Source: Nephromyces sp. MM_2019 (lineage: Eukaryota > Apicomplexa > Aconoidasida > Nephromycida). Taken from it: DNA of 64,000 nt. A program made the translations under genes and the position numbers. The notes under the pieces are model-generated. The model was not told the origin of the DNA and did not search any database. It was given only the letters and a program-made list of their open reading frames with translations. Location of the stretch: NCBI GenBank assembly GCA_015657535.1, contig JADHZB010001445.1:52389-116388 (forward strand). Reading direction: 5' to 3'. This document shows positions 1 to 64,000 of this stretch, one piece after another (position 1 is the stretch's first letter; the number at the start of each line of letters is the position of its first letter).

Positions 1-2604
1 TTTTTCCATCAAAAACGATTGAAAAAGTGGATTTCTCTGCACTTATTATCTTGGTTTTTTTGGGTAAAAAACAGCATTTTTATCTTCGGACATCGTGTTT
101 GTCGCATTGTTTCCTCAGTTGTTGACTTTGAGTAAGGGATGCTTTCTTACTACACATATTTCGTCTGTTTTCGATATTTTTTTGCAGGAGAGAGAGGTGT
201 TCCCCAGCTTTCTAAGATAACTTCTGCTGCATTACTGTTTGGGGTGACGATTATAATCGCTTGCCACTCTGGTTCGTTTATTAGCCTTTTTTTTGTCCAG
301 AAGTGGGCAAAGAGTCAAAGAGAAAAGCGAATCAACCTTTCGTGTGCACGAGGTGTCATGGTTTATGATTAGGTCGCGATTATACGGTCAGATGAGAGGG
401 TTACATCAGCATACACTTTAATGCTATGAAAATCTTCAATAAAAACTGCAAAAATGCCTTGTGTTTTAAGGTTTTTATATCCTTATTTACACTTTATATT
501 TATCTTCGATTCGCAGAGTTTTTGGTTGGCAGCATAGAAGCGATGATCTCCGTATATAACATATCCGAAAGTTTCATTGGAATAATTCTTTTGCCAATTG
601 TCGGAAATGGTGCAGAACACTTGACTGCAGTGTCTGTTGCAATGAAGAATAAAGTGGACCTCACTATGGGGGTTGCCGTTGGTTCCTCAGTGCAAGTAGG
701 CTCGAATTTGGTGTGATTTTTCATGTTTTTAGTTCTTTTTTCTAGGCATGAGGTATATGATACGGCTTTTCGGCTTAGGTGGGTGGCTTCACTCTTAGTA
801 TGTTCAAAGAGCTAGATTACATCGCATCCCTCGAATATGCTAGTGAAAGCTTTGAATAGTAGGCTTTTTTTAATGCTTTGTGTCTGTGTGTGTGCCTGTG
901 TGCCTGTTTGTGTGTCTGTCTATGTGCCTATGTGCCTGTGTGTCTATGTGCCTGTGTGTCTGTGTGTGTGTGTTACGGAGGAAACTCCTTGAATACATTT
1001 TTCTCGCAGTTTTATTCTGAATGATGTTTCTTTTTTTTGGTTAAACACCTTTTTTCTTCAGTCTTGTATTCTAGGCTGAATTTTTTCAGTCTTTGGTGTG
1101 TGTGTTTGGCAGCATAATACTGTGGGTAATTATTTAATCTTGATGATATATAGTGTTATCTTGGCTGATATTTTCATGTTGTTATTCGAAGCTATGGTTT
1201 CTGAATTTCAAAATTTTTATTTTTTCATGTATATTTGTGCTTTTTTCATAAAGTTCTAAGCGATAGGCTTATTATGTTTTGCGCTTGAGCTGCATCTGAT
1301 CTTTGCCCTAGTTATTCTCACGAAGCGAGTGATTATAGGCATTTTCTGGTTGTTTTGCTCTGGTGATGTTTTCAGTGCATTTTTTAATGGCTTTGCTTTT
1401 CTGGTGAAAAGTCTATAGCTACGTTCATCTTAACTTTCCCGAACTATGTTGCAGAGGCGAGTTTTAGTGCCTTTACTCCCTTTGTCATTCAAGAGAGAGT
1501 TTTGCTTGCATCCTCAAGGTCACTCATGATTTCACCAAAGTCGTTAAGGACAGCTTCCAATAGAGTATAGAGAATGAGAACACACACACCAAACAAAAAG
1601 GCATATAAAGAATTTATGCATTATATAATTGAAGAGGTTTAACAAGGAGTAAATGTTTTCTGAAGATTTTTAATGCCAAAAAAAATTTTTTTTTGCTTTT
1701 AATGGAATGTGGGAAAAACGGCAAAAGGTTTATCCCGAAGCAATTTCATTGATTGCTATATTTTTGACAGTTAAGGTGTGTGTTTATGCTTCACTAGTAG
1801 GTTTTTGTCTAGCAAGGAAAAAAGTCGCTTCCACAAATTCCAAATTGAGTCAGATTTCAAGCACTGAAAACCAAAGGTTTTTACATTTGAAAAGCTGCTA
1901 ATACCCGCAGAAAATCTCTACCTATTTGGTTTTGAGTTTCTGCAGCGATTGGATCATTGCCAGATTCCAATATAAACGGAAAAAAGCCTCTCTCCCTTTT
2001 GTCTGCTGTGCTACTTTACAGATCGCTCTGTTTGTAGTCCCGTTCACAGTCATTTCTGGCTGGGTCCTAGATCAGCCGATGACATTGGTCTTCTCTCCTC
2101 TTTTGGCAAGCGTCCTTATAATGTCTGTTATTGTCCTCATGGGTATGTACTCTGCTTGTTGAATTTTGCAGGCTTCGATTAATTTTAGTATGTGCTTGTC
2201 GTTAATTTCTGTGGAAAATACGGTTAGAATGGGGGTTTACCTCATTTTAGTGTGTGTTTGTCATCATTTTTGCGAAATATACGGTTAGACTATAATATTA
2301 AATGAACTATGAAATCTTATTATTGTAGTTTTTATTTCTATTTTTTTTGGTATCGCATGACTCAGCTATTGTTCAAGATGGTGAAAGTAATTGGCTTGAG
2401 GGAGCTCTCCTGATTACTGCATATTTAATCGTTGGAGTCGTATTCTGGTAAGTTTTGATATTGCAAACAGCGCTTGAACTGCCGTTTTTTTGTATAAATG
2501 CATATTATAAACCTAGCAAAACTTGTAGGTTAGTTCCCATTTTTGTGTGTGGAAATGTCGTCTTCCACTGCTGCCAACTCAGCGGTTTTTGCCGAAAATT
2601 TTGA
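1..2604 (+). CDS. CAX: Vacuolar-type Ca2+/H+ exchanger (CAX family), 3' half, multi-exon, cut by the left edge
   Basis: CAX proteins exchange Ca2+ for H+ across vacuole or acidic-store membranes. Well-supported exons are 517-695, 2022-2142 and 2366-2447. Exon 517-695 encodes FLVGSIE, IGIILLPIVGNGAEH and NKVDLTMGVAVGSSVQ, the second signature repeat of the family. Exon 2022-2142 encodes IALFVVPFTVISGW. Exon 2366-2447 encodes VQDGESNWLEGALL, the last membrane helix. The phases close at each of these junctions: CAA|ATC, then G|CT. The protein ends either at TAA 2449-2451, or after splicing 2448-2528 to a short exon ending TGA 2602-2604; that exon supplies the WLVP seen near many CAX C-termini. 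An earlier exon near 188-240 (VPQLSKITSAALLFG) fits the helix before the second repeat, but its borders are unclear. The first half of the protein lies outside the window. The family is secure; the 5' exon structure is not. Confidence 0.82.
880..972. repeat. TG-rich minisatellite inside the CAX intron
   Basis: Imperfect tandem units of the type TGTGCCTGTGTGTCTA, grading into pure TG, lie in the intron between CAX exons 517-695 and 2022-2142. The strand asymmetry (TG on the coding strand) recurs near 45.3 kb and 62.2 kb. Confidence 0.85.
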
Positions 2605-5600
2605 TGCATTTAAGACTTGAAATAGGTATGTGCGTAGCGATCTCTATTTTTTTCCGTTCCTATGAGCAGGTCACTTGGTACTTTACTGAAGTGTGCGTGT
2701 CGAGCTGCTGCCCTCAGCTAACTTAGCTAACTGCATACTTTTATTTCAATATATAGAAGGTGATACGGTTGATATTTCTCTCTTTTTTTTATATTCGCTC
2801 TTTTCCCTTTTGCCTCTTTAGATTTTTTCCTTTTTTCTGTTACATCAATGATATTATAAGGAGGAGGGGGTGGAGAAATGAGATTGGGAAAAAGAGGAGG
2901 GGGGAAATAAAGTATCAAAAAAGCCTTTGAAGCCCGTCTTCAGCAACTTACCAAATAATTTCGACTTTTAATTTTTCCGTATCGCGAATTACTTTATATT
3001 CCTATCTCTAGGTACTCTGATTCAATTATCGAAAGAAAAAAGCTTTAGCATTGAAGAGTTTTGCCACAACTTTGGCAAAAATCAAATCTTCAATAGCAGC
3101 CTATCGGAAGGCCTAATAATTTTCAATGTTGCGGTGCTACAAGGAAAACTCAATTAGATAGCCTGTTTTTTTGTATTATTATATACCTTGGCGACCATGA
3201 ATATTCCGCAGACCGCTCAATATTTCCTCAAGCTTTGAAAATGTGTGCAATCCAGTGTGAGATACTCGTTTAAGTGGTTGCCCAATAAACACACTAATAT
3301 CGTCTGGAGGCAAGGACTGGTGCTGCGGCGCGCGTTGACTTTTCGAATCCATATATGAAGGGGACGGTGAAACCTATTTTGAGGCCTTCCCCCTTTTAAG
3401 AGTTTGCTTGTTTTTGCAATTAAAATATGCTGCGGCAATGCTTTGCCTGATAAGCTTGATTGCTACTTGGATGTGAATCCGTAGCGTTGTAAGCATTAGA
3501 TCCATCTAATTTCAAATGCGTAGAGTGGCACCCCTTTTGCCCATAACCCTTGCTATAGCTTTGACTCTTTCGAAATACTAAAATTTGTTATCATACGTTG
3601 TATCGCTTCAATCCCTTTTGATCATCTTTCGTTCACTGTGTGCTTTTTATGCGATCGCAGTGCCGCAAAATCTTCCTTCTTGCTGCTTTGCAACTAAATT
3701 TTTTACAGAGAGTATAAATCAGTTTTTTAACTCTTTGTTATTTGGGAAATACGAAAAAGGCGCTCTAATTTTCATTCGAGACATTGCGTTGGAAGTAGAT
3801 TACTTTGAATTATCGCGTCTCAAAAGCGTGAAAATTTATGTACGTTGTGTTTGTTAATTAGTGCATTCGGTAATTCTACGAATTAGGGTGAATTTTTTAG
3901 GATGAAAATAAATACCATTAAATTGGAGAAGTTAGCACTAGCGGAAATCACCTTGTAAAATTTTTCATGCGACCACATTCAGAAGACGAAGCAGTGAAAG
4001 ATTAGTTTTATTCGCTTGATGGTAACGCCTGATTGTTATCTTGTTATATGTGATGTTTCCTTTTTTTCATAACTAACATATTTTCCCCCGGCTTTCCCTT
4101 TTTGTGTGCTTCTGTCGGACAAGGTTCAGAGAGTTTATTCTGTTATTCTTTTCGAGTAACCCAAGGTAGATAACTATTCACCGGTGAAACTCCCAAAGAA
4201 TTTCTTAACTTGAATGCCAGTGGTCAGCAATGGCTTTGCACCTATGTCTCTGGTGTTTTTCATTAACTAATCATTAGTGAAGAAAGTTTCTATCATCACT
4301 ACTTTCCTATCCACATATAGTTTCAAAGGATTGTCCTAAACAAATTTTCCCTAATAAAATGCGAATTGCTGTGCCATGATTCACAATTAAGGTATATTTC
4401 CATAAGCAACCTTGCAAGGTGAAATGTGATGTATATAGTTTCTAAGCCTGATTAGGCACGCATTTGCTCCATTGTATACATGCTGATTTCATCATGAGGA
4501 TATGCTTCTCAAGGTCTTTTTCTCGGGTGAAAATATGAAAATTGTTTTTTACAACAAAATTTGAATGCATCCCCCCCTTGTGCATTGTTCTTCAAACTAA
4601 CTAAGAAATAGTGAAAGAGGCTTAATTCGCTAATGCCAGATGACTTAGAATTCAGAATAGTTTTATGTTGCTGGACTGGCACATGCATGACTCCAGGCCA
4701 TCATACTACTCTTCAATGCACTGTGCCTATTCAATACTGTATATTTTCAAGCTGGTAGCGGGGGTGAATTTACGTGGCATATTTACTCGCAACCAGCATC
4801 TTCTACGTAGTATTTTTTCCCTACTAGAAAAACTATATTTTACAGACTGTGCCGCTTGAGGGATTTTCATATAATTTGTTTTTGTCTGATTGCAAGTGAA
4901 GTCTTTATACTTAAATTTATTTTGCTTCGCGCATCGCGGTTGCACTACAATTACCCTTGTAATCTGCATACCGCTTTTGTTTATCCAATGCGGTGCCACA
5001 TGGCAACTTGGCCTCTAATATTGCCTGCTTTTGGGCAATAAAATGAAAGAATTATGGGCTGATTTTTTGGCTTAACGCATCACAACGGCCTTGTCTAATA
5101 TTCTCTCCGTAGATCCCGCCTATTGTATGCGCTAAATGCTAATGAGTTATGCAAATGCTGTCGCTGAAAAATTCTGACCTTAGCACTGATTCATCTGATA
5201 AATATTTTTGTGGGATGCAGTAGCTGCCACATTTATTCATGCTTCTGAAATTGTTTTCTCTTCACAGGGATGCATATGCTGGCTGCTCCCCTGTAGGTGT
5301 ACTGAAGAAATATTTTAGTATCGACATTATTTGCCTATAACTTAATCCTAGTGATGAGTCTCTATTTCTGTGTTAGCTAAATATGCTGCTTGAGCCACAA
5401 CTAGGCATCCAAGCTGCTCCTCAATGGCTATATTTAGCTTTCTATAGAGTCATCAGAGCTACTATTTTATATCTGAAAAGTAAATGCTGGGAATTTTATA
5501 GCTCCCTGCTGTCCTTTAAACTAACTTAATCTGGTGCATGCGTTACCAGCATATAGCCCTTTTCATCGAACTTTGCTTCGTCAAGCATGGAATCTTTCTT

Positions 5601-7605
5601 ATAAAAGCGCCCTTCATTACTAGGACAGTTTTTGTGGATGCCCGTAAGTCAATATGACAGAAAAACTTCTTGGTGATCGAGATGCTAGAAATAAAAGGTA
5701 TGCGCATTTTTTAGAGGCTAAGGTTACCAATTATTTTGTCCGCTGATTTATATAAAAGATATGTAAAATAAAAATATATGATTTTCTTGATAAACGAATG
5801 AAACGTATTTAAGTTTGTAAAAAAAATTCTATTAAGTCTGTTTGTTAAAGGACTCAAGCGAGTTGCATCAGATATTATCCTTTTAAGGATAGCACAAACA
5901 CACGCCAATAAAAGTATTTCAACAAAAACAGGTAAAAAATTGCGCCTCTGTTTCAAATAACTCGAAATAGCCTAATCCGAAAGGATGACACTCTCTATTT
6001 TACATTAGTACCAAAATTTATCATAAGACTTGATTGGAGATGCACCTAGATATATGGATTCACTATGAATATGATTGCTCATAGGCTTCGCGAACCTCTT
6101 CGGACGTTATAGGATATTTTCGCTATTCTCCATTAGGAACCCGTATTTCCTAATTAGAAAGGATACTCACAGGAAGAGCACAGTCATGATCATGCGGCTG
6201 CTTTGCACCAACGCCGACTACCAGAAAATGGGTCAATTCGCATGTAGTTTTTCACCGTAAATCAGCCTTCATTGCCGCAAGCATGCTGCCCACAAGCTGG
6301 ACAGCTGCAATTGACTTCCTTCGTCACAAGCACAAGTTTAAGGAAATTATCACGATGCCCTACACTCTTTATAGACAACTTAGCACCTCTACCTTAATAT
6401 ATCCGATACATAATTCCGGCAGTAGACTGTACTTGGCTACATCATCCCAAAGCTTGTGAAGCATGGAGGGAAGCGCACCTCAGCATTACGCTCGGTGAGA
6501 TAAAGTCAATGAAATTCTAAAATTTCATTTACACTTTTTTTTTTGGAAATGTGGCTTGCTGACCTCTAAGCATAGCTTTACTAGAGAAAAAGGAATTTCT
6601 CAACGCTGCGCACTACCTGCGTCTGATAGAAAGTTTTTGCATTCACCCACAAACTTTAATCAAAACTGCAGGGCACCCATGGTGAGCTTCGCGTACATTG
6701 CGAACTGTGTAGATGTTGATTGTCGCATTTCTAGTTTCAGTTTATATCAAGCGCTGTGTCAAAATATCTGTTTTGTTTTATATGAAATCTAATGAAACAT
6801 TAGTTGGAACAAGTAATATATAAAAGTGCTACTTTTTATTTTGGACCGCAAGTGAAGATGCACTACAAATACTCAAAATGCAGTGTTACCCGCAATTTCG
6901 GAGTTCCTAGAATGAAAGACTACGTAATGGCTGGCATTGGAAATTATGACTAGAAGCGCAGCATTAAATCACGTGAGATATCGCGTGCACCGGCCTAAAT
7001 ACCTGGCAATTACTTTTTATGCTGGTGAAACGTTTAGTGAGGCACTCTGCTTAGTTGTTTGGTATGCGGGAACCAGAACGCGCATGCTTCGCCGCCATTT
7101 CCATAGCACGAACCGCGGTCCGATATTACGAGAGGATCTTTTTTTTAAATACAAAATATTTTATACGGGCCCTCTAAGTACATAATCCATCCAGTAACGA
7201 CGCTTAGACTGTTTTTTTAGCTTCTTTTCCCATGCTTCTATTCTTTGTGTAGCTCTTAGTAGCGTCGGCCACATTCCCGTTACATCGATCAAACCTTTGG
7301 CAGGGGTACTTGCTCTGCCCTTATATTGTGGCGAGGATTATCAGCTATAAATTACTGTAGCGGGAAACGCGGCATGTAAAGGGTCGCCTAAATTAATTTT
7401 TTTGCTTTGAAAACTTAAGCATGCGGTTAAACTTGCTGGACTGGTAGTTGGGGATTTTTTGCGGACCTTTTAGTTCGAAGCGTTTCATTGTTTTCCCACG
7501 GTATTATTTAGTGAGGTAACACAAGCAGGTTTCTGAGATTTGCTGACGGTAAACTCTTGGGTAATAAATCACTAAGGCTTGGAAGACACAACAACTTAGG
7601 CTATA
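2605..7605. other. Unresolved 5-kb stretch with scattered + strand exon candidates
   Basis: No family could be recognised. Two open segments with splice-like borders stand out. One spans about 3013-3157, after ctctag, encoding LSKEKSFSIEEFCHNFGKN and ending in TAG. The other spans about 3661-3838, after cgcag, encoding FTESINQFF and IFIRDIALEVDYFELSRLKS before GTACGT. A purine tract with several G-runs lies at 2859-2906. The remainder is AT-rich with frequent stops in all frames, and I cannot tell intron from intergenic DNA. Confidence 0.3.
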
Positions 7606-9955
7606 ATGAGTTCTGGCAGCTCAACTGAGTCACTCGACGAAGATCTACACTCATTTGTAACATGTGATTCAGGTAATATTAGCGTACTATTTTCAAGCAA
7701 TATTCCAACACTGCAGCATCAGCTCACTATATACCCCTTAAAATGATTTTCTATTTAAAGGGAAAGAAGACTCATCATCACGTGGTGGCATCTACTTGGT
7801 TATACAGCTGCCTCAAGCCTTTCTGTATAACTATACAGAAAAAATTAAGTCACCAGGTAACGATTTGGGACACGGTAGCTGCTGCATCTTTTAAATAGGG
7901 CTATGAAAACTACCTACGAACGATTGCTTGCAAATCTATTTTATTTGCGGGTATAAGGCGCTTAAATTGACAAAAGCATTTCCCATCACGCAAGCTCGTA
8001 GTATTGCGAAAGTGCCGTACTGGACCCTCAAAGTAAAGTTTTATCGCAGAATATTTATATACAATTATTATGCATGCTATTTTTTTTACCCTCTGAGATA
8101 TAAATTTCAAAAACGTCGTTTTGTAGTTATTCTGTAGCTATCACAACTACGTTGCTTGCTACTCAAAGATATGCTTCTATAAAAGGTTGCTAGCTTGCAT
8201 TGCTTTTAAGGCGAGACGTCTAATGCCTTCATAGACTTTTTATAAAGTGGACCAAATTCCTGGGATACAAGTTTCTGTAAGCGTCCATGTACATTGCTTT
8301 ACTGATGCACACTACCTAAACAAGCGCTTATTTCGCTGCTTGTAACTCTTGTACTCTGGGCTGCCCTTTTAGAAACTGTGCTTCACCTGCTTATTAATAG
8401 TTTTGATCTCACAGGCTTCAAGAGTAAGATCAAAAGACTTCCTGCACTTATGGTAAGACATCAAAATATTAGCAAAAAAATATATCTATTCATATACACA
8501 AAACTAACTTGAGAGCACAAGTTGACTTGGGCTGCCTTTAGTATGACCAAGCCGTATGGGAGGAACGCCAGAAAGCTTTTCCAAATAAATTTGAACCACA
8601 AACTTCTAGTACAAATTTTATAGAAGAGAAAACACAAACAAGTGGAATTGCCTGCCCCGTTTGTAACGCCACAATACTAGCCCATAAAAATCTTGAGGCC
8701 CCACCACTTACCGTGTTACATACGGCACGACGCGGCTATAAAGAAATATTTGGGGCTCTTCAAGGTAGTTTATAAGACAAAGAAAGCTCGCTATGAAGTG
8801 CAAAACAGATTCAATGCAATAATAACCATGACATCAATCGTTTTCAGACATGCACATATGTTCGTTTATACTTCGCTCAGTACAAACGCAAGACTTGTAG
8901 ACTTCCGTAAAGCTTATTGGAAAAGAAATTTGATCATATTTAAATTCAAAATTTTTTTTTTCATAATAATTTTATTTTTCTGACATTCTCAACGTGTTGC
9001 AAGGAAAAAAAATTGAGTGAACGTGAAAACTGGGTGATATCTCTTTTTTTGTATGTACTTCAATTATTCTCATACAATAGTAGCCTCATATTGTTATGAA
9101 GCCTGAAAGCGAGGATTAGTTCGTACTGCGTGGATTACCAGCATGTGCATTCACGTTATACTTTCCGTGGTATTGATAAATGTATGTAAGCATGCCTAAA
9201 GCTGCTGGCAAAAAAGTTTGATATGCCTTGTGCCTAACTTGTATAAAGGTGTGCAATGGATCACGCCTTTCCTGGTGAACACCTGTAGTAGCGTTAGTAA
9301 ACACCTTGATATTCTTATAACGATGTTCTTGCATGAAGGTTATGAGGCACCGGAGGAGATAGTATCAATCTCAGGTGATTTGGCGGCTCAGGAATTGAAC
9401 CTGCAAACACCAAAAAAAAACCTAGTGGTCCTAAAAGATATGGGTGGAAACATAATAGCTTATAGGGACCCAAAAAAAGCTAATTCCTACTTTCGCAGAA
9501 ACCCAGATGACAAATGTAAATTTCCGGCGGACAAAGTTCTTGGTATCTCTCGCTTCGAGGAATTCTTATTACCAGGCCCCCAACCAGCAAGTATAAGGTG
9601 TGGTGGGTACGAAGGTAGGGAAAGCCTCGACACACAAGGTATCCTGAATGAGGCCATCGTGACAAATGGCTCCGCATTGGCACTAGCTAGTTCAAGCTCA
9701 CTGCCAGGAACAGATTCATCAAGGAATGAATTAGCGGTTGCCAGGGCTGCTCGAGCTGCTACTAGATCTATGAAAGCAACTGATGGGGGCAGCTTGGCAG
9801 CATACTCTTCATCTGCCATGAAATCACAATTAACTGGTAGATCGAAAAGGGCCTCGTCAGACCACCTGCTCAAACCTAGGCGAGGCAGCCAGCGCACCAC
9901 CAGCGCTCATGAGCCGCAGAGACGCTCACGTCGACTGCGGGGTCGTGAAACTTAG
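7606..9955 (+). CDS. Five-exon gene of unknown function: CxxC motif and basic C-terminal tail
   Basis: The proposed exons are 7606-7672, 7761-7856, 8415-8452, 8542-8764 and 9249-9955. Every junction has GT-AG borders and matching phase, and the total of 1131 bp gives 376 residues from ATG MSSGSSTESLDED to TAG. The last exon could instead start at 9339, which is also in phase and removes 30 residues. No family was recognised. The middle contains EERQKAFPNKFEP, then a lone CPVC pair (IACPVCNATI) and TARRGYKEIFGALQ. The last exon has a compact segment (NLVVLKDMGGNIIAYRDP, FRRNPDDKCKFP) and then a Ser/Ala-rich, strongly basic end (KPRRGSQR, RRSRRLRGR) that looks like a nuclear or nucleolar localisation signal. 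A nucleic-acid-associated role is inference from the tail only. The 3' exon frame is certain to be coding; the 5' exons are likely. Confidence 0.7.
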
Positions 9956-11738
9956 CATTCCAACGAAGCTGAGGGTATGAAGACGTAATTGCATGTCACG
10001 GGCTACCATTAGATGGGGAAGCGAATTTACACAAATAATTGCCGGTCAGGAACCTAGATACTACCATTCAGGGAGGCGTTAGTAGCATGCAAGTATATAG
10101 TCTTAAAAAGTTCGGGTGAAGCTTCATCTTTTTCATACCAAATGACAACTTATGACAAATTTTGGGTAGTATACGTGTCGCTCACGCAACGTCAACACTG
10201 GCCACAGCTGTGTATCGCAGTAGCATCAAGTATTTCGTTGCATGCACTTATTATTCGTTGCGATCATCGAAAGTATCTTTTGTTGCTAAGTCTAAGGTGT
10301 GGAGATATTCTTTGAAGAATAATGGCTAACCACACAGGCCATAAATATGACTATCGCGAGCTGCTTGAATATAGTTTTGTCTCGGTACTTCTAAAATGTA
10401 CTTACGACCGCTTATGCGTTTGCGATGGCTTTCCGCTTTGGATTATCATTAGTTAGAAAGGCTTGCCTAAATTTCCAGAAAATATGAAACCTACGGAATC
10501 TAAGTCTAACTGTTTCAATATTGAGAGATAATTGCTTATTCTCAGTGTACTACTGAGATTGTATTTATAGGCGCATTTGCTGTCAAACAAGTTTCAAAGT
10601 AATGTCAGTTAAGCTTTCATCGCAAAAAAGCGAGCCGTCTTTAATTTGCTTTAGAATTAAATTCGCTGATCGCTTTGGGAGTTTAACACAGCGTGAAACA
10701 CTCCATTTTTAAGAATGGCTTAGCTCAACTTTTTGCCTACTTTTCCAGCCACAAAGACATCTATTACCGCAGAGTATGATTCCAGCTACCTGGGTAGCTA
10801 ATAAGGTGCTTCTTTCATAAAAAAAATGCTTAGCGTGCTGCTGGTTCATGCTTAGATGTATTAGTGCAGAATACCCTGTAGGCAGTAAAAAAGGGTATAT
10901 GTGATAGCAGTAATTGTCCACTGCTTGCTGTAATATTTGATTGAGATTCTTGATCTTGCTGCTTTCAAGCCTGGATAATCCATGCCTTTTCCTGCTGGCA
11001 GGCACTTAAAACTGTAAGTTTTAGGCTGTATAAGCGAAAAAAGCTTTGAAAGCAGAGGAGTCAGTGATTCTCAACCCATCTGCCCAGCAGTCGATGGTTG
11101 AGAAATAGGAAAAAATATATAATTATGATTTTACTGCGGTAGGTTCTCCCTTAAAAACTGGCAGCATTAGAGTGCTACCTATAGGCCATGAAAGAATCGT
11201 GCAGCAATTTTTTATCCACGTTTTATTTCTAGGGCTTGGTAGCATGTCTTCCTCCATGCCACTGCACCTTACATTCTCTCAGTTGCCAAGTTAGGCACGG
11301 AATCATCAATCTTACAGCTTGTCTTAACACTCAGCTACTAGCTTAGTGTTAAAGAGCCTTTTCTCTTGTCGGAATAATGCAGGCACATGGGCTACCACTT
11401 TGGTCATGAATTGAGGGAAGGGATACTGCACAGTGAGACTAAAAAATCGTTGAGGCAGTTACCATAGAAGTAGCCGCTACACTAGATATACCTCGGTACA
11501 AAATTGTAATGCAATATGAGTTTCTTTGTCTCCAGGATTCTATAGCTTGTATTTGGAGCATAATCAGAGACTACGAGACTATGTAAGTTTTAACCTTTGC
11601 ACTGACTGCTACCACATGTATGCAATGAACGGCTAGCAAAATTTATTCATGAATCTTCGTTATAACTTTGAAAGGGTTTTTTAACCCGAGTTCACACTAA
11701 GGAAATAGGCAGGGGAATACACAAAATAAATAGAGGGG
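9956..11738. other. Gap with two weak coding candidates
   Basis: A complete 44-codon ORF starts at ATG 10322 (MANHTGHKYDYRELLEYS) and ends in TAG. On the - strand an open frame at 10709-11005 encodes NLNQILQQAVDNYCYH and related text but has no ATG. Neither resembles a known family. Nothing else was seen in this stretch. Confidence 0.25.
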
Positions 11739-12154
11739 ATGCACCAGATGCCAACTGGAAGTATCAGCGAAAAAATGAGGAATGGTAGCCCCAGTCGAAA
11801 TGATGGAAAATGGCTACGATTAGTAGCTATCGCCTGCAGTTTACTAGGTAAGGATAACCCCGCTGGGATTCCCCGTCTTTGAGCCAGTAGCTTCGGTGAG
11901 GTGGTTGAATGCGCACCGCGATCGGTTAGGCGCGCAAGAAAAAAGCTAGCCGCAAAGCTGACAGGGTATCTTCCCTGTGAAATTCTGTGTTGAAAACATG
12001 GCGTTGAGATAAAGTCTGAAAGTGCCAAAGCAGGCCACCATACATTTATCACAATTCACGCTCTGATGAAAGGTTGAGTAAATATCCTACGACAGCTGAA
12101 GAGGCATTTTATCGCCGCCACTCCCAGTTGTATATTCCTGGAAGCAATTCTTGA
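11739..12154 (+). CDS. Candidate small two-exon gene (55 aa) with one hydrophobic segment
   Basis: Exon 1 is 11739-11847, from ATG MHQMPTGSISEKM through the short hydrophobic WLRLVAIACSLL to a GTAAGG donor. Exon 2 is 12096-12154 after ctacgacag, EEAFYRRHSQLYIPGSNS then TGA. The phases match (G|CT). The layout (polar N-terminus, single hydrophobic segment, short basic tail) would suit a small membrane protein, but no family is recognised. A competing - strand open frame of 123 codons (11681-12052) covers the same DNA and also ends in a hydrophobic segment, so strand assignment is uncertain. Confidence 0.3.
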
Positions 12155-12785
12155 TGCGCGAGCCCATAGCACGAATTATTTTTTAAATTACGCTAGAATG
12201 TATCATTACTACAGAAAAGCAGGATAATTCAAAGCAATTTACGTATCAGTGAGTATCCACTTCAAGTGTCTATACGAAATTAAAATCATCATAACTTTGA
12301 CCACTCACGGGATATTTCCCCGTTATTATCAGAAAATCTTTCATAATTTTACCCTTGGTACAGAGGTACCGGAGCCTAAGCTTACGGCTTATACAGCCTT
12401 CGCGCATTGGATTATGCGGATATTTTACACTAATGCGTCATTTGGAGCACATTCGTACTGCTCTCATGGTGAAGGCATGCTCTAGTGGATTCTACACTAT
12501 ACAATGTATTAAATCTTTCGGTTATTTTGATCTCGGCAAAGCCGTAGAATCCTGTATGAGAAATCCATAATTCACATATTTATAGATACAAAATAAATTG
12601 CGACTTGAGCTCCTTTTCTCATATCAGCAAAGTGGCGAAAAATATTCTAAGCTAAGAATCGCTCCGGCGTTACGGTTCAATTTTAGAAAGTTATGGGAGC
12701 TGCTTCAATTTAGAATGGTTGGTTCATTTAAGAAGACTTCATTAGCCCTGGGTAATTGCCGTTTCATCTCATTTGAGGCTGCATA

Positions 12786-13358
12786 ATGGAACCTTCCAAT
12801 AATACCGATACCGATGGGGCTGAGAACACTGAAGAAAAGAAGGAGGAAGAAGTTATCAAAAACTCCATACTAACGTCATCTATCTCCTCCGGTGTCTCTA
12901 AGGTTATATGAACGCAAGTAATTCATAGCTAAGCCATGAACCAGAGACTTTACATTCTAATAGTTTCCTTCATACTTATGTTTTTACCCGACATAATTTG
13001 TAGCAAGTTCCTCAGGATGTGTGAAGCGCATAGACTAGTCTGTTCCTCGTAGCACCTGCTATTGGATACTTTTGCTTAACTTTAAATGGCTTAATTTTTT
13101 TTTTTACGTTAATGATATAATACCATATTCAAAGTATAATAAAACTTGTTTGGCATGCCATGACTGGATACTGCGAACATAACAGCATTTTTTGAAAGCG
13201 GCTATCATATTTGTGTTTTCATGTGATAACTTAGCAGCGTCATACGCACTTCAGCACCTATAACAGTTCATGAAACAAATAAGGTGGAATGTAGGGAATA
13301 TTTTCAAGACATCTTCAATTGTCCAGAAACCCCTAAGCCGAAAAAGCCTGCTCATTAA
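12786..13358 (+). CDS. Candidate small protein with acidic N-terminus and CX9C segment
   Basis: Exon 1 is 12786-12891: ATG MEPSNNTDTDGAENTEEKK, very acidic, with donor GTGTCT. Exon 2 is 13255-13358 after a pyrimidine-containing cttcag, ending PKPKKPAH then TAA. The join G|CA is in phase and gives 69 residues. Exon 2 contains ECREYFQDIFNC, that is C-x9-C with the aromatic spacing seen in CHCH-type intermembrane-space proteins. An acidic N-terminus followed by CxxxYF....C is also the layout of the complex III hinge subunit (QCR6/UQCRH). That family normally has two CX9C pairs and only one is seen, so an internal exon may be missing or the resemblance may be fortuitous. The donor is weak. Confidence 0.42.
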
Positions 13359-13842
13359 TCATACTGACACTCGGGTTACGAAGTTAGCCAATGTATACGA
13401 GAGAACGTACCACATACCACGTTTCCCCGCAACCAGGCTCGCTGTCCTAGAGGCAAACAGCACTAATCAAGGCAAGCTATTTCATGATTTTAAAGTCTCT
13501 ACCGCTTAGGGAAAATGTACCTTTACTGTTACAAAAGAATAGATTTAATTAAGGTGCTGTAGCTAGAGTTTACACAGCGAAGAAAATGGCGTATGCTTTT
13601 TCTCAATAGATCCACTTGAATCCTTGAAAACACCAGGACTTGAAAAAACCGCATACTATATCGAGCTATAGCGGTGATTTATACATTAAAAAAAGTTAAA
13701 GTCCCAAAAAATATAATTTCTAAGCTTATGAGATTCGCATAAGAAGTTATTCCAAAAGCTATCTGAATAAAATTTTTCGTAATTTGCACCTTTTGTTAAT
13801 CTTGGAGTTAAATATGAAATTTCTAACTCATCTGATGCATTT

Positions 13843-14853
13843 ATGGAATTTTCAGATATTTTAACAGTCTACACGGATTCACTTCGACACTTCAACAGGT
13901 AAAGCTAAAAGGAAATTATGTGGTTAAAAAACGCTGGTTATCCTCAGTAAGATTGCTAGCCTTTTTTTTCGAAAGCTGAAATTGCTATATTCCACGCCTG
14001 GAACACTGCTTAATTTGATGCAATTCATTCAATTGATTAATCTATTGCTTTTACTCAAGGGTAGTTTATGCGCCACTTGCTATGAGAATTATGAAAAAAA
14101 ACCTAATAAGGAAGAAAAATTGAGCAAAAAATATACACCGGCAATGTAAAAGCTTGTGTTGAGGCTCAGAAATATATTTCCATAGCAATGTTAGCTGAGT
14201 TTTAAGCCATTATGAAGTCCTTTCGTACCAAACAGATAAATTTAAGCTGCATATTTGTATAAATGAAATGCGTGTTACCATGCTTCCCAGATTCGTACCA
14301 GTTAAAAAAGTCTGCGTTAAGGATGCCAAAATAAGGAATCGAAAAATTCTTTTCCGAGGCTCTAATTTTTTAATTAAAGGTGAATAACCGAAAAATGTGA
14401 ACTTAGGCAATATGAAGCTGCTCACTTTGTTATGTTAGCTATGAAAATAAATAAATTTTCAGTCGTAGTGTCACAACAAAACAAGATACCTGTGAAATAT
14501 TCTTCAAAACAAAAAAGCAAGTTAATAAAACTTCAAGAGGTAAATGCAACAAATTTTTTGTGAATGGTATATATTTTCAAAACAACTAATTTATTGAAGC
14601 ACCGCCGTTGTGATAGTCAGATGAAAATGAAGCTGTCATCTCGGTATAGAATTACATCCCCTATACTGGATTTTTTTCAGGATTCATTTCGTCAACATTA
14701 ATACCAACGAAAGATATTACTAATTTTACGGTAGGGTACCATGATTCCTATGAGTTCACGCTCGCAAGGAAAGGAAATAATCTAGAAGGTATCTCTAAAT
14801 GCACACTACGGCACGCCAAATACATTTTTTGCAATGATAATGAACTAACATAA
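13843..14853 (+). CDS. Candidate five-exon gene of unknown function (about 209 aa)
   Basis: Proposed exons are 13843-13898, 13948-14060, 14200-14379, 14463-14539 and 14650-14853. All junctions are GT-AG and phase-consistent, and the total is 630 bp. Recognisable text includes MEFSDILTVYTDSLRHFN, then EMRVTMLPRFVPVKKV and VKDAKIRNRKILFRGSNF, and a last exon with TVGYHDSYEFTLARKGNN ending CNDNELT before TAA. No family was recognised. The third and last exons look most coding-like. The second is very hydrophobic and AT-rich and could be spurious. Upstream exons may exist, because the frame stays open before the ATG. Confidence 0.35.
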
Positions 14854-15235
14854 GTACATATACTTCTTTCCTTAAACTGTTTCACGATTTAACCTTGTAC
14901 TGTTTGCGAAAATAGGATGCCATAAGGTTACAGCTTCACTACTTGTCTGTGCACGTCACTACAAGCAAGACTTTACGGTTATGCTATAAAGAAGCGATAT
15001 AGCTAGATAGTACAATAAATATTTACTCTTTACACTACTATATTTTATTAACATAGAGGTGGGGATATAGCTGTAAAAAAGTAACTCAGCGCTTCTACCT
15101 TAAACCACCTGAAGGTGTAAATAGATTCATAGCGACAATAACGTACAATTTATAACAGGACATCCATATAAAAATGAGTTAACCAGGGTGAATACTTTAT
15201 TCACGAAAGAGTAAATTCAACCACTCTCAGTGTAG

Positions 15236-15734
15236 GCCCTATAATATTGATATTGGTCATAAAAAATTTTCCTCTCTTGATCGAGTATGCAAACTCGATG
15301 AGCAGCAGATAAAAATGATAATCACCACAGAAAAGCAAGTATCTAAGCCATTGTGTACGAGCTCACCTTTCCTGATACGTATTAAGCGTGTGGAAGCCTC
15401 AAGAAAATAGTCTTAGACCTCTTTGATTGCGACTATTGTATCGTTTAGTTGCTATTCTAGTGCTGCACAGTGATACAGAGATACGATACGATTCGCGCTT
15501 TCCTGATTAAATGATAGTACTTTCCCACCTGTTTTTTCAGAGGATCAAACGAGATTTCCATATCAGAAATGTTGCACAATATCTACGAGCAGTCGCACTT
15601 ACAGTCTTATCTTTCCCGAAGAATCCGATGTAACCCAATTGGGCTTGCTAATTGACCTCTACACTCCAGGCAGGGGGCCGGAAATATGGACTCTTGCAAT
15701 GCGGAATAAATCAGTGTTGTTTGCGGAAATTTAG
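15236..15734 (+). CDS. Candidate internal and terminal exons of an unidentified gene
   Basis: Exon 15236-15338 lies after gtgtag. It is open and polar (GHKKFSSLDRVCKLDEQQ) and ends at a GTATCT donor in phase 0. A last exon starts at 15541 after a strong tract, tgttttttcag. In phase 0 it reads RIKRDFHIRNVAQYLRA and stops at 15633. In another phase it stays open to TAG 15732-15734 and includes SLIFPEESDVTQLGLL and PGRGPEIWTLAMRNKSVL. Only the first reading joins directly to the upstream exon; the second needs an intervening exon that I could not find. No family assignment. Confidence 0.33.
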
Positions 15735-16422
15735 GGCTAAAGAGGTTTCATGCGCCATTAGCTTGTTTCGCGTTATGGAGTAAGTCCATCTAACCCTTTT
15801 CGATGTTGCCGTGATATTGCTAAATGGTTTTAGTAAGGTAGGTAGAGCTTAGCCTTGGAATTTGGGTTGACAATAAGCTTAACTTGGATTGAATATTTAC
15901 AAAGTTAACGAATTTACGGGTTGAGATCTCCCTATGGTGTAATTTTCATTGAATAGTGTAACAAATCATTTCTTTTATAGTTTGTATATACGTGCTAAAT
16001 AGCCTTAAATACTCTATTAAGGTTTTTAATCTCCTAAGTTATGGCTTTGCGTTGGAGTCTATATCTCGACCAATAATGGAGGAAGCGTAATGCAAAGCAG
16101 CATACTTTTCAGAAGAAATATAAGAACGGAGGAATGTTAAAGAAGGTGCAAGGGCTAAAGCAAGGTGTAAAGCCTTAAAATTCTCAATAACTCACCTACT
16201 GATGTGACAGTATTGGTTTGAGCAGCCTATGCACTTGGAACTAGGCCTGCTGGCTTAAGACAACCAGTGAAAAACGTACGGAGTTGCAGCAAGCATACCG
16301 ACTACAGCCTCAGCGCTCCAGATTATAGTCTTTGAAATTTCATAAATAATCCTGTTATGGGAGGTATGGAAAATTAATAAGATGCAAGGAAGCAAACAGA
16401 CGCTGTATCTATCACTTGCCAG

Positions 16423-17184
16423 TTTCCCAAAAACTCGTTAGCGACTTTCTTAGATTACATGTCCTAAGATCAATTTGGCAGTTAGGCTTTTTCCTCGTGT
16501 TAGGAGGGGCAAGATCAGTTTTCGAATTGGATAAAATGATGGTACGTAGGTTTGCAATACAAAGGAATTTGCTTAAGCAGAAAAGAGATAAAGAGCATTA
16601 GAAGCATTATAAATAGCACGAGGAGCACCAAAGTGGACGCACATTACTGTACCTCCTTCACATCCACATATTAGTTTCACGCCTGACTAGTTCGAGGATT
16701 TCTGAATGCAGAACGGCTTATAAGTTTAAAGATAAACTGAGCCACTTAACCGAGTGAGAAAGCTGTAACAAAATACTAAAATAGTGTAAGAAAATACAAG
16801 CAGCTGAATCTGCAATTTAGCACCAATTGTGTTACGTGGAAACGCGTGTAGCACTATGTTCTTTACTGGAACACCGTAAGAAGGCAGCTTTCTCTATAAG
16901 TGCTGGTTCATGGCGTAAACAAATGACGTCGACTGCTGTTGACATGAGTTTAGAGTTCAGCAGAACATTTTATCATCGTAGTGAGTTGAAAGACGTACCA
17001 TGATATAGCGTAAAAACTTGGACATTAAATTCGGCAAGGATATTCTAATTCTGTTCGTCTTGTGCACCGCCCAGCGCGAGGTAACAGGCGTAGATACCGG
17101 TATACTATGTAGTATCATACACAAAACTTTTGCCAGCTTCTAACTATTGTACACTTATGCAATTATCAATATGGCCACGAGTAA
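16423..17184 (+). CDS. Candidate three-exon gene fragment, function unknown
   Basis: Exon 16423-16541 begins after acttgccag and has a hydrophobic helix (SIWQLGFFLVLGGARSVF) followed by ELDKMM and donor GTACGT. Exon 16821-16994 begins after gcaatttag and reads VALCSLLEHRKKAAFS, SAGSWRKQMTSTAVDMSLEF and HRSELKD up to GTACCA. Exon 17113-17184 begins after actatgtag and ends TAA. The first two joins are in phase 0. The middle exon, 58 codons with balanced composition, is the most convincing. If the first donor is not used, the frame runs on as VRRFAIQRNLLKQKRDKEH to TAG 16599-16601. The start of the gene was not located. Confidence 0.38.
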
Positions 17185-17346
17185 AGAGTTAGTTATGCAC
17201 AAGTATTAGGTGACGGGTAAATACTAGGTAAGTTTCACAAAAATTCGTGGCAGCACAGTCATATCATTGATAAGCAGACTTTGGTCCTAGCTGTTTTCTT
17301 TTGCGCATCTCGGCTTGGTAATATATTCTCCCGATTGAATCGTGCC

Positions 17347-17531
17347 ATGGTGCAACCGTCTCCCCTATTGGCCATCAAGTCTGGGCGCCACGCTACGCCA
17401 CACGATTTTTCGTTAGTTCCTTTTTCAGTTTAGAAGGACACGCTTATCGGCGCAGCACGTCTTCACGGTCTTCTATGACAAGCCTACTCAAAAGTACATC
17501 TTCAGCAAAAGTTCATGCTCTTACAGTTAAG
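17347..17531 (+). CDS. Candidate 5' exons just upstream of VPS25, possibly split by a 17-nt intron
   Basis: An ORF opens at ATG 17347 (MVQPSPLLAIKSGRHATPHD) with higher GC than its surroundings. Removing 17412-17428, which starts GTTAGT and ends TTTTTCAG, joins it in frame to a Ser-rich segment (EGHAYRRSTSSRSSM, LLKSTSSAKVHALTVK) that ends at a GTATCG donor. That donor could splice in phase 0 to the VPS25 frame at 17873, which would extend VPS25 at its N-terminus. Alternatively these are exons of another gene, or the second segment alone is an exon with a distant 5' partner. A 17-nt intron would be exceptional, so this is tentative. Confidence 0.28.
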
Positions 17532-17890
17532 GTATCGTCTCATGCGAAGCCACTACTGATCAAAATTTTCATCAATGTGGCCTCAAAATGCATGCTCGCA
17601 TCTTTAAAAAAATTGAGTTTAGCTCTTTTTGTATTTCTATTGCCTAACCGGATACCGACACGTCTAGCGTAAGTACTATTGTCCTCACCAGGTTTAGTGA
17701 AGATACCGTTTTCTTTTCCAATGACGTAATTAAAAAATGGTGTTTTTTCCCCAGTTTTCCATGTGCATCAAAAAATGAATACCACTGAGTCTCCTGCTTG
17801 AATTGCGAATCGCTCCTATTCAGCGTCGCTTGCTGCATACCCCCTCTTTCCCATAGACGGCGCAATCACAAGGTTGTTACGCCTGGCATA

Positions 17891-18712
17891 ATGCCTGGCG
17901 TTAAACCTGCCTTTCCGGTTGGAGGTGCTTCGACGGAAAAATCTAACGATGCGAACACCGTAAAATCCAATGCTGCAAAATTAAGAGCTGAGGCAATGAG
18001 CCTTAGCCCGGAGTTCCCCCCTTTTTTCGATTTCCCACCCTTCTTCTACGTACAACCACACGATCTCACAAGAAATTGGCAGCTGAGGGAATGGATGCGC
18101 TTTGTTGTCGATTATTGCGCCCGTAATGATATCTTATTTATTGAGATAGCAGAGATATCAACTCAGAAACTCCCCTTCAAGAACGAACAAATTGATAGGT
18201 CTCTATCACTTTATGGGCTGTGCTTGGTTGCTAAAGCGCTTATTGAAAATGGTCTGGCTTCTCCGGATGTAAGCGGAATTGAAAGAGGCGCTTTGATTCA
18301 CAAGCAAGCACTCGATCTTTTGTTCGCTGGTGATTCGCTACGTAGGGGTAGCGGCGAGGTTGGATTGCTTTCTCAAGTAAAGCAGGATGACAATAAAGAA
18401 GACGAAGTGAAAATAGGTGGAAGCGGAGGATTCTCCTTAAAGAGGAATGATCGAATATTGCTTTTCAAAAAGAAAATATTGGAGTGCGCGGATGATATTT
18501 TTAGCTGGGCATTATCTACTGGCCGCCTTAATGTAGTGGAAACTATTTACGGTATTCAACATGGAAGCGACACTGTTGGGGAATCGTTTCACGCGTTAAC
18601 AACAACCCATATAATGCTTTTATTGAATGTCTTGAAAAGGCAAGGAAAGGCTCAAACCTTTGCAAATGAAGCCAATCCTGGTGTTACTGGTGTAAAGTTT
18701 TTCAACAACTGA
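17891..18712 (+). CDS. VPS25: ESCRT-II subunit VPS25
   Basis: VPS25 is the two-copy subunit of ESCRT-II, which links ubiquitinated cargo sorting on endosomes to ESCRT-III through Vps20. The ORF contains the family N-terminus, FPPFFYVQPHDLTRNWQL (PPF motif and the TR..QL segment). A first winged helix follows, and a second winged helix with FSWALSTGRLNVVETIYGI, ESFHALTT, LLLNVLKRQGKA and the terminal GVKFF, all matching conserved VPS25 positions. From ATG 17891 it has 273 residues, against about 176 in human. The excess is a Ser/Lys-rich N-terminal extension and an insertion of roughly 55 residues (Gly/Asp/Lys-rich) between the winged helices. ATG 17996 would remove most of the N-terminal extension. 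No intron is needed within this frame. Presence of ESCRT-II is informative for lineage, since most apicomplexans lack it. Confidence 0.93.
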   Translation: MPGVKPAFPVGGASTEKSNDANTVKSNAAKLRAEAMSLSPEFPPFFDFPPFFYVQPHDLTRNWQLREWMRFVVDYCARNDILFIEIAEISTQKLPFKNEQIDRSLSLYGLCLVAKALIENGLASPDVSGIERGALIHKQALDLLFAGDSLRRGSGEVGLLSQVKQDDNKEDEVKIGGSGGFSLKRNDRILLFKKKILECADDIFSWALSTGRLNVVETIYGIQHGSDTVGESFHALTTTHIMLLLNVLKRQGKAQTFANEANPGVTGVKFFNN

Positions 18713-19084
18713 CAGAGTTAGCACAAAATTCTTTGATTATCGCAAGCCTACATGTGAACGGTGTGCTCATTGAACACGTCACTAATTCTTTATTCTTTTC
18801 CTAGTCTTTGGGCTTGTAATGTAACAGAAAGATGATAAAAGTGAGAATTTTTTTAGGGCTTGATACTGGGTGTTTTACCTTGCGCAACAATACCTTGCTA
18901 GTAATATTAACAGACGCCTACCATATTTTCCAATCCAATGCAAGAAATAAGAACTCGTATGGATCTTGCGGCAAGTCATCTGCTCAACTTTTTTTATGCG
19001 CGCATCGCTTAAATTTCCCGTGAAATCCTGCAGAACTGTGCTCAATGTGAATTTGTGCTTTTTTTTGATACTGCGAATATGATT

Positions 19085-20072
19085 TCAGTTTATTGGAACC
19101 AGATGCATCAGGGAACTTTTGGAAAGTTGATTTTCATCTAAATAGATTTCCTTCGGTGCAACCATGTACCTATAATTTTCCTGATTTATTCTGAGCTGCC
19201 CTCCTGGAAATGAAAAGTTGGACCTCTTCTCAATTATCTTGTGGTTGCATCTTGCATTTCCATGTTTAAAACTACAGAAAACCTTCAAAACGCTTTAATC
19301 AAGAAAATCCCGAGAAAGTTTCAATACTCGGCACTCTAGGAGAGTAATTTAGCTTGAAGCTCCCTATTGAGACTTATGCGAAATAAGTTAAGAGGCTAGC
19401 ATGTTATTGTATAAGAATAGTGGCAATCCACCGACTAAATGTGGAACTTAAGGGATGTTGAAAACTATAAGAAGCACTTAGCGATTATTTGCCTAAACAT
19501 ATCGAGTTTTACCCGATGAATAGCGAGGCTTGCAAAAACGTAGGAGAAATAGACTCCTGGTGTTTACCTTCTATTATGGAAATTCAAGTATGTAGCATTT
19601 TAGAGGCAATGCTGCTCTACGCAGTCTACGGTGCCAGTTTCCGCATTGGATCAAATCCTTGAAATAGATGTCGAAGATACCGTAGGCCGGTTTGTGAAGT
19701 TTGCTCACTTCCTCTGCAGGGTATTTAGCGTGCGCTATAGGCAACATATTTGTGGGTTATACCAGAAAAATCATTAGGCAACGTCTGTCACGCTTGGCAC
19801 GGTATCATTAGGCAGGGTCTGTCACGCTTGCTACAGTATCATTAGGCAGGGTCTATCACGCTTGCTGCTATCGTCTTTAGTTATAACGGCAAGGAACTCG
19901 CCCTAGAGGCAATGTACGCTGTCCGCATTTTGCGAGTCCTAACACTACAAGCACGGCGGAGCAGCAATAATCTCATAGTAGTTACAAAACTCGATCTATT
20001 ATGAATGTCTTCCAGGTGAAAGGTGGATTCATTGCGCTGGACATGGAGCGGCCTCCAGCTAGAATGTATCTG
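19085..20072 (-). CDS. Candidate - strand exons of an unidentified gene
   Basis: Exon 19986-20072 begins after ccattgcag and encodes WRPLHVQRNESTFHLEDIHN before a GTAACT donor. Terminal exon 19085-19271 begins after a pyrimidine-rich ttttctgtag and encodes KHGNARCNHKIIEKRSNF, FPGGQLRINQENYRYMVAP and LDENQLSKSSLMHLVPIN, then TGA. Both are polar, balanced and splice-bordered. Their phases (0 out, 2 in) do not join directly, so at least one exon is missing. The 34-bp triplicate at 19770-19871 would lie in the intron. No family recognised. Confidence 0.33.
19770..19871. repeat. Three tandem copies of a 34-bp unit
   Basis: Copies begin at 19770, 19804 and 19838. Each starts ATCATTAGGCA and carries a shared TCACGCTTG core. 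Copies 1 and 2 differ at several positions; copies 2 and 3 are nearly identical. No coding frame runs through them. Confidence 0.9.
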
Positions 20073-20207
20073 CTGCAATGGTGTGAAATAACGTCAGCAT
20101 GCTGCAACGCAGTAGCTGTGCATCAACATAATTTTATAGTACAAGAAAGTTATGCTGTGTGCTAGTGCTCTTTAAACCCAAGGGTCGGAGTGGTGCAAAG
20201 GCATCAA

Positions 20208-20868
20208 ATGCCGTTGAATGCAGTCTCCGTACTAAGCCTCGCACTCTCTCAAGTGCATGCTACCATGAAAAGTGTGCCTGAGGTAGGGGGAGCTCGCGCT
20301 TTGAAACAAGAGATAGCGAGCGGCTGTTGGCAGGAAGCTAGCACCCGCAATTGCATTGAAACGGATAAGTTACGAATACGAAGTAAAATAACCTAGCAGG
20401 CGACATATCTCAAACACTATTGTGTTCAATGGCATTGTATTCCTAGTTTCAGCAGTCGAAAAGGGAGAGCGCATCATTTACAATCACTAGGGAAGAGATG
20501 GAGCTGGCGAAATATCCATAAAAACGCCCCCTAAAAACGGTAGCAACGGAAGCCCTTGGCAAGAAGGCTAGTCTATACGCTTTAAATTCAATATAAAAAT
20601 CTACTGGCTGCTTTCACAATCTAGGTTAATTTGTCGACGGCGTGCCACTCTTCGTTGCATACTCCTTCCCTGACATGAATCTCTTTATGGTCTTGTTTGG
20701 TCATGCATAGAGAATTCGGTAAAAGCTGCCTGCAAAGGTGATGAAATATAACTATTATCTGCAGATACGCCCATCCATGCACACCAAATGCCGACTAAGC
20801 CGCATTTCCGCCTAGTGCCAAGAATGGCGGAGAACAAGCAGGAAAAATTATCAGAGTCAGAAGACTAG
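20208..20868 (+). CDS. Candidate short gene: signal-peptide-like first exon and polar last exon
   Basis: Exon 20208-20282 starts at ATG (MPLNAVSVLSLALSQVHAT) and looks like a signal peptide. It ends GAG|GTAGGG in phase 0. A terminal exon, 20765-20868, begins after tattatctgcag and reads PTKPHFRLVPRMAENKQE then KLSESED and TAG. Its phase (1) does not fit the first exon, so an intervening exon would be needed. No family recognised. Confidence 0.25.
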
Positions 20869-21144
20869 TTTCTCCTTAAAAAAGCAACATACCAAGTTGG
20901 CCAACTGGACTTAATGCATGGCATTGTATATCATCATGCCTTAATAAACAACTTCAAAGCTACATGTCCTGAATTGCACTTGCAAGCTCAGATGATGCGC
21001 ATGTCAGGTTCCTACTATAGCATTTCTTGTGCTAACTTTTCCCTGAAACTTATAGCATCAAAAAAATATATGTACCGGAAAGGATCGTGATAACTTTTGT
21101 GACGCTAACTTCGATAAAACAAACAATGAATAACAGTAGGAGCC

Positions 21145-22320
21145 TCAGTTCTGTTCTTCCTGAAGGTATTCACTGGCCCTCGTGGGCACCGCAGAAATCA
21201 CAGGATGTACGGCGTTTAATACCCGCATGGTACAGGCAGGTGAAGCTACATTCGCTACGCTTTGCTGGAGAAAGGTTGACGCAGAGCCGCCGGAAGGATC
21301 AGCCACTACGTTAGAGTCAATAGGATCAGCTACAGTATCTTTCGGTAAAGGAGGTGGGCTACTATCCCCATTAAGTGGAAGTATGTATCCTGCAGCCCCG
21401 CCATACTTCGTGCTTCTCTGAAAGCGGGCTACCTCTTCTTGCAAAGTATCGTTCTGACCCCATACTTGTTCCCTGATGTGGGAACCAGAGCAAATTTGAG
21501 ATTTTAAAAGCAGATTTTCTGCCCTCAGTTTCTCTATGGTCTCGTTGCTAATTCCAAGCTGTTCTTTCAAGACTGCGTAGCGCCCTTTCATTTCTGAAAA
21601 ATTTGCCTTTAAGCTATCCTTCTCTACAGCAACCTCCTTCAACTCAGCCTCACAGGAGATCAACTTATTCGATAAACGCGAATTCTCAACCTCGTGAGCT
21701 TCTTTTTGCTGCTTGCTAGTCGCCTCAGCTAACACGAGTGCTGCCTTAAGCTTACTGGCTTCTTCCTGGCTACATGTAAGGCCCTCACGAAGGGCCAGAT
21801 ACTTTTTCTTCATTTCTGAGAGATCCCGCCCAGATTTTTTCAACCTTTCTTTCAAGGCAAGCAACTCTCCCTCAAGTATTTGAGTCTCACGTGATTGAAG
21901 AAGACTAGGAGCGTTAGACATAGCACTGCTAGTACCTTTTTTAGCTTGTGATAACTTCTTCTGTAATACAGCGATAGAGAGATTCTTCAAGAATATTTTT
22001 GCCAAAAAACAGTTATTGATGTGTTCGCGCCTGTGGATGTAACCTTGGAGGGCTTCATAATTTGACTTACGAGAAGTTCGTCCAGCAGCTATTCTGTAAT
22101 CTAATCTGCTCATTTGCTGCTTCAAATCATCTAAGTAGGGAAGTAACGTACCAATGTCAGAGCCTGCGCAATTCGAAAATTTTTTCGTGAGGGTGGCATT
22201 AAACTCTATAGGGTGAGCATGGAAATATTGTGGTTCTTCTAGAAAACCAAACAGCTTGGAAAGGAAAGCAGAGTGAAGTATACAACATACGAGCAGTAAT
22301 ATTGCAGTATAGGGCGTCAT
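21145..22320 (-). CDS. Secreted or ER-lumenal coiled-coil protein, intronless, unknown function
   Basis: 391 residues from ATG 22320; the frame is open a little further upstream but without an earlier ATG. The N-terminus MTPYTAILLLVCCILHSAF is a clear signal peptide or signal anchor. Residues of about 140-315 form a long Glu/Lys/Leu heptad coiled coil (ALKERLKKSGRDLSEMKKKY, KLRAENLLLKS). The tail is Pro/Ser/Ala-rich with SPPPLPKD and low complexity. No catalytic motif or named family was recognised. Its stop is 21145-21147. It lies downstream of, and on the same strand as, the intronless gene at 22996-24294, about 0.7 kb apart. Two consecutive intronless genes are notable here, since the other recognised genes are mostly spliced. 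Confidence 0.75.
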   Translation of the reverse strand: MTPYTAILLLVCCILHSAFLSKLFGFLEEPQYFHAHPIEFNATLTKKFSNCAGSDIGTLLPYLDDLKQQMSRLDYRIAAGRTSRKSNYEALQGYIHRREHINNCFLAKIFLKNLSIAVLQKKLSQAKKGTSSAMSNAPSLLQSRETQILEGELLALKERLKKSGRDLSEMKKKYLALREGLTCSQEEASKLKAALVLAEATSKQQKEAHEVENSRLSNKLISCEAELKEVAVEKDSLKANFSEMKGRYAVLKEQLGISNETIEKLRAENLLLKSQICSGSHIREQVWGQNDTLQEEVARFQRSTKYGGAAGYILPLNGDSSPPPLPKDTVADPIDSNVVADPSGGSASTFLQQSVANVASPACTMRVLNAVHPVISAVPTRASEYLQEEQN

Positions 22321-22995
22321 CAGTTGACCCCCATAAAGAGTTTCGTGAAGACTTAAAAAAAGAGTCAAATTATTAGTGTATCATGGCTAACAGCAAATTC
22401 AGTAAAATATGACTGCGGATTTAGCTAGTGCATGGTTTAATAGAACACTATTAAAGGCTAAGCATACAAAAATGCAAGCTTTTTTGTGTAGCGGTAAGCC
22501 TTTTCTAGCCGCTTAGATAAGTAAAAAATGAATATAAGACATCGTAAGAACTCCTTTTCACTTACAAAAACATATGCAACATCGAACGTTTCTGCTAATA
22601 GTGATTTAGTAAATGCCAATAAATCGGCAGATCGAAAACATCCTCTGTTAATAAAAGGAACAATATGAAGAGAAAAAGACCGTCAGCAAATTTCTTTGCA
22701 TGGCACGCCCAGAGGATTGAAACTTGCCTGCCAAAAAACTCGTCTAATTAAGGTGATGCAGATTTCAAACAAGTAGAAGAAAAAGATTTAGCTAAAGAAG
22801 TGCATCTGCAGAACAAAACACTGAAGGAAGTAATAGCGAAAAATTGAGTGGCTCATATAATAGGAACGCAATCACCAAAGTTTATGCTAATCTAGATAGT
22901 CTAACACAAGAAAAAAATACATTCTACCGAGATTTTTCATTACAGTGAACCAAACCAAAGAAAACACGATGCATCAAAAAAAAAATCAGCCTCGA

Positions 22996-24294
22996 TTATA
23001 TACCGAGATACTTGGAGCCTGTGGGACTGAGTTGGCTTGCAGAATTTTGAAGATTACGGTTACCACTTTCCTGATACTGTTTTAAAAGCCCGGGATTGTC
23101 TCTTAGATTAAAGCCAAAACTGCCATTAATAGTGCTGTAAATCTTACCGCGGTGCTGAAAATCCTCCCCTGCCATGTAGTCTTTGTTTGCAAATAAGGGC
23201 GGACTAACACACGAGGCACTATCTTCTGGGTTTAACTCGCAAACATTGTTTTTGTTCCCTCCATTAGCTTCCTGAACTTGCGGGTAACCATTGAGAGCGC
23301 TCCCGGCAGAGGGATATCCAAGTGGCATGCCAACCACTGACTTTTTCCTTATTGCACCACCTATCCCTATTGATGATAAAGTGCCCCTATTCACACCAGA
23401 ATACTCCTTTTCCGCGCCATTCTCTATGTCATGGAGTTGGTCACGAAGTGAAGTCAAGCCTAGATGTGACGAGTTCGTGTTGCTCATAAATTTTGAAGCA
23501 CTAATACTACCCTGCAATGATTTCAGATTATCTCGAGTATCATGCGAGGTTCCAAGTACACCCCCCCTATGGCCAGAAAATTGTACACTACTAGCCGCAT
23601 CAAATTGTTTCAGTCCAAGATACACGCTCCTATTCGCTGCAAAACCAGATATGTTGCTACCTAATGCACTCCTACAATCTAGAGGGTCTCTGCCGGGGTA
23701 AGCAGATCCCAGGAGGATGTCACGCTCGTTTCCTTTGGAATCATGGCGAGACACCGAAGAAACCCCCGCGTTTGTCACAGATATAAAGTTGCAATTTTTT
23801 GTAATGTGCACAGCAGAATATTTTTTAATGCGTGCGACCATTAGTTCGTGCGTCTCTGGTAAAAAGGGGCTGTCTGCTGGTACCATTATACGTAGAATGC
23901 CATTTGAGTTAGCTGGACACTCACTCAATGGAATATGCAAGCAAGCTGTGCTATTTGCCTCTGTGAATTCAGATGGCGAGGCATTTATCGGCAGTGTGAA
24001 AACGTATACAGAAACAAAAAGAGTACTACGGGCTTTGGAATCGGGACATTTCGCAGGATCTATTAATAATGATAAGGGGCTGTGATCTAAAACATCGATT
24101 CCCAGACCATTTACAACTACCTTAAGCTTTGTGACCTCCTTGGAAGTATTATCAACGTTCCAGCAGGAACGAACAGTTACTATCAGCGAAAATGCTTTTG
24201 CGATTGCAGGTGAAGCTACTGGATTATCAGAGCTGGAAATTACACCCTGAGCAGGTGAGGGTTTTTCTTGGATGAGAGTGGTAGACTGGGACAT
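22996..24294 (-). CDS. Protein with beta-rich, C2-like N-terminal region and disordered C-terminus
   Basis: 432 residues from ATG 24292-24294 (MSQSTTLIQEKPS) to a stop at 22996, one exon. Residues of about 35-165 have the strand pattern of a C2-like beta sandwich (FSLIVTVRSCWNV, KLKVVVNGLGIDVL, TLFVSVYVFTLPI, LHIPLSECP, GILRIMVPADSPF). I see no Ca2+-binding Asp cluster, so a C2 assignment is only a fold guess. The rest is Ser/Asn/Gly-rich with scattered short motifs (AYPGRDPLDCRS, GSFGFNLRDNPGLL). No signal peptide or membrane helix. Not a family I recognise; it could be a cytoskeletal or membrane-associated scaffold. Confidence 0.75.
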   Translation of the reverse strand: MSQSTTLIQEKPSPAQGVISSSDNPVASPAIAKAFSLIVTVRSCWNVDNTSKEVTKLKVVVNGLGIDVLDHSPLSLLIDPAKCPDSKARSTLFVSVYVFTLPINASPSEFTEANSTACLHIPLSECPANSNGILRIMVPADSPFLPETHELMVARIKKYSAVHITKNCNFISVTNAGVSSVSRHDSKGNERDILLGSAYPGRDPLDCRSALGSNISGFAANRSVYLGLKQFDAASSVQFSGHRGGVLGTSHDTRDNLKSLQGSISASKFMSNTNSSHLGLTSLRDQLHDIENGAEKEYSGVNRGTLSSIGIGGAIRKKSVVGMPLGYPSAGSALNGYPQVQEANGGNKNNVCELNPEDSASCVSPPLFANKDYMAGEDFQHRGKIYSTINGSFGFNLRDNPGLLKQYQESGNRNLQNSASQLSPTGSKYLGI

Positions 24295-27262
24295 TTTTAC
24301 AAAACGGGAGGAATGCTATATCGAATAAGATTCTGAGGTTTAAAAAACTTGGGGATAAAGCTGGATATAAGCGGGGGGGACTGGGCTTAGCAAACGCGTA
24401 GGTGCTTAAAATTACATTTTGCCTCCGAGAGAGCGCGTCAAAGTAGGAACAAGCCGATCATCCGTCACTAAAATGAGTAAAAACTGACCCTGAAAGTGAG
24501 CAGTCAGGAAGTCATATTCAAAGGTGTAGCATGGCTAGAAGCGTATGATATGACGAGCAGGGAGGGATGCATCAAAAAGTTGCTTGGAAAAAAAAAATAG
24601 GGGTCAGCAGTTAAGATTTAGAGATACGCAGTGGAATGAAATTCGAAATTACAGCGTATCATGGTAGGAGCAGTAGCAACCAAGTTAAATTAGGAAAGAG
24701 AAAACAGTAAAGCAGTGGGCTTCAGAAATGGGGAATACAAAGGTTTCAAACGCTGAAACTATACTTTGGCAAAAGTTTACAAAAGGAGAGTATTATCAAC
24801 ATCTGCAAGAACCTTATTTAAGAAAAGATACTCTCTCAACTTAATAAATACGCGTGTAATTACACCAAATAGCGCAAGAAAGTTTGAGCAATGTCCAAAA
24901 TTGGTACAGTAAATGCATAGCTGTTGTAAACGCAAGAAAAGTAAAACTCAAGTGATTTATTTAGGGTGGAAATAACTTAAAAGCCTATCGATATCTCGCC
25001 GAAAAAGCTCAAAATGTACGAAATTGAAAATAATTCACGCAAAACAATGCAAATTTAAAGACGAATTCCACTATTTGTATCGTGTATTTCATAAATCGAG
25101 CACAGTACGGATTCCTGAAGTTCTAAAAGAATGAAAAAATTCGCTCAAAAATTACTTCAAGTGGCACATATTTTCCATTTTTTATAAAAAGGAAGCAACT
25201 CATTAAGAGATTTCTTCAGTTCAGCAAAACTTTCTTAGCAGAGTATGCAATTCCAAGCGGCAAGGATGCGACGCACATACTCAACGGTTCTTGTGCTTTT
25301 AGTAATACATGCAAATTTCAACTGATGAGTTAACACAAAAAAAAGCTCAGTAATGTACAGCCTCTCCTGAAAGCACGATTATATAAAAATATCCTATCTC
25401 ACCCGTAAATACCAGCTTAGCGCATACTGGTTAATTTTATGCCGCTTCTCCGAGTCGGTAAAGCTCCTCAAGTTTTAAGCACACAAGCGAACATTCTCCG
25501 GCTACATAGTTACTGTCCAGCAAACATAATTTTTAAGGAAATTCCAATCATTCTTCAAAAATTTCTCGCAGTGCTATTGGATACCAAAAATTAAATGGGC
25601 ACCAAAAATTACCTGCTCTAACAACTACCCCTCCACCGTTTCATTTCGTAAAAAGAAAGTTTGACTATAATGAGGCTATGTAATACCAGTATTACGGTCA
25701 GTACTTTCAACCGAAGAAATCGCGAACGCAATAAAATATGATAAAACTCGAAAAACATCCTCAGAAATATAAAATTAAGGGGAGCAGGTATCCAAGAAAG
25801 CTCAAATTTGTTTTCATTGAATGGTACAAGTTATTGAGCACAAAGAAAAAAATGCTAAGGCAATACTTCCACGACATTCGCCATTATGAAGACAAAGTGC
25901 TGAATTAGAATAAGAAAAGGAGGAATATATGAAGCAAACTTAGCAAAAGGGTTAAAAGCTCCTACGTGTTTTTAATCTTACCGAAATCATTGTACGCAGC
26001 AGCGTATTTTTCGTTTCATGCATCCTTAAGAGAATTGCGAATCTTTGCTCAAAACTAGGCACATACAACCAATCAGTATGGTGCCAAGCAAACCATATCG
26101 AGCAAAACAAAACGAATGCGCCATTGATGTTATTATTATAGAATAAACAGTGCAAGTAAACAAAGAAGTGATTAAGTAGTGCACCTTAGGATACTGAGAA
26201 AAAAGGCTTCATTAGAAAGGAAAAGAAATAATGAACACCTGCCCCAAAAAGGTGAAATATTCTTAAAATTATCAATAAATTTATCATTCTTAGGGGAAAA
26301 TCTTTATCTATAGAGAGGAAAAAACGTTAGTGACAGAGCAGGGCCTGCATTACTTAAAGATTCCACTACAAGCTAGATAAGTAGCACCATGGTCGTTCAG
26401 AGAATATGACCATCGTTTGATAAATGGATGAGTTAGGCACATTTCGGAAATTCTATTATTTCGATTTATACCGGGTAATAAACTTTTTTGGCCTTTCATA
26501 TATACTCCCTATTCCATCAAATTTCGTTACGTGCAGATGCCGATTCTTGAGAAATTTCTTCATCAAGCCGTACTACTTTCTTTTAAAAAAAATAAAAGCG
26601 AACTCACTTAAAATATCCTGAAACTTTCTTAAAAATGAAGTCATATCACCGGTTTCTTACAGAGGTTCAAAAGCCCACAATTCTCGCGTTAGCATGAAAG
26701 AAGAACTAAAAAGATTGAGCAATCAGAGTACATTCAACTGCTGTGGGCATGAGCAACTAATCTGCGAGCATGCTACAGTGTGCGGGTGTGGGTATAATAT
26801 ATTTTCCTATGGCAGAAGACGGTTGAAAGAAGTAGTATGACTAAGGACGAGCAAAAACAAGCGCAAGAAATGAATAGCACCACCTCCCCATAATGAATAA
26901 TGGCAAATTACATCCCCGGAGTCGCTAAATAAATAAAAACGTCTTTAGGGTATTCATGATAATGGCCGTGCACTCACGGTTAGCCTTGTAATCAAGCGAA
27001 AATTTTGGTGTTCTTAAAAGTGGTTCACACAAAATATAGGTGGAGGGTTAAAGATGGGTGCCACAAGACCGCGAAAAATAAAGAAGCAGCTAGCAAGGTG
27101 TCTGAGAATAATTTTCAGAGGGAATATATAATATGCAGTAAGAAAGGGACGCACACCCTCAGAGCACAAAGAGTGATGTGGAAATTTGAAAGTTCGATAT
27201 ATCCAAAGCGAGAAAACAGGCTATGAACCAGAGGATCTAATAAGTGGAAATTCAGAAGGACT
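24295..27262. other. AT-rich stretch, probably upstream and intergenic DNA
   Basis: Dense stops in all frames and long A-runs. The first part is the 5' flank of the - strand gene ending at 24294. A 65-codon + strand ORF at 26424-26621 has a random-looking, aromatic-rich composition and I do not support it. ATG 27051 opens a short basic frame (MGATRPRKIKKQLARC, stop about 27129) with no other support. Confidence 0.4.
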
Positions 27263-27429
27263 CTAGCGTTTCAAAAAGACGTATGCAGTGAAATAGGAAC
27301 CCAGTGAACAAGTCAGAGCTACGAAATAGTACGCACACCAATCGAAAAGTTTGCAAAGGAGCGGAAATTCCTCCTTATAACCCCAGTATGCACATTTTAA
27401 ATAGGAGCACACAATGTTCTGCTCGGTCA
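27263..27429 (-). CDS. Candidate terminal exon with a transmembrane helix
   Basis: An open frame ends at TAG 27263-27265 on the - strand and reads CAYWGYKEEFPLLCKLFDWC, then a hydrophobic span (AYYFVALTCSLGSYFTAYVF), then LKR. It has no ATG, so it must be an internal-to-terminal exon; AG acceptors are available at its upstream border. The aromatic-rich helix followed by a short basic end is typical of a small single-pass membrane protein C-terminus. A larger - strand open frame at 27668-28012 (VNVPMNNQHNRVKGTC, HMWQELSPSRLN) may supply upstream exons, but the + strand is also open there. No family recognised. Confidence 0.33.
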
Positions 27430-28113
27430 CTTACATGGCATTCCTATATGTGCTTATGCACGACCTAAAAATTCAGATATTCCCTTCTTGAAAATATAAG
27501 CGACCTTCATAGACGCATACTGCGTCCTGCTGTGGCAAAAAAACTCTTGTCTGAGGCTTAGTATGCTAGTTCTTTCTGCTCAAAGTTTTTGAGCTTATGG
27601 ATGATGTAATAACTTTGTACAGTAGGCGAGGGTGTTTTTTAGACGCATCGTCACTGCACACTGTGCATTAGGCAAAAATGGTGCTTATGCCAACTTTTGT
27701 ATTTAGACGTGATGGCGACAGCTCCTGCCACATGTGGTATTTGTGGAGAGGCAACTTCGAGGTGCAAGTTCCTTTTACTCGATTATGCTGGTTGTTCATG
27801 GGTACATTCACTCCTTGGAACACAGGGATAAACTCCGCGGTAATCCCCAAGTTGCTTGAATGACTTGCACGCAGGCCTACGGCGAAAACGTCTAGCCTGC
27901 ATACGCAAGGTGGCCGCCACACTGCCGGATATGAATTAGTGACTGGAACTATATTCCTGTTTATCCAAGAAAACCAAAAGGCAGTTGCAACCGCATGAAC
28001 GGGTTTGCTCAATCTCTAGGGCTGATGCGCATTCAGCCAGCTAAGCTTCTATAGGTACCTCTTTAGATGGTGACTCATTCATGCCCAGCGGTTATACAAC
28101 ATGCACGCAGATA

Positions 28114-28886
28114 TTACGATTTGCCTGTGTGTGTGTGTGTCGCTACCCCTATAGAAATATCTATAGCATATGCAGCAAAGATCTTGTGATATATATATGC
28201 CAATAATGAAGGACGCCTCCACAGCTTAAGCTGAATTGAGGGCGTGACGAGTATTTTTCGCCGTCGTTTCAACGACACCCCAAAAAAGCTCGTATACTCT
28301 GCTACTCGAGACTGTTCGAGCACCGATATTTGGTTGGGGGGGCTCGCTTTCTTGCTGTCACACCGTGAGCTGGAAATCTTCACACCCCCGGTATTCGGTT
28401 CGAAATTGAAATAGTACAGCCTAAACTAAGCAGGGATACTGCAGAGGGATGGAAGCAAACACGACAATAAGGTGAGGCAGCAAAAAATGAAACAATCATT
28501 GAAGAAGCGTGGAATACCAAAGTAGGTATCACCCTAACCTCATAGGTATGTCAAATCCCCTCCACGTCTTTTAGCAGGAACTATTAAGCAATTTATTTAT
28601 TTAGTATATGAATTTAAGGTGGCATTAATAATGTTTTTTTCTGCAAGTTTTTTCCATATATTTTCCATAACCGTTGAGCTTATCGTATTAATATCCGATA
28701 AAAGATTTTTATTATAAATTTCTAACACTTGTTGGTGATGAAGTGAGTCTATCGGTGTGTTGTATTGGAGAAACAAGAGGGAATTTTACAAAATCGCACG
28801 AGACAGCAAAGCGTGGTTTGTGTAGCGAGATTTGATGGCTATGCCATAAGCAAGCGCTTCACAAATTCAAATCAGTGTGTGCTATA
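28114..28886. other. Non-coding-looking stretch with a TG tract
   Basis: A TG tract lies at 28123-28141. A - strand open frame at 28114-28383 has no ATG start and no recognisable content. Nothing else seen. Confidence 0.4.
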
Positions 28887-29554
28887 TTAAATATAGTCCT
28901 GGCGTTTGTTAGACTGATTGCTTTTACCATTTAAACTTCCAAGATAGCTTGAACAGTTTTCAATGGATAGTATCTCTTGAACACAGGCACCACATAAGAG
29001 CAGCAAAGTGCGCCATGGTAGGCTGTAGGAAAGTACTGAGGATACTCGCATTTCTACCACGCCAGGAAGGAGCAACGAGTTAGTTTCAAAGGCATGTGTA
29101 GTTTCCACGTGGCCACAGTTAGGCACAAGCAGATGTGAAGGCAGCTCCTGTTGAGCATCACCGGTTACCCGTGCTTTGAGGGAGCTAGCAACCAAGGTGC
29201 AGGAAGCTTTAACTACGGAAGCTAGAAACTTCGATTTTTCAGCGTGACAAATTTTTTTGCAGTGTAGCTTGAGTAATATATAAGCTGATGGTGAGATGGT
29301 CTTACCACCACTACACCTTAGCTGTAAACCCCGCAGGTCTCATAAAGGAGCGCTAGAAACCCAAAAAGGAGATACTGACAGCCTGCCAGGGATGCGACGG
29401 CATAGCAGCACAGCCGCTGGTGTCTTTCCTCTTTTAATATTTCCTGCAGTCTCATGCGCCTTACACTGCTTTTTTTTTGCGTAATGTGACATACAATATC
29501 GCATACGCAAGTTCCCTTTAAAGAGGAGCCTAGCCTGCTAATCTGCGGCCACAT
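28887..29554 (-). CDS. Candidate two-exon gene, about 174 aa, unknown function
   Basis: Exon 1 is 29554-29465 on the - strand: ATG MWPQISRLGSSLKGT, with a cluster of cysteines (CVCDIVC), ending at a GTAAGG donor in phase 0. Exon 2 is 29321-28887 after ggggtttacag and is open for 145 codons to TAA. It includes HAEKSKFLASVVKASCTLVA, SLKARVTGDAQQELPSHLLV, NCGHVETTHAFETNSLLLPG and LLCGACVQEILSIENCSSYL. An open frame of this length with balanced codons is unlikely by chance in this composition. The protein is Cys- and Leu-rich, and I recognise no domain. The exon 1 junction is the weaker part. Confidence 0.45.
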
Positions 29555-30100
29555 TCAGAAAATTTCGTTTCCACTGAAATGAAGTAAAATACACTGAAGA
29601 TGATAAATGCGATATTATTTTGTAATACGGGAGACACAAAATACCTCCTTTCTTTACCTTCAAAATTAATAGAACTATAGTTAACATTGCATAATGTAAT
29701 GATGCTGTGGAAGAGAGTGTGAAGGAGATAAAACTAAGTATTTATAGTCATTGAGACAATAGTTGAGAAACTTTGTCTTCGTTTGCTGTGTAACGATAGA
29801 GGTGGTAAAGGGGCAGACCCGAAGTGACGAATGTCATATTGGGCCGTATCAGCTTTTGGTATAGCACAAGATTTGTAACAAATGGCAACATACTTTTGTA
29901 TACGGTTAATCTTTTTCCCACGTAATTTCTTGCTGTTTTGTTTGTATACATCTTTCCCTTTCATGTATTTTTTGCGCTAGTCCCCTCTCCTATGAAGTTT
30001 TCTTTAAATGACTTAGCCCCTACGCTTTTTATGAGTACGTTATCATTTCTGTTTAGTTAGTTGGCAAGAAAGCCCGTTTTATTTCTGCGAAGTGCTGAAA
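29555..30100. other. Spacer between divergent gene candidates
   Basis: AT-rich sequence between the - strand candidate starting at 29554 and the + strand ORF starting at 30101. Two overlapping - strand open frames (29734-29964) lack support. It probably contains both promoters. Confidence 0.4.
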
Positions 30101-30796
30101 ATGAGGAATGATTTTTCTACATTGAATGACGGTAACTTTCAGGATGTGCGCGATCCTCAGCCTGAGGCCTCTTCGCAGTGTACTGAAGAGAGCATGCATC
30201 CACTGTTTATGTCCAAGCTCCCATCGGATGCCTTTACCAAAAATTCTTCACTTCAAGCCCTAGTTTCCTTAATTGAAGATGGAGAGAGCAAAGAAGATGA
30301 AGGCGTCATGATGCGCAATTACGGACCTATCCGCGCAAAGCCAAAAAAGATAGACTACAAAGAAAGGGTAGCTCAGAGGCGACTCAATTACATGGCATCG
30401 ACAACAAGAAATTTACGGCGGAATGTCGCAGGACCTTATGTGATACCGAGTTCGTCATCGGCTTACAAAGTTGGTGCTCCTATATTTGGATTTTCTGACA
30501 AACAGAACAGAGGCTACGATGCTGGTATAATACGCACGCGAGTTCCAGCTTCAGAGGCAGGCGGGATTGCAAACTCTACGGTTTCAAGACTAGAATACGG
30601 GCAAAATGTGGGAGAAGTTTGCGATGTTGCTAGTTCTAGTGTAAACACTGGAAATTTTAGTAAAGCTCCGAATAGTGAAACAATCAGCTCTAGCGATGCG
30701 ATGCCCACTGAGAGACTCCCTTCAAGCGACAGTCAGTCTTACAGTCGGTCACTTGCTGAGCTGCAGATGTCCCTATCAATGTGGAAAATGAAATGA
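30101..30796 (+). CDS. Hypothetical protein with a TTC4/Cns1-like N-terminal motif, no TPR
   Basis: 231 residues, one exon, ATG 30101 (MRNDFSTLNDGNFQDVRDP) to TGA 30794-30796. Residues of about 34-70 read HPLFMSKLPSDAFTKNSSLQ then ALVSLIEDGESKEDEG. This resembles the PLFM...P.....N..L..LQS(I/L)I.D segment at the N-terminus of the Hsp90 co-chaperone TTC4/Cns1, but the TPR repeats that should follow are absent. Next comes a basic helical segment (KPKKIDYKERVAQRRLNYMA), then a Ser/Ala-rich region and a short helical end (SLAELQMSLSMWKMK). The similarity is short and could reflect another small family. Coding status is well supported by codon balance and length; function is unknown. Confidence 0.72.
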   Translation: MRNDFSTLNDGNFQDVRDPQPEASSQCTEESMHPLFMSKLPSDAFTKNSSLQALVSLIEDGESKEDEGVMMRNYGPIRAKPKKIDYKERVAQRRLNYMASTTRNLRRNVAGPYVIPSSSSAYKVGAPIFGFSDKQNRGYDAGIIRTRVPASEAGGIANSTVSRLEYGQNVGEVCDVASSSVNTGNFSKAPNSETISSSDAMPTERLPSSDSQSYSRSLAELQMSLSMWKMK

Positions 30797-31557
30797 AAGC
30801 TTAAGATATAAATTAGTAAATATATTTGAGTTCTCACCCAAGTTGGTGCGGTATAACTTGTCTATTTAAAAGTTATAGATGCAGGATACGAGAAGTTTTC
30901 AAGTGAGGGTAGTTTGGAGTATATGATTTGCAAGCATTTTGCTCTTATACATTGAGGTTAGTCTGCTGCATAGGGGCCAGGTGAAAAATTTACACCTCTT
31001 TTATTTTTGCGGCTAATCTTTATAAAAAAGTAGTCTATTCTTTTACTCACAGTTTGGTGAAGAAACGGCTCGAAATGTAGATTTCCACCCAGTTTTACTT
31101 GATGCATGAAGCTGGGCGCATGTATTGCTGGATATACTTTTTTTGTCGTTAGAAAACGTAGAAAATTTAGGCGTTCCTACAAGCTCGAGTGTAGGGGTAT
31201 GCTCGCTCAATCGCTAAAACAAATTTATATGTACTTGCCTGCATATGCAAGTACCCACTAGTGTCTGTGCATCAATGCATGCTTATAATAAGGCATCTGT
31301 CCCGTAGATGGCTACAATACTAACGCATACTCGAGCATAAGCACGAAATTTGGTGTAGGTTTAATTTTCAAGTGTAACAATATTTGAACTCTATTTTTTT
31401 AAACTTAAAGGTTAAGTAAGAGATCGGCAACAGTGGATGAAATAATGTGTTAAACTTCATAAAAAAAAAGTTTTAATAAAGGTATTGAGGTAGAGGAGAG
31501 TCCTACACGAAGTGCCATGGGAAAATATAACGTGAGGAGAAATTTCAAGGCAGCGAA

Positions 31558-31940
31558 ATGAGTGAGAAGGGCGAGATTGAGGAGAGTATTATGAGATCTC
31601 AGATGGTTAGGGTGACTGGAAGTGAGAACAAGGGTTAGTAAATATGATGAGGCAGCACAAACAATAGAAATTGCCGTGGGTAACTCTCTAAAGAGTTTGG
31701 AATTGATTGAGATATCGCTACGGGTGCTTCCAGTGGTTGCCAGTATATTTTTTATGGAGATAAATTCCGTCCCCAGTGCTGTTATTTGCAAATTTTGTAA
31801 TCATTTCACTCTTGCAATCACTTTCCTCTGTAACCGTTACTTGATTTGCAGGAAACGCGTCGGGGCTTTGCAGTAGCGCTTTCTTTATATTTACTGTGAC
31901 TTCTATGCCCTCCCCCCATGTTGTGTCGCTATTCCTATGA
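31558..31940 (+). CDS. Candidate two-exon small protein (54 aa)
   Basis: Exon 1 is 31558-31633: ATG MSEKGEIEESIMRSQMVRVT ending G|GTTAGT. Exon 2 is 31852-31940 after cttgatttgcag, with a short hydrophobic stretch (GLCSSAFFIFTVTSM) and TGA. Phases match (1/1). An alternative + frame running through the proposed intron (KYDEAAQTIEIAVGNSLKS onward, 31635-31876) and a - strand frame (31450-31791) compete for the same DNA. Confidence 0.33.
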
Positions 31941-34900
31941 TTTTAAAATTAATAATGTAATCTTGTGTCGCTTGAAAATATGATGTACTGCATTTATCAC
32001 CAGATTTTGAGTGATGCTTTTTTTAATGCCTGCACTTTCAGCAGGGAGAACATATCTTTTTGTTGTCTTTTCCATTCTTTGATAATAATTATTACAACAA
32101 AAAGTGACGAATTTATCATAGACCTGTATTTGGCAAGCTTCCTGGTTTTACAATAGTGAAATACTTTGTGAAGATAAATTCCATGAACGGGTTTAATTTT
32201 ATTCCATAATTCATGGAAAATATATAAAGGATTAGGTGGTTAAGTTCCAGTTTGCCCCAGCCCTCTTTTTTTGATACAATACTGAAATGTTATAGAAGCA
32301 TCGGATACTGCTCTCTTTTTTTTGTATTCTTTTCAATGTAATTTTTCCCTGTTTTTTTTAATGTTTACCGTTATGAGGAATTTTGGTGTACTCCAGCTTT
32401 GATTAAAACAGTTATCCGCGAGGGGGTCGAAATTTAAGTCGTTTTGTATTTCTGTTGCTTTAAGTTTTAAGGTAACGAGAAAAGTACATGAAAATTGTTT
32501 ACAGTGCACCAAGTTCCTTAAGTGGTACCTATTTATAGCTAAATGGGGATGTTATGCACTTCTGCATATGTACTGTGCTGAGTAGCCATTAACACGCACT
32601 TGGCGCCGCGTTATTGGTACTGATACGTGGTTATAGGCTATATGATGCTAGCCGTTTCTATCAAGAACTGCAGGCTGTGATATATAATGGTTTGCTTTTA
32701 CTTATGACCATAGGATCTAATTATAACTTTGTTTTATGTACTATTTGAGTTTTTGTGCCTTTCCAAAGCTTTACGCACCTCTTGGGGTACGTATGCAGCT
32801 CAATGTGGGGCTGACTTCCTACTCTATAGTTTCTGAGAAATTTTTGGGTATTGGGATGTCCGCATTTTATGAATATTTAGGAGACTATATTATCAAGGTA
32901 TACGTTTGTGTGTGTTTGAAGGCTACTAAGGTTTAAAAATGTTGGTCAGTGCTTCATTTTTCTGCGTTTTTGAAATAATTTATCCTCTTTACTTCAAAAT
33001 TTACGTGGATACTGTGCCAGTTGCTCACTTATAATTTATTAGCTACTGTTCTCATGTGCCATCGCATGGAATATTGGTGGCATGATTAATTTGAGTGTTA
33101 ATTTGTTCATGGTATATTCAAAAAAAGGTTTTTTTTGGAAGCTTCGCCAGTGACCCTTAAGGTACTCGCTTAGCACACACAAGCTGTAATTGCTATATTT
33201 AGCCTACAATCGACTGAATTACAGGCTTCGACGGAAGTTTTAGGAGATTCAAAATTATTTTAAAATCTTTATTTGGGTCTTCGCGTTGCTGGTCAGCACA
33301 ATAGGTGATATTTCATAGGAACTGAAAAAACGGTGTATCAAAGTAATAGATATCCTGGAAAATATGGATAAAAAAAATTTTTTCCACCAGGATTCTTCGC
33401 TTTCATGTAGGTACCTTAGGTCACCTGTGAAAATGAGCTACGATGCTGAATATACCAATGCAGTAAGAGGAAAATAAATGCTGCACATACTTGTAGCACG
33501 TGTTCATATTCCAGAATATTCCGCCTAATTTAACGAATATTAGCAGCCTGTGTAGCCCAGGGATGCGGAGACACTTCAGTATTCGAGGGACTTAGTATTT
33601 TCCGAAACGAAACGAATTTCTAACGAATATCTTTAATGCAAGCTTGAATAGATGTAGTGACCAGTTTTGCAAAGGGCTTCATCACACTAAGGAGTTGCGG
33701 CACCTCCCCTTTTACCTCTACCTCCTGCATATATGTGTACTTCACTGCATAAATATCAGCATCAAAACAAATGATTGCATGATCATTTCCGTTCTAATTT
33801 TTTTGTATGCAGTGGCCGTGAACGCTAGTTAATTTTGCGAAGCGCTTGCACAGAACAGAACCACCTTTGTGGGTGGCGGGTCTTATTTTGATGTTTGTTT
33901 CTCCTTTTTTCGTGCTCCGGAAATTCGGATTCGACAGTGTCACACCCCAAGGTCTTTGTAGCCTTGTTGCACAGAACCCTTGTTTCCGATCAGATACATT
34001 AAGTCTCAGTAAGAAGCGAGGCAATAAATGCAGCAAATTCTCTTAACAAGTCTGCGGTCAAGCAATGATTAAATGATCAGCGAGATGGAGCACTATCAAG
34101 GCATAAGTCAAGGAAATGCGCATTTCATATAGCCATCAAGTCGGTCCTCTAATTTGTCTAGTAAATCTTGATCCGAGTCTCAAGCAGAGGACTCACGTTC
34201 TTGCACATCATGTAGTTTAGGCAGCAAAGTACGGAAATTATCCGGACGGTATCTACTACCCCCGCGCTTGACATAGTTTGACCTGCGCCCTCTTAAAACC
34301 ATATTAGCAACTGCTTGCTTACCAAAGTGTCGAGCTAGCAACTACTACAAGTCTGCTTTACCCCGTGTAAAGCAATTGCAGCTCAACAGGTTATTTTTTA
34401 ATCGACGGCTACGCTATTTGCACTGGATTCCATATTAACCATTGAAACTTTTTTTACCCCTAGTTAAACTAATTTCCGACAACCAGGATACTATCATCTC
34501 GACTCTCTTCGTTTGAAAAATGATATAATGATTTTTTGGGTATATCGCTACCAAAAAAAATTACTCACGGTGAAAGGAATGTAATAGAATTTTTTGCCCA
34601 GAAATCTATATTTTCAGCTTAACTACACTAGTTCGTGCCGGCATTTGGGAAGCTCGGTAAAATTTTTGCCTTTTTTCAGCAACTGCAGCGTAGTTCATTG
34701 CCTACATGAATGAAAACCAAAAAATCTACATGTGCCTATCCTTATCTAGTGCTGTGACTTGCTGGTTGAGTAGAAAAATGAGGTACATAATATACTCGCT
34801 GCCTCACGCAGTTGCTGCATGTATTTCCTGTACTACTATTGCTTATATGAGAAATTGCAATTGTACTATTTTCCAGCTCTTCCCCCCTTTGAAAGGTTGC

Positions 34901-35625
34901 TTCTCACCCTTTATAGAACTTAAACTCCAACTGTTTTCTACACGAAGTTCTATGAATTGCTTTCAAGCGCCATTTTTCATCCTTACCGACCGCCAGTGAG
35001 TTCGTGATCCTTCCTTTAGAATAAAGTGAAATGCTTGCCAGAACGTGACGCATGCAAAAATATTATGCAGGGTTATTCTGGTGCCCCATTCCAAACTTAG
35101 ACCATGCTTTTTAAGACTTGCTTTTATCAGGTGCAATTAAGAGATTATAGCAAAAAATTTAATTATTGCCCATAGATACTAGGACAAGACGCAAATTTAC
35201 GATGTACCGAGCTGGTACTCCTGGATTTGCAGCTTGTTATGTGTGAACTCAAATCCTCCCACCGCGTCAGACCTCTCCAGCAGCAGCTTGCTCAATGAAA
35301 TCGGTTAATTCCCTGTAGTATAAAATATCTGTGCATCTCAATAGCCCCCAGCAACATTTTCGGAGTAGTAAAATCTTTCCTGGTCACAACCATTACCGCC
35401 TTTGCATCAGAAGTTGATATTTATTGTAGATATATTTTTCACATCCTTAATGAAAATTCATACAATGGAGTTCAGCCTCTTCATGAGAGAGTTATATGCT
35501 GATTAGGTTCGAGCTTAAATCAGCAAAGAAGCTCACATTAGAACGAGTACCTAGCATCGCCAGTCTCTACGGGCTTAATGTCGACCGGATAATCGCCATA
35601 ACCTACCAAGGTAACTACCCTTGGC
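31941..35625. other. Unresolved stretch with isolated exon candidates
   Basis: Best candidates are as follows. A + segment of about 32832-32898 lies after ctactctatag (EKFLGIGMSAFYEYLGDYII) and ends at GTATAC. It can be joined in phase to an upstream frame starting MYYLSFCAFPKLYAPLG at 32736. A + frame, 33846-34046, has a membrane helix (LWVAGLILMFVSPFFVLRKF), but the - strand of the same DNA is equally open. A 97-codon + ORF opens at ATG 34706. None matches a known family, and most of the region looks like introns or spacer. Confidence 0.25.
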
Positions 35626-35868
35626 TCACTCCGATGCGTTAGATATAATCACCCCGTAAGCAAAATCATGGCACAGTTGTATGATTCTATTATACCCTCT
35701 TTCTTCTAATAAAAGGGGCCAAAGAATGCCACGCTTGGTAAATAGCGGCGGATCGGCGATTTTGTATGGAGTTAGGTTTGTGTGATTCATTTGCATTTGA
35801 CTTGGTCTATGGGTCCGTTGACGCTTCAAACCGGGGGGCAGCTGCTTCCACACACAATCGGTTGTAGC
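35626..35868 (-). CDS. Candidate terminal exon, divergent from RPL15
   Basis: Open for 81 codons on the - strand after gggggtag. It reads WKQLPPGLKRQRTHRPSQMQ, then IADPPLFTKRGILWPLLLEE, then NRIIQLCHDFAYGVI and a stop at 35626. Balanced composition and a plausible acceptor support coding, but no upstream exon was located and no family is recognised. The adjacent + ORF at 35966-36235 lies in the RPL15 5' flank and looks fortuitous. Confidence 0.28.
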   Translation of the reverse strand, partial: ATTDCVWKQLPPGLKRQRTHRPSQMQMNHTNLTPYKIADPPLFTKRGILWPLLLEERGYNRIIQLCHDFAYGVIISNASE

Positions 35869-36302
35869 CTACCCCCTCTATTATTTCTTCAGTCCATAAA
35901 GTCGTAGCTCGCGGCTACCTCCTCACACACATTTTTCATGGGTGTAAGGCGGGGGCCTCCACTGATTGTTAAGAGAATCCGGACCCCCCAGCGACGCTAC
36001 CCCAGCCCCTTCACGAGCACCCTACATTTCACGTCAATGGTTTGCGATGCCTCTTCTTCCCCTGACGGTGCGCTTCCCCCCTCATACTGATAGTACAAGT
36101 AATGTGAAGGTTTTTCCTTGTTATAACGCCATTGCGTATTACTTTGTCTCCCCTGTTGCCCCCTCAAGAAAGAGGGAAGCATGCGTTTACGTTGTATGCA
36201 ATCTGTGCTTCAACATTGTACTAATTAGCTTGTAAACTATTCTTTGCCGCGTGGCTTTCTTTGCTGCTAGTACTTTCTATCTGAAGAGGAATACCAGTGA
36301 AA

Positions 36303-39010
36303 ATGGGGGCTTACAAGTACGTATTTTTTGCTGAGATTGCGCTATTTTAGTTTGGCGATTTGCCATACATGGTATTTATGAAAGTTATGTTACTTAACGG
36401 TGACTGCTTCAGGTGCGGTCTTCTATAAGTCTTTTGTTATTTTAAAATTGTGAAGCTCCATTCGATAACGTCATTTGTGATATCGTAGTTTTGCTTGCTG
36501 CATTACGTTGAATATCACGGTGGCGGCTGCTTCTAAGCCTTGTTTCCGGTAGGGTTGTATGTTACTAGCTGTTTCTTTATACATCTTCCATTAGCGGACA
36601 AGCGTTGCTAGTATGTTTGTATATTTTCTGCCACGGTGACTCATACGTTGTATGGCGCTCTCGCGTATTCCATTCTTCATCTTCTAGGTTTTTCCCCGGT
36701 TTTTTAAGCATATCTCCTCGTTATGATGTCTTTTGTGCATTTTTACTGCGTGTTGTGATATTGTGCTAGCTGCTTAGAAGCCACTCGGACATTTTCCGGA
36801 ATTGCTGCTTATGTGAACCTGTCACAGTTATTTGATGGTGTGCGTCCACGCCCTTTTAGGCCCTCTTGGATTTTACATTATCTGTAATCTTTTTTCTTCT
36901 ATTTTTGATTATCATTAAAGCGCCTCCATTTGTTTTGTAACTTTTGCTTTCTTACGCATATTTAGTAGCTTTTTCTGTATAGACTCTTGGGCTTCTTTTG
37001 GAGAGCAATCTTCCCTTGTATACGTTTGATGTTCTCAGGTACTTGGAAGAATTATGGAAGAAGAAGCAGTCGGATGTCCTGCGCTTCTTGTTGCGTGTTC
37101 GCTCGTGGGAATATAGGTGAGCGCTGCACATTCAAAATAATCAAAATAGCGGATCAAATATGCTATTAATGAGCATAGTGATATATGCGGGATATATGGT
37201 GATTTCTTAACAGGGGGGTTATCTTGTTTCGTTTTGATGACTAGTGTGTTTTGCGTTGGTATGCTTTTTTAGTTACTGATTAAATTTGTATGGTACTATT
37301 TCTTGCTGTTAACATTACGCTCGGCCCGCACTGCCTCTGGCTTTGTTTTGATAAAGATTTGAGTCCATAATATGTTTTTATTCAACATAAAAGATCTTTT
37401 TTTTCAGTATCATCCTCTAATTTACTGCTTCTTAGATTGTAATCCCAATTATGATTAGCCTGAAAGGTCATGCATGATTGGTGATTAGGGTTTTTCCCTA
37501 AATTTGCTCGTGTGCGCTAGTTAATTTTTGCAGCGAAGTATTTAAGTAGTACTACAGTTAGTGTGTCATGAAGATTAGCTTTCGTTTTATCGTTGAAAGG
37601 ATCAGGCGGATGCATTTGAGAAACTGCGGAATTTTTTTTGCTTCATTTACTTGCTGTAATTAGGCATCTTCCTGCGGTGCATCGCTGCACACGGCCCACA
37701 CGTCCAGATAAGGCCAGGCGATTAGGCTACAAAGCCAAGGAAGGTTACGTTATTTACCGTGTGCGTGTTCGTCGTGGTGATAGGAAGAAGGATGTTGCTA
37801 AAGGCATTGTGTATGGAAAACCCAAGCATCAGGGTAGGCCTTCTTTTTTATTTATGTATTGCACTTGTCATGGTAAAGCCGTGTGCTGCTTTTATGATGA
37901 AAGTTTGGTTTTAACTATGGTGCGGGAGATGTGATTTTGATGCACCCCTTGTGATGTGCCTGTGTGTTTGGCGTATGACTGCTAGAAATATCGCAGAAAA
38001 GAAATTAGCTGTTCGCTGTTTCAGCGATTTCTTGTTTGAGTTTTTGTTACACTGCAATAATTTTCTGAGATAAAAAGTGACAATTTTTATGTTCAAAGCA
38101 TTAAAGATAATAGGAAGATGCTAGCTTTGCATCATTTTTTGTTTGCAAGAGGATGAAATATGCTTTTGTGATCATATCGAAGCGTTCATCGAATTTTTTC
38201 ATGTCTACCGCCCCTTCAAAATAGTATAAAGGCCGTTTTAATGGTTTTTTTCCCTTACCTAGCCTTTTCGAAGAAGTTTGCGCGTGTATAGTTGGAGATG
38301 AATGCGAGTTGTTAATGAATCTTTTTTATGATATTTTTCGATGATTTTTTTCGATGATTTTTTCGTATCTCTGCTTTGTTAATTTTTCTGCTTGTATAGT
38401 GAGTTTTCAATGCTTTTTCATTTAAATCCCTCACTCCCTCGGGTTTGAGCTTTTGGAATTTTTCATGAAGTCGCATCTTAGCTTTGCGTTTTCATAGTAT
38501 TCCGCATATTTTCCTGGTCTAACTTCCTATAATATTATGCATAAATATCTCATTCAAGCTGCTTAAAGCACATTTTACGTGTTCCTAAATGTGATTTTTT
38601 GCCTTCCTTTCCTACTTGTTTATATGTGTTGAACCTGCTCGCTTCAAATCTTAGGTGTTCACAAGCAGAAGGCCACTAGAAATCTTCGCTCGCTCGCTGA
38701 GGAAAGAGTTGGCAGGAAGGTGTGTGGCAATTTAAGGGTACTTAATAGCTACTGGGTTGGCCAAGACGCCACTTACAAGTATTTTGAGGTTATATTGATT
38801 GATCCTATGCATAATGCGATAAGGAATGACCCTAGGATCAATTGGATATGCGAACCTGCTCAGAAGCACCGTGAACTTCGCGGAATCACTTCAGCTGGAA
38901 AAACCGCAAGAGGCCTGAGAGTGAAGGGCTCTGGAGCAAACAGACTGAGGCCTTCACGAAGGGCTGCTTGGAAGAGGCGACAGCTGTTGCAGTTACATCG
39001 CTATCGCTAA
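36303..39010 (+). CDS. RPL15: 60S ribosomal protein L15 (eL15), four exons
   Basis: eL15 is an essential protein of the large ribosomal subunit that winds through 28S rRNA. Exons are 36303-36316, 37039-37116, 37664-37833 and 38655-39010. All borders are GT-AG (GTACGT/CAG, GTGAGC/TAG, GTAGGC/TAG), and the phases rebuild a 205-residue protein, the normal family length. Landmarks are [20 protein letters not shown] (spanning introns 1 and 2), [79 protein letters not shown] and the terminal [18 protein letters not shown]. The first exon is only 14 nt. The only unusual change is the KDV...YGKPKHQG segment, well within family variation. This is the firmest gene in the window. Confidence 0.97.
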
Positions 39011-39562
39011 GCAAATTCTATTATCTTCTGGCTGTGTTAAGTTGGTAGATTTTGTCTTGCTGCTAGCTTGTAGTACCAGTCAGTTCAAGAAGTATTTATA
39101 CTCCAACTTTGAGCTGTGGGTACCATGCGTTAATTGGGAACCTTTTTCTAGTTTGCGTTGATTACGCGAGTTGTGTAAGCTGAGCTTTTACCTGTGTGTA
39201 GCAATGTTGGAATACTTAAGCTTTTGCAGCGCTTTAATGATCTGCGAGCGCCCGAGCTTGTTGATTTATGCTCCTACGTGAAGAAATGCAGCATGGAGTG
39301 TCGTTCTTGCAATAACTTGTCCCGCCTCTAAGCGATATTAAACACTTTTGTGTGCTGTATAGCTTATATCTTGTTGGAAAAGGGGTTTGCTCTGTGTTTA
39401 GTGTCTCTTCCTTTGTCGGCCTCTCACCAGTTTGTGGGATTCATTCACTGTGCGTTTCTTCCTTTGCCAATGTCTCGCGAGTTCATCCGGTTAACTATCC
39501 TTGACTGGCGCTCTAGTTCTTAGATTCGACTTTTTCTAGTCCTTTTAATCTTCCTCTATGCT

Positions 39563-39802
39563 TCACCTTTCGAAGATATATATGATAAAAAGATGTGCGG
39601 CCATGCTTCGTATCGCTGCAACCGCAAAAATTGAGAAAAATGGAGGCATTCTCCAGATAAAGGCTTCTGTTGGATGAAATTTCTGCCGCATATAAGTAGT
39701 CTCGTCAGCATAAGCCTGCGATAGTTGGAACCTTTTGCTTCTAGTTGAAACCATAGTGCTTCGTTTCTTGGTGAATTTGCTGTTTATAATAAACGTTAAC
39801 AT
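39563..39802 (-). CDS. Candidate small single-pass membrane protein (79 aa)
   Basis: A complete - strand ORF from ATG 39800-39802 (MLTFIINSKFTKKRSTMVS) to TGA. After a basic N-terminus comes a polar segment (RFQLSQAYADETTYMRQKFH) and a C-terminal hydrophobic helix (PPFFSIFAVAAIRSMAAHLF). The second Met (residue 17) gives a 63-residue form. Size and layout resemble small lineage-specific subunits of mitochondrial inner-membrane complexes, but that is inference from shape alone. It is convergent with RPL15. Confidence 0.4.
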   Translation of the reverse strand: MLTFIINSKFTKKRSTMVSTRSKRFQLSQAYADETTYMRQKFHPTEAFIWRMPPFFSIFAVAAIRSMAAHLFIIYIFER

Positions 39803-40200
39803 TCACTCCGATATTCTTTGGAATGGCAATGTGAAATACGCGGCTTATGGAAGTTTGCAACGCTTTTGAAACTCTGCGCATTGGCATCTGGTTGAGGTTT
39901 GCTAATCTGTTTGGAAGGTGGTTGGAGACTTTGAAAGCTCTGCGTAGGTCAAGGAGCCTGATGACGTGGGCGTGTGAGTGCAAGATAGGTGTGTGTCTGC
40001 GAGATAGGCGTGTGTGCATGAGTCTAAGCACTGTTTTGGGTGTCCTAAGAAACATACTAGGGAATTAGACGAGATTATAGATTAATGGAGGGTAGGTAAA
40101 GAGGGGGGAAGGGAAACTGCAAACTACACAATTTAATGGTAGAAGGGCAGGGCGTAGCAAGCGGGCAAAGATAGACGGTAACAAACATCATTTTGTCTAG

Positions 40201-40359
40201 ACGAGACACGCCCTACGTGTGCTGAGAAACAAATTTCTTTGGCCGTGGCCAGGTACTGCTTCCAGCGCTGTACGCGTGATTCCCGTAAACATATGCAAGT
40301 AAGTGGTTGTTTCCCAGTGGGTCTCAAACGCTATCTCACAGTGTGTTGGTGGGGATTGA
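40201..40359 (+). CDS. Candidate exon(s) with CxxxC motif and possible 19-nt intron
   Basis: Exon 40201-40298 begins after cattttgtctag, is open (CAEKQISLAVARYCFQRC then TRDSRKHMQ) and ends at a perfect GTAAGT donor. Only 19 nt later, at 40317, lies a TTTCCCAG acceptor. Using it continues the frame for 13 codons to TGA 40357-40359 and gives a second cysteine. A later acceptor (ctatctcacag) gives a 43- or 44-nt intron instead. CFQRC is a CX3C unit as in small Tim chaperones, but the protein is too partial to assign. Confidence 0.3.
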
Positions 40360-41150
40360 CTCTTCCCTTCTGTGAAGATAATAGATCGTTGTTCACGCGC
40401 GAATACACAGGTGGCATTACGCGTGGGAACGCGGCCTCACTGAAGAGGTGAACTGTTATGAAAATTATGTATAGCATATACTTCTCTGAAGCGGATTTAA
40501 AACAGTTTTCAAAGTACTACTTGCTTCATTAGAAGAAGTTGAAACGTCTACTAATGAAGGATTTTTAAAAATATATCTTGTATCATCTTTATTCTATTCT
40601 AAGTCCTATGATCAAGCATGGGCAAACGAGGATATCAATCTGCTGCAGCTACGTTATAATTGCTGGAATCGCCGCGTAGCGGACAGGTAAATATCCGTGT
40701 CGTTCTGCAGTACGCAGTTTGGGTCTCGGAGATTGAATGTTCGATACTAACCATTTGCTAGGGCAACAGTATTTTGCTGTGCGGTGAGCGGTAAAAATAT
40801 TAAGGCAAGTAAAAGCGATGAGATTCCCGGTGAAGTACAATTGATGATTTCCACCTTCCGCTAGTATTTCCGGTAGGTGGGAGGCTGAAAGCGACAAAAG
40901 TTCCTAATCTCCTCTCATGGACTGAGCTTTCCCTTTAATTTGGGTTAAGTGGGATTAAACGCAAATATACAGTCAAGGTGTCTCACAAAGTAACGATCTT
41001 TCTTGCTCAAAACGGCGAAATTTTCGGTTTCACGCGGTATATTTGCAGCATGGGTGTATTGCGAGGCACGCTCAGGATGAGGGAGATATTTGCTATTCGC
41101 CATTGAGTGCTTTGCAATGCATTGCTTGGTGACGTGTGTGTAATCAGAGA

Positions 41151-41258
41151 AACTCTCGTGGAATAAGCGCTTTTACTAATAGCTTTTGATATTTTCTCTT
41201 ACTAAACTTTCATGGAATAAGCGCTTTCGCTAACATCATTTGATGGTTTCTCACGTTT
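41151..41258. repeat. Diverged 54-bp tandem duplication
   Basis: Two copies share TGGAATAAGCGCTTT (at 41159 and 41213), then a similar CTAA(T/C)A..(C/T)TTTTGAT segment ending TTTCTC. Flanking letters also match. The second copy overlaps the start of the ORF at 41243. Confidence 0.75.
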
Positions 41259-41623
41259 ACGAAGGCGGGAAAATAATAAATTACAAGCCGCACACATTAC
41301 GCGCCAAAATATCCCCTTGGCCCACCTACGGCCTTTGGCTTAAAATCTTACGTATCAGCTCCCTGCTTCAACACGTGCTTATCATAGCGGGTAATAAATC
41401 ATCATATTCAATGCGATTATCGCCGCTTTTTCGCTTTCTTAAAGTGACTTTCGCCTCGTTCTTCGTGCGGGATACTTCTATGCCTACGCAAACTACCGTT
41501 GCCGTTTTGCAAGTTCTTGGTGGGACTGCAGATTTATACCTCTTTACACTCACCATCTCTAAAGAAACAGCTTTGAGTAACAACCTATTGACATGTAAAA
41601 ACCTCCCCTTCCCTTCAAACTAA
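41243..41623 (+). CDS. ORF of 126 aa, coding status uncertain
   Basis: ATG 41243 (MVSHVYEGGKIINYKPHTL) to TAA 41621-41623. The middle is hydrophobic-basic (LFRFLKVTFASFFVRDTSM) and no domain is recognised. A - strand frame over 41368-41583 (EVSRTKNEAKVTLRKRKSG) is also open and begins close to a possible GTGAGT, so either strand, or neither, could be coding. Length is its only support. Confidence 0.28.
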   Translation: MVSHVYEGGKIINYKPHTLRAKISPWPTYGLWLKILRISSLLQHVLIIAGNKSSYSMRLSPLFRFLKVTFASFFVRDTSMPTQTTVAVLQVLGGTADLYLFTLTISKETALSNNLLTCKNLPFPSN

Positions 41624-44600
41624 TGAATCAGGCCTTGTCATATTGAACCACACCATCAGTTTCTGGGTCTCTCTCATGCTTCGAAGACAGCCATAGTGGT
41701 AAACGAGTACTGCAATGTAAGTGGAGATAAACTCACCATACTACTACCTGGAAATATGCCAAATACACTCTTTTCTTCCTCCTCTGCCTATCATAGATTA
41801 CATATGAATAGTCAAGGAATCAACAGTAGCATCCTCAGCTAGTGACAGACTAGCCTAGAAACTCGTAGACAGCTTTTTTTTTTGAGTACCGCAGGATGCA
41901 CCCACCAACGCAGACCTTGTACACACAAGGTGAACTACTTAAGAGAAAGGTTTCTGCTTCGAAGCATTCATATCCCTTGCCCCCCAACCCTTGAAAAGGT
42001 TACATGCAAGGGAACTTCATTGTAGGAATGCATAAAAGAGGCGATCATCAAAAAGTAGATTCCTATGAAAAAACTACAATTGCCACACACACACACACGA
42101 GAGAATACGTGATCCAGCAGCAAACTCTGCTTACAGAAAACTGCCTGTTTCTGAAGCCGCTATTTCAAGTGCTTGAAGAGATCTTCTGAAGCCTAAGGAA
42201 AGCAAGTTTCGGGAAGAAGCACACACACACTATAAATGAGCCGAGGAAGCACATTCACGAAATAGCAGAAGGAGCATGTCTGTGCGTAGTGGGAGGAGAG
42301 AATATGAATGCTGCAAGCTGAGCATATGTGCGTTAGAAGGAGTATGTGTGCGCCTGAGCTGGAAGGTGAGCCAGTGTGTGCTGCAAAGCCCACGTTTATG
42401 TAAAAGATGCAAAAAATTAAAGAGCTTTTGACCGGGGTTCCGTGCGTGTGTATCACTCGGGAACAAGCGAACATGCGTGCATGGGGCTCGCTCACAAGCA
42501 CCCCATGCTTGGGACGGTATTTGTATGGAAAAATTTGCATGCAAAATGATGAGGGAGTAAAGATTCGCTTTTTGCTTAGTTTAGGTGTGGGTATGTACAG
42601 GAAGAAAAGAAGATGAGAAAAAAGATGGTATATATAACTAACAAGTTAGACATATATTGCTGAAACCAGTTTAATACTACTATCTGCTTGGAAGATGCAC
42701 TATTTAGCAGCGAAAAAAGAGAATTATGGGTTTGCAGCCCTTTTCAGGCTCATGAAAAGAGTAATGAGAGGGTACCCGGGAGCAGCTTGTAGCTGTGCTC
42801 GCTGAGATTAGAGTAAGATACATCATATCATAATGAACTCACATTGAAAAGCTTCAGATAAAGCGAAAAATCCCAAAAGATGGATCAAAAAGATATCAAA
42901 TGAAGGAATTAAATATGAAGAAGTACTTGAAGATGAAAAAGGGAGAAATACACATTCACTCCGTCCTCACTTACGCAATGGTCTAGACAAACTCCTAGCT
43001 TTTCATACTGTCCACCACAATTGCCTTTTCCATCAGTCCTAGCCTTAACCCTTTGCACACACGCCTAACAGATTCATAACAGTGTATGCTTGATGGGCAA
43101 AAACAGTATGCAAACCACAAAGTAAAGCTGCATTCAGGAGCACATATGGAGCAGCAATTGAGTTGGGAAGGCTTAGTGAAGAGGAAAACAAAAAACAACA
43201 CACAGAAACCGATTTGAACACACTCACTAAGGAGAAAAACACAAATAACACACTAAAGCCACCTTGAGTAGATTTATGTGGGAGGAAAACACAAGCAGCA
43301 CAGAATAGAACAAATTCCAAAAAAACACATCTATCCACAAGCTCATACAAAGCGAGAGCAGTGGGCAAGGAGATCTCATTTCTACACACAGAGGAAGCAA
43401 TTAGCTTCCCTTCAAACACACACACATGCACATTCCAAAGAGCACTTAAATACACGATAAGATTACAAAAGAAATGCAAAAAATTCACCCAAATAACAAA
43501 AAGTAAAAAGAAGCTTTACTTGGTATTCATTGACCCATCGATTGCAGTGAGGAAGGCATTTCTGTTCAATCTTGATCTTAGGGTCCACACATCCTTCCTC
43601 AAAAGAGGGAGGGGGGTGGTACTCGGGGTATTTTACAAAAAACTCCGTCAAATAAGGATATGACATTTTTGATCCGCTGAAAGTATCTGTATGTACACAC
43701 GTATACATTTACTTTTAAACCTTAGAAAAGCAGTGAAAATCTAAATTATATATAATTGCAAACTCAGGCAAAAGCTTCAAATTAGCTTCATATTTCATCA
43801 CACACACATGCAATTTCTCCAAATTAGATTGATATTTCATCACACATGCAGAGACTAAGGACATTGAAAACAAACATAACCTTCTACATCCGGTGTGCTC
43901 ACAATCAGTATTTTCATAGTTTAAAAACCATAAACTCAACACTAACCACATAAAATTCTTCGCAGGTATTATATGTCTTTTCATACACACACACAGGAAA
44001 AAAATCTGCTTCATCTCCTAGCCTACGCTTAGTTCAATACTGCGAGTAGCAGCGATCTTCCTAAAAGGAGGGTTCTGCCGTAGCTTCTTTTCGGATTACA
44101 TCTCTTAAAAAAAACATCAAAAACAATGAAATTCGTCGATTTTTGTGCTAGAATTTACTTCTCTTGCTTCATTGCTAAGTATGTATCTCATACACATGCC
44201 TTTTATCAGCATGCACGATTGGTGTACATACATTGAAAATCTGAAAACTACCAAGTAGAAGCTAAAAGATGTTTTTTCAAACCTTATTTAGTAAAAAAAC
44301 AAACGAATGTGCATATTTCGTCAATCCTTCTTTAACCATACAAAATTTGTTCATTTATACCTCAAAACCTATTGCAGATGCAGTATTATTGGCTGTCCCA
44401 AAAAAAAATTCTCATGTAGCTTAAAATGGTGAATCAGGGCATGATGAACTTGTTCTTCAGCCATATCAGTTATTTGAGTATCCACGAAAAAGGAAGCATC
44501 TACAGCACGATGGAAATCAGCAACTGTATAATCGTAGAAATTTACAAAAAAAGATGAGAATTTTTTGCTCCAGAACAGATATTTTTACATCTTCCAAGGC

Positions 44601-45300
44601 AAAGAGAGCACACAGGAAGAAAAGACATAAAACTCTACCAAACAGTGAAAAAATTAATGAGTGCGCGCGAGAATGACGTATAAACACATTCAAATTAAAA
44701 TATCTCACATAATCTTTCAAAGACTGTTTCATACACAATCTCTCACACAAACTCGCAAAGATTCTCTCACACACAATCTCTCACACAATCGCACACAAGT
44801 CATCTGCCGCACACACTGTCTCACACACGCACTGTCCCACACATACAAAAACCATCAATAACAGGCAGCAATTGCATCGAGAGTTTGAAGAAAACCCTCC
44901 TTCCAGGCACCATATCAGAGGATGTTAAAGATAAACCAAATAAACGCTCGGGAAAAAGACAGCTGCAAGCGAATTTGCAGCAAAAACATCTTAAAAGCCT
45001 CAAATGAAGCAAGAAAAGGAAGAATGAAAAAGTGAAAAAAGGTACAAATTTGCCTCTGCTTTCAAACCTTCAGGCAGCTGTGTTTCCTCGCACACTTTAA
45101 GAGAAGACAGCTAAATCAACGCCTCTGGGTGAAGATATTTCGAAAATCCAGAAGAAGATTATATTGACGTTTTAAAATGTTAAATTATCTCTGCGATTAT
45201 CATGACAAGAGGGAGAGTAGCCTTATTACAGCATTGGTGCAATGCTTAATAAGGTGGTACCCACACATATATGCCAGGGAGCTGATATTATAAGTGTATG
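41624..45300. other. Simple-repeat-rich region without a supported gene
   Basis: CA tracts occur at about 42072-42091, 42218-42232, 43420-43432 and 43983-43995, with short CA-rich islands elsewhere. Between 44700 and 44850 there is a CTCACACA-type degenerate repeat. The long open frames seen on the - strand (for example 43045-43488) translate the A/CA-rich strand into low-complexity Leu/Val/Cys/Phe text and are not supported as genes. Confidence 0.5.
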
Positions 45301-45385
45301 AGATATACTTCATGGGAGTGTGTGTGTGTGGGTAGAGCGCAACGATAGTTCGTGGGTCGTCGTGTGTGTCGGTAGGTCTAGCCGA

Positions 45386-45490
45386 TTCGTAGTTGGATTG
45401 TGTGCATGTGTGTTCGTAGTTGGCGTGTGTGCGTGTGTGTTCGTAGTTGGCGTGTGTGCGTGTGTATTCGGTGTGTGCGTATGTATTCGT
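45386..45490. repeat. 27-bp TG-rich minisatellite
   Basis: The motif TTCGTAGTTGG or its variants recurs at 45386, 45413, 45440 and 45467, an exact 27-bp period, with a fifth shorter unit at 45486. Because 27 is a multiple of 3, one + frame translates to a nine-residue Cys/Val repeat (CVFVVGVCA). That reading starts without an ATG and is most likely not a protein. Confidence 0.88.
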
Positions 45491-45929
45491 AGTCGGTTTG
45501 TGTATGCTTCGATGTATATGTACGAACTCAGTATGTGTATTTGATACCGAGTGAGGATGCGCGTTTGTGTGCGAGTTAATCTGTGTGTGTGCCTCTATGT
45601 GGGAGTGTTCATTTTCTTTCTGCTTGCCAAACTTTCTTGGTTTTCTATTTTAGGCGACAACGGCTAAGCATTTGATAGTGTATGAGTTTTATCGGGGGAT
45701 TAGTTTGTTATGATAGCGAGTAGAAGTCAAGAAAAAATTTCAGTCTTCCGGTGGTAGAATGAAGGGTATGACGGCGTTGACTTCGCTACTCTTCTAGTGA
45801 TGCTACTGGTAAACTCCGAAGAAGATTTTGCTATAATCTCTGCACATGCTGTAGAATCAATACTAGATATGCTTTAACGTGGAGCAAAGGTGGTCATCAA
45901 CTTATATGAGCTCCTATAGGCATGAGCGC

Positions 45930-47048
45930 ATCTGCATTCACGCACACACAAGCACGCAGCAGCAAGAACACCCAAGAGCAGCAACACGCACATAAGCACC
46001 CAGCAGCAAACACACGAGAGCAAGAGAATCAACACGCACAACAGTAGTTAACACACACAAGCATCAACACACATAAAATGAGCTCATGTACTCACACACC
46101 ACATGCTCTTCTTATAGAGCGCTACAAAAGGCGAAACTTTCTAGAATCAATGTACTGCCATATTCGCTATAGCTGATGTCATGAAGCGTAGGAAAGTAGT
46201 ATAAGCCCCTTCCTCTAGAGAGCAAAAAACAGAGAATATGAGAGAAAGTTCGCGCATTTCTTGTCCAACAAGAGGAAGACACTTCCAAATCAATTTTTGC
46301 TTTTTGCAATTTTTTTAAATGTCTTCATAGCATTCAACTGCCTATGAAGAAGAAACTTTAGTGTTCGCTCTTTTATATTTTAAGAGACTTTTGGAGGCAG
46401 AACTCGTAAAGGTCTTTGAGTCTTTTTCGGCTTATATGCTCTATAAGCTACAAATAGGTTACTTATAACACAGGAATATGTTCCTATACGTATATTTCTA
46501 TGTGAATTTCTCCTTGTCTTTATTGATGAGTAGCTTTTTTACTCTCATAATTAGGTGTTTCCTCTTCATCTAAACAAGAATAGATTGCCAGAGACTCTTG
46601 TAAAGGAGGGAAAAAAGCCTTTTAGTAGAGGCTTATCTTGTGTATTGAAGTGGTGGTAGAAAGCTATTTTAAGCTCTTCAACTGCTTAGCTGTCTACACA
46701 CTTTTTGACTTGTCTTTGTGACCAAAAAAGCCCTCTTTTCTTCCTTGGAAAGATGCTAGCAGATTTAACAAGCTTTCTCTCACGACTAGAAATGACAGAA
46801 GAGCTTTCTAATTCCTCTGTGTTGTTTTTTCTGGTGTTTAATCGCCATTTATTGCATGAAATCGCTTCTTAGGTAGTAATATTTGGTAATAAAAATAAAA
46901 TTTTACTTTTTGAGTCTTTGTGTTATTCCGCCATCTTTTTCAGTTGCTGTTTCCTAGCGTTTGTCTATCTGCGGATTTTCCCGCGTTAAGGATTGCCCTT
47001 TCCGTATAAACTTTGAGTCTTTGCACGCACGCGCACACATGTGAAGAT
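45930..47048. other. CA-rich island and 5' flank of ESF2
   Basis: CA-rich degenerate repeats with CAGCAG/AGCA units fill 45930-46080. The remainder up to 47048 is AT-rich and stop-dense, and is taken as the upstream region of the ESF2 gene. Confidence 0.5.
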
Positions 47049-49039
47049 ATGGAAAAAAACTCCAAATTTTCAGATGTTACGAGCAGTGGTGATGCTGTGG
47101 CAAGTAACTATGAGATGGAAACTCCATTATCTAAAAGGGATGATACTGGGGTTGTGTACATTTCGAGGATTCCGCCGTATATGGGAGTGCACAAGCTAAG
47201 AACGTACATGGAGCAATTTGGAGAGGTCAGACGTATATACATGACTCCTGAAGATCCAGGTGGGTATGAATTTGAGGAGAACTACAAGGGTAGAAGGTCG
47301 TTTTTCTTCTCTTTCTTTAACCTTTTGTGTGTAAAAGGGGATTTTTTCTTATTTTGAATAAGTTTATGTGTTTCTATGAGGGGAGGTTTGTGGGGACCCA
47401 AGATTTTGCTTTACAGGTGCGTGTATGTGTGTGTTTGCTCTTACTAAGAGTAAATCTAGACTTTGGCAGGAAAGAGTGAGTCAAGAAAGAGTTAAGGAAA
47501 GGATATATTCAGGAAGAAGTGCAGCTGAGGAGAAGCCAAGTCGCGTTGTGTGTGTATTCCTGCCTTTTTATCAGATTACTAGATTTCAAAGTGATGAAGA
47601 AGTATGAGTTTTTAAATATGCTTCACTTGTACGCACATTTCATGCTAAGCAGGCAGCACGCTGCACGCACCGTATGATACACATAGTGGATGATGCACAT
47701 GGTGGATGATACACACACACGCAGTATCATACGCACACACCGTACACGGTATAATACACACATACACGGTATAATAAATGCACATATCGTATGATACACA
47801 CACCGTATAATACACACGCACACCATATAATACACACATACACGGTATAATATACACACACACGGTATGATAGACACAGGATGCTACCCATCAAGCGGAA
47901 TACGCACACAGCGCCTACAGCACCCAAAGTACCACAAAGCAAGACGTATTGCACTCATTACACTACCCAGCAGACACCAGACACACGGTTTGCCTTGCAG
48001 ACAGCACATGCACACAAAAATAATACACACACACAAGCACAGCGCGTGGCACACACAAGTGAAGATTTAAGCACATTTATAGGATTTGTCTGTGTGTAGC
48101 TGCTAAACAGGCTACTCGCCTGTTAATAACGGACTATTCTCCCTTTCATGCTATCATTTCGTTATTGCAGCTGATCAGAAGTTTCGCAAGAAGCTAAAGG
48201 GCTGCAAGAAACCAAAGTATATCGATGGATGGGTCGAGTTTGGAGCAAAAAAAATAGCTCGTGCTGTAGCTGAGTCGCTGAATGCTCAACCAGTAGGAGG
48301 GAGAAAGAGAAAAAACTTCTGGCGAGAAGATTTGTGGAATATAAAGTACTTGAAAAACTTCAAATGGCATCATTTAAGTGAGCAAGCGATATATCAAAAG
48401 AACGTCAGGGCTGCTAGGCTTGATGCAAAGTTATCTTCAGTGCAAAAAACGGTAAATTTCTACCTTGAGCAGGCGGAGAAACGAAAGGATAGGCTACAAA
48501 TCCTCCAAAGGCAGATGAAAAAGAGGGAAAAGCAGGGTGGTTTAGAGGGTGTAGACCAAACATATAAAGAAAGGAGGAAATTTGATAAAGATGACGTGAA
48601 GATGGAAGAAAATGGTGTGGCAAAACAGCTTCAAAAGGAAGCCTCTAAGAGGAAGGCTCCTGCTTTGAGTAGTAGTGACGAGAAGATTGAGGAAGGATCA
48701 GAGAAAAAGCTAAAGAAGAGGACTCTTGCAATTTTAGGCTCAGAAGGTGATGATTTTGCTCACCCAACCGCCGTGAACACGGCCTCTAGTTCTACTGGAA
48801 GGGATAACACATCTCAGGAAAATCCCGGGTTACGATCAGTTAAGTCTAAGGGAGGGGTTAAAATAAGGGTGGAGGAGCAAGGGATGAAGGGAGGTGACAC
48901 ACGCACTCAGCAACGAGATAAGAAGGTTGATACAGGGGAGTTTATACGAGGAGGAAAGCTTCATAATGGTAAGCTTCCTACTCAGGGAAGCAAAGAAGAG
49001 CGGATAAGTGACTCATTACTTGAGATGATTGCCTTCTAA
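47049..49039 (+). CDS. ESF2: Ribosome-biogenesis RNA-binding protein Esf2/ABT1, two exons
   Basis: Esf2/ABT1 is a nucleolar RRM protein of the SSU processome, needed for early cleavages of pre-18S rRNA. Exon 1 (47049-47259) starts at ATG (MEKNSKFSDVTSS) and contains the RRM start TGVVYISRIPPYMGVHKLRT and MEQFGEVRRIYMTPEDP. Exon 2 (48171-49039) continues ADQKFRKKLKGCKKPKYIDG then WVEFGAKKIARAVAESLN, and has the family hallmark DLWNIKYLKNFKWHHLSE followed by a long basic helix. The join G|CT is in phase, giving 359 residues. That is longer than yeast or human because of an extended Lys/Glu/Ser-rich tail. The 911-nt intron carries a CA minisatellite (47666-47872). The stop TAA lies inside a 62-bp duplication (see 48990-49113). 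Confidence 0.92.
47666..47872. repeat. CA/GGTATAATA minisatellite in the ESF2 intron
   Basis: Degenerate units of about 20 bp of the form CACGGTATAATACACACATA, with variants CGTATGATACACACA, fill this interval. Open frames on the - strand here translate to Cys/Val/Tyr repeats and are not supported as genes. Confidence 0.85.
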
Positions 49040-49113
49040 GGCTCAGGTTCGGCGAAGAAGAGAGGATCAGTGACTCATTACCTTAGATGGCTGCCTTATC
49101 AGGCTCGGAGTTT
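48990..49113. repeat. 62-bp tandem duplication spanning the ESF2 stop codon
   Basis: Copy 1 (48990-49051) holds the last coding bases and TAA of ESF2. Copy 2 (49052-49113) repeats it with about a dozen differences. Shared blocks include GAAGAAGAG, GTGACTCATTAC, GAT(G)..TGCCTT and AGGCTC. Copy 2 lies in the 3' UTR and no longer carries the stop in the same place. Confidence 0.88.
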
Positions 49114-49436
49114 ACGCGACTTACTTCATTTGCTTATTGTTTTAAGTTCCCAAGCTTTAAGACTAGTATATTTAAGCTGCATCTTCATATGAAAGAGGCT
49201 TTCTATCGGCAAGATAAGAGGCACAGTTTGATGCACTTGATCGCATCGCAAAAGCTGCATTTTTTTTAAGTTTTTGAAGTTTATTTACATACTACTGATG
49301 GTGTGCTTATAGTTGATTCAACGTGCAAGGATCGGAAAACGTTGCCCCACAGAACATGAAGACATTTCTGGGTGTGTGTGCAGAAGTGGGTATATGTGCG
49401 TGCGAAGTTACGCGTATGGAGGTGTTTGTGTAGCAA

Positions 49437-49530
49437 GATATGCATGTGGAAGAGGGTTTGGATGAGGATATGCGTGTGGAAGAGCGTGTGTGAAAGCGCT
49501 TATGGGTGACGATATGCGTGTGGAAGCAGA
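49437..49530. repeat. Imperfect repeat of GATATGC(G/A)TGTGGAAG
   Basis: Copies start at 49437, 49467 and 49511. Further partial matches (GCGTGTGGAAGC) follow near 49580. Spacing is irregular (30 and 44 bp). Confidence 0.75.
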
Positions 49531-51058
49531 TCTTCGCGAGCACTTGAGAGTAAAATCATGCGTGTGCGAAGAGAAGCGTGTGGAAGCTCCTGTCTACGGA
49601 TGTTTTTCATATAAAGGTTTTAATGTGTTGTCTGCAGATGTGCCATTAAGAAGCTACGATGTGTGTGTATGAAGATTTGAGAACACGGGAGTGGGTATTT
49701 GGATACATTTTCTCTTCAAAGCACCCCCATTTATCGCACCACTATAAAGAGGAATAGCAGGCATGCCGCCTCTATCCACGAATTCTTCAGAAAAAAAGGG
49801 ATTTTTTCCCCTCTAAGGATGACGTGTGAAGAAGCGAAGCCCGGAGATAGCATGGCCTTCATCTGTGTTCAACACACCACCATTCAACCCCAAGCATCGG
49901 AAGATTTGCGTAGAATTTAAGGTGCTAGAAGCAGGAAAGATTACGTAGGAATACCTGCAAACACTGGCCTGCAGCTCTTGCCCACGAGGGTATGAAAATA
50001 TACTAGCTATTCTTCAGCGAGAAATGGCACTTCCGCCGCGTGTCGAACCCTGGACTTGAAAAGCACACACACAAGTTTAGTAGGTCTTCATTGGTGTGTC
50101 TATAGCTCATCCGTTTAGCACAGAAGCAGTTTTTCTTATGTTTTAAGGGTGTCTCGTCTTTGCTTTCTTTCATAAAAACCGGACATTCATTTCGGAAGAA
50201 CAAAGTATGTGTTACCCAAGCGAAGGCTAGAACTATAATCTATGCGCTTTCTCGGAGAAGAAGAAAGTGTGTAAAAAGGCTAGGAATCTGCTTAAGCTCG
50301 AAATATACAGGCTATACTTGGTTTCTATTCAATCCTCTGGTTGCACTCAGCTGATCAGAGCAGAAAAACCACAGGAATTGAGGAAAAGCATGCATATTCA
50401 TGAAGAACCCATTAGAAAGGAGCCTAATAGGGGCACACACACTGGTGCAGAAGCAGCATTTGGAGAAGCACCCTAAAGAGATGCAGAATCAATAGAAGCA
50501 CACACACACAATATATTTTGAAACAAAAAAAAACGCACAATAGAAACATCCACATCCTATAGAAAACCTGCATGACTACACCAGAAAATCCCAAACAAAA
50601 CACACCAACTCCCATGCAAACAACACACGGCTCCCTCCCATTTTAGCTAGAGGCTCCAATACGATTATACACAATAAAGTGAACCAATACACATACCCCC
50701 TGACTCAGCATAAAAACCGCTTACTCCCAACTTAACCCAAGACTCGCAAACTGCACACGACACACCTTTTCCCGTAGCATCAAAGCTTCAGCTCACACAC
50801 AAGACTTAAGACAGACACCCACAAAAAATACATTCAGTTTTTTCAGGGATATAAACCGCCTACAAAAGAAAAAAAATCTCATTCACTTGGCCCAAGAGAA
50901 GAATGAAGAAGCAGCTCCTTCGCATGGTTATCGTAGCAACTTGAAGATATCATCTTCTTCGCTCGATTTACATATATACGCATCAAGATACACACTTTCC
51001 ATCATGGAAAAACTCTAGTATACTGCGATAGCCCGTCTTTTCTTGTAATAAAACATGC
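49531..51058. other. Unresolved stretch, CA-rich in its second half
   Basis: Several 60-75-codon frames occur on both strands, none convincing. From about 50490 to 50830 the + strand is A/C-rich with ACACAC tracts and few G residues, which opens - strand frames artificially. No gene is supported. Confidence 0.4.
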
Positions 51059-51274
51059 TCAAGGCCTAGGAATAGCAACCTGAGGGATGAACGTGTGTCC
51101 TTTCTGAATTCTTCCGTAAGTACGATACAAGTAATGAAGCATCTGTCCCATCTCGAACTCTGATAGGCATTCACCCAATGAACTAACCATGCCACCTCGT
51201 AGATTGTTGAATACCCTCAAAGAATGATAGTTTGATGTGTCAGGAATTTCTGAAGTCGACTGTAGAAGCACTCG
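51059..51274 (-). CDS. Candidate terminal exon of an unidentified - strand gene
   Basis: After a long pyrimidine tract and tatattcag on the - strand, 72 codons are open to TGA 51059-51061. They read SEIPDTSNYHSLRVFNNLRG then GMVSSLGECLSEFEMGQMLH and YLYRTYGRIQKGHTFIPQ. The acceptor is among the best in the window and the composition is balanced. Upstream exons would lie in 51.3-52.1 kb. There a + strand frame (51541-51761, RVGELLKYDEENRYMSSKAA) competes. It may be the 3' end of a separate gene, since the BAH gene upstream has its own stop. No family recognised. Confidence 0.42.
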   Translation of the reverse strand, partial: RVLLQSTSEIPDTSNYHSLRVFNNLRGGMVSSLGECLSEFEMGQMLHYLYRTYGRIQKGHTFIPQVAIPRP

Positions 51275-52143
51275 CTGAATATATAGAAGGGAAAAAAAAA
51301 AAAAAAGGTGTGAAAAGATGCGACATATGTTAATAATATACAAAATATACGCTTCTTTTTGTGTGTTTGGGAGTGCTCACATATCAAGAGGGGGGTACGG
51401 GTAACCCCCTACTCAAGTGCAGGAAAAAAAATCCAGAGAAGGGAGGTTACTGATTCCATATAGGCAAAGAAACTGGAGAAATTACGCTAAAAGATACGAA
51501 AAAAAACTTTTAAATGCAGTAGAAACTTTGAAATCGTAGCAAGAAAAGGAAATTGTGTTAGTTAGCCGTAGAGAAGCTAGAAAACATAATATTGTGTGTT
51601 TTATCTGGCAAAAAGGCCAGCAAAAAACAGCTGAACGAGTAGGGGAGCTGCTCAAATATGATGAAGAGAATCGGTATATGAGCAGCAAGGCAGCTGAAAT
51701 GCTGAAAATAGCTAAAAAAGGAGAAAATCGACTCAATCAGATGCCAAGTATAGCTCTATGAAGAAGAGGATTAAACAAAAGAGAATGCTGTTTTCAGTAA
51801 ACCAAACAAATATTCAAAGCGCTAGTATGAAAAGAGAGCTGTGTGCATCTAGCAAATGCTACAAAACCTATTCAATGAGGGGTGCTGCTCAGCTGGTATA
51901 TAGCCCATGAAACATCACTAATGTTGACACACACACACACACACTCATTCTTATTCGGAGCAAGAAGCTCTTAATATGCTTAAAGAGACTGCACAGGAAA
52001 GGATTATGAATGGATTTTCAAAAACAAAAAACCCTCAACTAGAAAAGGAAAACATCAGGAGAAGCAGAGAGAAACAGCCAAAATTTTCTGAACCTTTGAA
52101 ACAGTAAAAACATCAAAAGTAGCTTCATCTTCAGCCCAAAGAA
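51275..52143. other. Intergenic or intronic stretch with a CA tract
   Basis: A CA tract lies at about 51927-51945. A + strand open frame, 51541-51761, follows an AG acceptor (gaaatcgtag) and is charged and helical. It has no ATG and no recognised family, so it is kept only as a weak candidate. Confidence 0.35.
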
Positions 52144-55100
52144 TCATTTTTTTCTTAAAAAATCACTTGAAAATTCGCTAACCTCTTGGCTTAGTTGACT
52201 TTTATCAACAGCAGCATCACTTCTTCCTTGCAATGATGAACTTCCCGCTTGTAATGCTGAGCTCCCTCCTGTTGACACACTATTCACTGGCTTCATTTCC
52301 TCCGCATACTGCACACCGCTGACATTTGCTGTGCTGCCATTCTGCACCTCTTCAGCTTCAGCCTCCAAATCAACGGATGCTCCTGTTACACTGTATTTGC
52401 TGCTGGCATCATCCTCACTATCAAATTCCTCACTCAAATCATCGTAACTGCTGCTACTTGAAGAGGAAAGGCTATCATCAAAATCAATGTCATCCTCCCC
52501 CGGTTTCTCACCAGGATTATTAGCTTCTTTCGTCAAATCTGCATTCCTTTGGTGCGTTTTACCCTTTGAATTTTCCGCTTCCTTACCCTCTGGGTACTTT
52601 GCTATCCCTCCTCCTGCATAACTCTGATCTACGGCAGCCTCTATAATCTCTAGTCCCTTGTGTGTTTTTCGAACTATGGGGCCTTGGTCTTTGCTAGAAA
52701 CTAGCACATTCTGACGGAAGGACTTCTCTTGCCACTCCGCCCTTTCTTTCTGCAGAGAAGAAGGTGCGAGGGACTGCGCATCTGCATTTACTAGCTGAGA
52801 TAACGACATCTCACCAGTTAAGACTCTACAACGTAATTCTGTACTGTTTTCCCTTTGAAGATTGTTGTGTATTAGCAGAAAACGTTGCTTGAGGGTTAAA
52901 GACGTGTCTTGAGCCTTCTCTTGAAGTTTCTTCATGAGCTCCGTAGCAAGAAAGCGAGGAGAAGGATATTTTACGCAGTTTAAGCAATTCTGTGCCATCA
53001 GCTCTTTGATTCCAACGTTAAAATCCTCCTCTAAGCGTGTGATGTAAGCAGCACAGTCTGTTACTACCTGCTGCTTAGTCAAGGTCAGGGAAGAGGGTGG
53101 GAGGTGATGCTGCTGCATTGATTGCACACTTGTGTTGATGGAAAAAGGTGCAGGAAGAATTTGATGCCTCTTTCTAGGGGGTGGAGCGTTTTTTGCCGGC
53201 CGATTCGACAGATTTGATGATGCAGCTGAGCTTTCTTCAGATGACCCAGCAAGAGAGCTGAGTGATGATTTTGGTTGGTTCTCAGAACCAGAAAGCTGCG
53301 CATCAGAGTGGGATTTCTGAAGTTCTTTAGAAGGTGGCTTCCTCTTCCTTGAAGGCTTTTCAATCATCTTCATCGAAGAAGAAGTTGACGCAGCTTTTTC
53401 TTCTCTGACTTGAGGGAGGTGTTTCGCACGCTGCTGAGGTGTGGGGACTGTAGGAGGAGAGATAGCCTCTATTTCTTTCGCGGGTAAAAATCGATGGGGA
53501 GACTGATCTTTCTCAAAGACTGGAGGTGAACCTCCTTTGCTAGTTGGCAACTTCAGCTGGGTAGAAGATGAGGTAATAGCGCTTGAAGCTTCTTGCAATG
53601 CCGGAAGCACCTTTTGTCCTGTGTTAGTAACAATGGCCTTGCTCATGAGGGAAGGTAAACTTTGGGGTAACTCAAGCTCTTCAGCTTTATTTTTCAAACT
53701 GGAGCTGGGAAGAAATGATGATGAAGCAGATGGTGTAACACTCTCAATGACCGAAGAAGACAAAACAGCCGGTGAGTGGGAAGCAGACTCATCTATTGCC
53801 TCAGCTTTAACAGCTTCAGATGATACGACATGCAAACTAAGGGTTGATAATGGAGCGGAGGAGGGATCACTGGTCGCAACCTTCAGCTTCTGCTGTTGGC
53901 GCACTCTCGGCTTCCTTTGCCTCTTTGGTTTGCTCTCCGACGAACCATCTGCTAGAAAGGGCGCTGTCCCTGCTGAGTTCCCAAGCACATGCTTTGAGTT
54001 TTGCTGAGTATTCACATTGTTATATACCATGGATAAAGCCGAGGTGCTGTTAGATGAAGAATCCACTGCACTATCACCAATTTCCTGGACAGCCGAAGAA
54101 GCTGGCTCAGCGATTAGTATCCCGGTATTCGACTCCTTGCTTTGTGAAGGCTTTCTCACTCGCTTCCTAGGCTCCTTTCTAGCTCCATCAGCCTTCACCA
54201 GTCTCTTCCTCCGTTTCTTGCCGGTACCCAACGAATCAGTATCATCAGACCCACTAGCTTCATACTTGACGGTTATTTCACTCTCGTTCTTGCTTGGGTG
54301 AAAAATAGACCCATCCTTAACTTCGTTTCTCGGCTCCTCCTTAAAAGACTTCGCCGAAAAAACTCTTCCACTATTTGCACGAAGTGCATAGTGAGTGTTC
54401 ACGCGAGGACTCAGCGCCAATATAGCCCCAATCTTACAGTTCTCACACAAAAATGTGGTGTCTGAGTCCCTGGGGGATCTTTTGCGCTTCAGCATATATT
54501 CTACCTGGCCTGGAGCAGCATCGGGATGATAGCGATAACCACAGCCTCCAGTGCATTTGAGATATCGATAATCTGGGTTTCGAGGCACCAGTTCTGGTAG
54601 TGCATCCTCACGCCAGTCCACTATTTCTAGTGAAAGTTGTGGCCTTAAAGAATTGTCAGCCAGTTCGTAAGTCTGCCGGTAAAAGTAGATCTCTGCCCTT
54701 CCACCTTTTCCAAGATAGTAACTATCAAGCTTCAGAAATTCTTCATAAGGTAAAACCTTAACAACACGATGAATGCTCTCAACAGGGTTGTAGTCGGCGT
54801 GCTCTAACGAAAGGATAAGCTCATATCGGCTGTAGAGGCTGAGGTCAAGATTTTTAACATGCTCAGCCTTGAGATCGGAGGCATACCATGCCCATCTCAA
54901 GCAAACTTCAGCTCCCTCAGGAGGAGAAGAAGGAATAGCTTCTGGATGGAGTTCCTCATCGGCAGTGAGCGCGGGAACATTCACTGAGGGAAGCGGTAAA
55001 ACAGATGTTTCGCGTTGCGGGACGAGGGTTTTTTCAGGGAGCGTATAACCGATGATTTGTGCAATCCAAAAGCGGTTGTCTTCATTTCGTACTGCAACCC

Positions 55101-55152
55101 AGTCTAGCATACGAACTAACCCCCCTCCACTTAGATAGAAAAGAGAAGCCAT
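52144..55152 (-). CDS. Large chromatin/transcription protein: BAH domain, zinc-binding cysteines, TFIIS central domain
   Basis: 1002 residues in one exon from ATG 55150-55152 (MASLFYLSGGGLVRMLDWVA). Residues of about 16-165 match a BAH domain: VAVRNEDNRFWIAQI, RWAWY, then YSRYELILSLEHADYNPVES, a V-x-V strand and EIYFYRQTYE. BAH domains bind nucleosomes or histone tails. A zinc-type cluster follows (C200-x3-C204, then C236-x2-C239). Residues of about 697-820 match the TFIIS central (TFS2M) domain, which docks on RNA polymerase II: LTLKQRFLLIHNNLQRENST, ELRCRVLTGEMSLSQLV and LQKERAEWQEKS. Between them and after lie long Ser/Lys-rich disordered regions with AT-hook-like basic patches (KPKRQRKPRVRQQ) and an acidic Ser tract (DFDDSLSSSSSSSYDDL). 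It is probably nuclear and linked to polymerase II elongation or chromatin reading. PHF3/DIDO/Bye1 proteins combine PHD with TFS2M; here BAH replaces the canonical PHD. Confidence 0.88.
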   Translation of the reverse strand: MASLFYLSGGGLVRMLDWVAVRNEDNRFWIAQIIGYTLPEKTLVPQRETSVLPLPSVNVPALTADEELHPEAIPSSPPEGAEVCLRWAWYASDLKAEHVKNLDLSLYSRYELILSLEHADYNPVESIHRVVKVLPYEEFLKLDSYYLGKGGRAEIYFYRQTYELADNSLRPQLSLEIVDWREDALPELVPRNPDYRYLKCTGGCGYRYHPDAAPGQVEYMLKRKRSPRDSDTTFLCENCKIGAILALSPRVNTHYALRANSGRVFSAKSFKEEPRNEVKDGSIFHPSKNESEITVKYEASGSDDTDSLGTGKKRRKRLVKADGARKEPRKRVRKPSQSKESNTGILIAEPASSAVQEIGDSAVDSSSNSTSALSMVYNNVNTQQNSKHVLGNSAGTAPFLADGSSESKPKRQRKPRVRQQQKLKVATSDPSSAPLSTLSLHVVSSEAVKAEAIDESASHSPAVLSSSVIESVTPSASSSFLPSSSLKNKAEELELPQSLPSLMSKAIVTNTGQKVLPALQEASSAITSSSTQLKLPTSKGGSPPVFEKDQSPHRFLPAKEIEAISPPTVPTPQQRAKHLPQVREEKAASTSSSMKMIEKPSRKRKPPSKELQKSHSDAQLSGSENQPKSSLSSLAGSSEESSAASSNLSNRPAKNAPPPRKRHQILPAPFSINTSVQSMQQHHLPPSSLTLTKQQVVTDCAAYITRLEEDFNVGIKELMAQNCLNCVKYPSPRFLATELMKKLQEKAQDTSLTLKQRFLLIHNNLQRENSTELRCRVLTGEMSLSQLVNADAQSLAPSSLQKERAEWQEKSFRQNVLVSSKDQGPIVRKTHKGLEIIEAAVDQSYAGGGIAKYPEGKEAENSKGKTHQRNADLTKEANNPGEKPGEDDIDFDDSLSSSSSSSYDDLSEEFDSEDDASSKYSVTGASVDLEAEAEEVQNGSTANVSGVQYAEEMKPVNSVSTGGSSALQAGSSSLQGRSDAAVDKSQLSQEVSEFSSDFLRKK

Positions 55153-56954
55153 AATGGCTCAGATTGCAGTGTGTTTGTCAGAGCTTTTCACAATGTGTCG
55201 CGGCCTAGAGCGCACGAAAGCCGGCGGCTTTTTAGTTTGTATCCACGGCAAGTTCAAAATTCGCTTGCGAAAAGAACATCAATCTACTCAGAATATCCAT
55301 GTGCTCGGCGGCAGTAGGCGAGGAGATGAGGGTACACCAAACTATATAGATTTACAGCATATGCAATTAGTGAGATCGTAAGGAAGCCGTCTTATTCGAA
55401 AAATGAGGGTATGCGTGTTTAGAAAACTACGCTTGAATCGTTGCACTTCAAAAATAGAAAAGTAGGGAATGCTTCATCCCAACTGACGCCAACCTGTGAG
55501 ATACACTCTCATCATTTTTTTTACTCTTTGAAGGGCAAGGGGAAAATCTTAGCTAAAAGGGGTTCGTTTAGACATTTAAAACATGAAGTGGCAGGAATAT
55601 GCGGGGGAAGCCATTCAAAAGTGGGTGCCAAACCATGGGAACATTATATCATATTTGCCAAGCAGGCGAGGCTCCTTTTCGTTATGATTTCTAAACACTT
55701 TGGGTCTGCTGCATAAAGATACGCATACTTTTGAAACAGACACTAATGGTAAACTACGTGAGAGTGAGTGGCATCATCAGAAACTTAATGATATCCTGCA
55801 TGCGTGGTGAAAGCTTGAGATTTGCTGGACAGCAACTATTAATGAGGTAACTTCTTTTTGTGCATCCATCCACTATCACGCTACAGACTACGCGGCGGGA
55901 GTTAGAAATACATTCAGCATTACTCGAGGACTTACTTTCGGGTGTGAAGCTTAATTTTCATACCGTACAGTCAGTTCTACACTCCCGGTTCAAGAAGTTC
56001 GCCTTATAAGAGTAGCGATTAAGCTCTTCTTCTATTGTATACCATACTCTTTTCAATATTGAGAAGGCAACATTGCGAAGCGGCATTTACGTACATGTGG
56101 TGTAGGGGGTACAGAAAGCATCATATTTCTGTATATGGACCAGCAGGGGCAAGGCTTCGAGGTACGCGGCCCTAGGTCCTGAAAGTTTTTTGACTCAGAC
56201 TACGTCAATTGCAGTACTTCAGCGAAATTTCTGCAATCTGTTTTACCGGTCGAGTGTGCCGGGTAATACATGCACAGGGTAAGCTCTCTCAGGTAATGAA
56301 GCGGATATAAACGTGGAAAAAAGATGTCCTTGTCTTTTTCTCAGAACTTGAGGTACCAAGGACCAAGCCACCTGTTCATGTGGTTGTTGCATTTCTAGTG
56401 CACAGGTAGGAAACCCGAGTCCGCGGGGCTCTTTTGTATGTTGAGGTACTCACAGAAGCCACATTAATTCCATTGTAACGGACATCGGCAAAAGCTTAGG
56501 GGTCATAAATTTTGGAAGCACGTCCGGCGGTTCATGTACGCAAAAAAAAGTGGGGTCATTAGGGTCAGCATTTTTATATAATGGCAAAAAGTGCATCACC
56601 TATTTAAGCTATAGAGGTGCTTCTAAGGAACATGGAATATTAGCGCATGAAAATCGGCGTGTTTGTTTTAATTGCACAGCTGCTCTACTATGAGCAAGAG
56701 GGAAACAGTGGTTTTGCATTTTGGAGCTTTTTCAGAATATGTAACAACTTGCAATATATCATTCAATATTTGATTAAATAATAGAATAAGAACAAGTTTG
56801 TTGTTTTTCGCTTGTTTTATACTATCTCCGTGTTTGAGACAAAAAATTGAATAATCAGTAACAAATTTCTAGTTTTTTGTAAGCGATGTACCACTCCGAT
56901 CTTGAAAAAAAATCTTTTTCGGTAAATATTACGTTTGGCTTTGCCAGTTCGTAG
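55153..56954. other. Spacer with no supported gene
   Basis: A + strand ORF begins 2 bp after the BAH gene's divergent ATG (55154-55381) but shows no family content and probably reflects the shared promoter region. Short polar open segments (for example around 55720-55808, GKLRESEWHHQKLNDI) lack splice support. I looked here for a lipoyl domain belonging to the E2 fragment downstream and saw none. Confidence 0.4.
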
Positions 56955-57297
56955 GTCTATCCTCCTTTTAGCATCAGACTAGGTTTTACCCCAAGAAGAA
57001 TTGCTCGACAGAAAAATCTGAATATTTCTGTTATTAAAGGAACAGGGCCTAAATCGATCATTGTTAAGGATGACATATTAAGTTTTTTTAAACAAGAAAA
57101 ATATTTATGTAGATCTCAAAGTGATGTTAGAAATTCTGAGTTGTATAAAGAGGAGTCTGTTAGCAATATACATAACGTTATTGCACAAAAGCTAGTAGAA
57201 TCTAAGTCTAATATTCCTCATTTTTATCTTTCTGCGGAGTCCGGTTTTTTCATTCCTGTGAACTACCACGATTTCTGTATTTTCTCCTGGCAATGAG
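56955..57297 (+). pseudogene. Fragment of pyruvate dehydrogenase E2 (dihydrolipoamide acetyltransferase)
   Basis: One uninterrupted + frame encodes the E1/E3-binding (PSBD) domain: TPRRIARQKNLNISVIKGTG, then PKSIIVKDDILSFF. After a linker of about 30 residues it gives the start of the catalytic domain: SVSNIHNVIAQKLVESKSNI then PHFYLSAE. The GTGP, the (I/V)xKDDI, the I...IA.(K/R)L.ESK and the IPHFYL signatures are those of PDH-type E2 of mitochondria and alphaproteobacteria, and differ from branched-chain E2. Similarity stops at about 57237; the frame then runs unrelated text to TGA 57295. I saw no lipoyl domain upstream and no rest of the catalytic core (no DHRxxDG) downstream. The stretch is more AT-rich than its flanks. 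It is either a truncated insertion (mitochondrial or endosymbiont origin) or one exon of a dispersed nuclear E2 gene. Confidence 0.8.
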
Positions 57298-58736
57298 CAG
57301 TCTATATTTAGTACTTTCTGGGGTTTTTCTCTAGCTTTTTAACCACTGTTACTTTTATATGCCACTCTGGGTGCTCATTCTCTCGTTCTGAGAGCTTGTT
57401 TCACTTTACAACTTTGTACGAGTGTTTGAAGGAGTCATTAGGTGTGTCCTGTGCTTAGAAGGCTTGTTGCTCACCTTGAGCACTCTTTTTAACTAGTTTC
57501 CATGCAGTGGGTATCATCAGGCCTGAGTAGCGGGAAACTGTAGAGAATAATATGATGATTATACTGAGCAAATGAGGAACCTGGAGCTTTTAAATGTAGA
57601 ACCTTGCAGGGAAGGGACGGTTACATCTTTGTGAACAGCATCACAAATTATTTTCATGATGAAAGGCAAAAAGTACCATTAGCTTGCAAAAAAAAAGATT
57701 GCCAATGAAGCAAAAAGCATTGTTGGCTTGCGGCAAACAGTTGCTCTTTTATCATAACTGGCTTCGATTTCCGGGCGCGTTTATAGCGTGAAATGGACTG
57801 AATATTTCATTAGATAAAAAAAGCTGCAGAAACTTGGCTTAATGCTTGTTTAGAATAAGAATTAAGAAATTTTTTTTGCCCTACTGAAATTAACTAATAT
57901 AGTATTAGCAGCATAGCTACATCCTAGGTGATGTAGAGCTGCATATTTTAGATAGGATTTCTTAAAATGTAGACTATTTCAAACAATGCATTGCTTTAAA
58001 GGCGATTTGATTATGCATTACACCAACTAAATGTGTGTGCAGCACTTGTTCTATGGCAGCCTGCGCCGAGCTGCCTATTATTTTGATTAAAAAAGGTTTT
58101 TTGGCAGCTTCAGATTAGACGATTTTTAGTCAAAAAAAATAATATTTTTTGCGCAGGCAATAATTGCACTCTTTTTGCTGGATTTTAGTATATTTACACG
58201 AATTGGAAGCGGGTGCTTCGCCTGTAAAGCTTGGTAACATATCCTCAGAATAATAAAACTTCACCCGAATGGTAACTCCACTTTTTTCTGTTATTGCAAA
58301 GCTTTGAATATATTGAAAAGTATAATTCAATTCTCTCAATAAGATTATGCCGCTACGTCATTATCTAATCTAATCCAGATATATGTATATAAGATTGTGT
58401 TTTATTTTGTACTAATTTGACATTAATTTCACGCTTTTTGCCCTGGTCAGAAACAGGAAAACATTTCTGTTGCTTTTAAACGGAGAAAAAATTCACAAGC
58501 AAGACTTAATCAGGGCCACGCTTATGAATTTCCTCGAGACTTGGATAGGTGTAGCATCATAAGCTGATATTTCATAGAGTGCTAGTGACCTGAGCCAGAT
58601 TTTTTCCTTTCAAGGTTCCCCTCCTGAAGCTATTTCATGAGGAAAATTTGAACTTCGCTGCAGTTTTTTTTGTAAAAAAAATCCCTTAATTGATGGAATA
58701 TCCGGTCATTGCAAATGCCAATACGATTAAGTTAAA
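57298..58736. other. Stretch without a supported gene
   Basis: Searched by eye for the missing E2 catalytic core without success. One segment after ccctggtcag near 58451 (ENISVAFKRRKNSQARLNQG) is open up to a GT about 100 bp later and could be an exon, but nothing flanks it. Confidence 0.35.
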
Positions 58737-58982
58737 ATGATACAAAAGGCCGATGCTGCCACTTATTTCTCGTTGCTCCAAAACGAAAACTATGCTATTG
58801 ATAAGAGGAAAGCATTACCATTTGAGTTAGAATACCCCGGCGAGCTTTTTAAAGATTATAATGCACATTTGCTATGTTTTAGCTGCACGTCATTCGCATC
58901 ACGGATAGTGACCTGGTTTTTGCGCGTGAGTAAAGGGAAGGTGCTCCTACCATGTATGTTATTGGGCGGGCAAAAATGTTAG
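58737..58982 (+). CDS. Candidate first exon or short ORF (81 aa)
   Basis: ATG 58737 opens MIQKADAATYFSLLQNENYA, then DKRKALPFELEYPGELFKDY, which is balanced and soluble-protein-like. The second half turns Cys/Phe-rich and may already be intronic, with TAG 58980-58982 reached by read-through. No family recognised and no clear donor. Confidence 0.35.
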   Translation: MIQKADAATYFSLLQNENYAIDKRKALPFELEYPGELFKDYNAHLLCFSCTSFASRIVTWFLRVSKGKVLLPCMLLGGQKC

Positions 58983-60753
58983 TTATCAGCAACTTCACTG
59001 ATAGTCTGCAATAAATTTCATTTATACTTCCGAGTTACGGACGGCGCCACTTTATATCTCATTTTTTGAGTTTAGTTCTTAATGTGAACACGCAGGCAGC
59101 AGTATCAGTAGTGGTTACACTGATTAGCATTAGAATTCGCTACAGTGGTAGTGGTAGCTATAGATAAAGCAGTGGTAGCTGTAGTGCTAGTAATTTTGCT
59201 TTAGGGGAAGCTAATGATCGACTTTATGTGGTGCTATTTCATGGCATTAGGGTGTGCTATTTAATGATATTACGTGGTTCTAGTAGTTAACTTTATTTAT
59301 TGCTATTTAAGGACTTTACTTTACAAACCTGCTCAATTACCAAACGGACCCAAAAATACAACAAAATATTCACCCACTTTATACGCAGTCTTTCGCGCTA
59401 AAAGCTTCCCTATACCAAACCAATATCCACCTGTTGCCCGGAGAAAGGCAAAATTAGTACTCCTTTATTCTTTCGCACTTTATGATCTAAAGCAACTTTT
59501 TTAGCTAATTTGCATATATAGACGAATATATATGTATCTAAGCAAACTCTAGATGTGGGGCACAGTCTAAAAACTAGGGTACGAACAAGCTTCCATCTAT
59601 AGACCCCCTTGTTGTGAAAGTATGATATCACTTTCTCCATTTTGACGTTGCAGAATCTCTCTTAAATCGAAAGTTTTACTAGTGTAACAGACTATTAAGG
59701 TGCAGTTTAAATTTTCCAACGCAAATAATTTATATATTTGTACCTTTTTTTAAAACCATGGATCCTAGAAAGAGATAGCAAACTCTCGCAAAATCCCCCT
59801 TGGAAGCCAGAATCTCCTCTAGTTTACGCAAGAAAAACTTGGGTAGGATAAATTAATGGGGGCCAAATTTTCGGTGGTAGGGAGCGTTGTATCGCTAGCT
59901 TAATGGCAAAAGTTATGGTAAAATTTCTCTTTAGAAAAAAATTTTGGTTTAATATGAGGGTTGTTACATTTGTAAATACTCTATAGACAAGCTTCAGTCT
60001 CATGTTGCGCGGAGCTGGTTATATACCAGGTATGCTTTGGAATTTTTTATTTTGATTGATATGATGATTATTTCAATGGCTTAGCTATCGCACCTGTTTG
60101 ACTTCATGGTGGTAACTGGCCTAAAGGAGGACAAAAAATTTTTTATTCTTAAAGGACTACTTGTGACCGAATAGCATCTGATATCTTTAGTGGAGCTTAT
60201 TTTATAGCTTTGTGGCTTCACTCTATTTCTTGCTCGAAAAAGATCCTCTGATTGCGGCGAAAATTTTTTTTCTCGTGCAACTGCTGCCAGCTAGTAGCCC
60301 TCAAGGGGAGATGCAGAAATCCGCTTGAGCGAGCATAGCAAACAAGCTGATCAAGGGATTTTCTTTGTACATACAAAATTTTTAAGCATCTCATCATCTA
60401 TTAACGTCTTTTCAGTACTACGTGCAATTACCATTACTTGGATCCTTAGAATATATCGAGGATCCACTGAGTTTATTTGCTAACTTACACAGTAACGGCT
60501 AGTAGTTTATGTTTGTATTTCCGTGCATCTGATGACCCATGTGCGTATACAAAATCAGACGTTTTGCAGAGACTTGACTTGATAGCTGTGACTTAAGATT
60601 ACTCTCTAACGTATTATATGGAAGATGTAGCTTAAAGATGATCCTATATATATACCAGTGCGTGGTGTGTGTGTTTTTTTTTTCCTCTTTAGAATCTTCA
60701 CTTTTCTGAAAATCGATACCATTTTTTGGTGTCTTTTGGCTGCGGAAGATAAA
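58983..60753. other. Stretch without a supported gene; GTGGTAG(C/T) repeats
   Basis: At 59100-59200 there are imperfect GTGGTAGCTGTAG/GCAGTGGTAG repeats. A + frame, 59274-59504 (LPNGPKNTTKYSPTLYAVFR), is open but has no ATG near its protein-like part. The rest is AT-rich and stop-dense. Confidence 0.35.
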
Positions 60754-61192
60754 ATGGGGAATAAGGGTGATGAAAAGAAGGAGGAAGAATCGCAGGGACC
60801 TACTCCTTTGTTTCCTGAGATGGAGGACGGGGATTCTCCGTCATCACCATTGAAGGGATCTTCCGAGACTGGCGATGCCAAGATGCATTTTCCAGATATG
60901 TCTTTTTCTTTGCAAAGTAGGTTGCGTACCCGGGATTCAAAGGATTCTACGGATTCCGGGGACGTTGGATGGAATCTTCTCTTCAAGCGAGTAAGGAATA
61001 ATGAGATTCTCTTCTTCTTCTTTATGTTTTCTAGAAGGAAGATAATGCGATTTTTTTGCTTCCTTAAAAAATGCGCTGCGCAAGCGAAAAATCGCTGGGA
61101 TTCTCGAATCTGCGCTCAAGAATGCTCTGGGAACATGTTACTCTCTCCATATACTGCTTCTTGATGCCGTGCTGCATTTCATGTGTGATTAA
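60754..61192 (+). CDS. Candidate two-exon gene with MGN start
   Basis: Exon 1 (60754-60990) runs from ATG MGNKGDEKKEEESQGPTPLF through a Ser/Asp/Pro-rich region (EMEDGDSPSSPLKGSSETGD, SRLRTRDSKDSTDSG) to GWNLLFKR and a GTAAGG donor in phase 0. It is charged, disordered and clearly coding. Glycine at position 2 would permit N-myristoylation, although position 6 is Asp rather than Ser/Thr. The second exon is ambiguous. One option is a 44-nt intron with an excellent pyrimidine tract (acceptor ttttctag, exon from 61035, ten codons to TAA). The other is the acceptor gcgcaag at 61084, which gives an amphipathic helix (RKIAGILESALKNALGT) ending TAA 61190-61192. Function unknown. Confidence 0.55.
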
Positions 61193-62025
61193 CGCGGTTC
61201 AATGCCATTTTATGGGGTATTTACGTGAAGAGTAAGTGGAAAGCTTAGGAAATCAAGGCAGTAGAGGTTTATATCTCTTTGAATGCACCAAACTGCCTGT
61301 TTTTCACGTGCTACCTTTTTTTTCAACTTGAAGCTAATCGGAAACTGATTTTGCGCACTTTTTCATACTCTAGCGCTGAGAGGAAGAAATTTTCGATGAT
61401 TTTTTATGTTTAATAAAATATATATTCTTCAAATTTCACCTTTTTTTCGCGGTATTTTTCTACCATTCTCTTATCCTGAGTTGATTCTACTCGTTGAATT
61501 TTTTGTTTAGCTAAGGAATTATGCCATGCTATGAAGACAGCGGTAGCAGCTGTTCTTTTTAATGTGTCTATAAATACTTGTTCTGCTAGCTTCATAGCTT
61601 TCTTCGCTGCTCTACGGCGTTATTTTCGCTTAATCCTCCAAAGAAGTGATATTTTATGATATTTCGGTGTGTGTTTCGTATGTTCCTCTATGCTTTGTAT
61701 ATATATGTCTTCAAGTATTTGGTTCGTATGTGTGTGAGTTTCATATGTATTCCAGTGTTTCGTGTGGGAATGAATAGCCACTATGAAATCGACTGCATCA
61801 CATGCTGTTTGTGCGATTTCTCTTTTTTGCTTCGAAGTTACTAAAGCTCATCGTTATCCATAGTTTTGATTGAGCTTTCTGTTGTTTGACTGAAGTTCTA
61901 CTCGAATATCTTTTCTCTTTTCTCCTCCCTTTCTGTAGCTTCCTTGTGTGTTCACACACGTCTTCTTTGGCTATGCAAATTCGACGAAATTTCCTACTTT
62001 CTACTGTCTTTAAAAGGTCTTGAAT
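61193..62025. other. Intergenic-looking stretch
   Basis: AT-rich, stop-dense sequence between two + strand genes. No supported feature. Confidence 0.45.
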
Positions 62026-62202
62026 ATGAACAATGAGAAGATGGGAAGGGTTTCCTACTTTGATAGGCTTCAACCAGCCAAAGTGAGGAGCCCTTCAACA
62101 AAGGCTGCTTCGATTTCGGAACACGCCTACATTCGCTTGCAGCCAACCCGAGACCTTTTTCTCCACTCTGCTCAGGAAGAAGAGACTGTAGAAGTTTCCA
62201 GA
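62026..62202 (+). CDS. First exon of an unidentified + strand gene
   Basis: ATG 62026 (MNNEKMGRVSYFDRLQPAKV) opens 59 codons ending TVEVSR|GTAAGC, a strong donor in phase 0. The text is polar and balanced (RSPSTKAASISEHAYIRLQP, HSAQEEETVEVSR). The next exon was not found before the satellite at the right edge. A pure TG tract (62243-62262) follows in the presumed intron. Confidence 0.5.
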
Positions 62203-63532
62203 GTAAGCTCAATATGCCGATTGCTTTGAATATTAATAGCAGGCGTGTGTGTGTGTGTGTGCGTGGATTTTTTTTCTCGCTTTTTTGACCTGTTATGTAT
62301 GAGTAGATAAAAAGTACTCTTCTTGTGCGTGTTTTTTTCTGTGAATCATTGGCAATCTTATCGAAAGATAGCAATGTAGTGTACGCAAACCTTGCTAAAA
62401 AATTGGTTTTTCAGTAACCTCTGAGTATGGCGGTGTACTTAAAGTGAGATTTACTCAGTAAAGGTGATTTTTATGCTTCTGATTGCTGCATAATGTATTG
62501 GCCAGTTTTTAGTAGTTTGCAATGAAGTTTTTGAAGGCATATTTGATGATTTCAGTAAGAATTTTAATGATGAAATTATCGATAGTATTTCGCTGTTTTC
62601 GTGCTTAAATCTTATTCCCTTCTGCATTTACTTGACTATCACTTTCTGCGTTATCTTTTTTCATCCCACTCAGTTGTGCATGTAGATGTTTGCACAGCTA
62701 TGTAAGTACACCTACAAAAAGCAGCTATAAAAGCTTATCTACTCATGAATTAACACACACTCCAGAGAGAGCATGACATGACTTGAAGATGTTAAAATTT
62801 CGCAAGTTTTACTGAGGCTTCTTCTATTATTTGCATATTCATGCACTAAATGGATAGAGTAACAATTATTATAGCACTACTGAACTGCTCTTATTGCTGA
62901 TATAGGATATATTGAATGAGTCCTCGCTCTCTTTGTTTTTTTGAAAGAGAGTGTGTTTTTTTAAGGATTTGAGCCTTTTTTTTCATACACTTAATCAGCG
63001 ATCTCTTCTTCATTTTCAGCTTCTTTCCTGTCTTTATCTTGTGTGTGTGTAATGCAGAAAGTAAAGGCATTTTCACTGTGTCTTCCTAATGAGCAGGCAG
63101 TTTTTTTAGTTTAAGTAGAAAGCAAAGGGGGGAAGAATAAGGATTTTCTTTGGTAGTAGACTGCTATCGTCTCATTCAATGATTGGAAATTTATGCTTTT
63201 TAGCATTGTATAAGGGCTTTTATATGGCTGCTGCTTAAGAATAGCCGGAATACACTGGAATTTTTTGATTGTGTGGTGAGCAGTAGAAACATACGCACAC
63301 ACATACATACAGGTAGTGGGTGATGGTGTTTCGCTTTTATATGAAAGATGGATCGGCAGAGAAGGAAACTCGCAGTTTATGTTAATTTTTTCGTTCACAC
63401 ACCTGAGGAGTAGTATTACGCACACGCACGCTCGTGAAGTAGTGTTAAACACACACAACCTCGTGGAGTATCACGAGGTGCACACACTCCTATAGTACTA
63501 TTACGCGCAGATTGGCATTATAAAAACATTAG
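62203..63532. other. Presumed intron or spacer before the satellite
   Basis: A TG tract lies at 62243-62262. - strand frames (61994-62374, 63111-63458) overlap CA-rich DNA and are unsupported. No exon was recognised. Confidence 0.4.
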
Positions 63533-64000
63533 TATAACACACACATCACCCAGCATTACACACACATATCAACCAGCATTACACACATCAACCAGCATTA
63601 CACACGCATCACCCAGCATTATACACACATATCAACCAGCATTACACACATCAACCAGCATTATACACACATATCACCCAGCATTATACACACACATCAC
63701 CCAGCATCACACACACATATCACCCAGCATTACACACATCACCCAGCATTATACACACACATCACCCAGCATTATACACACACATCACCCAGATTATTAC
63801 ACACACATCACCCAGCATTATACACACACATCACCCAGCATTACACACACACATCACCCAGCATTACACACACGCATCACCCAGCATCACACACACATAT
63901 CACCCAGCATTACACACATCACCCAGCATTATACACACACATCACCCAGCATTATACACACACGCATCACCCAGCATCACACACACATATCACCCAGCAT
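63533..64000. repeat. CA-rich satellite array running off the right edge
   Basis: At least twenty tandem units of 17-23 bp with the constant core ATCACCCAGCATTA or its variants (ATCAACCAGCATTA, CATCAC), separated by ACACACAC spacers of varying length. Higher-order blocks of several units recur (for example the segment near 63705-63790 reappears near 63885-63965), which indicates recent block duplication. The array continues past the window. Confidence 0.93.

What the first reader, a model, noticed from the sequence alone, without database searches (positions are those of the whole stretch)
56955..57297. Orphan PDH-E2 fragment with alphaproteobacterial-type signatures
A single open frame carries the E2 subunit-binding domain and the first about 30 residues of the catalytic domain, then loses all similarity. 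Neither lipoyl domain nor catalytic core is visible in the flanks, and the segment looks more AT-rich than its surroundings. It could be endosymbiont or mitochondrial-type DNA fixed in the nucleus, a decayed nuclear gene, or one exon of a gene with very long introns.
Basis: partly seen in the sequence, partly recalled or inferred. Interest (0 to 1): 0.8.

Follow-up and report, generated by a model that had tools for sequence, protein, structure and literature searches.

The report
Fossil symbiont gene in parasite nucleus
A short broken-off piece of a bacterial metabolic gene sits in the nuclear DNA of a single-celled parasite (probably an apicomplexan), most likely a relic of an intracellular Rickettsia-like symbiont, and similar decayed pieces are scattered elsewhere in the same genome.

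Summary
Window 56985-57240 (+) encodes the E2 subunit-binding domain, linker and first ~32 residues of the catalytic domain (TIGR01349 E=1e-16); no other E2 part was found on its 116-kb contig. The best relatives found are Rickettsiales E2s (291 of 343 genomes match, best E 4e-18, up to 49% identity). The tree joins it to the E2 of the Cardiosporidium cionae endosymbiont (95/81), but AU tests leave its place open and do not exclude mitochondrial E2 (p=0.125).

The deciding evidence is genome-wide. The assembly carries a second E2 piece with stops (C684) and stop-containing pieces of SecA and DnaE, bacterial genes absent from eukaryotic nuclei as I recall. The contig is nuclear (ESCRT-II genes); plastid-type rpoB genes with in-frame TGA suggest an apicomplexan.

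Best explanation: a decayed nuclear insertion of Rickettsiales symbiont DNA, one of several, with no E2 function left. The kind is known (NUWTs, Volvox rickettsial transfers); limited searches found no report for an apicomplexan. Junction reads, donor and host name were not settled.

The parts
56985..57240 (+). Rickettsiales-type PDH E2 relic: subunit-binding domain, linker and start of the catalytic domain; stop-free, truncated at both ends
   Evidence: TIGR01349 E 1.1e-16; 291 of 343 Rickettsiales genomes match; GC 30.5%
56994..57080 (+). E3/E1-binding (PSBD) domain, 29 of 36 profile positions; conserved Gly-Arg replaced by Ser-Ile, and two residues missing between 'TP' and 'RRIA'
   Evidence: PF02817 E 9.2e-8; the Gly-Arg pair is kept in 110 of the 114 relatives in which the motif was found, of 115; alignment
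57081..57143 (+). linker, with 'RNSELYKEE' resembling the 'RNSQEFY' type of several Rickettsiales
   Evidence: alignments
57144..57239 (+). first 32 residues of the 2-oxoacid dehydrogenase acyltransferase catalytic domain; similarity stops here
   Evidence: PF00198 positions 4-35, E 0.0012, below cut-off
56955..57296 (+). stop-to-stop open frame around the relic (113 aa); the ends are not E2-like
52147..55158 (-). nearest recognised host gene: single open frame of 1004 aa with TFIIS central domain and a weak BAH match; its 5' end is 1.8 kb from the relic
   Evidence: PF07500 E 2e-10; PF01426 E 0.0097, below cut-off
17789..18712 (+). host gene for ESCRT-II subunit VPS25, showing that the contig is eukaryotic nuclear DNA
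   Evidence: PF05871 E 1.2e-24

Best explanation
The segment is a roughly 250-bp relic of a PDH E2 gene from a Rickettsiales bacterium that lived inside the host or its ancestor. Symbiont DNA entered the nucleus, presumably by end-joining at chromosome breaks (inferred), was broken into short pieces and is decaying. This piece happens to have no stop or frameshift; other pieces, including part of the catalytic domain of an E2 on another contig, have stops. It has no E2 function: no lipoyl domain, no active site, and the Gly-Arg of the binding domain is lost. Shown: homology, isolation, single copy, presence on a nuclear contig, other decayed bacterial pieces. Inferred: symbiont origin, mode of insertion, lack of function, host identity.
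For: The six best of the 80 loci kept are all Rickettsiales; one search finds matches in 291 of 343 Rickettsiales genomes, best E 3.7e-18. The linker resembles the Rickettsiales form. The tree joins it to the C. cionae endosymbiont E2, UFBoot 95 / SH-aLRT 81 and SH-aLRT 96. In the same assembly: an E2 catalytic piece at C684:74396-74701 with 2 stops, best hits Rickettsiales; a SecA piece C495:21739-21921, 40% over 62 aa, 2 stops, E 6.4e-6; DnaE pieces C760:23299-23487, 49% over 64 aa, 1 stop, E 1.9e-8, and C869:84407-84502, 47% over 32 aa, 1 stop, E 0.0015; on C684 a DUF2674-like piece with 2 stops and a UbiE-like piece in two frames. Reversed host DNA gives 0 of 1366 symbiont queries at E<=1e-3 against 5 of 1366 for the real DNA. 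VPS25, VPS22 and TFIIS-domain genes lie on the contig.
Against: The fragment is 88 aa long and AU tests reject no placement tried: mitochondrial p 0.125; other Rickettsiales or alphaproteobacterial clades p 0.31-0.63, two of these forced trees being likelier than the free one. Other alphaproteobacteria score close behind: Emcibacter is seventh (E 1e-15). There is no DNA-level match to the C. cionae endosymbiont at this place. No close donor was found (35-49% identity in the listed matches). 7 of 23 columns that are at least 90% conserved are changed, a level of neutral decay at which only about 0.5-7% of simulated copies stay open. The DUF2674 piece reaches no Pfam family on its own; UbiE has a eukaryotic homologue. 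Of the 5 queries at E<=1e-3, two (C11_39829, C2_179125) look like chance. Mitochondrial E2 was represented only by two mammalian sequences.
Confidence: 0.8

Rival explanations
1. Relic of the host lineage's own mitochondrial-type PDH E2 gene, lost when the branched-chain complex took over in the ancestors of apicomplexans.
For: The AU test does not reject a clade with mammalian mitochondrial E2 (p 0.125). The searches found no intact mitochondrial-type PDH E2 in the assembly but E2s of other types. The two E2 relics cover different parts of one gene.
Against: Rickettsiales score higher (up to 65.7 bits; mammals 40 bits; not strictly the same search). A loss before the apicomplexan radiation (recalled) should leave no recognisable relic. 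It does not explain the SecA and DnaE pieces.
Confidence: 0.08
2. One exon of a working gene with long introns, or a domesticated binding-domain peptide.
For: The frame is open. An acceptor-like 'ttttag' lies at 56966-56971 and a GT at 57244-57245 (sequence). Neutral copies this decayed would rarely stay open.
Against: No partner exon found on 116 kb; Gly-Arg and two further residues of the domain lost; the catalytic piece elsewhere has stops; it came to notice as the best-preserved relic, so an open frame is favoured by selection of the case.
Confidence: 0.06
3. Assembly artefact: a bacterial read fragment joined into a host contig.
For: Junctions could not be checked. The assembly appears to mix several lineages (three plastid-type rpoB sets).
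Against: A chimaera would carry intact bacterial sequence. Here there is only ~250 bp with conserved residues lost, single copy, and related pieces on other contigs carry stops.
Confidence: 0.04

Closest known systems
NUWTs (nuclear Wolbachia transfers) used as records of past infections in filarial nematodes (PMC12693587; abstract and outline seen)
   Same: Pieces of a Rickettsiales symbiont genome inserted in host nuclear DNA; origins can differ from the living symbiont.
   Different: Host is a protist, probably apicomplexan; the pieces seen here are short and too diverged for DNA-level matching to the genome compared.
[quoted passage not shown] passages seen)
   Same: Rickettsiaceae-derived, mostly incomplete sequences in a green alga, from a donor that may since have been lost.
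   Different: There a block of about 9 kb with several genes; here isolated pieces of about 100-300 bp.
Alphaproteobacterial endosymbiont of Cardiosporidium cionae (PMC7737231; outline with abstract, Results part 1 of 2 and passages seen)
   Same: Its E2 is the tree neighbour of the fragment; it lives in an apicomplexan.
   Different: Only 44% identical here, so the fragment is not a recent copy of this symbiont's gene.
TIGR01349 / mitochondrial-alphaproteobacterial PDH E2 (DLAT)
   Same: Binding domain and start of the catalytic domain.
   Different: No lipoyl domain, no active-site region, Gly-Arg of the binding domain lost.

Membership tests
Nuclear transfer of symbiont DNA (NUWT-like) | Sequence of symbiont origin | tested here: met
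   Rickettsiales matches best; tree place not decisive; SecA and DnaE pieces in the assembly
Nuclear transfer of symbiont DNA (NUWT-like) | Lies on a nuclear contig among eukaryotic genes | tested here: met
   VPS25, VPS22 and TFIIS_M genes on the same contig
Nuclear transfer of symbiont DNA (NUWT-like) | Fragmentary and decaying | tested here: met
   Truncated both sides, conserved residues lost; other pieces with stops. This piece itself has no stop
Nuclear transfer of symbiont DNA (NUWT-like) | Junctions supported by reads | not testable with these tools
   no reads held
Nuclear transfer of symbiont DNA (NUWT-like) | DNA-level similarity to a sequenced donor | tested here: not met
   blastn of the 29 contigs of the C. 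cionae endosymbiont gives no match at this place; recent transfers show it, old ones or unsampled donors need not
Functional PDH E2 | Lipoyl domain plus complete catalytic domain | tested here: not met
   Neither found on C740
Functional PDH E2 | Gly-Arg of the binding domain | tested here: not met
   SI in the fragment; GR in 110 of the 114 relatives with the motif, of 115
Mitochondrial E2 of the host | Clusters with mitochondrial E2 | tested here: inconclusive
   The free tree places it elsewhere; the clade is not rejected, p-AU 0.125; only two mammalian sequences
Host is an apicomplexan | Plastid genes with TGA read through | tested here: inconclusive
   rpoB matches on C318, C1112, C1009, 5 of 9 with 1-2 in-frame TGA; plastid-type E2 pieces. 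That some apicoplasts read TGA as Trp is recalled; no 18S was obtained

The most novel reading that the evidence does not exclude
The relics are a fossil record of an ancient or replaced Rickettsiales symbiont in an apicomplexan lineage. The E2, SecA and DnaE pieces are 37-49% identical to the present C. cionae symbiont, about the average protein identity reported between the two living nephromycid alphaproteobacterial symbionts (47.6%, PMC7737231), so the donor may be a different, earlier or unsampled symbiont. Nuclear fossils could then date and identify symbiont gain, loss and replacement in apicomplexans.
Probability: 0.35. Interest if true: 0.65.

Novelty: new member of a known kind. Interest (0 to 1): 0.5.

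Why it matters
Bacterial endosymbionts are stated to be unknown in Apicomplexa outside the Nephromycidae (PMC7737231 abstract). Nuclear relics of symbiont DNA would give a direct record of how old that association is, whether symbionts were swapped, and whether other apicomplexans once had them. They also warn that open frames like this one can be misread as host mitochondrial genes.

Tried and rejected
Dead ends. Protein searches with the fragment alone and X-padded to full length gave no hit at E<=1 (3 and 50 candidates). A first genome-contig scan with the fragment alone confirmed no relative among 85 stretches. Host 18S (RF01960) searches did not complete, nor was one for bacterial 16S (RF00177). 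The host VPS22 protein found only distant homologues (12 proteins, best 37% identity), so it did not name the host. A first decay simulation used the wrong strand and was redone. No tRNA, and no Rfam match at gathering scores, in the window.

Considered and rejected: recent insertion of the present C. cionae symbiont's DNA (no nucleotide match there, 44% protein identity); part of a large continuous bacterial insertion (no other clear match on C740 from 1366 C. cionae-symbiont or 630 Wolbachia ORFs); repeat or transposon (single copy). I did not pursue a structure prediction of an 88-aa relic.

Not settled: rpoB matches on C709, C908 and C259 may be further relics but could not be read; C336 and C448 were not examined further. 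The mixture of lineages in the assembly was not resolved.

Full report
What is there. The frame 56955-57296 (+) encodes 113 residues. Residues 14-42 match the E3-binding domain (PF02817, E 9.2e-8, over its cut-off); residues 64-95 match positions 4-35 of the acyltransferase catalytic domain (PF00198, E 0.0012, below its cut-off); residues 14-95 match TIGR01349 at E 1.1e-16. Homology begins near 56985 and ends at 57239. That stretch is 30.5% GC against 40.1% for the window, as low or lower in 1.6% of 256-bp windows. The open frame as such is not remarkable: 8 of 760 frames in 57301-64000 are as long.

It stands alone. Own-genome searches with E3_binding, 2-oxoacid_dh and TIGR01349 found 4, 12 and 13 matches; on contig C740 (116,388 bp, of which the window is 52389-116388) this stretch is the only one, found by the first and third. 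A 1101-bp DNA query over it matches only itself (that search skips very common words). The other E2 genes of the assembly are of other types by my reading of their sequences: two branched-chain-like (C382, C960), a plastid-like one (C281, C412) and succinyl-type pieces (C210, C1033).

Relatives. Against the Rickettsiales order, 291 of 343 genomes match at E<=0.001, the best at 3.7e-18; identities in the listed matches run from 35 to 49% and no genome stands out. The linker 'VRNSELYKEESVSNIHNVIAQ' resembles the linker of several Rickettsiales (for example 'HRNSQEFYAVKNNNIRKVIAR'); those of mammals and of the four alphaproteobacteria are longer and rich in Ala and mostly in Pro, but some others, such as Emcibacter, match over about the same length, so the linker is a hint only. 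Mammalian mitochondrial E2 scores about 40 bits against up to 65.7 for Rickettsiales; the two searches are not strictly the same.

Trees. I used 67 of the 115 bacterial E2s collected, two mammalian mitochondrial E2s and the fragment. With these 70 rows the fragment joins L174 (SH-aLRT 96); with 56 rows, after dropping 14 long-branched, truncated, near-identical or closely similar ones, UFBoot 95 / SH-aLRT 81. L174 lies in genome G159, which has 29 contigs, 1,047,039 bp, N50 250,385 and N90 36,721. Those are the contig number, size, N50 and N90 printed for the alphaproteobacterial endosymbiont of Cardiosporidium cionae (PMC7737231, Table 1; its GC is printed as 29.1%, mine is 28.2% with Ns counted in the length), so I take G159 to be that genome. 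The branches are long, and AU tests do not separate this place from a clade with Rickettsia (p 0.55), Anaplasmataceae (0.34), a MAG clade (0.63), other alphaproteobacteria (0.31) or mammalian mitochondria (0.125). Two of the forced trees (Rickettsia, MAG clade) had a higher likelihood than the free one, so the free search had not found the best tree. The tree alone therefore supports only an alphaproteobacterial, probably Rickettsiales, origin.

A second E2 piece. C684:74396-74701 contains '...NRLRPDEIQQSWFNVAYLGIFSADQIYAIVNPPQSSILSASSM*ESCCDRLK*HDGKNTINLSLS', part of the catalytic domain, with two stops; the best hits are Rickettsiales E2s (37-39%, best E 1.7e-11) with other alphaproteobacteria close behind. 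Of 23 columns at least 95% conserved in the reference set, 13 are changed (background mean 2.0%; maximum 43%, in L176, a row cut short). It does not overlap the window fragment and lies on another contig.

Bacterial relics elsewhere. One own-genome search each was made with three proteins of the C. cionae symbiont. SecA gave 1 match, C495:21739-21921, 40% over 62 aa, E 6.4e-6, two stops inside. DnaE gave 2 matches: C760:23299-23487, 49% over 64 aa, E 1.9e-8, one stop; C869:84407-84502, 47% over 32 aa, E 0.0015, one stop. RpoB gave 15 matches: nine on C318, C1112 and C1009, which I read as plastid-type rpoB because five of the nine have in-frame TGA and the frames are long; two on C336; and one each on C448, C259, C908 and C709, which I could not read. 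Eukaryotic nuclear genomes have no DnaE, and SecA is confined to bacteria and some plastids (recalled); pieces this short with stops are not working genes.

Local scan with control. 1366 symbiont ORFs of at least 90 residues were compared with about 250 kb of host DNA (C740 whole; C684 120,000 of 121,043 bases; C412 nearly whole). At E<=1e-3, 5 queries matched the real DNA and 0 the reversed DNA; at E<=0.01 it was 7 against 2, at E<=0.1 27 against 21. The five are: the E2 query (both relics and the host plastid-type E2); a DUF2674 protein (piece at C684:19320-19443 with two stops; the intact protein scores 54 bits to PF10879); UbiE (C684:30763-30905, two overlapping pieces in different frames; the joined pieces score 24.7 bits to PF01209, cut-off 20.1); and two that look like chance. 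Against my reading: the DUF2674 piece alone matches no Pfam family, and UbiE has a eukaryotic homologue, COQ5. Pair profiles for 383 symbiont proteins gave only E2 pieces (C740, C684 and the host plastid-type one on C412) and UbiE (E 1.4e-5) above the best reversed hit (3.2e-4). Of 630 Wolbachia ORFs only E2 matched at E<=1e-3. So neighbouring bacterial genes are not visible beside the window fragment: it is an isolated piece.

Nuclear and eukaryotic setting. C740 carries VPS25 (window 17789-18712, PF05871 E 1.2e-24), VPS22 (C740:41641-42456, EAP30 E 4.7e-33) and a TFIIS-domain gene (52147-55158, minus) whose 5' end lies 1.8 kb from the fragment. These are the 3 of 9 scanned frames that pass a Pfam cut-off; one more has only a weak hit and five have none. 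The host is probably an apicomplexan: plastid-type rpoB with in-frame TGA, plastid-type E2 pieces, branched-chain-type E2s and no intact mitochondrial-type PDH E2 found; coccidian apicomplexans are described as lacking a mitochondrial PDH complex (PMC3593168, abstract seen in listing). Three plastid rpoB sets suggest more than one lineage in the assembly. I suspect a nephromycid, but assembly size (48.3 Mb, 1127 contigs) and GC do not settle it, and I obtained no 18S.

State of the fragment. Of 23 columns at least 90% conserved across 56 non-redundant references, 7 are changed (background mean 2.6%, maximum 13%): Gly-Arg to Ser-Ile, a two-residue gap, Arg to His in 'NIR', and two conservative changes (Ser to Thr, Arg to Lys). 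A simulation from the symbiont's own coding DNA gives a chance of staying open of 0.15-0.25 at 0.05 substitutions per site, 0.03-0.07 at 0.1 and 0.005-0.02 at 0.15. An open frame is thus mildly surprising for this one piece, but it came to notice because it is the best preserved; the SecA, DnaE and second E2 pieces all have stops. I take it as non-functional, with a small chance that some selection kept it.

How it most likely arose. A Rickettsiales symbiont released DNA in the host cell; pieces were joined into chromosome breaks, and later breakage and mutation left short remnants. Release and joining are inferred from how such transfers are understood elsewhere (filarial NUWTs, PMC12693587; Volvox, PMC4324946), not shown here. 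In the single searches, SecA and DnaE pieces cover 158 of 2064 query residues; if typical, the assembly would hold some hundreds of such pieces, but this is a rough guess from two genes.

Donor. The E2, SecA and DnaE pieces are 37-49% identical to the C. cionae symbiont. The paper gives 47.61% (SD 12.51) for a two-way AAI of 656 proteins between the C. cionae and Nephromyces symbionts. The donor could therefore be a symbiont as distant as that of Nephromyces, or an older, replaced one; added decay makes this uncertain.

Known or new. The kind is known. I found no paper on nuclear symbiont DNA in Apicomplexa in these searches: Cardiosporidium with endosymbiotic gene transfer (0 papers); Nephromyces with endosymbiont, gene transfer and nuclear genome (0 papers holding all four); and two looser searches of which I saw only the top of the list (10 of 174 and 8 of 52 papers). 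The library holds only open-licence papers, so this is weak evidence of absence.

Noticed in passing
G000 contigs C318, C1112, C1009: Three separate plastid-type rpoB genes, each with in-frame TGA, suggest at least three plastid genomes and hence several lineages in one assembly.
   Followed up: no
G000 C382 and C960: Two clearly different branched-chain-type E2 genes, with local GC 37% and 33%; consistent with mixed lineages.
   Followed up: partly
window 17789-18712 and C740:41641-42456: Two ESCRT-II subunits (VPS25, VPS22) on one contig of a probable apicomplexan; ESCRT-II is, as I recall, missing from well-known apicomplexans.
   Followed up: partly
G000 C709:23053-23127, C908:94634-94798, C259:874-1113: Short matches to bacterial rpoB (76% over 25 aa, 44% over 55 aa, 36% over 80 aa with one stop) that may be further symbiont relics; their DNA could not be fetched.
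   Followed up: no
C684:19320-19443 and C684:30763-30905: Pieces resembling a DUF2674 protein (two stops) and UbiE (two frames), on the contig that holds the second E2 relic.
   Followed up: partly
window 63537-64000: CA-rich tandem array (units of 23 and 88 bases) running to the end of the contig, possibly where the assembly broke off.
   Followed up: no
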